A stretch of DNA of 46,006 nucleotides. Source: a virus. Position 1 is the first letter of the stretch. Each line of letters opens with the position of its first letter. Of this stretch, positions 1 to 46,006 are shown one piece after another. The notes under the pieces were generated by a model. That model was not told the origin of the DNA, searched no databases, and was given only the letters and a program-made list of their open reading frames with translations. Both the position numbers and the translations under genes were made by a program. The DNA is taken from the IMG/VR virus record IMGVR_UViG_3300044714_000039, positions 1 through 46,006 of that record; one strand, written 5' to 3'.

Positions 1-26
1 TTCCGTTTGCGAGCGGCCTCGTCCAC
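1..26 (-). CDS. 5' fragment of the VRR-NUC-like nuclease gene
   Basis: This is the duplicated start of the gene described at 45543-45905. The GTG start reads leftwards from base 26 and the gene continues across the circle joint. It is not a separate gene; only about eight codons lie in this copy. Confidence 0.85.
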
Positions 27-127
27 TACTCAGCTGCTGCTTCGTAGGCGTGAACGAGCCCGTAGACGCCTTCGCTCACCCGCGCGATCTGACCGCTCTT
101 CTGCAGCGCGGCGAGCCCGGTCGACAG
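1..127. repeat. Terminal direct repeat, left copy (circular closure)
   Basis: Bases 1-127 are identical to bases 45880-46006. The repeat carries the 5' end of the VRR-NUC-like gene (minus strand, 1-26) and the 3' end of the winged-helix gene that starts at 391. A 127-base overlap is the classic sign of a circular assembly graph closed with k=127, so the true unit is 45,879 bp. It could instead be a genuine short terminal repeat, but the exact k-mer length makes that less likely. Confidence 0.95.
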
Positions 128-391
128 CGACCCCGGGGCCAAGCCGGCGTCTTCAAGCCCCTGCTTGAGCTGCTTGGCGCTCAACGGGCCGGTCTGCAGC
201 GAGGCGATGATCGTGTCGTTGACCTTGGAGCTGCGCGTTCGGAGCTTATAAGGCGGCTCGCTGATCGCCTGCTCTTCGAGCGGCTTGGTGACGGCGAGGG
301 TCATTTCGCCCGCGATAAGGCCGACATTGTCGATGAATTGGACAAAGGCGTCCTTGGTCGGGAACTTGATGGTGACTTCGTACCTGTTCAT
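26..391 (-). CDS. Winged-helix DNA-binding protein, hypothetical
   Basis: The 121-residue product has a beta-rich N-terminus (MNRYEVTIKF), a basic middle (KLRTRSSK) and a C-terminal winged-helix-like segment (about residues 60-115: LSAKQLKQGLEDAGL, then LSTGLAALQKSGQI). The start at 391 is preferred over upstream ATGs because AAGGAAAAG lies just before it and its ATG overlaps the stop of the 388-597 gene. The same layout recurs in the gene at 43683-44051, so the two are likely paralogues. A regulatory or DNA-binding role is inferred. Its 3' end lies in the terminal repeat. Confidence 0.8.
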   Translation of the reverse strand: MNRYEVTIKFPTKDAFVQFIDNVGLIAGEMTLAVTKPLEEQAISEPPYKLRTRSSKVNDTIIASLQTGPLSAKQLKQGLEDAGLAPGSLSTGLAALQKSGQIARVSEGVYGLVHAYEAAAE

Positions 392-597
392 TGCTTTTCC
401 TTGTTCAGCACCTCTAATTGCGAACCATAGATTTCGAGGGCGCAGCACATGGCCCGCGACGCCATCTTCAGATGAACCCCTTGCCTTAACAGATCCTCCG
501 TGGTTTGCACCTTGTCGAGATGCTCAATGACAATCTCAGTCACCTCGTACAAGGTCATGGCGTAGGGATACGTCAGAGCGTCATTAGATTGTTCCAT
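388..597 (-). CDS. Small hypothetical protein, 69 aa
   Basis: This is the 3' part of a longer open frame whose upstream portion is antigene-like low-complexity Arg/Pro sequence. The credible protein begins with ATG at 597 (MEQSNDALTY). It is helical and mixed-charge, with no recognised domain. It overlaps the end of the 573-977 gene by 25 bp and hands over to the next gene through an ATGA overlap at 388-391, as is usual in this tightly packed block. Function unknown. Confidence 0.65.
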   Translation of the reverse strand: MEQSNDALTYPYAMTLYEVTEIVIEHLDKVQTTEDLLRQGVHLKMASRAMCCALEIYGSQLEVLNKEKQ

Positions 598-977
598 GCG
601 TCCCTGTGCGCCTCCCCAAGAGTGTGGAACCGGCCGGAAAACACCGCGTCGCGCATCACGGTTTCGAAACGCGACCAGCCATAATCCGGGATCTTCTTGT
701 ATTCGAACAGAACGACCCGATAAGTGACGCCCTTGTGGGTGATGACGTGGGATCGGTTGCCGTTGACGGTGCGGTTCCAGTTCGACAGGTCCATGAAGGT
801 GTAGCGTTCGTGCTCGGACGAGGGCCAAAGCCCTGGGTTGCGCTTGTTCGGCGGCGGGGTCCAGGCCGGCTTGAAGCTGGCCAGCTTGCGCTGCGCCGCG
901 GCGCGGGTCGCCGGATCGCCGCGCTGGTCCTCGGCGATCGCGCGGATCTTTTCGTAGAGGGTTCGGTGATCGGTCAC
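573..977 (-). CDS. Hypothetical phage protein, 134 aa
   Basis: The GTG start at 977 overlaps the TGA of the preceding 50-residue gene (GTGA). The N-terminal half is helical (LYEKIRAIAEDQRGDPATR, a pattern seen in small phage and bacterial proteins that begin with a short helical pair), and the C-terminal half is beta-rich with many aromatics (NWNRTVNGNRSH, YRVVLFEYKK, YGWSRFE). No catalytic motif is visible. Codon pattern and overlaps support coding. Function unknown. Confidence 0.8.
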   Translation of the reverse strand: MTDHRTLYEKIRAIAEDQRGDPATRAAAQRKLASFKPAWTPPPNKRNPGLWPSSEHERYTFMDLSNWNRTVNGNRSHVITHKGVTYRVVLFEYKKIPDYGWSRFETVMRDAVFSGRFHTLGEAHRDAWNNLMTL

Positions 978-1126
978 TTCTCAATCCTGGCGTCCTTGAT
1001 CTGCTCCTTGGCCCGCTTGGCGACTTCGATAAGCTCGCTGGCCAAATTGAAGGCCTCCACCGGAGTGAGCCACAGTTCGCCATGGCCGTAGATCTTGACC
1101 TTGCCTTCGACCGCTTCGATCGTCAT
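974..1126 (-). CDS. Small hypothetical protein, 50 aa
   Basis: Reading leftwards from ATG at 1126, the frame encodes MTIEAVEGKVKIYGHGEL followed by an amphipathic helix (PVEAFNLASELIEVAKRAKE). Both ends overlap neighbours in the ATGA/GTGA style (start with the 1123-1326 gene, stop with the GTG of the 573-977 gene), which strongly supports it as a real gene in the chain. It has a short beta segment then a helix and no known domain. Confidence 0.75.
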   Translation of the reverse strand: MTIEAVEGKVKIYGHGELWLTPVEAFNLASELIEVAKRAKEQIKDARIEK

Positions 1127-1326
1127 TCGCCGTCCACCTCCTCGAAGCACAGGCGCCGGATCTCGCAGCCGCAGCGGCGCGCCATCAGATTGAAGATCTC
1201 AACCGTCTTCTCCTCCCGCTCCTTGGCGCTGATCTCAGGGAAGGATGAGAGCAGGCTGAGCTGGATCGTTTCGTACGTGACCAGCGCCGTTACCCGAACG
1301 TAATTGTCGATGCTCAATGGCGGCAT
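1123..1326 (-). CDS. Small hypothetical protein, 67 aa
   Basis: The 67-residue product has a central helix (PEISAKEREEKTVEIFN) and two adjacent cysteines (RRCGCEIRRLC). The Shine-Dalgarno AAGGGGGAA is four bases before the ATG at 1326. Directly upstream lies the folded RNA element at 1340-1389, whose CCCCC run could also pair with this ribosome site. The stop overlaps the start of the next gene. Function unknown. Confidence 0.75.
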   Translation of the reverse strand: MPPLSIDNYVRVTALVTYETIQLSLLSSFPEISAKEREEKTVEIFNLMARRCGCEIRRLCFEEVDGE

Positions 1327-1339
1327 GTTTCCCCCTTGC

Positions 1340-1389
1340 GGAGAGGCTCGCCCCCAATCGGGGGTTTGTGCTTGAGGACAAGCCTCTCC
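1340..1389 (-). other. Three-way-junction RNA element in a leader/intergenic region
   Basis: On the minus-strand RNA an outer 9-bp stem (GGAGAGGCT with AGCCTCTCC) encloses two hairpins: CTTG-TCCT-CAAG and CCCCC-GATT-GGGGG. It lies between the stop of the ssDNA-binding candidate (1414) and the ribosome site of the 67-residue gene. It has no U tract, so it is not a simple terminator. The CCCCC arm can pair with either the hairpin GGGGG or the downstream AAGGGGG ribosome site, so a translation switch is possible. RNA stabilisation or processing are alternatives. Confidence 0.55.
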
Positions 1390-1413
1390 TACCTCCGTCG
1401 CTCGGAGGGTTCG

Positions 1414-2346
1414 TCAAAATGGGATCTGATCTTCGTCCTCTTTGGGCGTGTACATGGGCCGCGGCTCGGGATTGCGGTCGGCGCGGATCGTCTCAGCCTC
1501 GCCCTCGAAGTCAGTGACGAACCCGCTCTTGGCGTACTGGTCGTAGAGCGCCCGCGCCTCGATCCCTTCCTGCTCGGTCTGCAAATTGCCGAGATATTGG
1601 TAATCGTAGCTGTAATAAAAATCGCCGGTCGGCCCGGTCTTGCGCTGGCTGACGATCTTATACCGCTGATAGAATTGATCGACCCCCATCGCTCGGGCGG
1701 TCGAGATGAAGTTCTGGGTCGGCGCGATGCCGGTGCGGGCGTTGGTGAACACGCACAACTGTTTCTTGCCGTTCGGCAAGTCGATCAGCCACAACACGTC
1801 ATAGGTCAGCGTAGCCGCCGGCTTCGAACTCGGATTGTCGTCCTGGCTCGAGCCGAACTTGTGCATCTTGTTTTCGAAAACCGTGGTTCTGACGTGCCAC
1901 TTGTAAACCTTCGGATTGCCTGGGAATTTGACTTCGAACACCTGATTGGGCACGTCCCAATGGATGCCGTCCGAGGCGGTCGCCAGCGGACCTTTCTGCC
2001 CGTCCGTCGCACCGATGCCCTTCGGCGCCCATAGCTGGTAGCTCTTGCGCAGGAAGATCGGCGTGCCGGTGACTGAAGGGCCGAAGTCCTTGTTAAGGAT
2101 CGTCATCCAGAAATTGCCGACCTGAGCGCCCGGGGTGCGGTCCATGATCTCGGGGCTCTGCCCGGCCAGGATCTTCAATCTGGGCGGCTTGAGATCGGAG
2201 CCGTCAATGTTGCCCATCGACGCGCCGGTCGAGGCCTTGCGCATCCAGTCAGGGACCAATGCGCTCTCTGTTTTCACGATGTCGTTGCTCACGATGTACA
2301 TTTCCTTTGAACTGTTCCAGCGATAGCGGGGCTTTTCGTAGTTCAT
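1414..2346 (-). CDS. Putative single-stranded DNA-binding protein
   Basis: The 310-residue protein ends in the acidic tail EDEDQIPF, which matches the consensus of the C-terminal tail of bacterial SSB proteins (acidic residues then IPF) used to recruit partner proteins. The middle is beta-rich with many aromatics (GNFWMTILNKDFG, FEVKFPGNPKVYKW, DFYYSYDYQYLGN), as expected for a nucleic-acid-binding fold, though I cannot confirm an OB fold by eye. The start at 2346 sits one base after the stop of the 2348-2836 gene; ATG 2301 is an alternative. It probably coats DNA during replication together with the helicases. Function is inferred mainly from the tail. Confidence 0.65.
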   Translation of the reverse strand: MNYEKPRYRWNSSKEMYIVSNDIVKTESALVPDWMRKASTGASMGNIDGSDLKPPRLKILAGQSPEIMDRTPGAQVGNFWMTILNKDFGPSVTGTPIFLRKSYQLWAPKGIGATDGQKGPLATASDGIHWDVPNQVFEVKFPGNPKVYKWHVRTTVFENKMHKFGSSQDDNPSSKPAATLTYDVLWLIDLPNGKKQLCVFTNARTGIAPTQNFISTARAMGVDQFYQRYKIVSQRKTGPTGDFYYSYDYQYLGNLQTEQEGIEARALYDQYAKSGFVTDFEGEAETIRADRNPEPRPMYTPKEDEDQIPF

Positions 2347-2347
2347 G

Positions 2348-2836
2348 TCACGCCTTGGTGATCGACACGTAAGGCGTGGAGGAGACCTTGAAGATGTCGC
2401 TTGGCAAGGCGCGCTTGGCCATTGCCTCTTCCTTGGCGAATGCGCCGAGCGTCGCGGCATTGACCGTTTCGATGATCAGGCCTTGATTGTTGGTATTGTG
2501 CAGCCACTGGAAGGCTGCGGCTTTGTCGAGCATCGAGGCCGACCAGCGGTCGTTGATCGACACTCGACCGACGTTGTCGATCTTAATCGTCTTGACGCCC
2601 TGGTTGCCGAACAGGGTCGGCAGGAGCTCCTGCGAGATTGTGTCGACAAGCGACTGAAGAGCCGACATCTTGGTCGCCAGCGTCTTGACCATGTCGCGCA
2701 GCTCGGAGAAATATACAACGGCGTCGGGAATATTGGCGGCTTCGATCGCCGTGTTGGCGTCGCGCGTGGCGCGCTCAAGCAGGGCGTCGAGTTTCTGGCC
2801 GGCATAGTTGGCCGCGGTTTCGGTGTCGAATTGCAT
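2348..2836 (-). CDS. Hypothetical protein, likely partner of the ssDNA-binding candidate
   Basis: The 162-residue product is helical over its first 90 residues (LDALLERATRDANTAIEAAN, FSELRDMVKTLATKMSALQ), which suggests a coiled coil. A shorter beta/helix part follows (KTIKIDNVGRVSINDRWS, then LHNTNNQGLI). It is the first gene after a TTGACA promoter element and directly precedes the SSB-like gene with a one-base gap, so the two are probably co-transcribed. No catalytic motif seen. Function unknown. Confidence 0.8.
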   Translation of the reverse strand: MQFDTETAANYAGQKLDALLERATRDANTAIEAANIPDAVVYFSELRDMVKTLATKMSALQSLVDTISQELLPTLFGNQGVKTIKIDNVGRVSINDRWSASMLDKAAAFQWLHNTNNQGLIIETVNAATLGAFAKEEAMAKRALPSDIFKVSSTPYVSITKA

Positions 2837-2882
2837 CTGATCAGTCCTTCTGGTTTAAGACCACACAGGGGCCTTGCCACCA

Positions 2883-2911
2883 GAGCTATTCGGGCTGTTT
2901 AGGACTGTCAA
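2883..2911 (-). promoter_or_regulatory. Candidate sigma70-type promoter for the SSB operon
   Basis: On the minus strand TTGACA (2911-2906) is followed after 17 bp by a weak -10 (TAGCTC, 2888-2883). The 13-bp string CTTGACAGTCCTA around the -35 recurs exactly at the 13.68-kb promoter. The -35 is convincing; the -10 is poor and may need an activator. Confidence 0.45.
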
Positions 2912-2928
2912 GCGGAAAGAGGGGAAGC

Positions 2929-3321
2929 ATGTCGATTATCAGCACGCTTGCGTTAATGATCACCGGTTTCGTCGCCAAGCAACCGGTCAAAGTCGATCCG
3001 CGCGATACCGAAATCGCCCAGCTCAAGGCGAAGATCGATGATCTCAACCGCCAGCTTAACAGCGTCAGAGATGACCGCGACGGCTGGATGCGGATGGCCG
3101 AGGCTTGGCGCGGTCGGTACTACGGGTCGGACTATGCGATTGCCCAAGCGCAGCAGCAAGCGCAACAGTTGATGGACTACGGACAGCAGGCGGCGGCGTA
3201 CCAGGGTCAGCTGGGTCAGCAGCAACTGCAAAGTCAACAGTTTGAGGGTTTTTGCAATTGTGTGCCAGCGCGCCACGACTTGCTCCTGGGCGCTAGCGCC
3301 CTTTCAAATCCTCGGGAGTAA
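2929..3321 (+). CDS. Membrane-anchored coiled-coil protein, possible spanin-like or moron gene
   Basis: This plus-strand gene is embedded among minus-strand genes. The 130-residue product starts with a hydrophobic stretch (residues 2-16, SIISTLALMITGFVA), continues with a charged coiled coil (about 24-50, EIAQLKAKIDDLNRQLNSV) and then a Q/A-rich helix (about 72-105). A good Shine-Dalgarno (GAGGGG) precedes the ATG. One N-terminal membrane segment plus a periplasmic coiled coil resembles inner-membrane spanins, but it is far from the endolysin. Its last 29 bp run antisense to the LuxR-type gene. Role uncertain. Confidence 0.65.
   Translation: MSIISTLALMITGFVAKQPVKVDPRDTEIAQLKAKIDDLNRQLNSVRDDRDGWMRMAEAWRGRYYGSDYAIAQAQQQAQQLMDYGQQAAAYQGQLGQQQLQSQQFEGFCNCVPARHDLLLGASALSNPRE
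3288..3301. other. 14-bp perfect palindrome at the converging ends of two genes
   Basis: GGGCGCTAGCGCCC is followed by CTTTC on the plus strand. It sits where the plus-strand coiled-coil gene and the minus-strand LuxR-type gene overlap tail to tail, and contains the TAG stop of the latter. It may act as a weak terminator or a protein-binding site. Confidence 0.35.
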
Positions 3322-3559
3322 AGAGGCCGATGGCGACCGCCAGCGCGGTGGCTTGCGGCAGCGTGGCTACATTCAGTTTGTAGCGCACATGATCCAAATT
3401 GGATTTGACCGTCCCGAAGGCGACGCCGGTGATCAGCGCCGTCTCGGCATAAGTCTTGCCCCGCGCGCACCATAGCAAACATTCGAATTCGCGTGGCGTA
3501 AGGTCATGGGTTAGCGCCACGTCGCTGCTTTTACGGCCCACATCTGTGCTGTCTGACAT
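3293..3559 (-). CDS. Stand-alone LuxR-type HTH regulator
   Basis: The product is almost only a GerE/LuxR DNA-binding domain: LTPREFECLLWCARGKTYAE, then the recognition helix region GVAFGTVKSNLDHVRYKLNV and a closing helix ATALAVAIGLF. The spacing matches the C-terminal domain of LuxR/TraR proteins, but there is no signal-binding or receiver domain. The ATG at 3559 gives 88 residues and overlaps the preceding gene by 49 bp; a GTG at 3520 would give 75 residues with a short overlap. It may regulate phage genes or compete with host LuxR-family regulators. Confidence 0.85.
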   Translation of the reverse strand: MSDSTDVGRKSSDVALTHDLTPREFECLLWCARGKTYAETALITGVAFGTVKSNLDHVRYKLNVATLPQATALAVAIGLFTPEDLKGR

Positions 3560-3735
3560 TCGGTGATGGCGAGCGAGTACATGCGCTTGACCTCGGGATC
3601 GGTCGTCACACTGCGCAATTCGTTGCAAGCGTCAATGAACTCGGCTGCGTGCTGTTTCAACTCAGCCACGGCGTTGTCACCGCTTGGATTGAACGTCTTG
3701 CCGACCGCGCGCTCGCCGAAGGTCAAATCATTCAC
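3511..3735 (-). CDS. Small helical protein resembling the Acb2/Tad1-hairpin family
   Basis: The 74-residue protein begins with GTG at 3735, overlapping the stop of the upstream gene. It shows the pattern I associate with small phage proteins now grouped with Acb2 (anti-CBASS cyclic-nucleotide sponges): FNPSGDNAVAELKQHAAEFI, a short linker, then a second helix with SLAITECQTAQMWAVKAAT ending the protein. The hairpin of two helices and the MWAVKA ending are the main similarity. Assignment is from memory of the family, not a search. If right, it sequesters CBASS signal nucleotides during infection. Confidence 0.5.
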   Translation of the reverse strand: MNDLTFGERAVGKTFNPSGDNAVAELKQHAAEFIDACNELRSVTTDPEVKRMYSLAITECQTAQMWAVKAATWR

Positions 3736-3920
3736 ATCGTCCTCCGCCGCTCAGCCTGGGACATCGCCCCGCGCTTGACGCCCTTCTTGGTCGGCTGGTT
3801 CGTGCCCTTTTTGAGCGAGCCAGACTTCTGCAACGTCGAGGTGCCGATCGCATAGGCGCTCGATGTTCCCCAGCCCTTCTTTTTCAGCTGCTTGACCGCT
3901 TCGTCGAGAATATGGGGCAT
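3732..3920 (-). CDS. Small basic phage protein, 62 aa
   Basis: A very basic protein: a short helix (HILDEAVKQLKKKGW), then AYAIGTSTLQKSGSLKKGT and a Lys/Arg-rich end (KKGVKRGAMSQAERRR). Similar small basic proteins with the AYAIG...LQKSG...KKGT arrangement are common in phages, often near structural genes; their role is not known to me. The stop overlaps the GTG of the next gene. It follows the Ig-like gene with a one-base gap. Confidence 0.75.
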   Translation of the reverse strand: MPHILDEAVKQLKKKGWGTSSAYAIGTSTLQKSGSLKKGTNQPTKKGVKRGAMSQAERRRTM

Positions 3921-3921
3921 G

Positions 3922-4494
3922 TCAGCCTCCGAGCGCTGTAACGGCGACGCTGTTCGAAGCGTGCGACGTCGAACCCGCGCCGTTGACTGCGGTCACCAAG
4001 CAATTGACGGCGCCGGCGGTCACGTCGGCCGCGACGATGGTGTAGGACGCCGCGGTCGCCCCGGCGATTGCCGTCGTCGCGCCGCGCCGCCACTGATAGG
4101 TGTACGAAGTCGGATGATTGAGCCAATTGCCGTTGGTGACGGTCAGCATAATGCCGAGCGAGGCGGTTCCTGGGATGAACGGCGCATCGACGTTGACCGG
4201 CGGCACAGCGTTGCCGAGCAGTTCATTGATCTCGTCGGCCATAGTGGTGTTGCTGAGGTTGCCGGCCTTGCCGATGTTGATGATCCGCAGCATTTCGTTG
4301 GTGAACGGCGTCTGCCCGGCGATGCCTGGAATAAGACCCCTCGCCGGGGTCTGCATCGTCTTGTCGTAAGTGGTCGGATCGGCGTCGAGCGCAGTGATGA
4401 TCGCTTGCACCTCGGCCGCCAGATTGGGGTAGGTCCAATATTGCGCCATGATCAGGCTGATTTTGCCCTGGAAGGTGACCGGATCCATGCTCAT
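3922..4494 (-). CDS. Ig-like-domain protein, probable virion decoration or accessory protein
   Basis: In the 190-residue product, residues 1-100 are helical (FQGKISLIMAQYWTY, LAAEVQAIITALDADP). Residues 100-190 form an Ig-like beta sandwich of the type seen in phage surface proteins: LGIMLTVTNGNWLNHPTSYT, YQWRRGATTAIAGATAAS, then CLVTAVNGAGST and a final NSVAVT strand. Such domains usually bind cell or particle surfaces weakly. It sits with other virion-like genes on the early strand, out of place relative to the late block. The start overlaps the 4491-5606 gene (ATGA). Confidence 0.75.
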   Translation of the reverse strand: MSMDPVTFQGKISLIMAQYWTYPNLAAEVQAIITALDADPTTYDKTMQTPARGLIPGIAGQTPFTNEMLRIINIGKAGNLSNTTMADEINELLGNAVPPVNVDAPFIPGTASLGIMLTVTNGNWLNHPTSYTYQWRRGATTAIAGATAASYTIVAADVTAGAVNCLVTAVNGAGSTSHASNSVAVTALGG

Positions 4495-5606
4495 GTGCTT
4501 GTCCCTTCTCCACCGAGCTCAGTTCCTGGCACGGTCAAATTAGGACCGAATTTGGGCGGCCATTTTGCGCCTTTTTGAAGCGGCCCGATGCTTGGCGGCG
4601 CGGTGGGTATGAGCGACGAAGGCGGCGCCTGCTGTTGCTGGTTTTGCTGCATCGCCGCCTGAACAGCGGGATGTTGAAACAACTGCGACAGGTCAAGCAT
4701 GCCCATTTGCGGTGGGCCGCCGGTTCCTCGAGCCCCGCCGATCGATCCACCGCCCAGCATGCCGCCGCCGATCCCTGGATTGGCGTTGGGTCGATTGCCT
4801 GTAATCCAGGGGTTGTTGCCGAGATTGACCGACGCTGGATTGACCCTGCCATTGACCGGCCCGGGCGTTGCGCTGGGCGGCGCCGCAGCCACCGGAGTGG
4901 GCGTGACGGGCCGCGAAGGCGGCGCGAGCGCGCCGGGCGTTGGCACAGGCGGTTGCTGCCCAGGCGGGGCATAAGTGGTTGGGAAACCAGCTGCGCCCAT
5001 CACCGGCCGGTTGGCGTCCGATCCGATACCGCCCTGCCCTGAATTCGGGTTGGGCCAATACTTTGGCTGGAGCTCGCCCGTCTCGGCTGGAGTCGGCGCC
5101 ATGACGCCAGCCCCGGCGATCGCGCCGCGCCAATAAGGATTGCCGCTGCCGAGCGCAGAAAGCGGATTGCCGGGCGCGCCTGCAGCCGGGCCGCCGGGTC
5201 CGTTCATCGGCGAGCCGGCTTGAAAAGTCGCGTTCGGATTGGCCTTGAACCAGCTGCGCGGATCCCAAGCATTCTCGGTCGATGTGCCGCCGGTGAACGG
5301 GCCAACCTGCTTGTTGGGGGCAATTCCGCGCCGCGGTGGGATGATCTGCGGCCCGGTGGTATTGAGGCTCGCGCCTGGAGCGAGCGCCGGATAGCCCAGC
5401 GAGGGGGCGCCTGCGCTGGCGGAACGAGGAATGACGCCGCTCCCTGGCAGCATCCCGCCGCTGGGACCGGCGCCTGTCGTGCCGCCGCCAGGAACCGGAG
5501 CGCCGGCCGGCATCGGCGTCGCGCCTGGAGCCGGCAGCGCGCTGGGCGGGATCCAGTTTCCGTCTGGACCGAGAGTCCAGCCGGGAGGAGGACTACCGCC
5601 GCTCAT
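4491..5606 (-). CDS. Pro/Gly-rich low-complexity protein, probable virion component
   Basis: The 371-residue protein is dominated by Pro, Gly, Ala and Gln. It begins with a short aromatic repeat-like motif (PPPGWTLGPDGNWIPP) and contains APGASLNTTGP, a motif shared with the late proteins at 35421-36722 and 36715-37461. Near the C-terminus lies a more ordered helix (LDLSQLFQHPAVQAAMQQNQ). The composition matches the plus-strand internal virion proteins, so I infer a structural role despite the opposite orientation. No enzyme motif seen. Confidence 0.7.
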   Translation of the reverse strand: MSGGSPPPGWTLGPDGNWIPPSALPAPGATPMPAGAPVPGGGTTGAGPSGGMLPGSGVIPRSASAGAPSLGYPALAPGASLNTTGPQIIPPRRGIAPNKQVGPFTGGTSTENAWDPRSWFKANPNATFQAGSPMNGPGGPAAGAPGNPLSALGSGNPYWRGAIAGAGVMAPTPAETGELQPKYWPNPNSGQGGIGSDANRPVMGAAGFPTTYAPPGQQPPVPTPGALAPPSRPVTPTPVAAAPPSATPGPVNGRVNPASVNLGNNPWITGNRPNANPGIGGGMLGGGSIGGARGTGGPPQMGMLDLSQLFQHPAVQAAMQQNQQQQAPPSSLIPTAPPSIGPLQKGAKWPPKFGPNLTVPGTELGGEGTST

Positions 5607-5919
5607 AATCGATTACGCCAGCGACCTGCTGCTGCGGCTCGTCGAGATTGCGTTCATCGTGCGCGGCAACCCAATTGTGGATCCCCATCGCCTGCATTTC
5701 CTGCGATCGTTGGAATTGCTCGACGCCGACCGGGACGACGTCGCTTTGCGCTGGCGCGCCGGGCTCGACCTCTTCGGGCTCGACGCCGGGCCACTCATCG
5801 GGCAACTGTCCTGGCGTGTTGGGCAGTCGACTAGCCCGTCGCTGTGGCGGCTCGTCTTGGGGCAATGGCGGCGGGGTGCGAGAAATTGTGGTGCTGGTGG
5901 TGCGCTTGACGGTTGCCAT
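5593..5919 (-). CDS. Hypothetical protein, 108 aa
   Basis: The frame starts at ATG 5919 (MATVKRTTSTTISRT) and overlaps the next gene by 14 bp. The N-terminal half is disordered and Pro/Glu-rich (NTPGQLPDEWPGVEPEEVEP). The C-terminal half has a helix and a conserved-looking patch (QEMQAMGIHNWVAAHDERN). No recognised domain. Its position suggests it belongs with the virion-like cassette downstream. Confidence 0.65.
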   Translation of the reverse strand: MATVKRTTSTTISRTPPPLPQDEPPQRRASRLPNTPGQLPDEWPGVEPEEVEPGAPAQSDVVPVGVEQFQRSQEMQAMGIHNWVAAHDERNLDEPQQQVAGVIDYERR

Positions 5920-5929
5920 GATCGGCCTC

Positions 5930-6232
5930 CTATCGCTGCGCCGGAACATCCTTCAAATCCCGCAAAAGCGCAATGCCGCGCAATCGTTCATCCCCCAGCG
6001 GACAATCGATCCAATTGAGATCCGGCAACGGGATCTCTTCTGTACGGAGCCGGCTCAGTACGGTGCGATGCAGCGGCGCGAGCGCGGTGAAACAGCGTTG
6101 GGGTTTGAGGTAATGCCAGATCCGGTAGCAGTGGGCGTCGGCCGGGGTGGCGAGAAAGATCAATCCGACATACCAATGTCGTCGGGGTCGCGATAGCTTT
6201 GTTGTCGTTGACCGTGCTTGTTTCCTCTCCAT
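5930..6232 (-). CDS. Hypothetical basic protein, start uncertain
   Basis: The credible part reads RRHWYVGLIFLATPADAHCY, then aromatic/basic sequence (RIWHYLKPQRCFTAL) and RTEEIPLPDLNWIDCPLG. ATG 6232 gives 100 residues but overlaps the helicase end by 73 bp; a TTG near 6163, overlapping the helicase stop, would give about 77 residues. Amino acid composition downstream of the helicase stop looks coding. Function unknown. Confidence 0.5.
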   Translation of the reverse strand: MERKQARSTTTKLSRPRRHWYVGLIFLATPADAHCYRIWHYLKPQRCFTALAPLHRTVLSRLRTEEIPLPDLNWIDCPLGDERLRGIALLRDLKDVPAQR

Positions 6233-8628
6233 AGTGGCGCACCTTCGGTTGAGCGGACATCGTTGGGCTCCCAGTCCGATCCCAACTTGATCGGATGGTT
6301 TCCTGGGAGTGGCAGGTTGTGGGCTTCCCCGAGCCTCCTTAGAAGCAGCCCGTAGCCCCACTTAAATTTGTAAAGATCACTCCCTTCCTGGTCAAGGACG
6401 CCAGATCGCTTCCAATCCTCGATCACCTGTGTAACTTCAACCTTGTTGCGCGCATCGTCCCATCGTTTGATGGCTTCACGCACATGCATCGAGCTGAACC
6501 ATGCAGTGATGTCGAGCCCGGCGATCACCCGGGCGTCGGCGACGATCGCCCGCCCGATCTTGCGCGCCTTGGACATTGTCGCCTGCACCACACTGGCGTC
6601 AGTGCGTGATGAGTGGGTAAGATCCTCCAATTCCTCACGCGTGCATTCGAGGTCCATGAAATAGCGCAGAAGATGCTGTTTGAATTCAAGGTTTTCTAAG
6701 GCTATTTCCAACTCGTTGTAGAATGGCTTTAAGCCATAAGCCCAATCCAAAAAAGCCTTGTCGCCCAAACCTGAATTGTCGATCGTATGCGACACGATGA
6801 AAAAGAACGCCCTATCTGCGGCGTCTTCAGAAGTGAGGCCGATATCAGGCGTGTTGGTCGCCAGGATCAGCCGGGATGGGATGTACCAGTCCTGCTGATG
6901 ACCGAACTTCTTTTGGCCAGAAACGACATCGGCGCGGATAATGTTCTTGATGATGTTGATAGCGGTGACGCTCTCCATTCGCACTTCATCGATGAAAGTA
7001 ATCAGTTTGCCGATGAATGGGGTAACCAGGAACCGATCGTCATCCATCTTGACCATCGTGTGAAGCCCAGCCATCCCGCCGAAAATCTTCCTCAAAAAAA
7101 TAGACCCGAACCGGCTCTTGCCGATGCCCTGGCCGCCGATGATGACTGGGCACGATTGTTGTTTGATGTCTGGGTGTTGGAACGTCCAGGCGATAAACTT
7201 TTTGAGCCACATCATCTGAGCGTCATTGTCCCGGCAAAGATAGCCCAGCATCTGGTCGAGCATGGTCATGGCCCGGTTCCAGATCACCGGATCCTTGACG
7301 CCGATCGGCTTGATGGCGAAGCCTGGGAAGGTGTTGAGGATCCGATATTCGTCGCCGTAGCGTTCATCGGCCGTCACCATCCCGCGAGCGCGCGAAAACC
7401 GCATGATGGCTCCTGGCTCCTGACCGGGGCGGAACTCATGCAGCTCGACGTCGGTGCGAAGCTTGGAGCCTGAATAGATCAAAAACGGGTTGTACGGTTT
7501 CCTGCCTTTCCAGATTGGATCGTCCTTGTCGTGACGCTTAATCAGGGCGTCATGAGAAAATTCAAACGGAAGCCCTTTGAGCAATCTGTCGCGATCGACA
7601 TAGAGATGCTCGGAAGTGTCGAACGCATAACGTTCGCTCATCACCTCGAGCGCGTCCGTATCCGCGCCGGCTCGAAAGGCGCGCCGGATCGCGACCTTGG
7701 CCACGACGCCGAGCGTCCGCTCTACCGCGGGCCAGCCTGAAACAGGACGACTGCGCTCAAGATCTTGCTCAGCCCGGTGAAAAAAATACTCCAGTTCGCC
7801 CGGCGCGCCGAGCGTAACCAGGAACCGGATCAGCTCAGCGGCGGTCGCGCCGCTATCGACCGGCGCCCAGCACATGCCCTCCAGGCTCTTGCCCTGAGCG
7901 TTGACCGCCGGGCCATCGATGAACGCCTCGCGCGCCATCCAGCCGCCGAGCGTGCGCAAAAGGCTCTCGTCCCAATGGTCTGAGCCGTCGAGATAGATCC
8001 GGATCCAGTAGCCAAGCGTGGCGAAGGCGATCGCACGACAAATAGTTTCGCAATTTGTCGCAGGCACAGGCCTTGCTTCGAGATCCTCGGTCCCGAGCTC
8101 CTGGTTGTCGGCCGCCGGCTTGCCCCCCGGCCGCCAGACGATCGTGTCGCCGGCAAAGCGCGAGCCGGGCAAAGGCGAGCTATAGCGTGGGACCAGTTTG
8201 GCGCGCTTGGTCGGAGCCGGTGTAATCGCAAGCTTGGTTTCGACCCAGGCATTGGAATTGTCGCGCGAGCCGCGCGGCCAACGATCGATCCAGGCGTCCA
8301 CTGAGGCGGGGTCGGCGATCTTGAAGAGAACGGAGCTGACCGGCTTGAGGTAGCCGCCCCAAGCCGCCCTGGCATCGACCTGGGAGGCAAAAAGCTTGAA
8401 CCAGATATCGTCGGGCGCCTTGATCTGCAGTTCGACGAAGCCGTCACGCAGTTCAGCCCCGAGATTGCGCTCCTCGCCCTCGTTCAGCCAATCCTTGGGA
8501 ACGGTTTGCGCCGGCCCTTCAACGGGAACGGCGCTTTCGGATTTGAACCAGATAACCGAGACATTGAGACGACGTTGATCGATGAAATTGACGGTAAGAT
8601 TGCGCTGGATTTTTGTTAATTCTGACAT
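6160..8628 (-). CDS. Superfamily 3 replicative helicase (D5/DUF5906-like)
   Basis: The 822-residue protein carries a P-loop ATPase core: Walker A GGQGIGKS (residues 498-505), Walker B LITFIDE (542-548) and a sensor-like LILATN (587-592). This arrangement, with a Walker B after a short Arg/Lys-rich stretch and an N at sensor 1, is typical of phage primase-helicases with a DUF5906/SF3 domain. The N-terminal 450 residues may hold a primase-polymerase or DNA-binding part, but I cannot place primase catalytic residues. It should unwind DNA at the phage origin. It is the largest gene of the early block. ATG 8628 follows a 167-bp gap. Confidence 0.85.
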   Translation of the reverse strand: MSELTKIQRNLTVNFIDQRRLNVSVIWFKSESAVPVEGPAQTVPKDWLNEGEERNLGAELRDGFVELQIKAPDDIWFKLFASQVDARAAWGGYLKPVSSVLFKIADPASVDAWIDRWPRGSRDNSNAWVETKLAITPAPTKRAKLVPRYSSPLPGSRFAGDTIVWRPGGKPAADNQELGTEDLEARPVPATNCETICRAIAFATLGYWIRIYLDGSDHWDESLLRTLGGWMAREAFIDGPAVNAQGKSLEGMCWAPVDSGATAAELIRFLVTLGAPGELEYFFHRAEQDLERSRPVSGWPAVERTLGVVAKVAIRRAFRAGADTDALEVMSERYAFDTSEHLYVDRDRLLKGLPFEFSHDALIKRHDKDDPIWKGRKPYNPFLIYSGSKLRTDVELHEFRPGQEPGAIMRFSRARGMVTADERYGDEYRILNTFPGFAIKPIGVKDPVIWNRAMTMLDQMLGYLCRDNDAQMMWLKKFIAWTFQHPDIKQQSCPVIIGGQGIGKSRFGSIFLRKIFGGMAGLHTMVKMDDDRFLVTPFIGKLITFIDEVRMESVTAINIIKNIIRADVVSGQKKFGHQQDWYIPSRLILATNTPDIGLTSEDAADRAFFFIVSHTIDNSGLGDKAFLDWAYGLKPFYNELEIALENLEFKQHLLRYFMDLECTREELEDLTHSSRTDASVVQATMSKARKIGRAIVADARVIAGLDITAWFSSMHVREAIKRWDDARNKVEVTQVIEDWKRSGVLDQEGSDLYKFKWGYGLLLRRLGEAHNLPLPGNHPIKLGSDWEPNDVRSTEGAPLWRGNKHGQRQQSYRDPDDIGMSD

Positions 8629-8795
8629 CGACGCACCCGGGGAGGCGTCGAGATCTCGACCTGTTCGCGGAGGCTGTCAAACACCCATGTGGACAGTTCG
8701 AAATTGCGTTGTTAGATGAACAGCGAGGCCGCTTCGCACCCGACCTCATGCGGACTATGGCGGGCTCCAGTCGATCCTCTGGAGCCCGTTAGCCG
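8629..8795. other. Intergenic gap with one hairpin before the helicase gene
   Basis: The gap separates the 126-residue gene from the helicase. It holds the hairpin at 8761-8788 and a minus-strand TTTGACAGCC at about 8688 without a convincing -10 at the right distance. The ribosome site before ATG 8628 is weak. I see no small gene with a plausible start here. Confidence 0.5.
8761..8788 (-). terminator. Hairpin, terminator-like without U tract
   Basis: A perfect 10-bp stem (CGGGCTCCAG with CTGGAGCCCG) and an 8-base loop begins seven bases after the stop of the 8796-9176 gene. No T run follows, so it may be a processing or attenuation hairpin instead of an intrinsic terminator. Confidence 0.5.
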
Positions 8796-9176
8796 TTAGA
8801 GTGGCCCGAGTCGCGGATATTTCTTGTTGTACTCGGCCTTGTAAACCGCGAGCGCAGTCAGCAACGTGCCATGTCTATCGATCGCCCGCGTTAGCGTTTC
8901 CGACACGCGGGCGATATTGATGTTGCTCACGCCCGAGTGCTGCAGGATCATCTGATAATTGAGTGATGGATCGGCGACGCTGGTCGAGATGATTTTGATT
9001 TTGTCACGCAGGATTTGTTCCTGATTGCGCTTTGTGCCGGGAGTCTTCTGGATCGACGCCTCACGGGTCAGATCAACCACCACTTCACGGATGATTTCAC
9101 GCCATTTGGCGTCAGTCCGTACTTCCCCCAATAAAGCCGCTTCCAACCGCTTCCTGGCTTTTGTCACGTTGCTCAT
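8796..9176 (-). CDS. Hypothetical helical protein, 126 aa
   Basis: The product is mostly helical and basic (VTKARKRLEAALLGEVRT, EIIREVVVDLTREASI, then RVSETLTRAIDRHGTL). The middle (YQMILQHSGVSNINIARVSE) has some resemblance to an HTH but is not diagnostic. Its start lies within the 3' end of the 9112-9642 gene (65-bp overlap), so a later start is possible. It is followed by the hairpin at 8761-8788. Function unknown. Confidence 0.7.
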   Translation of the reverse strand: MSNVTKARKRLEAALLGEVRTDAKWREIIREVVVDLTREASIQKTPGTKRNQEQILRDKIKIISTSVADPSLNYQMILQHSGVSNINIARVSETLTRAIDRHGTLLTALAVYKAEYNKKYPRLGPL

Positions 9177-9642
9177 ATTCGCACCTCGCCTCCAACACCG
9201 CGATTGCTGAGGCGGTGTATTTCGACCAGTCGGCCTTCGCGAGGTCGATCTGGCGTGTTTCCGGTTGGCCTTCGATCTCCATGTATTTTTCCATGAGCAG
9301 CATACGGTCCTCGATGGCGACGATCCGCCAGGGACCGACCCACATGTGATCGTCGCACTGGAACCCGGTAGCGTCGGTGCGCGGCACGTCCTTGTTGATG
9401 AAGCGGGGCGGCATGATGCCGAGCTTGGCCAGCGCGATATTGGCCGGCGCCGCCGGCATCGGGATCTGCTTGCCCTCGACCCAGCTGAAGTGAAAGCGCC
9501 GGTAGTCCTTCAAGGTCGCTTCGAACGCCGAGTCTTCCTGCAGATAGCGCGGCCATTTGGGCCAGCGTTTGGTGTGCTCCTCGAAGCGGGCGCGCCAGTC
9601 GGGCTCCTCGAGTTCGATCGATCCGGCCTCACGCGGGGTCAT
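9112..9642 (-). CDS. Hypothetical protein, 176 aa
   Basis: An acidic, aromatic-rich protein: DWRARFEEHTKRWPKWPRYL, then FHFSWVEGKQIPMPAAPANI and a beta-rich centre (FQCDDHMWVGPWRIVAIEDR). The start overlaps the stop of the 9639-9950 gene (ATGA). No known motif. Coding is well supported by continuous non-repetitive sequence and gene-chain overlaps. Confidence 0.8.
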   Translation of the reverse strand: MTPREAGSIELEEPDWRARFEEHTKRWPKWPRYLQEDSAFEATLKDYRRFHFSWVEGKQIPMPAAPANIALAKLGIMPPRFINKDVPRTDATGFQCDDHMWVGPWRIVAIEDRMLLMEKYMEIEGQPETRQIDLAKADWSKYTASAIAVLEARCEYEQRDKSQEAVGSGFIGGSTD

Positions 9643-9950
9643 GATTTTTCTTCACGCAAATGTTTGCGAGCCTCTTCAAGTGAGGCGCACATTCGATCTT
9701 CAGGAAACCAAAATTTTCCATCAGGAAGCTCGATTGCATAAGTGTAATCATCCGTATTGTGGGTGGTCGCCACCAGCGGTTTGCCCCACCAAAAGTACTT
9801 GTTTTTTGTCGACATTCGGCGTTGTTCGACCAGCCATCCAATAATAGGTTCTCGATCGTACAATTGCTTATCCTCAACCCCCCATAAAAAGAACCCAGGA
9901 TAGGCTGGAAACGCCTGCCAATGAATAAGATCGGAGATTTCTTCGGTCAT
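9639..9950 (-). CDS. Hypothetical protein, 103 aa
   Basis: The ATG at 9950 overlaps the upstream stop (ATGA), favouring it over ATG 9962. The product is rich in aromatic residues (HWQAFPAYPGFFLWGVEDK, KYFWWGKPLV) and ends in a helix (ASLEEARKHLREE). The section ELPDGKFWFP looks like a beta hairpin. The gene is somewhat more AT-rich than its neighbours. Function unknown. Confidence 0.75.
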   Translation of the reverse strand: MTEEISDLIHWQAFPAYPGFFLWGVEDKQLYDREPIIGWLVEQRRMSTKNKYFWWGKPLVATTHNTDDYTYAIELPDGKFWFPEDRMCASLEEARKHLREEKS

Positions 9951-10567
9951 GGCATCAACCATTTAATCATTTTGGCGTGTTCAACCACGGTGCTTCGCTC
10001 GCATGGGACACATCGGAGTTCGTAGCCTCCATCGACCTCTGTGGGCATCGCTTTCGCTCCGCACACTTGGCACATCCAGCGTTGGCACCGGAGGATGGTT
10101 TCGCGCTCCCAATCGTGCTGAGCCTGGATCCGAAGCGTCTCGCGCCGTTGTTGCTCAGCCAAATATTCCCTATGGGCCTCAACATACGCCCGGGCCTTTT
10201 CGGCCTCTCTGGCTTCAGCTGCTTCATTTCTGGCTCTAAGCGCAGCGACCGCTTCGTCATAGGCCTGCTTGAGGAGCGCCCGCTTTTCGGCGCGCTCGGC
10301 GTTCTGCCGGTCGGTCAAATAGGCTGAACCGGTGCGGACGGCGTCTTTGGCTGTTTCCTCGGCGGCCTGCCAACTGACTTCTCGCTCGTTACGAAACCGC
10401 TCGCCGGGAACCGGCTCAGCCATCGGGTCGGGCGCCCGCTCGCCGCGGCTCAGGCGCTCGACCACGTCGTGCTGCCAATCGGGCCGGTCAAAATCGCGGT
10501 CTAAAACCGCAAGCGGCCAGGGTCGGTAAGATTTGAATTGCCAGACATGCTTGTCGGCGACCGGCAT
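9947..10567 (-). CDS. Coiled-coil protein with C-terminal zinc ribbon
   Basis: In 206 residues, an N-terminal part (ADKHVWQFKSYRPWPLAVLD) is followed by a long Glu/Ala/Arg coiled coil (about residues 65-155) and a C-terminal four-cysteine zinc ribbon: MCQVCGAK then LRCVPCER. Zinc ribbons of this type usually bind nucleic acid or partner proteins. The ATG at 10567 shares a base with the upstream stop (TGATG). A DNA- or RNA-related role is inferred. Confidence 0.75.
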   Translation of the reverse strand: MPVADKHVWQFKSYRPWPLAVLDRDFDRPDWQHDVVERLSRGERAPDPMAEPVPGERFRNEREVSWQAAEETAKDAVRTGSAYLTDRQNAERAEKRALLKQAYDEAVAALRARNEAAEAREAEKARAYVEAHREYLAEQQRRETLRIQAQHDWERETILRCQRWMCQVCGAKAMPTEVDGGYELRCVPCERSTVVEHAKMIKWLMP

Positions 10568-10869
10568 CAGATCCACGTCTCGATAATCTTGGCGTCGTCG
10601 CCGGGCTCGCGATCGATCCGATGCAGCCCGGCGCTCTCGAAGATCTCGCGCAAGAACTCGAGCTTGCCGCCGATCGCGTTCTGAGTCGGGCCGCCCGGCG
10701 CTTCATGCCGGCGGGCCACGATGTGGTCGGGATAATCCCTGGGATGGTCATAGATGGTCCACAGGCACAGCCTGCCACGCTGGGCCGCCTCGGCTTGGGT
10801 GCTCAGCACCCGATCGATCAGCACCTCGATGTCGGCCCACTCGGCCTCTGGGGGCTTGTCGTCGGTCAT
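10567..10869 (-). CDS. Hypothetical protein, 100 aa
   Basis: An acidic, mainly helical protein (EWADIEVLIDRVLSTQAEAA, KLEFLREIFESAGLHRI) with a middle segment LCLWTIYDHPRDYPDHIVAR. It overlaps genes at both ends (ATGA with the HTH gene upstream, TGATG downstream). The phrase WTIYDHPRDYPD is typical of small phage proteins of unknown role. No catalytic motif seen. Confidence 0.75.
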   Translation of the reverse strand: MTDDKPPEAEWADIEVLIDRVLSTQAEAAQRGRLCLWTIYDHPRDYPDHIVARRHEAPGGPTQNAIGGKLEFLREIFESAGLHRIDREPGDDAKIIETWI

Positions 10870-11222
10870 CGCGCAAGCCGCATCTGCTCAAGGTCTTTGG
10901 CCAGTTCCGCGTTGCAGGCCTGGATCATTTCATCGGTGACGAATTGCTTCCAAGCGGCCTCTTCGCCCATCCGCTCGATCAGGTCGTTGGTGTCGCGGGC
11001 CGAATTCGACCGCGGCGAGTTCGGATAGGAGTCCGCCTCGCCGGTTAAGGCTTTGTAATAAATGGTGTTTTTGCCTACCTTGAAGACCCGGGTAAGGATC
11101 GGAACCTTGATCCCCCGGCGCCACAGGAGGTTGATCGCGACCCGCTCGTCCTGGGTCAGCCCGTCGTCGCGCGCCCGACGCTTGGTGCGGTAAATCAAGG
11201 TTCGATCCAGCTGAACGTTCAT
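10866..11222 (-). CDS. HTH-containing protein, putative regulator
   Basis: The product has a helix-turn-helix-like region at about residues 28-55 (INLLWRRGIKVPILTRVFKV then GKNTIYYKALTG), in the pattern of resolvase or transposase-type HTHs. A helical tail follows (AWKQFVTDEMIQACNAELAK). The start is ATG 11222, or GTG 11234 four codons upstream. It is the first gene behind the strong promoter at 11245-11273, which makes it a likely early regulator. Confidence 0.75.
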   Translation of the reverse strand: MNVQLDRTLIYRTKRRARDDGLTQDERVAINLLWRRGIKVPILTRVFKVGKNTIYYKALTGEADSYPNSPRSNSARDTNDLIERMGEEAAWKQFVTDEMIQACNAELAKDLEQMRLAR

Positions 11223-11244
11223 AGCCCTTTCCACTTCGTAGTCC

Positions 11245-11273
11245 TATTTAGGCGTCGGCTCATCGAGCGTCAA
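11245..11273 (-). promoter_or_regulatory. Strong sigma70-like promoter
   Basis: The minus strand reads TTGACG (11273-11268), 17 bp, then TAAATA (11250-11245). Transcription would start near 11238, about 16 bases before the HTH gene. Both hexamers are close to consensus, making this the best-looking promoter in the early block. Confidence 0.7.
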
Positions 11274-11284
11274 TTGCGAGCGCC

Positions 11285-11494
11285 TCATGTCAGCGGCCGC
11301 CCGAACGCTTTGGCGATCGCTTCGCGCGCCTGAGCGTCGATCCTGGCGCGCTGGCGCTCTTCGCGCTCGATGTCGAGTTCGATGTCGCGTAGGTCCGCCT
11401 GACAGATGGTCTTCTCACATTCGGCCAAGAGCGCGCGATCAATCGTCCGTCGCTTGGCGCCGAACAGGGTTTGCCAATTGCCTTTTTTGCTCAT
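11285..11494 (-). CDS. Small helical protein, 69 aa
   Basis: MSKKGNWQTLFGAKRRT is followed by a long charged helix (LRDIELDIEREERQRARIDA) that looks like a coiled coil. The ATG overlaps the stop of the zinc-binding gene upstream. It is the last gene before the promoter at 11245-11273. Function unknown. Confidence 0.75.
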   Translation of the reverse strand: MSKKGNWQTLFGAKRRTIDRALLAECEKTICQADLRDIELDIEREERQRARIDAQAREAIAKAFGRPLT

Positions 11495-11700
11495 GGGATA
11501 TCACTCTCGACGTAATGGTTGCGTTCGCCTTTAGGGCATTCCTCGCGCAACAGAACGAGGCAGCGGGCGCGCGAGCCATCACCCGTGCCAAAGCTTTCGG
11601 TAGTATGGCCACAACGGCCACAGGTGGCCTCGACGCTCTCGACCAGCCGGCCAGAGTCGTTCTCGAGTTCGATTTCTTCGATCGCGCAGGCTACGCGCAT
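11491..11700 (-). CDS. Small zinc-binding phage protein, 69 aa
   Basis: The AAGGAGG Shine-Dalgarno four bases before ATG 11700 is the best ribosome site in the block and fixes the start. The product has MRVACAIEEIELEND, then TCGRCGHTTESFGTGDGS, then RCLVLLREECPKGERNHY. The CxxC plus later Cys residues suggest a zinc knuckle. Small proteins with CGRCGH...ESFGT...REECP occur widely in phages of Proteobacteria; their role is not established to my knowledge. Confidence 0.8.
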   Translation of the reverse strand: MRVACAIEEIELENDSGRLVESVEATCGRCGHTTESFGTGDGSRARCLVLLREECPKGERNHYVESDIP

Positions 11701-11897
11701 CGTTCCTCCTTGTGCTTGCGGCATAGGGCTAAGAGTTCATGGGCGAGACGCTCATGCAGCGCGTCGACGCTGACCAGGAGTTCGCTGCGCAATTGCGAGC
11801 GCGCCACATCGCAGCGTTGATAGGTCGCCATCGCTTGAGCGATGGCGATGCAAGTGCCTTGCACCGATGCGGCGATGTCGGTCGAGCTAATCGACAC
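11691..11897 (-). CDS. Small helical protein, 68 aa
   Basis: The product is helical throughout: TDIAASVQGTCIAIAQAMAT, then RSQLRSELLVSVDALHERLA and a basic end (CRKHKEERCA). It overlaps both neighbours by about 10 bp. No recognised domain, and no membrane segment long enough to be convincing. Confidence 0.65.
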   Translation of the reverse strand: MSISSTDIAASVQGTCIAIAQAMATYQRCDVARSQLRSELLVSVDALHERLAHELLALCRKHKEERCA

Positions 11898-12201
11898 GGG
11901 TCACCTCCCAATCGCCATTGGGCTGCAGGATCAGGAGCCAAGCGCCCTGCGGGTAGAAGAACACCTTCTCGTCGCCGATCTGGGTCATCGCGCCAGGGCG
12001 AAACGGCGGATCGCCGGGATAGTGCAGGGTCATGGTCATGCGGTCGAGGCGAAACCCTTTGAACGGGTTGTAGCCCCCGCCATGGGCGTAGCGATCGGCC
12101 AATTGCTCGCGCACCGGCCGCTTGTCCTCGGACAGGAGGATCTCGGGCAGGAACCCGAGATCGGCGGGATGCAGACGATTGTCGAGTTGGATCCAGGTCA
12201 T
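11887..12201 (-). CDS. Hypothetical protein, 104 aa
   Basis: The protein is beta-rich with aromatics in its second half (MTMTLHYPGDPPFRPG, KVFFYPQGAWLLILQPNGDW). The first half has PADLGFLPEILLSEDKRPVR and a Gly-rich loop (AHGGGYNPFKGF). The start overlaps the XRE-type gene's stop (ATGA). Function unknown. Confidence 0.75.
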   Translation of the reverse strand: MTWIQLDNRLHPADLGFLPEILLSEDKRPVREQLADRYAHGGGYNPFKGFRLDRMTMTLHYPGDPPFRPGAMTQIGDEKVFFYPQGAWLLILQPNGDWEVTRVD

Positions 12202-12395
12202 AAAACTTGCCTTCCCAGCAATTCGGCGACGCTGACGTGGCCGCGGGTGAGTTTGAGGATTTTTTCGAGGTTGCGGCGCTTGGGGATCGTCGCGCCCGAG
12301 AGCACGCGGTAGATGGTGGTCGGGTGAACTCCGACCATTTTGGCGAACGCCTCGCGGCTGAGCATGTTCTCAGCCAGGAACTGGTCGAGGGTCAT
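12198..12395 (-). CDS. XRE-family (Cro/CI-type) HTH regulator, 65 aa
   Basis: The protein is a single Cro/CI-like five-helix domain: MTLDQFLAENMLSREAFAKM, turn GVHP, recognition helix TTIYRVLSG, then IPKRRNLEKILKLTRG. The length is that of a minimal Cro-like repressor. Its start shares a base with the stop of the 26-residue membrane peptide gene (TGATG). It is a candidate for the protein that binds the shared promoter dyad at 13.66, 15.66 and 40.53 kb, by inference only. Confidence 0.88.
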   Translation of the reverse strand: MTLDQFLAENMLSREAFAKMVGVHPTTIYRVLSGATIPKRRNLEKILKLTRGHVSVAELLGRQVL

Positions 12396-12475
12396 CAGTG
12401 CCCCAACAACAGAACCGCGCCGATCACCAGGATCGACACCAACAAGATAAAACCCGTACTATTGCCTTGCGCCAT
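12395..12475 (-). CDS. 26-residue single-pass membrane peptide
   Basis: From ATG 12475 the frame reads MAQGNSTG followed by one hydrophobic segment (FILLVSILVIGAVLLLG) and His. AAGGAAAAG precedes the ATG, and the TGA overlaps the ATG of the XRE-type gene. The ribosome site, coupling and clean membrane segment argue that it is expressed. A role in membrane disturbance, exclusion or regulation of a neighbour is possible. Confidence 0.6.
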   Translation of the reverse strand: MAQGNSTGFILLVSILVIGAVLLLGH

Positions 12476-12506
12476 TTGCTTTTCCTTGTCCGGCAATGAT
12501 GCCGAT

Positions 12507-12537
12507 CAGGCCCGCTCGGGTGCGCCAAGCGGGCCTG
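12507..12537 (-). terminator. Hairpin after the HNH gene
   Basis: Perfect 10-bp arms (CAGGCCCGCT and AGCGGGCCTG) with an 11-base loop start eight bases beyond the HNH gene's stop. No T tract follows, so termination strength is uncertain; it may attenuate transcription into the membrane peptide and XRE genes. Confidence 0.5.
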
Positions 12538-12544
12538 GGCTGCA

Positions 12545-12904
12545 TCACCTGTCCTTTCTCCAAGTTTGCGCTCGGAACTGCTCCAAGCGCCCGTCCATGG
12601 TCATGTGACATCGACGACAAAGAGGGACGATATTGTTGTCGGTGTTGTTCAACGGGTTGTCGTCAAAGTGGTGCCGATCGATTGCGGGTTCATCACAGAA
12701 CTCGCATTTGCCAAGCAGCTTGCGCCGCTTGGCTCGATCCCAGCCTTGAGTTTTTTTCTTACTGGTGAACCTTCCCCATTCACGGTTGGCCGGGCCGGTC
12801 TGGGCGCGCAATTTTGCCGAATAGCACGGCTTGCAAATCGTGACGTCGAAACGCCACGTTTGCCTGCCGCACGTTGCGCAAACCCCTTTCCGGCGCTCGC
12901 TCAT
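12545..12904 (-). CDS. HNH endonuclease with N-terminal zinc finger
   Basis: In the 119-residue protein, an N-terminal CATCG...CKPC pair (about residues 9-27) forms one zinc site. The HNH nuclease core follows: CEFCDEP, then DRHHFDDNPLNNTDNNIVPL and CRRCH (about residues 67-100). The two CxxC pairs bind the structural zinc and HH/N/H form the catalytic metal site. The start at 12904 is chosen because upstream sequence in frame is antisense-like Arg/Pro-rich. It may be a free-standing homing nuclease or serve in DNA processing. Confidence 0.88.
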   Translation of the reverse strand: MSERRKGVCATCGRQTWRFDVTICKPCYSAKLRAQTGPANREWGRFTSKKKTQGWDRAKRRKLLGKCEFCDEPAIDRHHFDDNPLNNTDNNIVPLCRRCHMTMDGRLEQFRAQTWRKDR

Positions 12905-13320
12905 CCAAGCCCCATCTGAGCGGCGCAATCCGCTCCGAACCCTGAGCGGACGCTCTCTGGGACGGTCAGGGGGCGGCCGCAGCGCCCACAGCGCCCTTCG
13001 TGGGACACTTCCACGCTGTCGGGCGCAGAGGCGTTGGCGGCCATGTGGCGCCAGAACCAATCGAACGCTTTGGCCGATGGGGCGTCGCGCGCGATCTTGG
13101 CCTTTTGGCCGCCGTGGAAGTAGACGCCGCGGCGCAGAAACCCGAGATAGCGGTAATCTTGGGTGTTGTCGGGCCCGGTCAGGACGCTGACGAAGTGGAG
13201 CGGGCCGCTGTCGGCGGCGCGCACCTTGTAGGTGAAACGCACGCCGGTCTTTTTCGACTGCAGCGTGAACACCGCATGGCCAGCGAGGGCGAAGCGCGCG
13301 GGGTTTGAGAGGGCGCTCAT
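12901..13320 (-). CDS. DUF6011-like zinc protein
   Basis: The 139-residue protein ends in RCGRCGRPLTVPESVRSGFG followed by ADC, the signature I associate with DUF6011: two CxxC-type cysteines, then PESVRSGFGxxC. The N-terminal part is beta-rich (HAVFTLQSKKTGVRFTYKV) with GVYFHGGQKAKI. DUF6011 proteins are frequent in phages and plasmids; function unknown. It overlaps both neighbours in ATGA style. The start at 13320 is one of several but best fits the upstream stop. Confidence 0.75.
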   Translation of the reverse strand: MSALSNPARFALAGHAVFTLQSKKTGVRFTYKVRAADSGPLHFVSVLTGPDNTQDYRYLGFLRRGVYFHGGQKAKIARDAPSAKAFDWFWRHMAANASAPDSVEVSHEGRCGRCGRPLTVPESVRSGFGADCAAQMGLG

Positions 13321-13613
13321 TGGCCGCGAGCCTCGGCGCGGCGAGCGCGGGCGATGGCGAAGATCTTGGCCGCGCTCTGGCGGTCGATCTCCAAAAGCAC
13401 CTTGGGCCAAAAGCCAGAGGTGTCGCGCGTGGCGCAGTGGACGGCCCATTCGCGGGCGTTGGACGGGCCGCGATCCTCAATGAGGGTTTCGGCAGTTTCG
13501 CGAACACTGCGCGCTTCGCGCTCCCGATTGGCAAGTTCGGGGTTTTGGGCGTGGGCCCAAGCGTCGGCCTTTTGCCGGGCGAAGAATTCGCCGCGGGAAA
13601 GTTTACGGGTCAT
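13317..13613 (-). CDS. Hypothetical helical protein, 98 aa
   Basis: MTRKLSRGEFFARQKADAWA continues through a charged helical region (NREREARSVRETAETLIED) and SGFWPKVLLEIDRQSAAKI. GAGGTG lies six bases before ATG 13613, favouring it over 13625. It is the first gene after the dyad-bearing promoter at 13659-13686. Function unknown; co-expression with DUF6011 and HNH genes is likely. Confidence 0.75.
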   Translation of the reverse strand: MTRKLSRGEFFARQKADAWAHAQNPELANREREARSVRETAETLIEDRGPSNAREWAVHCATRDTSGFWPKVLLEIDRQSAAKIFAIARARRAEARGQ

Positions 13614-13658
13614 AGCGCACCTCAAGTTCGGACCATGTGGGCGAACCGCCCAGTCCGG

Positions 13659-13686
13659 AACATAGTCCCATTGATAGGACTGTCAA
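13659..13686 (-). promoter_or_regulatory. Promoter with overlapping 13-bp operator-like dyad
   Basis: On the minus strand TTGACA (13686-13681), 16 bp, TATGTT (13664-13659). The dyad GGAACATAGTCCC (plus strand 13657-13669) overlaps the -10. The surrounding 20 bp AGTCCGGAACATAGTCCCAT (13652-13671) are identical to 15652-15671. Start of transcription near 13652, about 40 bases before the 98-residue gene. A repressor bound to the dyad would block the -10. Confidence 0.7.
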
Positions 13687-13711
13687 GTGGTCTAGGATTA
13701 TTTTGTGGAAT

Positions 13712-14458
13712 TTATTTGTGGCGCGGGTTGAATTCGCGTCCGCCCCACAGGGCGTCGTCGGCGTCCTCGGAGCGGGCGAAGGGTTTGGCGTTGGGTTCGT
13801 CGATCGTGCGGCGATCGCGGCCAAGCCACAGCCAACCGTCCTCGAAGGCGGGTGAGCCATCGGTTTGGCATTTGCCGATATACCAGCCTGGGGTGGGGGC
13901 GTTGCGGACCCAGGCGATCCGGAACAGGTCGCCATTGACGTTGATTGCACCGACGTATTTGAAAGTGCAGCTATCGGCGGCCGGGTCGGATCCTTGGCGG
14001 GCACGACGCAGCGCCTCGCTATCACGGTCGTATTTGACCTTCATCAGGCGCGTGTGGATGGCGTCGGTGTAGTAGCGTTCGGCGAAGGCGTCCTCGCCCA
14101 TTGCATGCCATTGCTCGGCGACCCGCCGGTAGCGCGCGATGCGGCCGGGGTCGCGACCTTGGTTAAGGTTCTTGCGTCGGATGACATCGCCGTTGACGGT
14201 GATTTCGGTCGGCCGCGGATCGACGTCCAGGCATCCGGCGAGCTTGGAGACGGTGCCTACGGTGACCCCGAAAGCTTTGGCGACGACGTGCTGAGAGACG
14301 CCGTTGTAGACGGCGTAGAAGGCGGCGCACTGATCTGAAAATGGCAATTTTCGGCTAGCTGTGTCCGGTTGTGAATTAACCAATTTGGCAAGTGCAGTTT
14401 TAGGGTCAAAAGGTGGATTGTCCAAGTTCGTTCTGGTATGTTGGTCATCGTCTTCCAT
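13712..14458 (-). CDS. HTH-domain protein, 248 aa, putative regulator
   Basis: A helix-turn-helix lies at about residues 45-75 (QCAAFYAVYNGVSQHVVAKA, then FGVTVGTVSKLAGCL). The rest is alpha/beta with RYRRVAEQWHAMGEDAFAER and a beta-rich C-terminal half (DSCTFKYVGAINVNGDLFRI, PTPGWYIGKCQTDG). The second half could sense a ligand or DNA. Its only promoter candidate is weak (TAGACA, 17 bp, TAACGG near 14.53 kb). It stands alone between two gaps, typical of a phage regulator. Confidence 0.75.
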   Translation of the reverse strand: MEDDDQHTRTNLDNPPFDPKTALAKLVNSQPDTASRKLPFSDQCAAFYAVYNGVSQHVVAKAFGVTVGTVSKLAGCLDVDPRPTEITVNGDVIRRKNLNQGRDPGRIARYRRVAEQWHAMGEDAFAERYYTDAIHTRLMKVKYDRDSEALRRARQGSDPAADSCTFKYVGAINVNGDLFRIAWVRNAPTPGWYIGKCQTDGSPAFEDGWLWLGRDRRTIDEPNAKPFARSEDADDALWGGREFNPRHK

Positions 14459-14785
14459 GCGAGTTCACTCCGCGGTCACCTGTAGTATGTTTTGGCCATT
14501 TGGCAATTTGATCCGTTAGAGAAAAGGGAAAGATTTGTCTAGTGTCTTTACCTTCAAAAACACGAGTGAAGCACGCGCGTGAAAAAATGGTAATTTTTCG
14601 GGGTGAATGTATAGCATTCGAGCCGATGAATTGCATTGAAATGTCTAGGGGCTATTTCAGTGTGAAATTGAAGGTTCGGACACGTAGACACAATTGCCAT
14701 GTTGCCCAAAGGCCGAAATCTGGATCGGCCCGGAGGCCAAAACCTTCCAGGTGGGGCGCCCGCCCGGTCGGGCACACCCCAAATG
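14459..14785. other. 327-bp non-coding gap, AT-rich for this genome
   Basis: Between the HTH gene and the hairpin at 14786 I find no frame with a good start and coding composition. The stretch 14500-14680 is more AT-rich than its surroundings (AAATGGTAATTTTT). A weak minus-strand promoter-like pair TAGACA (14541-14536) and TAACGG (14518-14513) could drive the HTH gene. It may hold regulatory sites for that gene. Confidence 0.5.
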
Positions 14786-14812
14786 AAAAGGCCGGCGCAA
14801 GGCCGGCCTTTT
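14786..14812. terminator. Bidirectional rho-independent terminator
   Basis: Perfect 11-bp arms AAAAGGCCGGC and GCCGGCCTTTT with a 5-base loop. The arms give a T run in either direction. On the minus strand it closes the transcript of the 14868-15617 gene and the 18-residue peptide, three bases after the peptide's stop. Confidence 0.85.
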
Positions 14813-14814
14813 GA

Positions 14815-14871
14815 TCACACATAGCCGAAGGCAATCATGCCAAAGGCGAACAAGAGGGCGAGGGCAATCAT
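14815..14871 (-). CDS. 18-residue hydrophobic peptide, translationally coupled
   Basis: The ATG at 14871 overlaps the TGA of the upstream gene (ATGA), and the peptide MIALALLFAFGMIAFGYV is one membrane segment. The terminator begins three bases after its stop. Coupling and composition suggest it is made, but at this length chance cannot be excluded. Possible roles are membrane perturbation or regulation. Confidence 0.5.
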   Translation of the reverse strand: MIALALLFAFGMIAFGYV

Positions 14872-15617
14872 GTCCTCACCACGAAGCCAGAACGATCGCG
14901 CTTGGCGCGTGGGCCTTTGGGCGTGAGGCCGATGACGACGCCTTTGGGGTCTAGGTGACGCAAGTCATGGGTATCGCCATCTACGACCATGACGCCAAGG
15001 TAGGACGCTGGCATATCGTCAGCGAACACCACAGCGACATTGCCTCCTGCTGCTAGCACCTGTCTGCAAGCGTCTTCGTTTGTTTCCGAGCGGGAGAATG
15101 TCAGGTGATAGTTTGCGGGCAGGAGGCCGGCGCAAAAGCGCAACATACGTTTCAGTGACTTGGTGTAGTCGACGAACTGGACGTTGGGATAGACATCGAA
15201 GATGGAACGCCTGTCGACGGGCGAAAGTTTGATGTGTTCCCACGGCACATCGGTTGCGCCATTGGGCCGGCAGCACAGCTGCAGACCAAGGCGAAACGCC
15301 TTGCGGATTGCGCGATCGATGCCGGCGATCATTTCGGCCATGAACGTGGCGCGATCGTGCATGAACATTTTGACCTTGGCGACGCGCGACTTGCGGACGC
15401 TATTGGTTCCGCGCTTGCGATTGCCTTTGACCATACCGGCTTGGCCGCTGAACCATCCGAGACAGAGCGCGAGACATCCCGCGCTTGCGTCGCCGCACAG
15501 ATTGCCAAATCCCGCGGTTGCGGCCGGGGCCATGTAGTTTATGGCGTTCAGGTAGCCATATTCGCGGGCCTTTATGGCCTTTGCGCTATCGAGACTGAAG
15601 AATTGAGAGAACTGCAT
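14868..15617 (-). CDS. Conserved phage protein, 249 aa, function unknown
   Basis: I recognise this as a widespread phage family: CLALCLGWFSGQAGMV, then SVRKSRVAKVKMFMHDRATF, a central CCRPNGATDVPWEH, VYPNVQFVDYTKS, NYHLTFSRSE and NVAVVFADDMP. The ordered Cys/Asp/His residues suggest an enzyme, perhaps metal-dependent, but no activity is known to me. ATG 15617 (MQFSQFFSLD) is the start because the upstream in-frame ATG falls inside the promoter's -10. It lies alone behind the dyad-bearing promoter. Confidence 0.85.
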   Translation of the reverse strand: MQFSQFFSLDSAKAIKAREYGYLNAINYMAPAATAGFGNLCGDASAGCLALCLGWFSGQAGMVKGNRKRGTNSVRKSRVAKVKMFMHDRATFMAEMIAGIDRAIRKAFRLGLQLCCRPNGATDVPWEHIKLSPVDRRSIFDVYPNVQFVDYTKSLKRMLRFCAGLLPANYHLTFSRSETNEDACRQVLAAGGNVAVVFADDMPASYLGVMVVDGDTHDLRHLDPKGVVIGLTPKGPRAKRDRSGFVVRT

Positions 15618-15658
15618 TTGACTTGGCTCCGAAGCGCGGCGCACCCGCGCGAGTCCGG

Positions 15659-15700
15659 AACATAGTCCCATAGCTGCCCTTTGTCTAGATCATAGTCCCA
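15659..15700 (-). promoter_or_regulatory. Promoter with two operator-like sites 30 bp apart
   Basis: The minus strand reads TAGACA (15687-15682), 17 bp, TATGTT (15664-15659). The dyad GGAACATAGTCCC spans 15657-15669. A second CATAGTCCCA lies at 15691-15700, exactly 30 bp (about three helical turns) from the first at 15661-15670, so two proteins could bind on the same face. Start of transcription near 15652. Confidence 0.7.
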
Positions 15701-15816
15701 CATTATTTGATTGGCGGAGTAGCACTCCGCTATGTCGTTAAGCAAACCAGCCGACTCCGCGCGTCGCTTCGTTCTACGTACAAAACTGCGTGCAAAGCGC
15801 AGAGGCGCTGCGGCGC

Positions 15817-15845
15817 TTGACAAAGCGCTAAGGTGCGCGTGCTAT
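15817..15845 (+). promoter_or_regulatory. Candidate late-block promoter
   Basis: Plus strand TTGACA (15817-15822), 17 bp, TGCTAT (15840-15845). The -35 is consensus, the -10 only partly so. The 12-bp hairpin at 15907-15933 would be near the 5' end of the transcript. It is the only plausible sigma70 site I see ahead of the late genes. Confidence 0.4.
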
Positions 15846-15906
15846 TGCGTGTTCCTGATTTGTGCTTGCGCCACTCGCGTGGTGCGAGCACAACGCGCGA
15901 GCGAGT

Positions 15907-15933
15907 TGCTATAGGCGCGCAGCGCCTATAGCA
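15907..15933. other. Perfect 12-bp inverted repeat
   Basis: TGCTATAGGCGC and GCGCCTATAGCA flank a 3-base loop. It is the strongest hairpin in the genome after the terminators and lacks a T run on either side, so a structural or protein-binding role is more likely than termination. Confidence 0.75.
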
Positions 15934-16024
15934 GCCGGCGTTGGACCCCCCATGGCATGGTGCCATTGCCGGGGCCGGGCCGGGGTGTCCTCCCCTCGAT
16001 CCATCTGGAAAACTAAGTCCCACT

Positions 16025-16525
16025 ATGGTAAAGGAAGGGATGAACCCTCCCTTCAATTATAATCCACAAACTGGACAAGTAACGTGGAAATATAGACCTG
16101 ATGTTCCAAGTAAAATAAACGCCCGCTTCGCGGGGAAACCAGCTGGGCATGTCAATCAAGAGGGATATCTCTGGCTCGAGTGGACTGAGAACAGCGTTCG
16201 CATCCGTCACCCCGCAGCGATTATCATCTGGTTCATGCAGACTGGCGAATGGCCACAAAGCGAGGTCGACCACGAAAACCGCATCCCGCTTGACAATCGC
16301 TGGGAAAACCTGCGCGCCGCCACGCGCTCCGAGCAAACCCAAAATCGCGAACGTCGAAAGCCTCTCCCCCTGCCCATCGGCGTCAAAAGGCGCTACAACC
16401 GCTTCGAAGCCAATATCACCATCGACAAGCAACGGATTTATCTCGGCATGTTCGCCACTGCGGAAGAAGCCGGGCAAGCCTATCTCGACGCGCGCGAGCG
16501 CCATCACCCTCGGAGGCCTCGATGA
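16025..16525 (+). CDS. HNH endonuclease with AP2-like DNA-binding domain
   Basis: The N-terminal part is the start of an HNH_3-type nuclease (FNYNPQTGQVTWKYR, IRHPAAIIIWFMQTG), with the core VDHENRIPLDNRWENLR then ATRSEQTQNRERR. The C-terminal AP2-like domain reads IGVKRRYNRFEANITIDKQR then IYLGMFATAEEAGQAY. This is the usual layout of phage homing nucleases. ATG 16025 gives 166 residues; ATG 16040 has a closer AGGAAGG. The stop overlaps the terminase small subunit start. HNH genes next to terminase sometimes help genome cutting. Confidence 0.88.
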   Translation: MVKEGMNPPFNYNPQTGQVTWKYRPDVPSKINARFAGKPAGHVNQEGYLWLEWTENSVRIRHPAAIIIWFMQTGEWPQSEVDHENRIPLDNRWENLRAATRSEQTQNRERRKPLPLPIGVKRRYNRFEANITIDKQRIYLGMFATAEEAGQAYLDARERHHPRRPR

Positions 16526-17037
16526 CAGATCGACCTCCTCATCTTACCCTCGTCGATCCTTCTACTATTCAGAATGAAGATCTCGAATTTACGCCTTTAC
16601 CATATTATCCTTGGGACGAGCGGCCGCCCACCCTTCCCCTCGAAACCGACGAGGCGGCGACTGCGATCCATCTCACGCATGGCGATCTCGCCGCGGCGGC
16701 TCATCTCCTGAAGATCCCGACCCTCCGCCTGCAGCGGCTAGTCAAGCAAAGCCCGCGTTTGCAGCGGGTTCAGGAGGAAAGCTACGGGGTCGCCCTGGCT
16801 CAGGCTGCTTCGATCCCGATCCGCACCTTGTTCGACCCCAACTCGGACCAACGCGCCAAGGAATGGGCCTCGACCAAGCTGCTCCAGTCCCGGCTCGCCA
16901 TCGGCCATCCCCTTTCCCCTGCCCCGGCGGCCACAACGCAATCCAGCGCCTCGCTCACCCTCAACCAGCCGCAAAAGACCATCACGTTCCGGTGGCGCAC
17001 TGATGCTGACGATTTACCTTCTGATGACCTGGCTTAG
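16522..17037 (+). CDS. terS: Probable terminase small subunit
   Basis: The 171-residue protein lies directly before the large subunit gene. A HTH-like segment sits at about residues 45-75 (ATAIHLTHGDLAAAAHLLKI, then TLRLQRLVKQSPRLQRV), and a second helical region (QRAKEWASTKLLQSRLAIG) may form the oligomer core. Flanks are Pro-rich and probably disordered. Small subunits recognise the packaging site and regulate the motor. Assigned by position and HTH character; the sequence itself is not diagnostic. Confidence 0.65.
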   Translation: MTDRPPHLTLVDPSTIQNEDLEFTPLPYYPWDERPPTLPLETDEAATAIHLTHGDLAAAAHLLKIPTLRLQRLVKQSPRLQRVQEESYGVALAQAASIPIRTLFDPNSDQRAKEWASTKLLQSRLAIGHPLSPAPAATTQSSASLTLNQPQKTITFRWRTDADDLPSDDLA

Positions 17038-17158
17038 ATGTCGCTTGCGCTGGTGCGGCGGCCATGTTGTTTCGGGCTTCCATGACGGGCATGTCTGGGT
17101 CGGCTGGCGGTGCGACCATTGCGGGATTGTGAAATACTATGCCCGCACCGACGACTGA
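17003..17158 (+). CDS. 51-residue zinc-ribbon-like protein overlapping both terminase genes
   Basis: The frame from ATG 17003 encodes MLTIYLLMTWLRCRLRWCGG, then FHDGHVWVGWRCDHCGIVKY. The paired cysteines (C13/C18 and CDHC) could bind zinc. It overlaps the small-subunit gene by 35 bp and the large-subunit gene by 20 bp in different frames. Short phage proteins with a HVWxGWRCxxCG pattern are known to me from other phage genomes. Function unknown. Confidence 0.65.
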   Translation: MLTIYLLMTWLRCRLRWCGGHVVSGFHDGHVWVGWRCDHCGIVKYYARTDD

Positions 17159-18437
17159 CCTCGCCGACACCATCGTCCTGCCTTACAAGCCGCGCCGTCA
17201 TTTCCTGCCCCTGCACGCATCCCCGAAGCGCTGGAAATTCGCGGTCTGTCATCGTCGTGCAGGCAAGACCGTCGCCCTCGCCAATTCCCTGATCACCGCG
17301 GCTCTGACCAACTCCCGAACCACGCCTCCGCCCCGCTACGCCTATGTCGGCCCTTCTTTCGACCAGACCAAGGATCTGGTCTGGCAATATCTGAAGACCT
17401 ATACCGCCAACATTCCAGGCGTCCGCGCCCTTGAAGGCGAACTGACCATCGTCTTTCCCGGCGGCGCAACGATCCGCCTCTATGGAGGAGCCCTGGCCTA
17501 TGAGCGGATGCGCGGCATCTACCTCGACGGCGCAGTTCTTGATGAATATCCTCTGCTCGCCCCGCAGGCCTTCACCTCGGTCGTTCGACCCTGCTTGGCG
17601 GATTACCGCGGGTTCGCAATTGTCTCAGGCACATCCGCTGGTGATGATCATTTTCACAAGCTCAAGCTCCGAGCAGAGGATGATCCAGACTGGGATATCT
17701 TTGACATCAAGATAACCGACACCGGCGAAGACGCGCTGACCCGCCTCGAAGTGGAGGAGATGCGCAAGGACATGTCTCCGGACGAGTTCGCCCGCGAGAT
17801 GATGAATTCGTTCGACGCCCCGATCGAGGGCGCTTATTACGCCGACGCCCTCAACGCGCTCGCCCTGCAGAACCGGGTGACCCACGTGCCTCCCGATCTC
17901 AACACCGACGTGATCACCTCCTGGGATCTGGGCATCCGGCATCTGCAGTGCGTCTGGCTGTTCCAGCTCGCCGGCCGGGAGGTCCACTGGCTCGACTACA
18001 TCGAAGGCTCGGGCAAGTCTCTCAGCCATTACACCAGCCTGCTTGCCCTGAAGGCCAAGACCGGCGGCTTCCACTATCGCTGTCATCTCCTGCCCCACGA
18101 TGTCGAGGTGCGCGAGCTCTCGACCGGGCATTCCCGGCGCCATGAGCTTACTTCCCTGCTTGCCGAGCCGGTGATCAAAGTCCCCAACCACTCGACCGAG
18201 GACGGGATTACCGCGACCCGCGGCGTGCTCGGCGTTTCCTGGTTCGACGCCGATGCGACCCGGCGGGGACTGGCCCGCTTGCGCGCTTATCGGAAGGGCA
18301 AGTCGGGCGCTGCGGTGCCCGACGAGGCCGAGGACGCCGCCGACGCCTTTCGCACCGGCTGTGTCGGCATCCCGATGATCACAAGTATGCGGTTCGGCTC
18401 GGGCCGGCTGCGGCGAAGAATTCGTGGACTGGTGTGA
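17139..18437 (+). CDS. terL: Terminase large subunit (packaging ATPase and nuclease)
   Basis: Walker A variant CHRRAGKT at residues 37-44; Walker B LDGAVLDEY at 129-137 with the catalytic Glu; motif III-like IVSGTSAG at 161-168. The RNase H-like nuclease starts with SWDLGIRH (261-268), and later acidic residues include PHDVEVREL and EDAADAF near the end. 432 residues is normal for this family. It drives DNA into the prohead and cuts the concatemer. Its stop overlaps the ATG of the next gene. Confidence 0.95.
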   Translation: MPAPTTDLADTIVLPYKPRRHFLPLHASPKRWKFAVCHRRAGKTVALANSLITAALTNSRTTPPPRYAYVGPSFDQTKDLVWQYLKTYTANIPGVRALEGELTIVFPGGATIRLYGGALAYERMRGIYLDGAVLDEYPLLAPQAFTSVVRPCLADYRGFAIVSGTSAGDDHFHKLKLRAEDDPDWDIFDIKITDTGEDALTRLEVEEMRKDMSPDEFAREMMNSFDAPIEGAYYADALNALALQNRVTHVPPDLNTDVITSWDLGIRHLQCVWLFQLAGREVHWLDYIEGSGKSLSHYTSLLALKAKTGGFHYRCHLLPHDVEVRELSTGHSRRHELTSLLAEPVIKVPNHSTEDGITATRGVLGVSWFDADATRRGLARLRAYRKGKSGAAVPDEAEDAADAFRTGCVGIPMITSMRFGSGRLRRRIRGLV

Positions 18438-18706
18438 TGGTCGGAAGCCTCAATCTCACCGAGGAGAACGCCTTCCACGTTGCAACCAAACCGGGACAGG
18501 CGCATTTTGCCTGCGACAACCAACACACCTGCCGGGAGTGCATGCATTGGCTGAACCAGAAGGGCGATCGGACGAGAGTGGGTCTCCTGAAACCAGCGCG
18601 CTGCAGGAAGGCACTGCTCACTACCCGCGATCCCATGCCGGAAGTTCCCCACTCGGCGTGGGCGTGCAAGCACTTCGAGGCCAATCCCACCCCGTCTCCG
18701 ATTTAG
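18437..18706 (+). CDS. Cysteine-rich small protein, 89 aa
   Basis: The ATG at 18437 overlaps the terL stop. Cysteines and histidines are spaced as in a zinc site: HFACDNQHTCRECMHW, then RCRKALL and WACKHFE. The likely first pair is CRECMHW. Such small Cys-rich proteins often lie between terminase and portal genes in phages of this type. Function unknown. Confidence 0.75.
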   Translation: MVGSLNLTEENAFHVATKPGQAHFACDNQHTCRECMHWLNQKGDRTRVGLLKPARCRKALLTTRDPMPEVPHSAWACKHFEANPTPSPI

Positions 18707-18717
18707 AGTCGCTCGAC

Positions 18718-18894
18718 ATGCACGCCGGGATGGACGAGCCTGAACTGCTCATGCAGCTTTTGGAAACGATCGCCCACGAGAAGGCGCGCTATGGCCGCTC
18801 GGAGGCCTGGAATATCGTCGCCGCCAATGCCAAGCTCACCGTCGCCGAGCTCGAAAAAGCCAACGAAGCGCCGCCAAGATCTTCTCAGCGTTGA
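18718..18894 (+). CDS. Small helical protein, 58 aa
   Basis: From ATG 18718 the product reads MHAGMDEPELLMQLLETIAH, then ARYGRSEAWNIVAANAKLTV and a short tail. It is helical and acidic at the N-terminus. It lies 11 bp after the Cys-rich gene and overlaps the next small gene. No domain recognised. Confidence 0.65.
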   Translation: MHAGMDEPELLMQLLETIAHEKARYGRSEAWNIVAANAKLTVAELEKANEAPPRSSQR

Positions 18895-19018
18895 CGAGAT
18901 CGAGGCGCTCTGGCGGCCGACCCCCGACTTCGTCGGCCCGGTCGCGCCCCCGATGTGGCTGTGGGAGCGCAACGCCATCAAGCAAGGCCTCTGGCGGAAA
19001 CGAATGAACCTGTTGTAG
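18827..19018 (+). CDS. Small protein, 63 aa, overlapping start
   Basis: The coding-like part is DLLSVDEIEALWRPTPDFVG, then MWLWERNAIKQGLWRKRMNL. ATG 18827 is the nearest in-frame start, inside the previous gene by 68 bp; ATG 18791 is the alternative. The region 18895-19018 clearly codes in this frame. Function unknown. Confidence 0.55.
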   Translation: MPSSPSPSSKKPTKRRQDLLSVDEIEALWRPTPDFVGPVAPPMWLWERNAIKQGLWRKRMNLL

Positions 19019-19057
19019 AACCGTCGTGCGGGCGGGTCGATTTCATGGGCGAGGACC

Positions 19058-21847
19058 ATGGAACGACTATTTTTCCATTTCAAAGATCAAACAGATGCGA
19101 CTGCCAGCGCCTACGATCCGAAGGATCCGGAGAGCTATAAGCAGTACGTAAAAGCGATGATGTCGGACGCGAAGGATTACGAAAACTCCTTCCTCGCCAT
19201 CGATCGCCAGAATGCCCAGATGTACTACTACGGCTATGAGCCGTGGATCGGGCCGTACAACCCTGGCCAGCCCTATATTGGTGAAGATCCCAACGCCACG
19301 CTCGGTGAAATTCTCAACAAAGACAATACCAACAGTCCAAATCGATCAACATACGTCAGCACCGATGTTAGAGATGCGGTGATGATGATGATCCCATCTT
19401 TAATCCGACTATTCGGAGCGACTGAAGCGCCGGTTTTTCTTGTCCCTCGCACCCAGGAAGAGGTAGATGAGGCCGAACAGGCAACCGATTATATCAACTA
19501 TACGTTTTGGAATGATAATCCAGGTTTTCTCATCCTGTATGGCGCTTTTAAAGACGCTCTTACGGTAAAAACAGGCTTCGTCAAATGGTGGACAGACGAT
19601 CATAAGGAGATCAAGCGCAAGACTTTCTTGAACGTCACCGCCGAACAACTGCAGATGATCTTATCCGAGGAGCCGAGCGCCAAGCTGGTGTCGATCGGCA
19701 ATCCGGTTCCTCAACCGCCTGCCCCTGCGGCAGCGCCCCCGGCGCCACTTCCTCCTCCCGCAGGCCCGGCGCCGGGACCAGCGCCGATGCCGATGCAGGC
19801 AAATCAGCCGGGCGCTTCGCCGGGCATGCCATCCCCGGCTCCGCAGGGACCGCCGCCGCCGCGCGCCGGTATGCCCCCGCCCGGCCCAGCGCCTGCTCAG
19901 CCGCCGCCCAGCGGCCCACCTCCTGGTCCGATGGCTGGCGCGTCCCCGCCGGCCTTGCCGCCTGCGCTCTTGCAGCCGCCGCCTCCGGTCTACGATCATG
20001 CGGTGATCGAGTTCGAAGTTTCCAAGCCTTTGATCAAAGTCGCTGGCGTGCCGCCCGAGGAGATGCGCCTCGATCGCTACGCGCGAACCTTCCGCGATAG
20101 CCGTCTGGTCGGCCATGAGCGGATCGTTCCGGTCGATCAGCTGATCGCCATGGGCTACGACCGTGAGAAGTGCCTCGAGCACATCCAGTCGATGGAAAGC
20201 TCGTTCACCGTCGAGCCGCAGTTGCGCAATCCGGCGCGCTTTATGGGCACTCGGATCGGCGACGGCGTGAAGTACGGCGAGTGGTACATCAAGATCGATA
20301 AGGACGGCGATGGCTCGCCTGAGCTGCGCTACATCTGCACGATGGGCGAGGATCAGGAGATCGTTGCCGACGAGGAGGCGAACCGGGTCAAGTTTGCGAT
20401 GTTCTCCTGCGATCCGGTCAGCCACACCATCGTCGGCGACTCGCTGGCTGACTACACGCAAGACATCCAGCGGATCAAAACCAATATGACCCGGGCGGTG
20501 CTGGACAGCGCGGCCGAGGCGATCAATCCGAAGACGGTCATCAACGAGCTGATGGTCACGGTCGACGATGCGCTCAATGATGATCTCGGCGCGGTGATCC
20601 GCACGCGCGGCAATCCGGCCGAGTCAGTGTTGTTCACCAACACGCCGTTCCTCGGCCAGCAGGCGCTGCCAGTCCTGCAGATGCTGAATGAGACGCTGCA
20701 GCGCCGTACGGGTCTCAGTGATGCTGCGAAGGGGCTCGATCCAAAGGCTCTCCAATCCTCGACGATGATCGGCGTAGAGGCTGTGATCAACGGTGCGCAA
20801 GAGCGCACTGAACTGGTTGCTCGCGTCCTTTGTGAGACTGGTTTCAAAGACCTGTTTACCGGCCTGTACAATGAGATCTGTGAGAACCCCAATCAGCAAC
20901 GCACCCTGAAGATCCGTGGTAAGTACATCCCGTATGATACCGGGACGTTCGATGCTTCGATGGCGGTCGAGGTCAACGCCAATCTCGGTAAGGGCTCGGA
21001 TTTGACGCGCATGCTGGCGTTGAACCAGGTCAAGCAAGATCAGCAGCTGATCGTCCAAACTTACGGCCTTTCCAATCCGGTGTGCGGCATTCCGGAGCTC
21101 CTCAACACCATCACCGACATCCTGGCGATCGCCAATGTCAAAAACGTCGGGCGCTACTTCAAGACCCCGACACCGGCGCAGATGCAGGCGATCAACAGCG
21201 CGCCGAAGCCGCCCGACCCGAACTTGATCGCCGCGCAAGCGCAAATGGAGAAGGTTCGCTCCGACACCGCCAAGGCGGTCGCGCAGCAGAACCTCGACAC
21301 CAAGAAGCTGCAGTCGGAAAATGTGCTCAAGCATCTGGCCTTGCAGGCCAAGACCGAATTTGAGTTCCAGAAGCTTCAACTCGACGCTAATGCGGCGCAC
21401 GTCGATCATGCGACCAAGCTCGGCGCGCTCGGTGCGCAGCTGATGAAGTCGCAATCCGACTCCGATCAGGCCGACACCCAGAACCAACTCGACATGGCCG
21501 ACCAGCAACAGGCATCCGACGACAGCGCGAGGCAGCATCAGCAGGCGATGAGCCAAGCCCAGCTCAAGGCCGCCCAGATCGCTTCGGCGCATATGCAGAA
21601 GATGGCGCAGATCAATTCCGGCCATGTGCAGGCGATGACCCAGATGGCCGCCAATCACCATGCGGCGATGACCGGGCATGGGGTCCAGCACATCAAGACG
21701 ATTGCCGGTGCGCTGTCGGGCGACGCCGATCGCGATCATGAGAGCCAGGAGAACCAGCTCGATCGCGGCCACGACCGGCTGAAGACCGCAGCGACGCTCG
21801 CCAACCAGCAACAACTGGCCAAGATGAAGCCGAGCCCGGCGCCATGA
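19058..21847 (+). CDS. Portal (head-to-tail connector) protein with polyproline insert
   Basis: Residues 1-200 and 315-690 match a podovirus-type portal: SDAKDYENSFLAIDRQNAQM, TDVRDAVMMMIPSLIRLFGA, FKDALTVKTGFVKWW, and later KTVINELMVTVDD. About residues 214-312 are a Pro/Ala/Gly-rich insert with almost no order. The last 230 residues are Gln/Ala/His-rich helices, as in the barrel of P22-type portals. At 929 residues it is longer than most portals. It forms the dodecameric DNA gate. Its stop overlaps the next gene's ATG (ATGA). Confidence 0.85.
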   Translation: MERLFFHFKDQTDATASAYDPKDPESYKQYVKAMMSDAKDYENSFLAIDRQNAQMYYYGYEPWIGPYNPGQPYIGEDPNATLGEILNKDNTNSPNRSTYVSTDVRDAVMMMIPSLIRLFGATEAPVFLVPRTQEEVDEAEQATDYINYTFWNDNPGFLILYGAFKDALTVKTGFVKWWTDDHKEIKRKTFLNVTAEQLQMILSEEPSAKLVSIGNPVPQPPAPAAAPPAPLPPPAGPAPGPAPMPMQANQPGASPGMPSPAPQGPPPPRAGMPPPGPAPAQPPPSGPPPGPMAGASPPALPPALLQPPPPVYDHAVIEFEVSKPLIKVAGVPPEEMRLDRYARTFRDSRLVGHERIVPVDQLIAMGYDREKCLEHIQSMESSFTVEPQLRNPARFMGTRIGDGVKYGEWYIKIDKDGDGSPELRYICTMGEDQEIVADEEANRVKFAMFSCDPVSHTIVGDSLADYTQDIQRIKTNMTRAVLDSAAEAINPKTVINELMVTVDDALNDDLGAVIRTRGNPAESVLFTNTPFLGQQALPVLQMLNETLQRRTGLSDAAKGLDPKALQSSTMIGVEAVINGAQERTELVARVLCETGFKDLFTGLYNEICENPNQQRTLKIRGKYIPYDTGTFDASMAVEVNANLGKGSDLTRMLALNQVKQDQQLIVQTYGLSNPVCGIPELLNTITDILAIANVKNVGRYFKTPTPAQMQAINSAPKPPDPNLIAAQAQMEKVRSDTAKAVAQQNLDTKKLQSENVLKHLALQAKTEFEFQKLQLDANAAHVDHATKLGALGAQLMKSQSDSDQADTQNQLDMADQQQASDDSARQHQQAMSQAQLKAAQIASAHMQKMAQINSGHVQAMTQMAANHHAAMTGHGVQHIKTIAGALSGDADRDHESQENQLDRGHDRLKTAATLANQQQLAKMKPSPAP

Positions 21848-22116
21848 ACGACATTCCGCGCGCCGACGCTCAGGTCGTCAAGGAGCTCGCCAGGGAGGCT
21901 CAAAGCCTGAAGGACAACCGGGCTTTCATGGTCGCGATCCAAATCCTTCAAAAACAATGGTATGGCGAGCTTCTCGATCCCAAGACCGACGAGGAGCAGA
22001 CGAGGAGGCTACGCGCTCAGTTGATCGTGTTGGAGGCCATTCCGCGCATGCTCGATAGCCTGATCGCCAGCCAGACAATGGCGCAGAAAGGACAGCTGCA
22101 TGCCCGAGGGCTATGA
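21844..22116 (+). CDS. Small helical protein, 90 aa
   Basis: The product is a three-helix-like protein (DAQVVKELAREAQSLKDNRA, MVAIQILQKQWYGELLD, then RRLRAQLIVLEAIPRMLDSL). It lies between the portal and scaffold genes with short overlaps on both sides. Small proteins in this position often act in head assembly. Function not known. Confidence 0.75.
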   Translation: MNDIPRADAQVVKELAREAQSLKDNRAFMVAIQILQKQWYGELLDPKTDEEQTRRLRAQLIVLEAIPRMLDSLIASQTMAQKGQLHARGL

Positions 22117-23332
22117 TGAGGCCGCGCTCGCGTTCTCGAATGAGATCGCTCCCCAGGTTAAGCCGCGCGATCACCGCGGCCAGTTTATTCCAGAGAACGC
22201 GCCCGAGGCGATGTTCGCGCTCAGGCCGATCGAGGGAGATCCGCTGACCGGCGACACGCGCGACGGCGGCGACAATCTGAGGCTTCGCGCGCGGGAAAGG
22301 GAGATCGCAGATGGTCGGTTTGACGAGGGGCAAGACGGCGGGGATGAGCCACGATCTCGCCGCGCGCCCGCCGAAGAGAGCGGGTCGCGTGGCCAACGAC
22401 GTCGCGCCAATGGTGAGGAGCGCGGTGATGCCGCCGCCGACGACGGACACAGCGGAGCCGAGGATGAGCCGGAAAACATTTGGGACATCGCGGCCGAAGG
22501 GCAAGACCTTCTACGGTCAGACCAGCACGACCCGGCCGAGAGCGAGCGGGGAGACGCCGATGGGCTGTCCGAGCGCGACCCCCAGGCCGAAAAGTTCGAA
22601 GTAACTGCGGACGGCGAGACGTTTCACATCACGCTCGACGAAGCCTTGCGCGGCTATGTGCGCGAGGCGACGTTCCACAAGCGGATGGGGGCGTTGCAGC
22701 AAGGTCAGCGGGAGCTCGAGGGCGCGGTCGGTCAGCTGAGGGCCAATTACGCTCAGTGGCATCAGGATCGGCGAAATTACGAGGAGGATCTCGCCAATCT
22801 CGTCCCGGCTGAGCCCAATTGGGATCAGGAGTTCGCCGCCAACCCGCATCAGGCCTACGCCACGCGCAAGGTTTTCGAGACGATCTACGGCAAGCTCAAT
22901 CAGTCGCGCGCGATGCGCGCCCAGCGTGAGCAAGCCCAGGCGGCCGAGGCCGATCGACAGGTCGCTGATTACGCGGTAAAGGGGTTTGAACGCTTCGTCA
23001 TGGACAATAAAATCCCTGACGAGGCGACGCTGAAGAAAAACCTTCAATCGATGCGCCGTACTGCATCGGCGGCCGGCTTCAGCGAATACGAAGTGGCCAC
23101 AGTCTACGACCCGCGAATGCTCACGGTGTTGTTGAAGGCCAGTAAGTACGACAGGATGATGGCGGCCAAACCACGGGCTGTTATCGCCGGCAAGGGTCGA
23201 ACGCTTACTCCTGGCGCCGCTACGCCCTTTAGTGGGAATGGACGCCGGTCAGGGCTCGACGAAGCGCTTCGCCGACAGGCGAGCAGCGGGTCGCTCGACG
23301 ACACCGCACAAGTGTTTCGACGATTGCTCTAA
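22100..23332 (+). CDS. Probable scaffolding protein
   Basis: The 410-residue acidic protein has a disordered, Glu/Asp/Arg-rich first half (residues 1-165) and a helical second half (LQQGQRELEGAVGQLRANYA, SRAMRAQREQAQAAEADRQV). Residues around 170-200 (ADGETFHITLDEALRGYVRE) begin the ordered part. Position between portal and capsid genes and the helical/acidic make-up fit scaffolding proteins that shape the prohead. No protease signature is visible. Confidence 0.75.
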   Translation: MPEGYDEAALAFSNEIAPQVKPRDHRGQFIPENAPEAMFALRPIEGDPLTGDTRDGGDNLRLRAREREIADGRFDEGQDGGDEPRSRRAPAEESGSRGQRRRANGEERGDAAADDGHSGAEDEPENIWDIAAEGQDLLRSDQHDPAESERGDADGLSERDPQAEKFEVTADGETFHITLDEALRGYVREATFHKRMGALQQGQRELEGAVGQLRANYAQWHQDRRNYEEDLANLVPAEPNWDQEFAANPHQAYATRKVFETIYGKLNQSRAMRAQREQAQAAEADRQVADYAVKGFERFVMDNKIPDEATLKKNLQSMRRTASAAGFSEYEVATVYDPRMLTVLLKASKYDRMMAAKPRAVIAGKGRTLTPGAATPFSGNGRRSGLDEALRRQASSGSLDDTAQVFRRLL

Positions 23333-23347
23333 CCCGGGAGATCTCCC

Positions 23348-24358
23348 TTGGCCAAAGTCACCAATGCCTTCACGACCTATATGGCCGTGGGCAACAGAGA
23401 AGATTTGTCTAACGCCATCTACAACATCGATCCTTTCGACACGCCGGTCATGTCGGCGGCTAGACGTCGCAACGTCAAAAATCGGTTCTTCGACTGGCAG
23501 ACTGAGTTCCTGCCTCTCGTCGCGCCGCCTTCGATTACCGGCGCGTCCAATCCGAACGCGCAAGTCGAAGGTTTTGTGCTCGCCAATAGTCCGGCTCAAC
23601 CGACCATCCGGCTGCAGAACGCGACCCAGATCTCCGAACGCGACGCCACCGTGTCAGGCTCGCAGGAGGAGTCGGACGCCGCCGGCAAGTCGTCGGAAAT
23701 GGCCCACCAGATGGCCATGGCGGCCAAGGTGCTCAAATCCGATATGGAGACGGCGTTGTGTTCGCGACAGGCGCGCAACGATGGTGTCGACGGCACCACG
23801 GCGCGGGTTACTGAAGGCTTCGCGCACGCGCTGGGCGCCGCGGTCAGCAAGCTTGGCGCGGTCGGCGGGGCGGTTGCCCCCGATACCAGCCTGACCGGCT
23901 TGCCGGCCACCCAGTATGCCGCCTTCAACGCCCCGGCGACGCCGGTGCAGCTGCAGGAGGAGTTCCTCGGTAACGCGATGCAGCAGGCGTACGTCAACGG
24001 CGCGAGTCCCAGCCTGTGGGTGGTGCCCCCCGGCCCCAAGCGCACCGTCAGCACGTTCGTTGGCCGTTCGACCACCCAGGTGCTCGTTGGCAAGACCGAG
24101 GTGGTGTCGACGGTCGACGTGATCGCCACCGACTTCGGCCGGGTGAAGTGCATACCTTCTCGCTGGGTTGCGCCTGATGTCGGGCTTCTGATCGACCCCG
24201 ACTATCTCGCGGTCGGCTTTTTCCGGGCGTTCCGCCAGTATCTGATGGCGCGCACCGGCGACGCTGAGACGCGGATGATCGTGGTCGAGTGGGGTGTCGA
24301 GACGCGCAATGCGCTCGCGCACATCCTGTTCAACGGCATTGCTCAAGCGACGCCGTAA
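23348..24358 (+). CDS. Major capsid protein (DUF5309/SU10-like, HK97 fold)
   Basis: The 336-residue protein has the family's N-terminal pattern: FTTYMAVGNREDLSNAIYNI, then DPFDTPVMSAARRRNVKNRF and the WQTEFL tail; later KTEVVSTVDVIATDFGRVKC. It starts with TTG at 23348; GGGAG lies six bases upstream, and the next ATG would remove conserved residues. It builds the icosahedral shell. The TTG may lower initiation or reflect host preference. Confidence 0.88.
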   Translation: MAKVTNAFTTYMAVGNREDLSNAIYNIDPFDTPVMSAARRRNVKNRFFDWQTEFLPLVAPPSITGASNPNAQVEGFVLANSPAQPTIRLQNATQISERDATVSGSQEESDAAGKSSEMAHQMAMAAKVLKSDMETALCSRQARNDGVDGTTARVTEGFAHALGAAVSKLGAVGGAVAPDTSLTGLPATQYAAFNAPATPVQLQEEFLGNAMQQAYVNGASPSLWVVPPGPKRTVSTFVGRSTTQVLVGKTEVVSTVDVIATDFGRVKCIPSRWVAPDVGLLIDPDYLAVGFFRAFRQYLMARTGDAETRMIVVEWGVETRNALAHILFNGIAQATP

Positions 24359-24359
24359 C

Positions 24360-24665
24360 ATGGGCGAGGCGCGTCGTCGTTATGTCGCGCGCGACGGCGT
24401 CGCGCGCAGGACGTTGTTCGACAGCGAGCGTCCGGACGGGTTCGTCATCCATACAGCGATGGATGTCGAGCCCGTTCTCGACTCGATCGCCCGGGATCGC
24501 GAGATCATGCCCAACAATGGGGTGAACAAGCTGCTCGGGCGCCTGCCGATGATCGTGGTCGAGGATCTGATCCGGCGGGGGATCTATGACGATCGGGACG
24601 CCTTCGATCGCTGGTGGAACACCATCGAGGCCAACCCCTGGCGGATCTGGGGAGGGCGCATTTGA
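24360..24665 (+). CDS. Conserved head-region protein, 101 aa
   Basis: Starts at 24360, one base after the capsid stop. Sequence: MGEARRRYVARDGVARRTLF, then the better conserved part (DVEPVLDSIARDREIM, NGVNKLLGRLPMIVVEDLI) and WRIWGGRI at the end. This ending is common in phage proteins placed after DUF5309 capsids. It may be a head-completion or accessory protein. Its stop overlaps the next start. Confidence 0.75.
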   Translation: MGEARRRYVARDGVARRTLFDSERPDGFVIHTAMDVEPVLDSIARDREIMPNNGVNKLLGRLPMIVVEDLIRRGIYDDRDAFDRWWNTIEANPWRIWGGRI

Positions 24666-25408
24666 TGGCGGATGAGTACCTGAAAGGGCCCCGCCTGTTT
24701 GAGGAGGAACGCGGCGGTCTGGCGTTTCGGGAGGTTTTCACCCCGAACCGGGAAGGCCCGCTGCCGCGCCCGCGCCCGTCCGGTAAGGGCGGGCCATCGG
24801 TGATCCCGACGCCGGTTGTGAGTTCGGTGTGGTCTACTTCGGATGCCGCTGCCAATGGCATGACGCTCACCAATGGCGGGCTGACGGTGACGCCGTCTGG
24901 TTTTGTTGGCAACCAAACCATACGAGGAAGTACAAGTCATAGTTCTGGCAGGTATTATGTTGAATTTTTGACCAATGTAGCGGCGGTAAACGGGAATATG
25001 ATGTTTGGAATGGCCGATGCAACCTTTAATGCGGCCAATCAATATCCAGGATCGAATGGAATTTCTTTTGGTTTCCAATTGGCTGGAGCAACCTATCAGA
25101 CGACTGGTTTTACCGCTCACTTCACTCCTACAGCGACGCCAAATGCCAATGATGTATTTGCGTTTGCGGTGGATTTTGGTGCTGGCGCAGTCTGGATGGC
25201 TTTAAACAATGTTTGGTATGGCGAAGGTGATCCAACCGTTGGTGTTGGAGTAAATCCGACCATGACTATGAGTGCAGCGCCTGCTCTTGGCGCTACACTT
25301 TTTCCTGCTTTGGGATTTTACGGAACGGGTCAAGGCGTCTGGACCCTTCAGCCGACTGCCGCCAGCCAGAAGTACGCCCCGCCAACCGGGTTCAGCCGAT
25401 GGGGATGA
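24665..25408 (+). CDS. SPRY-like beta-sandwich protein, probable virion surface protein
   Basis: The 247-residue protein has a Pro-rich N-terminus (1-50) and a SPRY/B30.2-like region: SSGRYYVEFLTNVAAVNGNM, MFGMADATFN, NDVFAFAVDFGAGAVWMALN then TLFPALGFYGTG. SPRY folds bind other proteins or sugars. The DNA from 24900 to 25330 is clearly more AT-rich than the flanks and uses different codons, suggesting recent transfer of the domain. ATG 24665 overlaps the previous stop (TGATG). Confidence 0.7.
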   Translation: MADEYLKGPRLFEEERGGLAFREVFTPNREGPLPRPRPSGKGGPSVIPTPVVSSVWSTSDAAANGMTLTNGGLTVTPSGFVGNQTIRGSTSHSSGRYYVEFLTNVAAVNGNMMFGMADATFNAANQYPGSNGISFGFQLAGATYQTTGFTAHFTPTATPNANDVFAFAVDFGAGAVWMALNNVWYGEGDPTVGVGVNPTMTMSAAPALGATLFPALGFYGTGQGVWTLQPTAASQKYAPPTGFSRWG

Positions 25409-25412
25409 TTTG

Positions 25413-26078
25413 ATGCCGTACGACCGAAAGTTCTTCTTTGACTCGGTGCGCAGGGATTTGTTCCGCGGCAATCTGACCCAATCGCAGGTTGATGGGATGA
25501 ATTATCTGCTCGAGGTGTGGGAAAAGCACTTCGAGGTGGCCAATCCCAACGACGGGACGATGTGGTTGGCCTACGCCCTGGCGACCTTCTTCCACGAAAC
25601 CGCGGAGACGATGCAGCCGATCGAGGAATACGGCAAGGGCTCAGGCAAGTCTTACGGCAAGCCGGTCGCGCCGCACAACGTGGCCTATTACGGGCGCGGC
25701 CACGTCCAGCTGACTTGGGACACGAACTACAAGAACGGGCAGCAATTCCTCAAGGATCGCTATGGCGTTCATGCCAACATCTATCCCGAGCCGCACCTGA
25801 TGCTGCACCCGCAGACCTCGGCGCTGATTAGCTACGACGGCATGGTCTACGGCTGGTTCACCGGTGTCGGGTTGCCGAAGTATCTGTCGAAATCGAAGGG
25901 GATCGAGGATCCGATCAACGCGCGCCGGATCGTCAACGGCACCGACAAGGCGCAGACCATCGCCAATTACTACTGGCTCTATAAGAAGGCTCTCAAACAA
26001 ATCCCGGCCGCCGCTCCGATGGTGGAGGCTGAGCTCCCCGGCCTGCCCGCCGGGCCTGCTATGCCGGAGCCGAGCTGA
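25413..26078 (+). CDS. Endolysin, GH19 chitinase-like lysozyme
   Basis: In the 221-residue protein, the catalytic region is AYALATFFHETAETMQPIEE (E62 is the likely acid, E71 the likely base), followed by YYGRGHVQLTWDTNY (92-106), the substrate groove signature of GH19-type phage endolysins. No signal peptide is seen, so the holin must let it through. It cuts glycosidic bonds in peptidoglycan at the end of infection. It lies directly before two small membrane-protein genes. Confidence 0.9.
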   Translation: MPYDRKFFFDSVRRDLFRGNLTQSQVDGMNYLLEVWEKHFEVANPNDGTMWLAYALATFFHETAETMQPIEEYGKGSGKSYGKPVAPHNVAYYGRGHVQLTWDTNYKNGQQFLKDRYGVHANIYPEPHLMLHPQTSALISYDGMVYGWFTGVGLPKYLSKSKGIEDPINARRIVNGTDKAQTIANYYWLYKKALKQIPAAAPMVEAELPGLPAGPAMPEPS

Positions 26079-26081
26079 TGG

Positions 26082-26396
26082 ATGGTCTTCGCCGAGCTCG
26101 TCATCCCGCCGCCGAGTCCGAAACTGCTCGACTACCCGGCGTCGGTCGGCCTCGTCATTGCGGCCGTTTTGACGATGTTCATCCTTTGGGTCGCCAACAA
26201 GTTCGACCGCACCGGGGGCACGCTGACGATCTCGTTATTGGTGATTTTGTCGTTCCTTTCGCTGGTCACCTATTGCGCGTTTTTCACCATTCCGACCGAC
26301 GAGATCACCTCGGGCGCGATCGGCGGTCTGGTCGCCGCGTTTGGCGCGGTGGTGACCTATTGGCTCGGCCGAAACTGGAAGGGGCCGCCTGAATGA
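26082..26396 (+). CDS. Putative holin, three membrane segments
   Basis: The 104-residue product has hydrophobic segments at about 20-41 (SVGLVIAAVLTMFILWVANK), 46-67 (TLTISLLVILSFLSLVTYCA) and 77-95 (GAIGGLVAAFGAVVTYWLG), with a short charged tail. Size, topology and position after the endolysin suit a class I holin. The stop overlaps the next start. Function inferred. Confidence 0.7.
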   Translation: MVFAELVIPPPSPKLLDYPASVGLVIAAVLTMFILWVANKFDRTGGTLTISLLVILSFLSLVTYCAFFTIPTDEITSGAIGGLVAAFGAVVTYWLGRNWKGPPE

Positions 26397-26575
26397 GCCC
26401 GCTTGGCGTCGTCCTGATCGTCATCCTGCTCCTGGTGCTGTTCGGGGGTCTGGGCGGGCCGCGGTTCGGAGCGCCCTGGCAGTACGGCTACGGGTTCGGC
26501 AATAGCGGCGTCGGGCTGGTCACCGTGCTCCTGATCGTGGTCGTCGTGCTCCTGCTGACGGGACGCCTGGGATGA
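26393..26575 (+). CDS. Small DUF3309-like membrane protein, 60 aa
   Basis: Two hydrophobic segments (PLGVVLIVILLLVLFGGLG and GLVTVLLIVVVVLLLTG) flank a Gly/Tyr/Trp turn (APWQYGYGFGNSG). The arrangement matches the small DUF3309 proteins common in Proteobacteria genomes. In a lysis cassette it could be an antiholin or a second holin. It overlaps both neighbours by 4 bp. Confidence 0.65.
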   Translation: MSPLGVVLIVILLLVLFGGLGGPRFGAPWQYGYGFGNSGVGLVTVLLIVVVVLLLTGRLG

Positions 26576-27243
26576 GCAACGGCACGACTGACTATCAGAC
26601 GCTGTGCGCGCAGATCGCCGATTGGGCGAACCGGCAAGATTGGAGTCCGGCTCTTGTCGCGTCGTTCGTCTCTATGGCTGAGCAGAAAATGAATTCCGAC
26701 CTTCGGGTCAGCCGGATGATCGCCACCGCGCAGAACACCGTCACCTGCGGCTGCGCGCCGCTGCCTGACGATTGGCTGGAGATGGATCTCCTTTTGATGG
26801 CCAGCCAGTCGACACCGACCGGCTGGGTGCCGCTGACCTACAAGGCGCGTGACGAGTTCTTCCGCCTGCCTGCCCAGCCCTATTCCGGCACCTATGTCCA
26901 GAACTACAATTCGACGTGGATGAACTACACGATCGAGGGGACGACCCTCTATTTCGGCGGCGCGCCCAACGCGATTGAGGGCACGCTGTTCCAGATGAAT
27001 TACTACCAGGAAGTCCCGGTGATGGCGAACACTGGGAGCTCCTGGGTCTACACCAAATTTCCGCGGCTTTATCTGTTCGCTGCGCTTGCCAACGCGGATC
27101 TGCACGCGGTCGGCGAGGAGCAGACAGCAATGATGCTGGGCCAGGAAGTCGACAAGATGATCCAGCAACTCAACAACGCTTGGATGACTGCTAAGGCAAG
27201 CGGTTCGCGGCTCAAGCGCACCAGAGTGAGATCGTTCGGATGA
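26572..27243 (+). CDS. Tail adaptor (head-tail connector) protein
   Basis: The 223-residue protein begins YQTLCAQIADWANRQDWSPA, then FVSMAEQKMNSDLRVSRMI, followed by LPDDWLEMDLLLM and PRLYLFAALANADLHAVGEE. This is the pattern of the P22 gp4/T7 gp11-type adaptor that seals the portal. The helical bundle and the ALANADL-type helix near the end are typical. It is followed by the tail-fibre gene. Confidence 0.8.
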   Translation: MSNGTTDYQTLCAQIADWANRQDWSPALVASFVSMAEQKMNSDLRVSRMIATAQNTVTCGCAPLPDDWLEMDLLLMASQSTPTGWVPLTYKARDEFFRLPAQPYSGTYVQNYNSTWMNYTIEGTTLYFGGAPNAIEGTLFQMNYYQEVPVMANTGSSWVYTKFPRLYLFAALANADLHAVGEEQTAMMLGQEVDKMIQQLNNAWMTAKASGSRLKRTRVRSFG

Positions 27244-30059
27244 ACGACCAATGGGTTCCCCCGGCTCCCACCACGCCGCCGTCGCCGCCTTCTAACCCGT
27301 TCCCACCGGCGAACAGCTGGAACGATGTCGCTGGTTGCTTGGTCAGCGCCAATCAGCCCTCGATCGTCAGCGGGATCGTCATCAATGGCGTGCCAGCGAC
27401 TATCAGCTCGATTTACTGGCAGGTTTCGCTCAACGACGGCTCGGGCAATTTCCAGATCAACCAGCTCGATGGCGCTGGCAATTTCGTCGGCACATCGATG
27501 CAGGGGTCGGGCGTCGACGGCAGCATGACGGTTGCCCAGGATCCAACCCAACCGTTAGGAGTGGTTACTAAACAATACGCCGACGCTATTCCTCCCGGCG
27601 AAGCGCCGATGGATCAGGGGATCTACGCTCGGTTTATGGGGACGTGGTATTCGCTTCCTGCCTATGTTCAGGAGGCCCCAAGCGGCCAGATCTTTGGCCG
27701 CTTCAACGGCACTTGGGCTCCGGTGCCTGTCCAGACCGATGCGCCGAGCGACGGCAACACCTATGGGCGCTCGAATGCGGCTTGGAACCCGGCGCTGGCG
27801 ATCACCGGCGGCACGATTACCGGCAATCTGACGGTCAATCAGGTTCTGACCGTGCAGGGGTCGAACAGCTTGGTGCTGAACGCCCCGGTCGGCAATCAGC
27901 GTTCGATCCTCGGCATGACGTCGAACATTGCGCGCTGGGGATTGACGCTCGGCGACGGCACTACGGAGGGATTGAACAACGTCGGTTCGAACTTTACTCT
28001 AGCCGCTTACAGCACGACCGGCGCATTCCTCGGCAATTGGCTGACCATCGCGCGCGCGGATGGCTCGACGGTGTTCAACGGGTCGGGCGTCACCATCAAT
28101 GGCGGCCTTTCGGTTAACGGGCTCCTGGCTCTCGCCAGTCCGAACAACCTCGCGATCTACGGCGGCTCGGCCGGGCAGTTTCTAGAGACTAATGGTGCAG
28201 GTGTGCTCTCCTGGCAAACCCCGCCGGGAGCGGGCGGCGGGATCGGAGACGCGCCGACCGATGGCAATGCTTATCTGCGCTCGAATGCAGCCTGGGCGAG
28301 CGGCGGCACAATAGCGGGCACGCTGAATATTTCTCCACCCACCGGCAGTGCCAGTCTGAATTTAAATTCTGGTTCAACCACGAATACCATTTCGCTTACA
28401 ACAGGTTTTAATGCTCTTTTGCAGCTTAATTCTGTAAACGGCCTTTCTGATATTACAATGGGAAAGGCGTCCAGTGGTGGTTATTCGTCTACTATTACAG
28501 GTGTTGTTGGCGCAACGCCGGACACCCGCTGGCGGATTGATTTGGTTGATGCGACCGCCGAAACTGGGGGTAATATTGGCTCTAATTTTGGCATAGTCGC
28601 ATTTGGCGACGATAGTTCGGTGATTTCCACGCCGATTTCGATTGCCCGCGCGACTGGTGTTGTCAATTTTTCGGCGACTCCCACCGTTGCTGGGGTTCCG
28701 ATCGGCGGTGGTGGCATCGCTGACGCGCCCAACGATGGCACGGCTTACGCCAGGAAGAGCGCCGCTTGGGCGCATCTCGCCCATACTGACATCACCGATT
28801 GGACGGCGACGCTCGCCAATTACTATCCGACCAGCAATCCGAGCGGCTATCAGACGGCGGCGAACGTCACCACCGCGCTTGCGCCTTATGCGCTGACTTC
28901 GAGCCTGCCGCCCGCTTCGACGGTGCTGCCGATCATCGATGGGACGGCGGCGATCGGCGTCTCGACGGCTTACGCGCGCGCCGATCACGTTCACCCAGCG
29001 TCGGCGGCGAGCGGCGGCGACACAGTCGACATTGCCTATTTCGGCGATGGGTCGGACGGCGCGGTCAGCATTACCACCACGGTCGTGCTGACCCGTGACA
29101 TGTACTATTCCAATTTGGCGATCAGCGGCGCGGGCATCCTGCAAACAAATGGTTGGCGGGTGTTTGTTTCTGGCGTGCTTGATCTTTCGGCGGCGGGCGT
29201 GGGCGCGATTGCTCCTAACATACCATCAACCGCTGGCGGCAATGGTGCCAGTCCAACAGGCGGAACCTCCGGTTTTGGTAGAGCGGGGACGTTTTTTCAG
29301 ACCCTTAACGGTAATGTTGGAGGTGGAGGGGCTACCGCCGCCAATGGCAGTGCGACCGGCGGTGGTCCAAACAGTGTCTTAGCGCCGGGGGCTCTCGGCG
29401 GCATAGGGGGGTCTGGAGGTCCGGGTGGCATTGGTACTGGCACTGGAACTCCGGGTCCGGGGTCTTCTACTGCCGCTTCCGCTATCGCCCGTTTGCGACT
29501 CTTGCTCACTCTTCCTGTTATGCCTCTCACCACAACAACCGCTCCCATCTATTTTGCTGGTGGTGGCGGCGGTTCAGGCGGTGGCGGGAGTGGGGCCACT
29601 AATGCCGTCAATGGCGGCGGTGGTGGTGGTGGTGGTGGTCCAGCCGGTGCTATTTTCTTGTGGGCGCGCACCATCCTTCGTGGCGCTGGAACAGCGGCGG
29701 GGGTGATCAATTTATCGGGCATGAACGGTGGCAATGGCGGTCCGCTCACAGGTGGCGCTGGTTCGGGTGGCGGAGGCGGGGGCGGGGGCGGCGGTTTTGC
29801 CTATCTCGTCTATCGCTTCCTGACTGGTTCGACCGCGATCAATGCGATCAATCTGTCAGGCGGCAATGGCGGTAACGCCGGGGCCGGGACTGCTGGGCAA
29901 CAAGGGCAGGGTGGGCAGGGCGGACAAGCGGGCTACGCAGTGTTCTGCAACATCGCTACCGACACGATTACGGCGTCGGGCGGCGCGGTGGGTAGTGGGC
30001 CAACCGGTATAAGCAGCGTGACAGGCGGCGTCGGCGGCGTCGGTTCGGTGAACTTATGA
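27240..30059 (+). CDS. Tail fibre with glycine-rich adhesin tip
   Basis: The 939-residue protein has a Pro-rich start, then repeats of the form (D/E)AP-x-DGxxYxRxxxAW (DAPSDGNTYGRSNAAW, DAPTDGNAYLRSNAAW, DAPNDGTAYARKSAAW). A beta-rich shaft follows and, from about residue 650, a glycine-rich end with GGGGGSGGGGSGATNAVNGG and similar runs. Polyglycine sandwich tips of this kind serve as receptor-binding ends in other phage adhesins. The stretch 28330-28700 is AT-rich, probably a swapped shaft module. Likely host-recognition protein. Confidence 0.8.
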   Translation: MNDQWVPPAPTTPPSPPSNPFPPANSWNDVAGCLVSANQPSIVSGIVINGVPATISSIYWQVSLNDGSGNFQINQLDGAGNFVGTSMQGSGVDGSMTVAQDPTQPLGVVTKQYADAIPPGEAPMDQGIYARFMGTWYSLPAYVQEAPSGQIFGRFNGTWAPVPVQTDAPSDGNTYGRSNAAWNPALAITGGTITGNLTVNQVLTVQGSNSLVLNAPVGNQRSILGMTSNIARWGLTLGDGTTEGLNNVGSNFTLAAYSTTGAFLGNWLTIARADGSTVFNGSGVTINGGLSVNGLLALASPNNLAIYGGSAGQFLETNGAGVLSWQTPPGAGGGIGDAPTDGNAYLRSNAAWASGGTIAGTLNISPPTGSASLNLNSGSTTNTISLTTGFNALLQLNSVNGLSDITMGKASSGGYSSTITGVVGATPDTRWRIDLVDATAETGGNIGSNFGIVAFGDDSSVISTPISIARATGVVNFSATPTVAGVPIGGGGIADAPNDGTAYARKSAAWAHLAHTDITDWTATLANYYPTSNPSGYQTAANVTTALAPYALTSSLPPASTVLPIIDGTAAIGVSTAYARADHVHPASAASGGDTVDIAYFGDGSDGAVSITTTVVLTRDMYYSNLAISGAGILQTNGWRVFVSGVLDLSAAGVGAIAPNIPSTAGGNGASPTGGTSGFGRAGTFFQTLNGNVGGGGATAANGSATGGGPNSVLAPGALGGIGGSGGPGGIGTGTGTPGPGSSTAASAIARLRLLLTLPVMPLTTTTAPIYFAGGGGGSGGGGSGATNAVNGGGGGGGGGPAGAIFLWARTILRGAGTAAGVINLSGMNGGNGGPLTGGAGSGGGGGGGGGGFAYLVYRFLTGSTAINAINLSGGNGGNAGAGTAGQQGQGGQGGQAGYAVFCNIATDTITASGGAVGSGPTGISSVTGGVGGVGSVNL

Positions 30060-30265
30060 GCACGATCACCGACATGTATGGCCGGGAGATCACCATTCAG
30101 ACGGGGGTCGTGACGCAAGGCGTCGGGGCCGAGGACATCTACTCGCTCGATGGCGTCGATGTCTGGCTTCCGGCCGGGACGCCGCAGGCTATCGCGCTGC
30201 AGACGATCGAAGCCATGGCCCCGCCTTGGTACGTGGCGGCAGAACCGGAGCAACCCATTGGCTGA
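30056..30265 (+). CDS. Small hypothetical protein, 69 aa
   Basis: MSTITDMYGREITIQTGVVT is followed by DIYSLDGVDVWLPAGTPQAI and a short helical end. It is acidic, with beta-like first half. It overlaps the fibre stop (ATGA-like) and its end overlaps the TTG start of the next fibre by 8 bp. It might be a fibre chaperone or a connector; no domain recognised. Confidence 0.65.
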   Translation: MSTITDMYGREITIQTGVVTQGVGAEDIYSLDGVDVWLPAGTPQAIALQTIEAMAPPWYVAAEPEQPIG

Positions 30266-31508
30266 CACTCTCACGACGAATTACCAGTGGGTGATGCCGC
30301 AGGATCAGGGGTCGCCGGACACCTGGGGGCAGAAGCTCAATGCCGATCTGCAGGCGATCGACAGTCAGGTGTTCACCAACGCCCAGATCGTGGAGGGGAT
30401 CGGCGGGCAGGTTGGCGTCAGCAACGTGACGGTGGCGAGCGCCGCGACGCCGCTCAACGCGACGTTCAGCTTTCTCAGCTACCAGGGGTCGGTTGGGCCG
30501 CCATCGCAGCAGCTGCGCTGGCAATGGGCGATGGACACGACGACCGAAAGCGGATCGGCGGCGACCTCGGTCGGTTCGAACCTAAACCTGCTCGCCTACG
30601 ACAACACCGGCGTCGCCTTGCCGGGGTCGCCACTCATGACCGTTGTCCGGAATACGACGATCCACCCACCTGGCTCATTGAGCCCTCAGTCGGGGCCAGC
30701 GATGACGGTCAATTGTTCGATGACCGTCGCTGGGCTGAGTTCTCAATGGCTTGCAATATCCAATCCGACTCCTGGCACAGAATACACTGCAATCAATTTC
30801 GCTGGTGTTTCCGGCACAGGGCAACAAGAGAATATAGGGCAAATCACGGTCGTGCCGACCTATACGTCTGGCGGCCATGGTTTTGGCGGTACAATAACTC
30901 TTGGCACTCAAGTTTCATCCATAACGCTTGGGGCTCCAGGCTCTCCGGTGCCTTACGCTGTTATCGATGGCCAGTTTGCTGTTCAATCTTCTCAGAATGA
31001 CACGATTATCGCTCTTCAAGACTCCGCTGGCAACAATGCGACGACCATTTCATGGTCTGGCCCCAACGCTGGGCAGGCAGGTACATTCACCATCAACAAT
31101 AGGGCCGGATCTTTAATCCTCGACGCCAGCAACAACTTTACTTTTCAAGGATCCGGCACGGCTTACAAGGCTGGAGGCGGCACATGGACAGCGCCAGCCT
31201 CTGACGCGCGCGTCAAGACGGTCGACGCCGATTATCAGACCGGCCTCGCCGCAGTGCTGGCGCTGCGCCCGGTTCACTACACCTACAAGGGCAATGACGG
31301 AGATCGCCTGCGGGGCAGCTTTGTCGGGCTGGTCGCTCAGGAGGCCGAGGAGGTCATGCCCGAGATGGTCGCGCAGCGCGAAGGAACCATCGATGGGCGG
31401 CGGGTCAGGGATCTGCGCACCGTCGACACCTCCAATCTGATCTTCGCTTTGGTCAACGCGGTCAAAGAGCTCGCGGCCGAGCTCGATGAGCTGAAAGCGC
31501 GAAGATGA
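30258..31508 (+). CDS. Tail fibre with C-terminal S74 intramolecular chaperone
   Basis: Starts with TTG at 30258 (LADTLTTNYQWVMPQDQGSP then DTWGQKLNADLQAID), a known phage fibre N-terminus; GGAG lies about eight bases upstream. The C-terminal part from about residue 312 (SDARVKTVDADYQTGLAAVL, then RPVHYTYKG, FVGLVAQEAEEVMPEMV) is an endosialidase-type S74 self-cleaving chaperone. The middle (30720-31150) is AT-rich. 416 residues. Probably a second host-binding fibre. Confidence 0.8.
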   Translation: MADTLTTNYQWVMPQDQGSPDTWGQKLNADLQAIDSQVFTNAQIVEGIGGQVGVSNVTVASAATPLNATFSFLSYQGSVGPPSQQLRWQWAMDTTTESGSAATSVGSNLNLLAYDNTGVALPGSPLMTVVRNTTIHPPGSLSPQSGPAMTVNCSMTVAGLSSQWLAISNPTPGTEYTAINFAGVSGTGQQENIGQITVVPTYTSGGHGFGGTITLGTQVSSITLGAPGSPVPYAVIDGQFAVQSSQNDTIIALQDSAGNNATTISWSGPNAGQAGTFTINNRAGSLILDASNNFTFQGSGTAYKAGGGTWTAPASDARVKTVDADYQTGLAAVLALRPVHYTYKGNDGDRLRGSFVGLVAQEAEEVMPEMVAQREGTIDGRRVRDLRTVDTSNLIFALVNAVKELAAELDELKARR

Positions 31509-33121
31509 GCACCCCGCGCGATTTCCGGATCTTCAAGCCGGGCTTTGTTCCGCTCGCCCTCCCGCCGGGCGTGGTCACCACGCCGACCAAAAACATGGCC
31601 TCGAGCAATTGGGCCGAAGTCAATTGCATGCGCTGGGTTGAGGGCCAGCTGCAGCCGATCGGTGGTCAGCAGCAGTACGCCTACAGCTTCGCCTCGCGCT
31701 GCAAGGCGGTCCACGGCTGGTATGGACTCGATAACATTTTTTACATCGCCTATTTGTGCGAGGCTCATCTCTATGTCGACAAGCAGGGCGAGCTGGCCGA
31801 CATCACCCCGACTGGCGGGATCACACCGCCCTCGCTCCCGACCGGCGGCTACGGCAGCGGCTATTACGGTCTGGGCAATTACGGGCAGCAGCAACCGCCG
31901 GTTTCGAACTCGGTCCTGCTCGACGCAGTGCCCGACGCTTTCACGCTACAGAACTTTGGCGCGATCCTTCTGGCGATGACTTCGGCCGATGGGCGCTTGC
32001 TGCAATGGGATCCCGCCGCAGGCTTGCCCGGCCCGGCCAATCTGGCGACCGAGGTGGTGGCGGACACCGGTCGTGGCATCGTTCCGACCGGCCGCTGTTT
32101 CCAGGTTACGCCTGAGCGGTTTGTGATGATGTTCGGCGCTTACGATGCGACCAACGGCGGAGGCCCACGCCGTTTCGCGTGGTGCGATCAGGAGAACTAT
32201 CAGGCCTGGGATTATTCCAACGTCACTTCCCAGGCTGGTTTTCTCGACATCGAGCCTGCGTCGCCGATCGTGGCCGCGCTCAACACCCGCACCGGCACGC
32301 TGTTCTGGACCGGCCGCAAGGCCTACATCAGTCAGTTCCTCGGCATCCCCTACGTCTACAATTCGACCGAGCTCGCCGACAATTGCACGCCCTGGTCGCC
32401 GCAATCGATCGTCAACACCTCGTCGATGTGCGTCTGGTTTTCCGACCAGGGCGTCTTCACCTACGACGGCACCTCAATTTTGCCGGTGCAGTGCAACGTC
32501 AGAGGTTGGATCAACGACGATATCGATCCGATCAATGTCCGCGAACAATCGTGCGCGGTGCATGTCGCCGACTATAACGAATTCTGGTGGTTCTACCCGC
32601 AGCTCGGCCAGCCTTACAACACCAGAGCGGCAATCTACAGCTACAAGGAGGGATGGTGGTCGCAAGCGCGAATGTCGCGTTCGGCCGGGGTGACTTCGGC
32701 CTACACCGTGCAGACCATCATGGCGGACGGGACGATCGCCTTCCAGCATGAGCTCGGCAATTATTACGTCAACGCCGACTTGCCGTGGGCCGAAACTTTC
32801 GATCTCAACATCACGCCCGATCAACGGCTGATCACCGTCAAGCAAATGATCCCCGACATCGGCACGATGGAGATCACCGACCCGACGCAGATCGCCAATG
32901 CGATCGGAAGCCTGCAGTACTCGCTCTACTACCGCAACTCGCGCTCTCTCGGGACCGCCGAGCAGCAATCGCCGCTTCGCTCGGTGCGCCAGGACGGCTT
33001 TGTCGACTTTCGCACCACCGGGCGAGATATTCGCCTCTTGATCCAGATGAGCGGGCCGAGCGTGCCGTTGATCACGCTTGGCAATCATCTGGTCGACGCC
33101 GTGCCGCGAGGAGATCGATAA
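31505..33121 (+). CDS. Tail tube/stabilisation protein (P22 gp10/T7 gp12-like)
   Basis: The 538-residue protein reads FRIFKPGFVPLALPPGVVTT, then SSNWAEVNCMRWVEGQLQPI, RCKAVHGWYGLDNIFY and, further on, RTGTLFWTGRKAYISQFLGI and YNEFWWFYPQLGQ. Repeated aromatic beta blades indicate a propeller-like fold, as in short-tail nozzle proteins. It overlaps neighbours at both ends. It should complete the tail below the adaptor ring. Confidence 0.8.
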   Translation: MSTPRDFRIFKPGFVPLALPPGVVTTPTKNMASSNWAEVNCMRWVEGQLQPIGGQQQYAYSFASRCKAVHGWYGLDNIFYIAYLCEAHLYVDKQGELADITPTGGITPPSLPTGGYGSGYYGLGNYGQQQPPVSNSVLLDAVPDAFTLQNFGAILLAMTSADGRLLQWDPAAGLPGPANLATEVVADTGRGIVPTGRCFQVTPERFVMMFGAYDATNGGGPRRFAWCDQENYQAWDYSNVTSQAGFLDIEPASPIVAALNTRTGTLFWTGRKAYISQFLGIPYVYNSTELADNCTPWSPQSIVNTSSMCVWFSDQGVFTYDGTSILPVQCNVRGWINDDIDPINVREQSCAVHVADYNEFWWFYPQLGQPYNTRAAIYSYKEGWWSQARMSRSAGVTSAYTVQTIMADGTIAFQHELGNYYVNADLPWAETFDLNITPDQRLITVKQMIPDIGTMEITDPTQIANAIGSLQYSLYYRNSRSLGTAEQQSPLRSVRQDGFVDFRTTGRDIRLLIQMSGPSVPLITLGNHLVDAVPRGDR

Positions 33122-33402
33122 TGGCCGTTCCCGCTCAGTCGCCGATGGGCCTGCAGCCGCCGCCGCCTCTGCCGAACATGCCGGACGTGTCGACGACGCT
33201 GACCAACTACCTCAACACTTTCGCGCTCTGGTGCCGACGCGGCTTCGCCGCCAAGCTCAGCGCCAATTCGGCGTTGCCGGGGATCCTCTTGCAGGCCGCC
33301 AATGCGCCCGCCGGGGTGACGCCGAATGTGTGGCTCGTTCAGGTAAGCCAGACCGGGCAGATCGCGGTGACCCAGGTGCCGCTTGGAGGCGGCCAGCCGT
33401 GA
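33121..33402 (+). CDS. Small structural-region protein, 93 aa
   Basis: The product has a Pro-rich N-terminus (MGLQPPPPLPNMPDV), a helix (TTLTNYLNTFALWCRRGF) and a beta-like end (VWLVQVSQTGQIAVTQVP). Its start overlaps the previous stop and its stop overlaps the next start (TGATG). It may be a minor tail or ejection-related protein. Confidence 0.7.
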   Translation: MAVPAQSPMGLQPPPPLPNMPDVSTTLTNYLNTFALWCRRGFAAKLSANSALPGILLQAANAPAGVTPNVWLVQVSQTGQIAVTQVPLGGGQP

Positions 33403-33755
33403 TGCATCCTTATTACGCCAAGCTCGGGCGTCTGCTCGACCGGATGGGCGGGTTGTACAACGTCAACGACATCCTGTCGGCGATCGCCGAAGGCCGGATG
33501 CAGAGTTTCGCCGAAGGTGACAGCTGGGCGATCACTCAGGTCGCCGATTTTCCGCGTGCGCGGCTGCTCGAGATCTTGATTGCGCTTGGCGATATCGACC
33601 AGTGCCGGATCTTGCATGACCGCATTTTACAGTACGCCAACGATCATGACATCGGGTTGATCCAGGCTTACGGTCGCCGCGGGTGGTTCGGTCATCCATT
33701 GACCGATGGTTGGAAGATCAGGACGAAAAGTTTCTTGTATCAGCGAGAAATGTGA
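33402..33755 (+). CDS. GNAT-like/gp13-type phage protein, 117 aa
   Basis: MHPYYAKLGRLLDRMGGLYN is followed by ILSAIAEGRMQSFAEGDSWA, VADFPRARLLEILIALGDID and YGRRGWFGHPLTDGWKI. The order (helix pair, strand, R-rich signature near the end with a closing beta) resembles the small GNAT-like proteins in podovirus tail regions, such as T7 gp13. Acetyltransferase activity is not implied. A role in virion assembly or ejection is inferred. Confidence 0.6.
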   Translation: MHPYYAKLGRLLDRMGGLYNVNDILSAIAEGRMQSFAEGDSWAITQVADFPRARLLEILIALGDIDQCRILHDRILQYANDHDIGLIQAYGRRGWFGHPLTDGWKIRTKSFLYQREM

Positions 33756-35428
33756 TGGGCGGATCCAGCACCACTGTTCAGCAAGGATCGAGCGAGAGCA
33801 CTAACGAAATTCCTCAATGGGTGCAGAACGCCGGGCAGCAGAATTACGGGCTGGCCCAGCAAGTCGCCTCGCAGCCCCTGCAGCAGTTCCAGGGGCAGCA
33901 GGTGGCGAGTACGTCGCCGCAGAGCCAGCAAGCCTACAACCTCGCGGCGAATAGCGGCAACGTCGGCCAGGACGCGCAGAACGCCGCGCAGGCGGGCTAT
34001 CTCAACACGCTTGGCCAGACGCCCGCTCAAGTCACCGCGGCTCAGGCGCAATTGGCCAGCCCGGTCAACGCGGCGACTGCGGGAAACGCGGCGCAATCGG
34101 CTTTGGCCAACCCGGTAAGCGCGCAGCAGGCCAGCACCTCGCAGCTCGCTAACACCAATTTATCTCCGTACATGAACCCGTACACGCAGAGCGTGATCAA
34201 CGCCACGCTGCCGATCATGCAGCAAAACCTGGGGCTCAGTCAGAACCAGCAACAGAACGCGGCGAACAGCGCCAATGCCTTTGGCGGCTCGCGGCAGGCG
34301 GTCCAGCAAGGCGTGACGCAAGCGCAGGGCGCGATGGGCATGGCCCAGATGGCGGGGCAGCTCAACGCGGCCAACTTCGCTCAGGCTCAGCAAGCGGGTG
34401 AGTTCGACGTCGGCCAAGCCAATCAGCAGGCGCAGTTCAACGCCGGTCAGGGCAATCAGGTCAACTTGGCCGATATGGCGGCCGCCAACAACATGGGCCA
34501 GTTCAACGCGGGTCAGACCAACGCTCAGGCGCAGTTCAACGCGGGTCAGCAAAATCAAGTCGGCCTCGCCAATATGGCGGCCGCCAATCAGATGGGCCAA
34601 TTCAACGCCGGGGCGCAGAACACTGCTGCGGCCGGGAACCAAGCGGCCGGCTTAAGCCAGGAGCAGCTCGCCAACACCGCGGCGGCCGGTCTGGGCACGC
34701 TCGGCGGCCAGCAAATGCAGAACAATATTGCCAATTACGGGATGCTGACCTCGGCGGGCGGCTTCGAGCAGCAGCAGCAACAAAATGAAATCAACGCCCA
34801 GATCGCTCAGTTCCAACAGGCTTGGCAATATCCACAGCAACAGCTCGGCATGATGGAGAGCTCGCTCGGCATGACGCCGTACGACACCGGGACGTCGGGC
34901 TCGTCGGCGAGCACTTCGACCACCACCCAATCGAACCCGATGGCGGCAGCGCTCGGCGGTCTGCAGACGCTTGGTGGCATCTTCAATCCGTTGAGCAGCA
35001 TGTTGGGCGGCGCGGCTGGGGCGGCAGGCGGTGGCTCCGATCGACGGCTGAAGACCGACATCACGAAGGTCGGCGTTCACAAGCCGACCGGGATCGCCCT
35101 GCATGCCTATCGCTACAAGGGCGATCCGAAGACCTATCCGAAGGTGATTGGTCCGATGGCCGAGGATGTGGCCAAGCACTTCGGGCCAGCTGCGGTCAAG
35201 GAGATCCCTGGCTCAGGCGGCAAGATGGCGGTCCACCCTGGCGTCCTGGGCGCCTTGATGACGCCGCCGAGTTCGTCGGGCGCGCAGAAGGCGATCGATA
35301 TCCTCAAGCAGAAGCCTCAGCCCGGCGGCGCGCTGTCGCCGCTCGGCCGGCCGCCGTCACGGGGGATCCTGGCCGGGGGTAAGCTTCGCGCACCGGGGGC
35401 GCCGATCTTAGGGGCGCTCGGTGGCTGA
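33755..35428 (+). CDS. Gln/Ala-rich internal virion protein with S74-like domain
   Basis: The 557-residue protein starts at ATG 33755, overlapping the previous stop. The first 430 residues are Q/A/N/G-rich, with two 33-residue tandem repeats (around 34431-34628). From about residue 428 a chaperone-type domain begins: SDRRLKTDITKVGVHKPTGI, ALHAYRYKGDPKTY, VIGPMAEDVAKHFGP. About 55 flexible residues follow it, which is unusual, since S74 domains normally end the protein. Likely an ejected or core virion protein. Confidence 0.75.
   Translation: MGGSSTTVQQGSSESTNEIPQWVQNAGQQNYGLAQQVASQPLQQFQGQQVASTSPQSQQAYNLAANSGNVGQDAQNAAQAGYLNTLGQTPAQVTAAQAQLASPVNAATAGNAAQSALANPVSAQQASTSQLANTNLSPYMNPYTQSVINATLPIMQQNLGLSQNQQQNAANSANAFGGSRQAVQQGVTQAQGAMGMAQMAGQLNAANFAQAQQAGEFDVGQANQQAQFNAGQGNQVNLADMAAANNMGQFNAGQTNAQAQFNAGQQNQVGLANMAAANQMGQFNAGAQNTAAAGNQAAGLSQEQLANTAAAGLGTLGGQQMQNNIANYGMLTSAGGFEQQQQQNEINAQIAQFQQAWQYPQQQLGMMESSLGMTPYDTGTSGSSASTSTTTQSNPMAAALGGLQTLGGIFNPLSSMLGGAAGAAGGGSDRRLKTDITKVGVHKPTGIALHAYRYKGDPKTYPKVIGPMAEDVAKHFGPAAVKEIPGSGGKMAVHPGVLGALMTPPSSSGAQKAIDILKQKPQPGGALSPLGRPPSRGILAGGKLRAPGAPILGALGG
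34431..34628 (+). repeat. Two 99-bp tandem repeats coding 33 residues each
   Basis: The string CGCAGTTCAACGC begins at 34431 and again at 34530, a 99-bp period. Units encode AQFNAGQxNQV(N/G)LA(D/N)MAAAN(N/Q)MGQFNAG-type sequence, with differences mostly at third positions. In-frame repeat expansion inside the internal virion protein. Confidence 0.75.
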
Positions 35429-36722
35429 CGATCCGCGCCCTGAATACCAGCATGGCGTTGGGACGATTGGCTCGACCCAGTTCCACTGGGGCTCGGGCAT
35501 GCCGGGGAAATATTGGTCGATCCCCTATGGTGACTATCCGGTAACTCCAAACGCCCCGACCGGAGCGTGGGCGCATCAGGCCGGCGCAATCCCGATCGCC
35601 AACAATGTCATCCCCGATCCGCAATTGGGCCGGAACCGGATCGGCATCATGATCCATTCGGGCTCGGCGCCCTCGCTCGATCAGCTCTATACTGAGGGAT
35701 GTTTCAAGGTTGACCCGCAGGAGTGGCCAACCGTCCGGTCGCAGATCCTCGCCCAGGCCGACAAGGGTCCGCTTTACCTGCACGTCGCTCCTGGCGGGAT
35801 TGCGGCGTTCACCAATACCAAGACGTTCTCGCAAGCCGGCGATCAAACGCCTGCAGCGACCGCCAACGTCGCGGCCAACACGACCGCCGCGCCGGGAACC
35901 GGCATCAACACCACTTCGCCGCTGGCCGCCGACCATTCGCAGTTCATCACCAATTACGCCAAGCAAATTGGCGTCGATCCGAACCTTGCGCTCGGCATCG
36001 CCAATGCTGAGGGCTTGCATGCCTGGAGCGCCAACAACCCGAACGCCGCTTCGAGGATCGACGTCCAGAACGGCCAGCCGTTCTCGTTCGGCGACTTTCA
36101 GCTCAACACTCATCCAGGCGCGATGGGCGCCCAGGCGCTCAAGGCTGGGATCAATCCACAAGACCCCAACCAATGGCAGGCGGCCGACAGGTTTGCGCTC
36201 GATCAGCTGAAGGCTGGCGGCGCCGCCCCTTGGAAGGGCGACTCTTATGCGGCGAACTACCTCAAGACCGGCACAGCGGCGCCGGTTGCAGGAGCGGCCA
36301 CACCCGGCACCACGATCAACACGACCGGAGCCAAGCCGACCGGGGTTGGCGGCGTGATCGCCGCGTTGACCCAAGGGACGGGCGATGACGGCAAGGGCGC
36401 AAGTCCGCTGCAGGATCTGCAGAAGACCTTCCAACAGGGTCCGAGCTCGGGCGGTTCGGGCGGCGGGGCGCCCCCTGCGCCCGCACCGGATCTTCAGGGC
36501 CAGATGGCGGCCGGCATGGGCAACATGCGCCAGCAACAAATCGCCGCCCAGGCGCAACAAATGCTGGCGGCGCAGCAACAGGGGCTGGCGGCGTCGCAGC
36601 AGCTGCGCCCACAGGTCGGCGGTCATCTGGCCTACGGGCTTGGCGGCGGGCTGATCCCGATGGCCAATCCGGCCCCGACGCCGGGCACTACGCTCAATTC
36701 CACAGGTGATCTCTATGGCTAG
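35421..36722 (+). CDS. Virion peptidoglycan-active protein: L,D-transpeptidase-like plus transglycosylase-like domains
   Basis: GTG start at 35421. Residues 20-130 look like a YkuD/Tlde1-type L,D-transpeptidase: FHWGSGMPGKYW, RIGIMIHS (H79) and TEGCFKV (C94, candidate nucleophile). Residues 170-285 resemble a lytic transglycosylase: NYAKQIGVDPNLALGIANAE (E197), then FSFGDFQLNTHPGAMGAQAL. A Q-rich helical end follows. The motif PG-x-x-(L/I)N(T/S)T occurs three times as linkers. It probably opens the cell wall during DNA entry. 433 residues. Confidence 0.7.
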   Translation: MADDPRPEYQHGVGTIGSTQFHWGSGMPGKYWSIPYGDYPVTPNAPTGAWAHQAGAIPIANNVIPDPQLGRNRIGIMIHSGSAPSLDQLYTEGCFKVDPQEWPTVRSQILAQADKGPLYLHVAPGGIAAFTNTKTFSQAGDQTPAATANVAANTTAAPGTGINTTSPLAADHSQFITNYAKQIGVDPNLALGIANAEGLHAWSANNPNAASRIDVQNGQPFSFGDFQLNTHPGAMGAQALKAGINPQDPNQWQAADRFALDQLKAGGAAPWKGDSYAANYLKTGTAAPVAGAATPGTTINTTGAKPTGVGGVIAALTQGTGDDGKGASPLQDLQKTFQQGPSSGGSGGGAPPAPAPDLQGQMAAGMGNMRQQQIAAQAQQMLAAQQQGLAASQQLRPQVGGHLAYGLGGGLIPMANPAPTPGTTLNSTGDLYG

Positions 36723-37461
36723 TGGCGACGATCCTCTTGCCGACCTCATGAACCTGCAGGGCTATCAAGGCCTAGTCGGTCCCAACCCCTATCTCGAATA
36801 CACCGGTCAGGTGCCGATGGCTGGGTATCAGGGCAATCCGACCAACGCGGCGACCGGCCAGCCGATCCAGAGCTTTCTCACCAACACCGCGGCCGCTCAG
36901 GCGCAGTACCAACAGCAGCTCGCGGCGTTCAACGCGCAGCAAGCGCAACCGCCGGGCGCGACGCTGAATTCGAACCCATTTGGGCCGGGTCGGGCCTTCA
37001 ATCCGCAGGGCAGCGGCAACCAGACGGCATCAGGTCAATTGATCCCGAATGCTTGGCAGGCGGCTAATATGACCGGCGCCCCGGCGCAGTCGAGCCCCGG
37101 CGGCATGCTGCCGAGCGGCGAGAACTACGGCTCGAGTTCGCCGACCTATATTCCGGCGAGCTATGCCATGCCCACCATGGCGAGTGGGGGGCGGCAAGCC
37201 GCAGCGCCCACCCCGCCGACGCCGCCCGACACGCGGCAGGCCTATCTGCAGGCCTTAGCCAATCCCGGCACCCCGGCGATGCCGAGCGCCCAGCTCCTGC
37301 CCGGCACCTCGACCACCGGGCCGGTCGGGTCCGGACAGCCTTCGGTCCTGCAATCCTTCCTGGCCGCTCACCCGAGCGGTGGAAGTCAGATCCCGGGCGG
37401 CTATGGCAACACCGGGTTCTTCAACACCCTGAACAAACTGCAGGCGGGAGCGGCGGCATGA
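36715..37461 (+). CDS. Pro/Gly/Gln-rich virion protein, 248 aa
   Basis: ATG 36715 overlaps the previous gene's end by 8 bp. The product is low complexity, with few charges: GPNPYLEYTGQVPMAGYQG, QAQYQQQLAAFNAQQAQPP, GATLNSNPFG (shared linker motif) and a C-terminal helix (SVLQSFLAAHPSG). Probably a disordered component of the internal or tail complex. No domain recognised. Confidence 0.7.
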   Translation: MASGDDPLADLMNLQGYQGLVGPNPYLEYTGQVPMAGYQGNPTNAATGQPIQSFLTNTAAAQAQYQQQLAAFNAQQAQPPGATLNSNPFGPGRAFNPQGSGNQTASGQLIPNAWQAANMTGAPAQSSPGGMLPSGENYGSSSPTYIPASYAMPTMASGGRQAAAPTPPTPPDTRQAYLQALANPGTPAMPSAQLLPGTSTTGPVGSGQPSVLQSFLAAHPSGGSQIPGGYGNTGFFNTLNKLQAGAAA

Positions 37462-38864
37462 TCGGCGAGGAGCTCCTCAACCTGATCCGCGGCCCGGTGC
37501 TGCCACCCGGCACCTTGGGCGGCGCGCCCAATCCAACCCCAAACCCTGGCCAGCCCCTGCCACAGGGACAGGGGCAGGGCGGCCAAGTCGCACCCGCCCA
37601 GGGGGGTGCGCCACAAAACCCGTCAGCGGCTCCCCAGAGCCCGCCTGACCTCGCTCAGCTCTACATGCAGCTCGACGCGCGCAATCGCTCGGCCAACGAG
37701 ATCGACCGCGGCTTGACCACCATGGCCGCCGCCTTCTCGACGCCGCAGATGGCTTCGGCCCTGATGGGCAACATGCCGCAGCAGCAGGATGCCGGGGCGC
37801 AACTCGGCAACATGCTCAGGCTGCAGCAGCAGCAGACCATGATGCGTCAGCAGCAAGCGGCTGCGGCGGGGGCGGAGGGCGCCTTCACGTCGCTATTCCC
37901 CGGCGCCAAGCCAGGGCTCGGCACCGAGCTCTTCAACATGGGCAAGCTGGGCGACGTGATGACGGCTCACATCGCCAGCATGAACCCGACCGAGCAGCAG
38001 AAGAACGTCGACGCCGCCACCAATGCCTGGGCCGCGGCCAACCCGAACGCCAAGCCGGAAGACATTGCCGGTTTCAAGGCCAACCTGATGGCAGGCGCAG
38101 TCGGCGGCACCGATCTCGACCAGCGCCAGTATCAGTCCGCGGTGCAGTCGGGGCAGTTCCACGGCACTTACACCGATTGGCGCAACCAGGGCATGGCGTC
38201 AGGCAAGCAGGCCGCCGATTACGCGACCGAGAAGGCCGACGCCGCCAATTCGTTTACCCCGGTCGACGCCTCTTGGAAGTCGGTGCAGGACAACCTCGAT
38301 TGGCTCAACAAAAACAAGGATGCCGCCATTGTTGCAATTCAGCATCCGGATTGGGAAACCACCGGGCAGATCGGCAGGAACCTGCCGACCTTCTTCGGCG
38401 GCCAGCCTCAAGACGTGCTCGATGCGAAAAACCGCCTCGTCCAATTGCAGGCGCAGTTGAAAACGGAAGCCTTCAGGAACACCAAGAACGTCCGGTCGAA
38501 CAAGGAGGCGCAGTTCCTTGGCGACGCCGCAAGCCCGATCTTCAGCCCGACCAACAGTCCCGACGCGATCACCAGCGGGCTGGAAACCTTGCAGACCCAG
38601 GCGATCACCGGGCGCGCCAACGCCACTGCGGCGGCTGGGCGGCCGATCCCCAGCGAATGGGCTGGCAATGTCGATCCGGCGCTGCTCGATCGCACCAACC
38701 CGCTCTACAACGGCGCGACTATCCAGGCGCCGCAAAAAGCTCCGAACGCTGGTCCGACGCCCTCTCCCGCACAGATCCAAAAGCTGAGGAGCAATCCCGA
38801 GCGGGCGGCCGAGTTCGATCAGCTGTTCGGTCCCGGCGCGTCGAAAAGGATCCTGGGGCAATAG
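37458..38864 (+). CDS. Internal virion protein, 468 aa
   Basis: The start overlaps the previous stop (ATGA). A Pro/Gln-rich first 65 residues lead to helices (QLYMQLDARNRSANEIDRGL, MGNMPQQQDAGAQLGNM), a central region (AGAVGGTDLDQRQYQSAVQS), then NLDWLNKNKDAAIVAIQH. The length and amphipathic helices match ejection-complex proteins of short-tailed phages. No enzyme motif seen. Confidence 0.7.
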   Translation: MIGEELLNLIRGPVLPPGTLGGAPNPTPNPGQPLPQGQGQGGQVAPAQGGAPQNPSAAPQSPPDLAQLYMQLDARNRSANEIDRGLTTMAAAFSTPQMASALMGNMPQQQDAGAQLGNMLRLQQQQTMMRQQQAAAAGAEGAFTSLFPGAKPGLGTELFNMGKLGDVMTAHIASMNPTEQQKNVDAATNAWAAANPNAKPEDIAGFKANLMAGAVGGTDLDQRQYQSAVQSGQFHGTYTDWRNQGMASGKQAADYATEKADAANSFTPVDASWKSVQDNLDWLNKNKDAAIVAIQHPDWETTGQIGRNLPTFFGGQPQDVLDAKNRLVQLQAQLKTEAFRNTKNVRSNKEAQFLGDAASPIFSPTNSPDAITSGLETLQTQAITGRANATAAAGRPIPSEWAGNVDPALLDRTNPLYNGATIQAPQKAPNAGPTPSPAQIQKLRSNPERAAEFDQLFGPGASKRILGQ

Positions 38865-40373
38865 ATGGCCAATTTCTTCGACGAGGACGCGCCCGCCAAG
38901 CCGTCAGGAAACTTCTTCGACGAAACGCCGCCGGCCGCGCCGTCACAACAGACGATCCTGCAACCGCGCTCGCTTTCCCAGGTCGGGACCGACGCCATGA
39001 ATTTCGGCCGGGTAATGGCCAATACGCTGGGGATCGGTGACAGTCTGGCGGCCAGCCAGAAGGCGGTCTTGGCCGACCTTACTGGCACGGCTGATCGTTC
39101 CAACGCCATCCCGACCAATCTCGCTGCCGAGAAGGCTAAGACCGCCCAGGCGAGCGCCGACATCGGCACACCGGCGACGATCGCCGCCAACATCCTCGGC
39201 GGAGCTCCTGTGGCTGGCGCCACCGGCGCTACCACCGCAGCGCGACTCGCGCCCTATATTCCCAAAGCTTTGGGCGGCGCCTGGACGGCAGGCGTGCTCG
39301 GTTCGGGGCTCGAGAACGCTGCAGTCGCGGGCGGGGCGGCGGCCGGACGTGGTGATCCGATCGCACCAGCCGCGGCGGTCGGCGGCGTGGGCGGGGCGGT
39401 CTTGGGCTCGACTGGCGGAGTCACCGGCCGCGGCGCGCTGCCCTCGACGCCTTCGGCGAGCGATTTCGATCAGCAGGCGCAAAATATCTACAACCAAATG
39501 AAGGGCGTCACCTATCACCCTAACGTCGTGGACTCGGCCTACAGCCAAGCCACTCCGACGCTGACCAAGAGCCAATTGGCCGACATCACGCCTGGGTTTC
39601 GAAGCACGATCATCCAGCAACGTAAGATCAACTTGGCCAGCGGTTCGACTTCGGCTGACAGCATCGACGGTTTCGGCCGCTCGCTGGAGAACGCCGCGAC
39701 GAGCCCTGGCGACAAGGTGCTGGCAGGCCGGATCAGTGACAATCTCGATGGCGTGCTCGACAACGCGATCCCTCAGACTGGCCATCCGGTCGGCTTCGCC
39801 TCGGACTTGCAGGACAAGGCCAACGCGGCGATCGGCCAGCGCAACGATCTCAACCGTATCTCAGGCTGGGAGCAGACCGCGGCGACGGATCCGTCGAAAG
39901 ACGTCTCCAAGCTGGCGACCAATTGGCTCAATACCGAGGAAGGGCAGCGGCTCGCTCCGCCGGGTTCGACCCAGAACGCCGCCTACAAGCTGGTTGCCGA
40001 TCAGTCAGCGAAGGCCGGTTATATTCCTTGGTGGGTCAAGCACTACGTGGTCGGCGCCGGGGCTAGCATCGCCGCAGGCGAAACCGCGGCCTATCTCACC
40101 GGCGATGAGAATTCGCCCCTGGCGCGCGGCGCTGAGGAGCTTGCGACCGGGCTGACGATGGGCGGGGCGATGCACGGCTATAGCCAAGCCACCGGCTCAG
40201 CCAATACTGCGGCGCAGCAGCGCAATATCGCCGCCGCCAAGGCGTCTATCGGAAGCGGTCGATCCTATTCGCCGGTGCAAGCGCCGACCCCGATACGCGA
40301 TGCTCTCCGACAGCTGTACTCGCGGCTGACCCCCGGCGCGACCGCCAACCTCTCCTCAACACCCACAAACTGA
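38865..40373 (+). CDS. Last late gene: internal virion/ejection protein, 502 aa
   Basis: The N-terminus repeats NFFDE twice within 20 residues (ANFFDEDAPAKPSGNFFDE), a motif I associate with phage internal proteins. Hydrophobic Gly/Ala-rich helices follow (about residues 95-185, e.g. AAVGGVGGAVLGSTGGV), able to enter a membrane, then a helical body (WLNTEEGQRLAPPGS) and GASIAAGETAAYLTG. It fits a pore-forming ejection protein. It starts immediately after the previous stop. Its 3' end overlaps a minus-strand gene. Confidence 0.7.
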   Translation: MANFFDEDAPAKPSGNFFDETPPAAPSQQTILQPRSLSQVGTDAMNFGRVMANTLGIGDSLAASQKAVLADLTGTADRSNAIPTNLAAEKAKTAQASADIGTPATIAANILGGAPVAGATGATTAARLAPYIPKALGGAWTAGVLGSGLENAAVAGGAAAGRGDPIAPAAAVGGVGGAVLGSTGGVTGRGALPSTPSASDFDQQAQNIYNQMKGVTYHPNVVDSAYSQATPTLTKSQLADITPGFRSTIIQQRKINLASGSTSADSIDGFGRSLENAATSPGDKVLAGRISDNLDGVLDNAIPQTGHPVGFASDLQDKANAAIGQRNDLNRISGWEQTAATDPSKDVSKLATNWLNTEEGQRLAPPGSTQNAAYKLVADQSAKAGYIPWWVKHYVVGAGASIAAGETAAYLTGDENSPLARGAEELATGLTMGGAMHGYSQATGSANTAAQQRNIAAAKASIGSGRSYSPVQAPTPIRDALRQLYSRLTPGATANLSSTPTN

Positions 40374-40524
40374 AATCTTCCATCCAATCGCGTTCGTTGG
40401 GATCTGGGAGCTTTGGCGCGCGTTTGATGCGCGGCCTGCGCCGCCAGTCCGACACGGCGTTGGCGATCAGGAAGGCGAAGAAGAAGATGCTGAAGTGAAT
40501 GAGAGCGGTGAGAGCAACCATGTC
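40246..40524 (-). CDS. Small membrane protein, antisense to the end of the late block
   Basis: The 92-residue frame begins MVALTALIHFSIFFFAFLIA, a clear membrane segment, then a basic part (DWRRRPRIKRAPKLPDP). The first 50 codons are outside the opposing gene; the remaining part is antisense to it. ATG 40524 lies six bases from the -10 of the promoter at 40528-40556, so its mRNA would be leaderless. Function unknown; could be an exclusion or lysis-control protein. Confidence 0.5.
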   Translation of the reverse strand, partial: DMVALTALIHFSIFFFAFLIANAVSDWRRRPRIKRAPKLPDPNERDWMEDFSLWVLRRGWRSRRGSAASTAVGEHRVSGSALAPANRIDRFR

Positions 40525-40527
40525 AGG

Positions 40528-40556
40528 AACATAGTCCCTGATTATGGATAGTGCAA
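40528..40556 (-). promoter_or_regulatory. Third dyad-bearing promoter (leaderless start)
   Basis: Minus strand TTGCAC (40556-40551), 17 bp, TATGTT (40533-40528). The dyad GGAACATAGTCCC lies at 40526-40538 and here extends to CAGGAAC-ATA-GTCCCTG. The predicted start of transcription falls at or within the ATG at 40524-40522. Confidence 0.65.
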
Positions 40557-40588
40557 GGCTAGCATGTAGACATGTTTCACATGAGATA

Positions 40589-40617
40589 GGGAGGACGGGT
40601 GCGGCTCCCGTCCTCCC
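40589..40617. terminator. 11-bp hairpin between converging blocks
   Basis: GGGAGGACGGG and CCCGTCCTCCC flank a 7-base loop. It lies between the PEP-CTERM gene's end and the end of the late block, so it can stop transcription from either side. T tracts are absent, so strength is uncertain. Confidence 0.6.
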
Positions 40618-40658
40618 CTCAAACCGTCGCCGCAATCAGCCACGGGGGGTCTAGGCTT

Positions 40659-41309
40659 TCAAACGACAGCGATCCGGCCGGTTCGCGAACGGGAGCCCGC
40701 GAACGCAAGCAGGCCGAAGCCTAGTCCGATCATCACCCAGGTGGAAGTTTCGGGAACCCCGGTAACCAGCTGCGCTGAGCCGCCGAACGACTGCCGCGCC
40801 GCGGTGAAGTCGACGGCGAACTGGATCTCGTCAGACGTAAACGGGCTCGCCCCCGCCGATACCGGCCCAAACGAGCCATCGAGCAGGCCGACCGGGAAGG
40901 TGTGGGTGGCAAGCAGACCGCCATCCGCGAAAGTCGACTCAGTGGTCGGGCCGGGATCGTTGGTCAGCCCATTGACCGTGAAGGTCGAGAGCGTGTTGCC
41001 GGTTCCGGTGATGGCGCTTTGCAGGACATCGACGGTCAAAGTGTGCGCGCCCGAAAAACCAGCCGAGGCGGTCGCGTCGAGCGTGACGCTCGAGAGATCG
41101 GCCTTCGGCAGGATCGGCGAGCCCTGCGCGGCGACCGTGATGTTGGCAAAATTGGCGTCGTTGGCGGTGAGCGAGGCCGCGCCGGTGGTGACCCCGCTGA
41201 TGTCGTCGATCAATGTGCCGTTGTCGAAGATCTCGATTTGCAGTGTCGCGCGCGCGGGCGTGACGCCGATCGCCGCAAGCAACGCGGCCGACAGGATAAG
41301 CTTATTCAT
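40659..41309 (-). CDS. Secreted PEP-CTERM-like protein
   Basis: The 216-residue protein has a signal peptide (MNKLILSAALLAAIGVTPAR, cut near A21), a Thr/Ser/Gly-rich beta domain (DISGVTTGAASLTAND, DAANFANIT-like strands), and an ending VPETSTWVMIGLGFGLLAFA then GSRSR. This is the PEP-CTERM sorting pattern: VPExSTW, a hydrophobic helix, and Arg at the end, processed by host exosortases. AGGAGGG precedes ATG 41309. Just upstream is a strong terminator, so it needs its own promoter or readthrough. Such a gene in a phage suggests change of the host surface. Confidence 0.85.
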   Translation of the reverse strand: MNKLILSAALLAAIGVTPARATLQIEIFDNGTLIDDISGVTTGAASLTANDANFANITVAAQGSPILPKADLSSVTLDATASAGFSGAHTLTVDVLQSAITGTGNTLSTFTVNGLTNDPGPTTESTFADGGLLATHTFPVGLLDGSFGPVSAGASPFTSDEIQFAVDFTAARQSFGGSAQLVTGVPETSTWVMIGLGFGLLAFAGSRSRTGRIAVV

Positions 41310-41323
41310 GTGTCACCCTCCTA

Positions 41324-41351
41324 AAAACGAGCGCCGGCATTATGCCGGCGC
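41324..41351 (-). terminator. Rho-independent terminator before the PEP-CTERM gene
   Basis: On the minus strand GCGCCGGCA and TGCCGGCGC (loop of three) precede TCGTTTTTAGG. The T run directly precedes the AGGAGGG ribosome site of the PEP-CTERM gene. It should end the early transcript arriving from the 41390-42052 gene. Confidence 0.85.
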
Positions 41352-41389
41352 CCTCTGCTCGCTGTCTACAGCCCCAGCGCGGGTTTAGC

Positions 41390-42052
41390 TCACTTCGGCT
41401 GCGGGCGCGCCGGCGGCGTGCGGCCCGGCAGCTGACCGGCAGTCGGCGGACGTCCACCGCCGGGCAAGCCCTGATCGGGTCGGGCGGGAGGCCGCTGTCC
41501 AGGCAAGCCCTGTCCCGGCCGCGGCGGAACGCCAGGGCGCGGGGGTTGCGGGCTCGGCAAACCTTGGTCCGGATGCTCTTCGCCAACGCCATAATCCGGA
41601 TCGACCGGGTGTTCCGGCACGTCGACCACGAAGTAGTGCATCTTCTTGTGGCCGGTGCTGGAAACCACTGCGGCCAGAACCAGCGCCTTGCCTTCAGGAA
41701 CGCCGGGGAGATCCAACGGCGGCCACACCGTGCCGGGGGGCGGATCGACCGGCGGCAGCGGCTGGCCGGCGACCGGCGGCAACCCGACGTCGGGATGCTC
41801 GGGATCGAGCGGCCAGACCGGCAGTTGGCCTGGGTCGCCGCCTTCGCCTTCGCCTTCGTCTACGCCATAGCCGGGGTCGACAGGGCGGCCAGGACGAGCT
41901 GGCAGATGCCCAGGATGACCGGGAGCCCCTGGGAAGCCAGGGAGCCCTTGATCGGGCCTGGATGGACGCCCAGGGCGGCCGGGAAGCTCATGATCGGGGC
42001 CGCCGCCCGGTTGATCGAAAAACTGGATGTAAGCCCAGCTACCTTGTGCCAT
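41390..42052 (-). CDS. Pro/Gly-rich repeat protein, 220 aa
   Basis: The protein holds collagen-like Pro/Gly repeats: PDQGLPGFPGAPGHPG, later PDQGLPSP and PDQGLPGGGRPP, and two related motifs DPGYGVDEG and DPDYGVGEE placed on either side of an ordered core (GKALVLAAVVSSTGHKKMHY then FVVDVPEHP). Similar Pro-rich proteins with a PGTVWPPL segment occur in podoviruses; function unknown. GGAGAA precedes ATG 42052, nine bases after the helicase stop. Confidence 0.75.
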   Translation of the reverse strand: MAQGSWAYIQFFDQPGGGPDHELPGRPGRPSRPDQGLPGFPGAPGHPGHLPARPGRPVDPGYGVDEGEGEGGDPGQLPVWPLDPEHPDVGLPPVAGQPLPPVDPPPGTVWPPLDLPGVPEGKALVLAAVVSSTGHKKMHYFVVDVPEHPVDPDYGVGEEHPDQGLPSPQPPRPGVPPRPGQGLPGQRPPARPDQGLPGGGRPPTAGQLPGRTPPARPQPK

Positions 42053-42061
42053 GCGTTTCTC

Positions 42062-43468
42062 CTATGCTGGTTCAGCCACCTTGAGGTTTTTGAATACGGA
42101 TCTGTAAAGAGCATCCTTGCGTTGCAGGGCTTTGACAATCCGCCGATCCAAAGGCGAGCCAGAGAGGTCGATGTACAGCACCCGTTCGCCGGTCTGGCCG
42201 CGCCGGTGGATGCGGTCTTCTATCTGGTCCCTGGTGTCGGCGCTGTAGCTATTTTCAAAAAAGATCATCGTTCGGCACAGATCATCCGGCCCCGGGCCGC
42301 CGAGCAGGGTATGGCCGTACTTGCTGGCCTCAGCCTGGAGGAGGATGATCCGGCAATGGGGATCGGTGTTGAAGCGCCGCTTCTGGTCCTCGACGTCGGC
42401 GGACTTCATCCCGCCTTTGATCCAGGCGCAATCGTGGGACGCCAGCGCTCTGATCAAGAGGTCGAGGACCGGCCGATGACGGTAGACGATGCAGACCTTG
42501 CCCTCGACCTCCTCGTCGAGCAGCTGCTGCAGAAGCTTGAGCCGGGGGTTCTCAGCTGGGCGCACCAGCTCATGAACGTCACCGGACTGGTCGTATATGA
42601 AGCCAACCTGGATTTGGGCGAGTTTCTCGTATTTGGCTATAGCGACGTCTACCGTGACGTAGCCCTGTTCGATGGCGAGCAGGAAGTCATGCTCCATCGA
42701 GGCGTACTGGCGCAGCTGCTCGGTCGACATCTGATAGTCGCGGATAGTGAAGTCCTTGCGCGGCAGCTCGGGCAACCAGTCCTTCTTCTTCGCTTGGAAC
42801 ACCACAGGCTTCATGATCAAGGCCAATTGCTCGGTGTTCTTGGCGTCGACCACCTCCTTCATTTGCCAACCGCCCATCACGCAAAACGCGCCGCGGAAGG
42901 CATAGAAGTTTCGGCCCTCAAACAGGCCGATCGCCCTTAGCTGCCCCCATAGATCCTGCGGTCCTTGGGTCTGCGGCCGGCCGGTCAGGCAGCGCACCCA
43001 AGTGCAGACCCGCGTCAGCCAATGGACCGCCTTGGTTTGCTGGCTCCGATTGCCTTTGATCTGGATACTCTCGTCGATCACCAAATAGGTCCGGCCACGT
43101 TCAGCCCACATGATCATCGCCTTGAGGACGTTGGGCATGCGCAGGGCTTCGTAGTTCAGGATGAACACCGGCGCCCGGTTGCGGCCCTTGAGGTTGACGA
43201 ACTCGGCGGCCTTCTTTTTTTTCGACGATTGAAACACATGGGCGTCGAATTGAAACCCGTGTTTTTCGATCTCGTCGATCCAGCCTTCCTTGAAGGTGTT
43301 GGGGCAGATCACGATCATCCGGTCAGCCTCGCCGGCCAGTGTATAGCCCTCGAATTCAGCCAGCGCGCATAGGGTTTTCCCAAGTCCTTGTTCTAAGAAC
43401 CAACCTACTCCGGGTTTGCTTTTGGCGAAATCGAGCGCCGCGACTTGGACCGGGTCGAGTTGGCTCAC
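42062..43468 (-). CDS. SNF2-type (superfamily 2) DNA helicase/translocase
   Basis: In the 468-residue protein, Walker A is EQGLGKT (26-32), motif II is VIDES (130-134), motif III-like TGRPQTQGP near 155-165, and motif VI DQIEDRIHRRGQT near the C-terminus. These are the hallmarks of SNF2/Rad54-like ATPases, as seen in many phages near replication genes. GTG 43468 overlaps the previous stop (GTGA), with GGAGAG upstream. Likely roles are replication restart, recombination or clearing of proteins from DNA. Confidence 0.9.
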   Translation of the reverse strand: MSQLDPVQVAALDFAKSKPGVGWFLEQGLGKTLCALAEFEGYTLAGEADRMIVICPNTFKEGWIDEIEKHGFQFDAHVFQSSKKKKAAEFVNLKGRNRAPVFILNYEALRMPNVLKAMIMWAERGRTYLVIDESIQIKGNRSQQTKAVHWLTRVCTWVRCLTGRPQTQGPQDLWGQLRAIGLFEGRNFYAFRGAFCVMGGWQMKEVVDAKNTEQLALIMKPVVFQAKKKDWLPELPRKDFTIRDYQMSTEQLRQYASMEHDFLLAIEQGYVTVDVAIAKYEKLAQIQVGFIYDQSGDVHELVRPAENPRLKLLQQLLDEEVEGKVCIVYRHRPVLDLLIRALASHDCAWIKGGMKSADVEDQKRRFNTDPHCRIILLQAEASKYGHTLLGGPGPDDLCRTMIFFENSYSADTRDQIEDRIHRRGQTGERVLYIDLSGSPLDRRIVKALQRKDALYRSVFKNLKVAEPA

Positions 43469-43686
43469 TTAACTCTCCACAAACCGCCAGGAAACTGGGC
43501 GATAATTCCGGCGCATGCTGTATGAGGGCCGTCAAGGATACGGTCGCTGAAAATAGCTTTCGCCAAATCGATGACGGACACCTCTTCAAATTTATCTCCA
43601 GCCTCGTCTGCTTGGCGTGCTTGATTGATGATCTCCAAATGCGCTTCAGCCAAAGTCGTGGGCAGTTTGTATCTTGGTGCCGTCAT
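43465..43686 (-). CDS. Small hypothetical protein, 73 aa
   Basis: MTAPRYKLPTTLAEAHLEII continues with a helix (NQARQADEAGDKFEEVS) and ends in GIIAQFPGGLWRVK. GGAGGAGGAA before ATG 43686 and ATGA overlap with the upstream stop define the start. The DLAKAIFSDRILDGPHTA section is unlike any family I know. Function unknown. Confidence 0.75.
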   Translation of the reverse strand: MTAPRYKLPTTLAEAHLEIINQARQADEAGDKFEEVSVIDLAKAIFSDRILDGPHTACAGIIAQFPGGLWRVK

Positions 43687-44051
43687 TTCCTCCTCCACGT
43701 CCCGTCGCCAAGCGGTTCGATTACGCCGTGCTCCTGCAGGAACTGCATGCGCGAAGTGAGCGAGTTGCCGGAAAAACCGGCGGCGACGATTTTGGGTCGG
43801 ATCTCGATCGCGCGCACTGGCTTGTCCGACATCGCGGTTAGGATGATGCCGTTGATGCCGCGGTCGAGCCGGAGCGAGGAGCGTTTTTTGCGCTTGGTGG
43901 TGATGTGCTTAACGGCGTGCGCGATCGGTAACTTGGGCTGATGTTCGACCAGCTCCTCGACCGAGAGGTTTTCGATCGGCAGCATTTTCGACATCAGGCC
44001 AAACAGCGTCTCGGCGTCCATGGTGAAGGCGATTTTGTATTTGACGATCAT
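43683..44051 (-). CDS. Winged-helix protein, paralogue of the gene at 26-391
   Basis: In 122 residues, a beta-rich N-terminus (MIVKYKIAFTMDAETLFG) and a helix (IENLSVEELVEHQ) precede a basic patch (TTKRKKRSSLRLDRG) and a winged-helix-like end (LTAMSDKPVRAIEIRPKIVA, then LTSRMQFLQEHGVIEPLG). The layout and the ending match the 26-391 protein. Probably a regulator or DNA-binding accessory protein. Start chosen for the ATGA overlap with 44048. Confidence 0.75.
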   Translation of the reverse strand: MIVKYKIAFTMDAETLFGLMSKMLPIENLSVEELVEHQPKLPIAHAVKHITTKRKKRSSLRLDRGINGIILTAMSDKPVRAIEIRPKIVAAGFSGNSLTSRMQFLQEHGVIEPLGDGTWRRK

Positions 44052-44269
44052 TTTGCCTGCACCTTCCTGGCGAAGTCGCAGAGCGATTTGGTTGTTGCGT
44101 CCGCCGTTCCGGTCAGCGCCCCCCATACTTGCTGATCCTGAGCGGTCCAGGGGCCGCCGCGATGGAACAGCAGAACGGCAGCGGCGAGATTTTCAAGTCC
44201 GCGCACGTACTCCGTCTCATGGTAGAACGCCTCGCGTCGCACCAAGACGATCTCCAAATCGCGGCTCAT
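44048..44269 (-). CDS. Small hypothetical protein, 73 aa
   Basis: MSRDLEIVLVRREAFYHETE leads to LENLAAAVLLFHRGGPWTAQ and TADATTKSLCDFARKVQ. It is helical with a GPWTAQDQQVW segment similar to other tiny phage proteins (WxxxD...W followed by T and a helix). Both ends overlap neighbours. Function unknown. Confidence 0.75.
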   Translation of the reverse strand: MSRDLEIVLVRREAFYHETEYVRGLENLAAAVLLFHRGGPWTAQDQQVWGALTGTADATTKSLCDFARKVQAK

Positions 44270-44577
44270 TTCACCCGCCTGATCTTGGCCATGCGCATAG
44301 CGTGCGTCGTCGCTGGCGGGGTTTCGGCAGCGGAGGCGGCTTCATAAGGGACGAAGCCGAGCTTGTAGCCCAGCGCCCGCGCCACCGCGTTGAGCGTGGC
44401 GGCTTGGGGTTTCATCGTCTTGCCCCCGAACCAGTTGCGCAGGGTCATCGTGGTGACGCCCGACTCTTCTTGGATCCGTTTGTGGGTCCAGCCGCTCGCC
44501 TGGACGATCGTTCGCACTTCGTCGATGATCGGATCCTTGTCGACGAAGGAATAGCTTTTGTACGTGAAGCCGGTCAT
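44266..44577 (-). CDS. XRE-family HTH regulator, 103 aa
   Basis: A Cro/CI-like HTH covers about residues 15-75: DEVRTIVQASGWTHKRIQEE, SGVTTMTLRNWFGGKTMKPQ, then AATLNAVARALGYKLGFVP. The last 30 residues are flexible and basic. It lies in the early chain with overlapping neighbours. It is another candidate for controlling phage promoters. Confidence 0.85.
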   Translation of the reverse strand: MTGFTYKSYSFVDKDPIIDEVRTIVQASGWTHKRIQEESGVTTMTLRNWFGGKTMKPQAATLNAVARALGYKLGFVPYEAASAAETPPATTHAMRMAKIRRVK

Positions 44578-44789
44578 GAACTTAGCTGCTCGATTTCGAT
44601 GCTGATGAATTCGATTGCCGCCAGACGAAATCTTTCGGTCATCGTCTGTTCGTCGGTCGAAGGCCCGTAAAGGATTTCGACCACCTTGGTGCGCACGGTT
44701 TGATCGTGCTGGCCTTCGAGCGCCTCGAGCTGTTTTAATTTCTCGATCAAGACAGCACCGGACTCAGATGTCATTGGTATGTTCGGCAT
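44574..44789 (-). CDS. Small helical protein, 71 aa
   Basis: MPNIPMTSESGAVLIEKLKQ continues with a helix (EALEGQHDQTVRTKVVEILY) and TERFRLAAIEFISIEIEQL. The ATG at 44789 shares bases with the upstream stop (TAATG). A later ATG at 44774 is possible. Coding seems firm from the chain overlaps. Function unknown. Confidence 0.7.
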   Translation of the reverse strand: MPNIPMTSESGAVLIEKLKQLEALEGQHDQTVRTKVVEILYGPSTDEQTMTERFRLAAIEFISIEIEQLSS

Positions 44790-45016
44790 TAGACCTCCGC
44801 TATTTCCATCAGCTTGGCGACAAAAGCGTTGGTCGCTTCGCGCATTCGTTCCTGCAGCGCGGCGAGCTTGGCGGGCGAGATGTCTTCGTTGGCGTCGTTG
44901 CGCCAGTAGTCGATCATCGAATTGTCGTAAGCGCGATAGAGCTTGCCGAGTTCAGTTTCGTCCATAAACTTGCCAACTCGTTTGCGTAGAGCGTGCCAGT
45001 CTTCACTTTCGGTCAT
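44789..45016 (-). CDS. Small hypothetical protein, 75 aa
   Basis: An acidic helical protein: EDWHALRKRVGKFMDETELG, then YRAYDNSMIDYWRNDANEDI and ALQERMREATNAFVAKLMEI. No recognised domain. Start and stop both overlap neighbours by a few bases, so expression is coupled in the chain. Function unknown. Confidence 0.75.
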   Translation of the reverse strand: MTESEDWHALRKRVGKFMDETELGKLYRAYDNSMIDYWRNDANEDISPAKLAALQERMREATNAFVAKLMEIAEV

Positions 45017-45210
45017 GCGTCGGCCTCCTCCTGCTCTTTCTGCAGTCGGAGATCGCGTTCAACGAGCGCCTTGGCTCGGAATACCGCCCCGATCGCCTGA
45101 CCGAGCACCAATGCAGTTTCGTCTGGGCAATCCCTTTCGAGCTGACCGCGGATTGGCAGCAGTTCTTGGAGGGCGGTTTCGAGCCGCGTTAGGATCTCAG
45201 GAAGTTGCAT
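45013..45210 (-). CDS. Small helical protein, 65 aa
   Basis: MQLPEILTRLETALQELLPI continues with RGQLERDCPDETALVLGQAI and a charged tail (ERDLRLQKEQEEADA). Mostly helical, possibly a short coiled coil. It overlaps the 45197-45556 gene by 14 bp. ATG 45222 four codons upstream is an alternative. Function unknown. Confidence 0.7.
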   Translation of the reverse strand: MQLPEILTRLETALQELLPIRGQLERDCPDETALVLGQAIGAVFRAKALVERDLRLQKEQEEADA

Positions 45211-45556
45211 CGGTGTCCTCAATCATCGGGCGCGGCGCGCGCGGTGCTGGATCAAACAAATTCACGCGCGTCCGAGCCGCTTGCGCGACGCTGCTTTCGA
45301 GCGTCGTCAGCGCCTTGTCGCGGACCCGCGCGTATATCGCGATCCGGTTCCAGTGCTTGGCCTCGTTGGGATCGCCGGTGAGCACCATGGCGATTGAAGA
45401 AGCAATCTGCTCCAAAGCTTCCTTCGACTCAGGTGGGAGGAGCTCCCAGTTCTTCCCACGCCTGAGCGCGAACTTGATCCCCTGAGCCAGCTGCGCCGTC
45501 TCTTCGAAGGCGCCGTTAGAAGCGACTTTGTCGCGCAAGCTGTCATCGAGGTTCAT
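45197..45556 (-). CDS. Hypothetical protein, 119 aa
   Basis: MNLDDSLRDKVASNGAFEET leads through a helical middle (LPPESKEALEQIASSIAMVL) to GDPNEAKHWNRIAIYARVRD and a disordered end. It overlaps the VRR-NUC-like gene by 14 bp. The WNRIAIYARVRDK segment is basic and could bind nucleic acid. Function unknown. Confidence 0.7.
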   Translation of the reverse strand: MNLDDSLRDKVASNGAFEETAQLAQGIKFALRRGKNWELLPPESKEALEQIASSIAMVLTGDPNEAKHWNRIAIYARVRDKALTTLESSVAQAARTRVNLFDPAPRAPRPMIEDTDATS

Positions 45557-45905
45557 GCACGTACTCCGTTAGAGTTCTGATCTGATCGACGCCAGCGACG
45601 CACTCGCGCCGGTCGGCTTTCTCGACCCAGGGCGAGACGTAGATGATGTTGTCGCGCCAGCCGATCAGGAGGACCATCAGACCGGCGGCGCGCATGCGCT
45701 CGCCTTCAATGTGCTGACGCCCAGTCGGCTCAAAGACATTGCCCTTGATGATCTTCGCCTCGGCCCAGATCGGCGGCAGCGTCGGAAGCTTGAGGAACAG
45801 ATCGAGCAACCCGATCGCCCACCGGTCCTCGTAACGGCGTGCGTAGCCGCCGCGGAGGGCGTTGACCTCCGCGACCAGTTTCCGTTTGCGAGCGGCCTCG
45901 TCCAC
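45543..45905 (-). CDS. VRR-NUC-like PD-(D/E)XK nuclease
   Basis: In 120 residues the nuclease signature is GLLDLFLK (D35), then IWAEAKIIKG (E49, K51) and GRQHIEGERMRAAG (Q64), which is the order GxxD...ExK...Q of the VRR-NUC family of phage DNA-processing enzymes. GTG 45905 overlaps the TAG of the winged-helix gene across the circle joint. It may cut Holliday junctions or forks, or act on host DNA. It starts the right-hand part of the early chain. Confidence 0.75.
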   Translation of the reverse strand: MDEAARKRKLVAEVNALRGGYARRYEDRWAIGLLDLFLKLPTLPPIWAEAKIIKGNVFEPTGRQHIEGERMRAAGLMVLLIGWRDNIIYVSPWVEKADRRECVAGVDQIRTLTEYVHEPR

Positions 45906-46006
45906 TACTCAGCTGCTGCTTCGTAGGCGTGAACGAGCCCGTAGACGCCTTCGCTCACCCGCGCGATCTGACCGCTCTTCTGCAGCGCGGCGAGCCCGGT
46001 CGACAG
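45880..46006. repeat. Terminal direct repeat, right copy
   Basis: Identical to bases 1-127. From 45905 onward it contains the 3' end of the winged-helix gene described at 26-391 (bases 26-127 in the left copy), cut off by the window end. For annotation the last 127 bases should be removed and the sequence treated as a 45,879-bp circle. Confidence 0.95.

Follow-up and report, generated by a model that had tools for sequence, protein, structure and literature searches.

The superinfection-exclusion proteins Llp of phage T5 and those of the Cor type reach the outer membrane as lipoproteins. The PEP-CTERM/exosortase (EpsH) system is a protein-sorting system of Gram-negative bacteria (Haft 2006, PMC1569441; TIGR02595, NF035944, PF07589, PF09721), and bacterial PEP-CTERM proteins have been tied to polysaccharide bound at the cell surface and to flocs (PMC1569441, PMC9850573, PMC12188702), binding polysaccharide to the cell or promoting flocs (PMC9850573, PMC12188702). 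Here we describe a phage gene, called the cargo gene below, whose product shares the layout of these proteins: a signal peptide, a body without known homology, a PEP motif, a helix and a basic tail. It lies in a 46,006-nucleotide stretch of DNA (the window) that comes from a soil phage. A direct terminal repeat (1..127), identical to the last 127 bp and of the assembly-overlap type, indicates that the window is a complete, circularly permuted genome of ~45.9 kb, and terminase, SU10-type portal, scaffold, major head, tail-fibre, ejection and endolysin proteins are encoded in it. The genome is podovirus-like, and a 939-aa protein at 27240-30059 carries a fibritin C-terminal (foldon-like) match in mid-protein.

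The cargo gene occupies 40659..41309 on the minus strand, behind an AGGAGG ribosome-binding site (41317..41322, minus strand). The earlier note had placed a 216-residue product with a signal peptide and a PEP-CTERM-like ending at this position without naming a strand; the reading frame is confirmed, and homologues 71-99% identical to its product are found at about 60 viral loci. The N-terminus is a hydrophobic signal sequence, MNKLILSAALLAAIGVTPARA followed by T, with a predicted cleavage site between ARA and T (residues 19-22), so that residues 1-21 (41247..41309, minus strand) form the putative Sec signal peptide. Its hydrophobic character is retained across the aligned homologues despite varying residues. 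The C-terminus reads GVPETSTWVMIGLGFGLLAFAGSRSRTGRIAVV, in which residues 185-211 (40677..40757, minus strand) make up the sorting signal: a VPETSTW motif, a hydrophobic helix and an arginine tail, all at the extreme end of the protein. Inspection of the sequence and the alignment revealed no further transmembrane segment between the signal peptide and this tail. The mature body (residues 22-183; 40761..41246, minus strand) is predicted with low confidence to be beta-rich, both structure models being poor (pLDDT 54 and 48). Fold and sequence searches of the PDB gave nothing credible for the cargo protein, the PADLOC defence models did not match it and the mature body alone matched no family in the model search.

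The fit to the PEP-CTERM pattern claimed in the earlier note holds through the relatives of the window copy rather than through that copy itself, whose motif is slightly degenerate (PET). The window copy falls below the curated cut-offs of PF07589 (15.4 bits, cut-off 20.7), NF035944 (16.0 bits, cut-off 35) and NF038126 (25.5 bits, cut-off 50), and TIGR02595 is not listed among its model matches. Nearly all relatives end in a canonical VPEPSTWAM, a helix and an RRR tail. Several close ones pass TIGR02595, the model type named in the earlier note, at its cut-off of 16, with 28.1 (L006), 21.4 (L027), 21.5 (L065), 24.3 (L022) and 22.1 bits (L047), and two also pass NF035944 (L047, 35.5 bits; L065, 39.1 bits). 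Membership of the NF038126 FxDxF family is not indicated, the best homologue scoring 45.5 bits against a cut-off of 50 and the body alone giving no match. A PEP-CTERM rule, which also admits TPELSTWAM tails, matched 178 of 12,892 viral ORFs in a six-frame scan versus 1 in shuffled proteins. In one homologue (L054:1339-1995) the tail is replaced by VVPGPVVGAGLPGVIVGCGFLVLLAMTRRKAR, which is matched by no PEP-CTERM model and resembles no tail in the fetched host loci; possibly it serves as a different kind of sorting signal.

The scan of viral contigs yielded 59 loci with proteins 71-99% identical to the cargo protein; a few further loci, three of them at 53-58%, came from later scans. These counts are not independent, since a restricted number of metagenome series supplied the contigs. 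Fifteen representative genomes fell into at least six lineages with GC contents of 41-66%. Any two lineages mostly have 1-4 of 38-124 proteins in common, rising to as many as 10 where the 80-kb lineage is involved. No family but the cargo protein occurs in all six, and its mean cross-lineage identity is 81%. The other widespread genes encode the PDQGLP-repeat protein (five lineages, ~46%) and endolysins (~78%), represented in the window by a GH19-like endolysin at 25272..26078 on the plus strand (81% best, mean 78% across lineages). In an alignment of 31 homologues, 97 of the 99 invariant columns fall within residues 21-183 and the remaining two belong to the tail, which indicates that the body is the functional part. 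Cross-lineage dN/dS is ~0.1 (roughly 0.05-0.2 among pairs 75-86% identical), and most dS values are close to 1 or higher and so near saturation; judged from these ratios, the cargo gene is under purifying selection. Together with the spread over six lineages, they point to an old gene, mobile between phages and selected for its body. Neither the cargo protein nor a second cargo family (family-1) had a match in the isolated-phage collection. No cellular relative of the body was confirmed in a limited scan of the genome collection with two peptide patterns, and in a profile search of 300 Xanthobacteraceae genomes the body had no homologue, the matches being to the tail apart from a few weak longer ones.

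In the window lineage the slot holding the cargo gene is bounded by an SNF2-type DNA helicase (42062..43468, minus strand). Among 29 close helicase relatives (identity of 68% or more, and enough sequence downstream), 15 carry the cargo family here, 11 a different PEP-CTERM protein, sometimes two in tandem, and 3 none; two of the PEP-CTERM ORFs were called with over-long starts. More distant helicase relatives (45-58%) mostly have no PEP-CTERM gene in the slot. In a second lineage the slot follows the portal gene, and its 29 close relatives divide into 9 with the cargo family, 14 with other PEP-CTERM proteins and 6 without. A PEP-CTERM protein thus fills the slot in 26/29 close helicase and 23/29 close portal relatives, and elsewhere in the loci of both probe sets there is none, apart from the helicase-slot ORFs with over-long starts. 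In all, 80 unique PEP-CTERM proteins divide into ten body families, several of which are seen in the slot; representatives of the other families match NF035944 or TIGR02595, several above cut-off, and two families show weak matches, far below cut-off, to NF033554. As read from these gene orders, the slot is a hotspot that exchanges PEP-CTERM proteins in two lineages.

Several further observations concern the slot and its surroundings. The Gly/Pro-rich PDQGLP-repeat protein, encoded in the window at 41390..42052 on the minus strand, often lies beside a PEP-CTERM gene in several lineages (window, L006, L010, L012, L018, L021, L027, L034, L035 and L051); it has a conserved core, PPG-x-WPPL ... 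GKA ... V, and no signal peptide. Similar proline-rich ORFs stand beside other PEP-CTERM bodies (L282, L284, L285) and, in one slot, alone (L373). At L319, ~620-1400 bases after the portal gene, the cargo ORF seemingly loses its PEP-CTERM tail, probably through a frameshift. Three loci (L333, L339, L346) have no PEP-CTERM gene 3' of the portal, and HNH-endonuclease-like ORFs, identified by eye, lie near the slot; these could possibly be a means of gene exchange there. In the 78-kb lineage, the phage of L012 encodes a second PEP-CTERM protein with another body (L208:7870-8613), 1.2 kb downstream of the first, and in the 80-kb lineage a small LuxR/GerE-type HTH protein (L055:10681-10986) converges on the PEP-CTERM gene.

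The signals around the gene vary by lineage. A terminator-like hairpin (41329..41353, minus strand; 11 pairs, -22.8 kcal/mol, then TTTTT) ends the preceding proline-rich gene directly upstream of the cargo ribosome-binding site, in a region where terminator-like sites are not above chance (1 found vs 1.5 expected). The equivalent hairpin has an altered stem sequence in L034 and L039-L043, yet is kept. A second hairpin downstream (40588..40618, minus strand; -25.6 kcal/mol) lies between converging operons and has no T-run after it; hairpins with T-runs are found 3' of some other cargo copies. A putative sigma-70-like promoter, TAGACA-18-CATAAT (41339..41368, minus strand; 10/12 match), overlaps the upstream hairpin. 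Such promoters, scoring at least 10/12, stand directly upstream of the cargo gene at 6 of 29 loci (window, L006, L046, L007, L042 and L018) compared with 6 of 385 other genes, making early expression from the host polymerase plausible at these loci. In the portal lineage the cargo gene sits within the structural operon, where its expression would be late. Both hairpins of the earlier note are present, and the isolation by a terminator that it had described applies only to close relatives of the window; other lineages have a sigma-70-like promoter in front of the gene or place it in a structural operon, so that terminator isolation appears to be a property of the window's subgroup.

No tyrosine integrase and no exosortase was found in the 36 phage records that carry the cargo gene. 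Proteins of the serine-resolvase family occur in four records (G006, G009, G012 and G016) of the 70-80-kb lineage of L012, which may therefore not be strictly virulent. The sole tRNA in the phage records scanned is a tRNA-Pro(GGG) in a 64-kb phage (L078:13626-13704).

Sorting would thus depend on a host enzyme. Related isolated phages have hosts in the Hyphomicrobiales: for proteins of the window lineage and two others, the closest named phages mostly come from Ochrobactrum, Sinorhizobium or Rhizobium, and such phages are among the closest for four of the proteins tested. Searching at codon level for the tail motif brought up 84 genome contigs, almost all of them alphaproteobacterial, a Bradyrhizobium among them, and an exosortase was present in all six of the motif-bearing genomes tested. 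The exosortase that the earlier note had proposed to look for in predicted hosts was found in 9 of 300 genomes of a plausible host family, the Xanthobacteraceae (the Bradyrhizobium family); six of the nine also have phage-like PEP-CTERM tails. By these comparisons the hosts are likely exosortase-bearing Hyphomicrobiales. Because relatives pass the models, the genes sit in complete phage genomes and a plausible host group has exosortases, the core of the earlier note, a phage-encoded protein of the exosortase route, is upheld: that the protein is built for exosortase sorting is strongly supported by its predicted architecture. The superinfection block or biofilm change that the note had suggested would be a further, conjectural step.

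From this architecture and the known PEP-CTERM model (PMC1569441) we infer export, cleavage and a final location. Sec would export the cargo protein during infection, and the C-terminal helix would hold it in the inner membrane, where the host exosortase (EpsH/Xrt) would read the PEP-type motif and cut off the tail. The mature beta-rich body would then be passed to the outer surface or the extracellular polysaccharide and would most likely alter the cell surface there, hiding a receptor or capsule so that superinfection is prevented or fewer progeny are lost to debris. The slot after the helicase, or in another lineage after the portal, is on this reading a hotspot where phages of exosortase-bearing Alphaproteobacteria swap such cargo. 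A closely similar protein in six otherwise unrelated lineages and other tagged proteins in the same slot make it very probable that the surface-sorting machinery of the host is used by these phages to alter the surface of the infected cell. We infer this surface function and the exact host; a conserved body, and alternative bodies that swap at one locus, make a surface change the most likely use. Taken as a whole, the reading that the protein is cargo for the host exosortase, altering the envelope or matrix of the infected cell and plausibly masking receptors against superinfection, is in our judgement reasonably probable. Against it stand the L054 tail, the copy in the structural operon, the window copy below the cut-offs, and the lack of a PEP-CTERM gene in 3 of the 29 close helicase relatives as well as in most of the distant relatives.

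Other roles were weighed against the same evidence. The tail could act as a decoy, flooding the host exosortase so that host PEP-CTERM proteins go undisplayed and a weaker matrix or weaker flocs aid spread, with the body of minor importance. The tails do closely resemble those of exosortase-bearing Bradyrhizobium-type genomes, which are rich in such proteins; a tail alone would suffice for this purpose, however, and the strong conservation lies in the body (97/99 invariant columns; dN/dS ~0.1), leaving a decoy quite improbable. A membrane-anchored periplasmic protein that aids lysis or disruption of the outer membrane would agree with the position of the gene near endolysin genes in some lineages (e.g. 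L012, L027, L024, L046). In the window lineage, by contrast, the endolysin is 15 kb off, the portal lineage has no lysis gene beside the cargo gene either, the body families interchange in the slot, and the tail suits removal by an exosortase rather than stable anchoring. We regard such a role in egress as unlikely.

A structural or decoration protein of the virion is suggested by one lineage (L047), where the portal gene and that for the major head protein flank the cargo gene. Its product has a signal peptide and a membrane tail, which speak against such a role, as do the location outside structural operons in other lineages and the absence of the gene from some close relatives, and we give this role very little credence. 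PEP-CTERM proteins are common in some Alphaproteobacteria, which would fit a gene recently taken up from a host, or contaminating host DNA, that plays no part in the phage. No cellular homologue of the body was seen in the limited genome-collection scan or in the 300 Xanthobacteraceae genomes, and the gene is found in complete phage genomes and in six lineages, where purifying selection acts on it and dS nears saturation; contamination was rejected on these grounds, and this explanation as a whole is highly improbable.

The preferred reading, in which the protein is cargo for the host exosortase, can be extended to a broader proposal that we hold more tentatively, at slightly less than an even chance. 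Mostly virulent phages of exosortase-bearing Alphaproteobacteria would keep a dedicated, exchangeable PEP-CTERM slot, often with the PDQGLP-repeat protein; export through the host exosortase would re-coat the cell, and the alternative bodies would serve as swappable specificities when phages compete. If this is true, the exosortase pathway, which has few functional handles, would be a phage route to the host surface, the slot would provide a ready natural set of cargo for testing exosortase function, and exosortase status would predict phage-host pairing. The highly conserved phage bodies would mark something that has to function on the exterior of these soil bacteria.

The open literature, covered incompletely and mainly through titles and abstracts, gave no description of phage-encoded PEP-CTERM proteins. 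Ochrobactrum phage vB_OspP_OH (Wolominvirus), the closest named relative by the window portal (38%) and the slot-adjacent helicase (44%), has an empty slot in which the helicase is followed by ~125 bp and a converging gene. The cellular protein PepA of Aquincola and Zoogloea, which is associated with flocculation, resembles the phage cargo in its exosortase-type tail and likely association with the surface or polysaccharide, but it is encoded beside prsT (PMC9850573) and has an unrelated body, the phage cargo giving no more than the weak NF033554 matches of two other families. As in the bacterial PEP-CTERM/exosortase (EpsH) system, an exosortase is present in plausible hosts; unlike it, the cargo is encoded by phages that have no exosortase of their own, as one or two genes in an exchangeable slot, with bodies not found in the cells searched. 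By description, the cargo protein is also comparable to T5 Llp and the Cor-type proteins, being likewise secreted, encoded by a phage and expected to work at the surface of the infected cell; the likeness is one of role, with no homology claimed, and the route differs, an exosortase tail taking the place of a lipoprotein signal. PEP-CTERM sorting and phage surface modification are each known; what appears to be new is that the two come together in an exchangeable phage slot.
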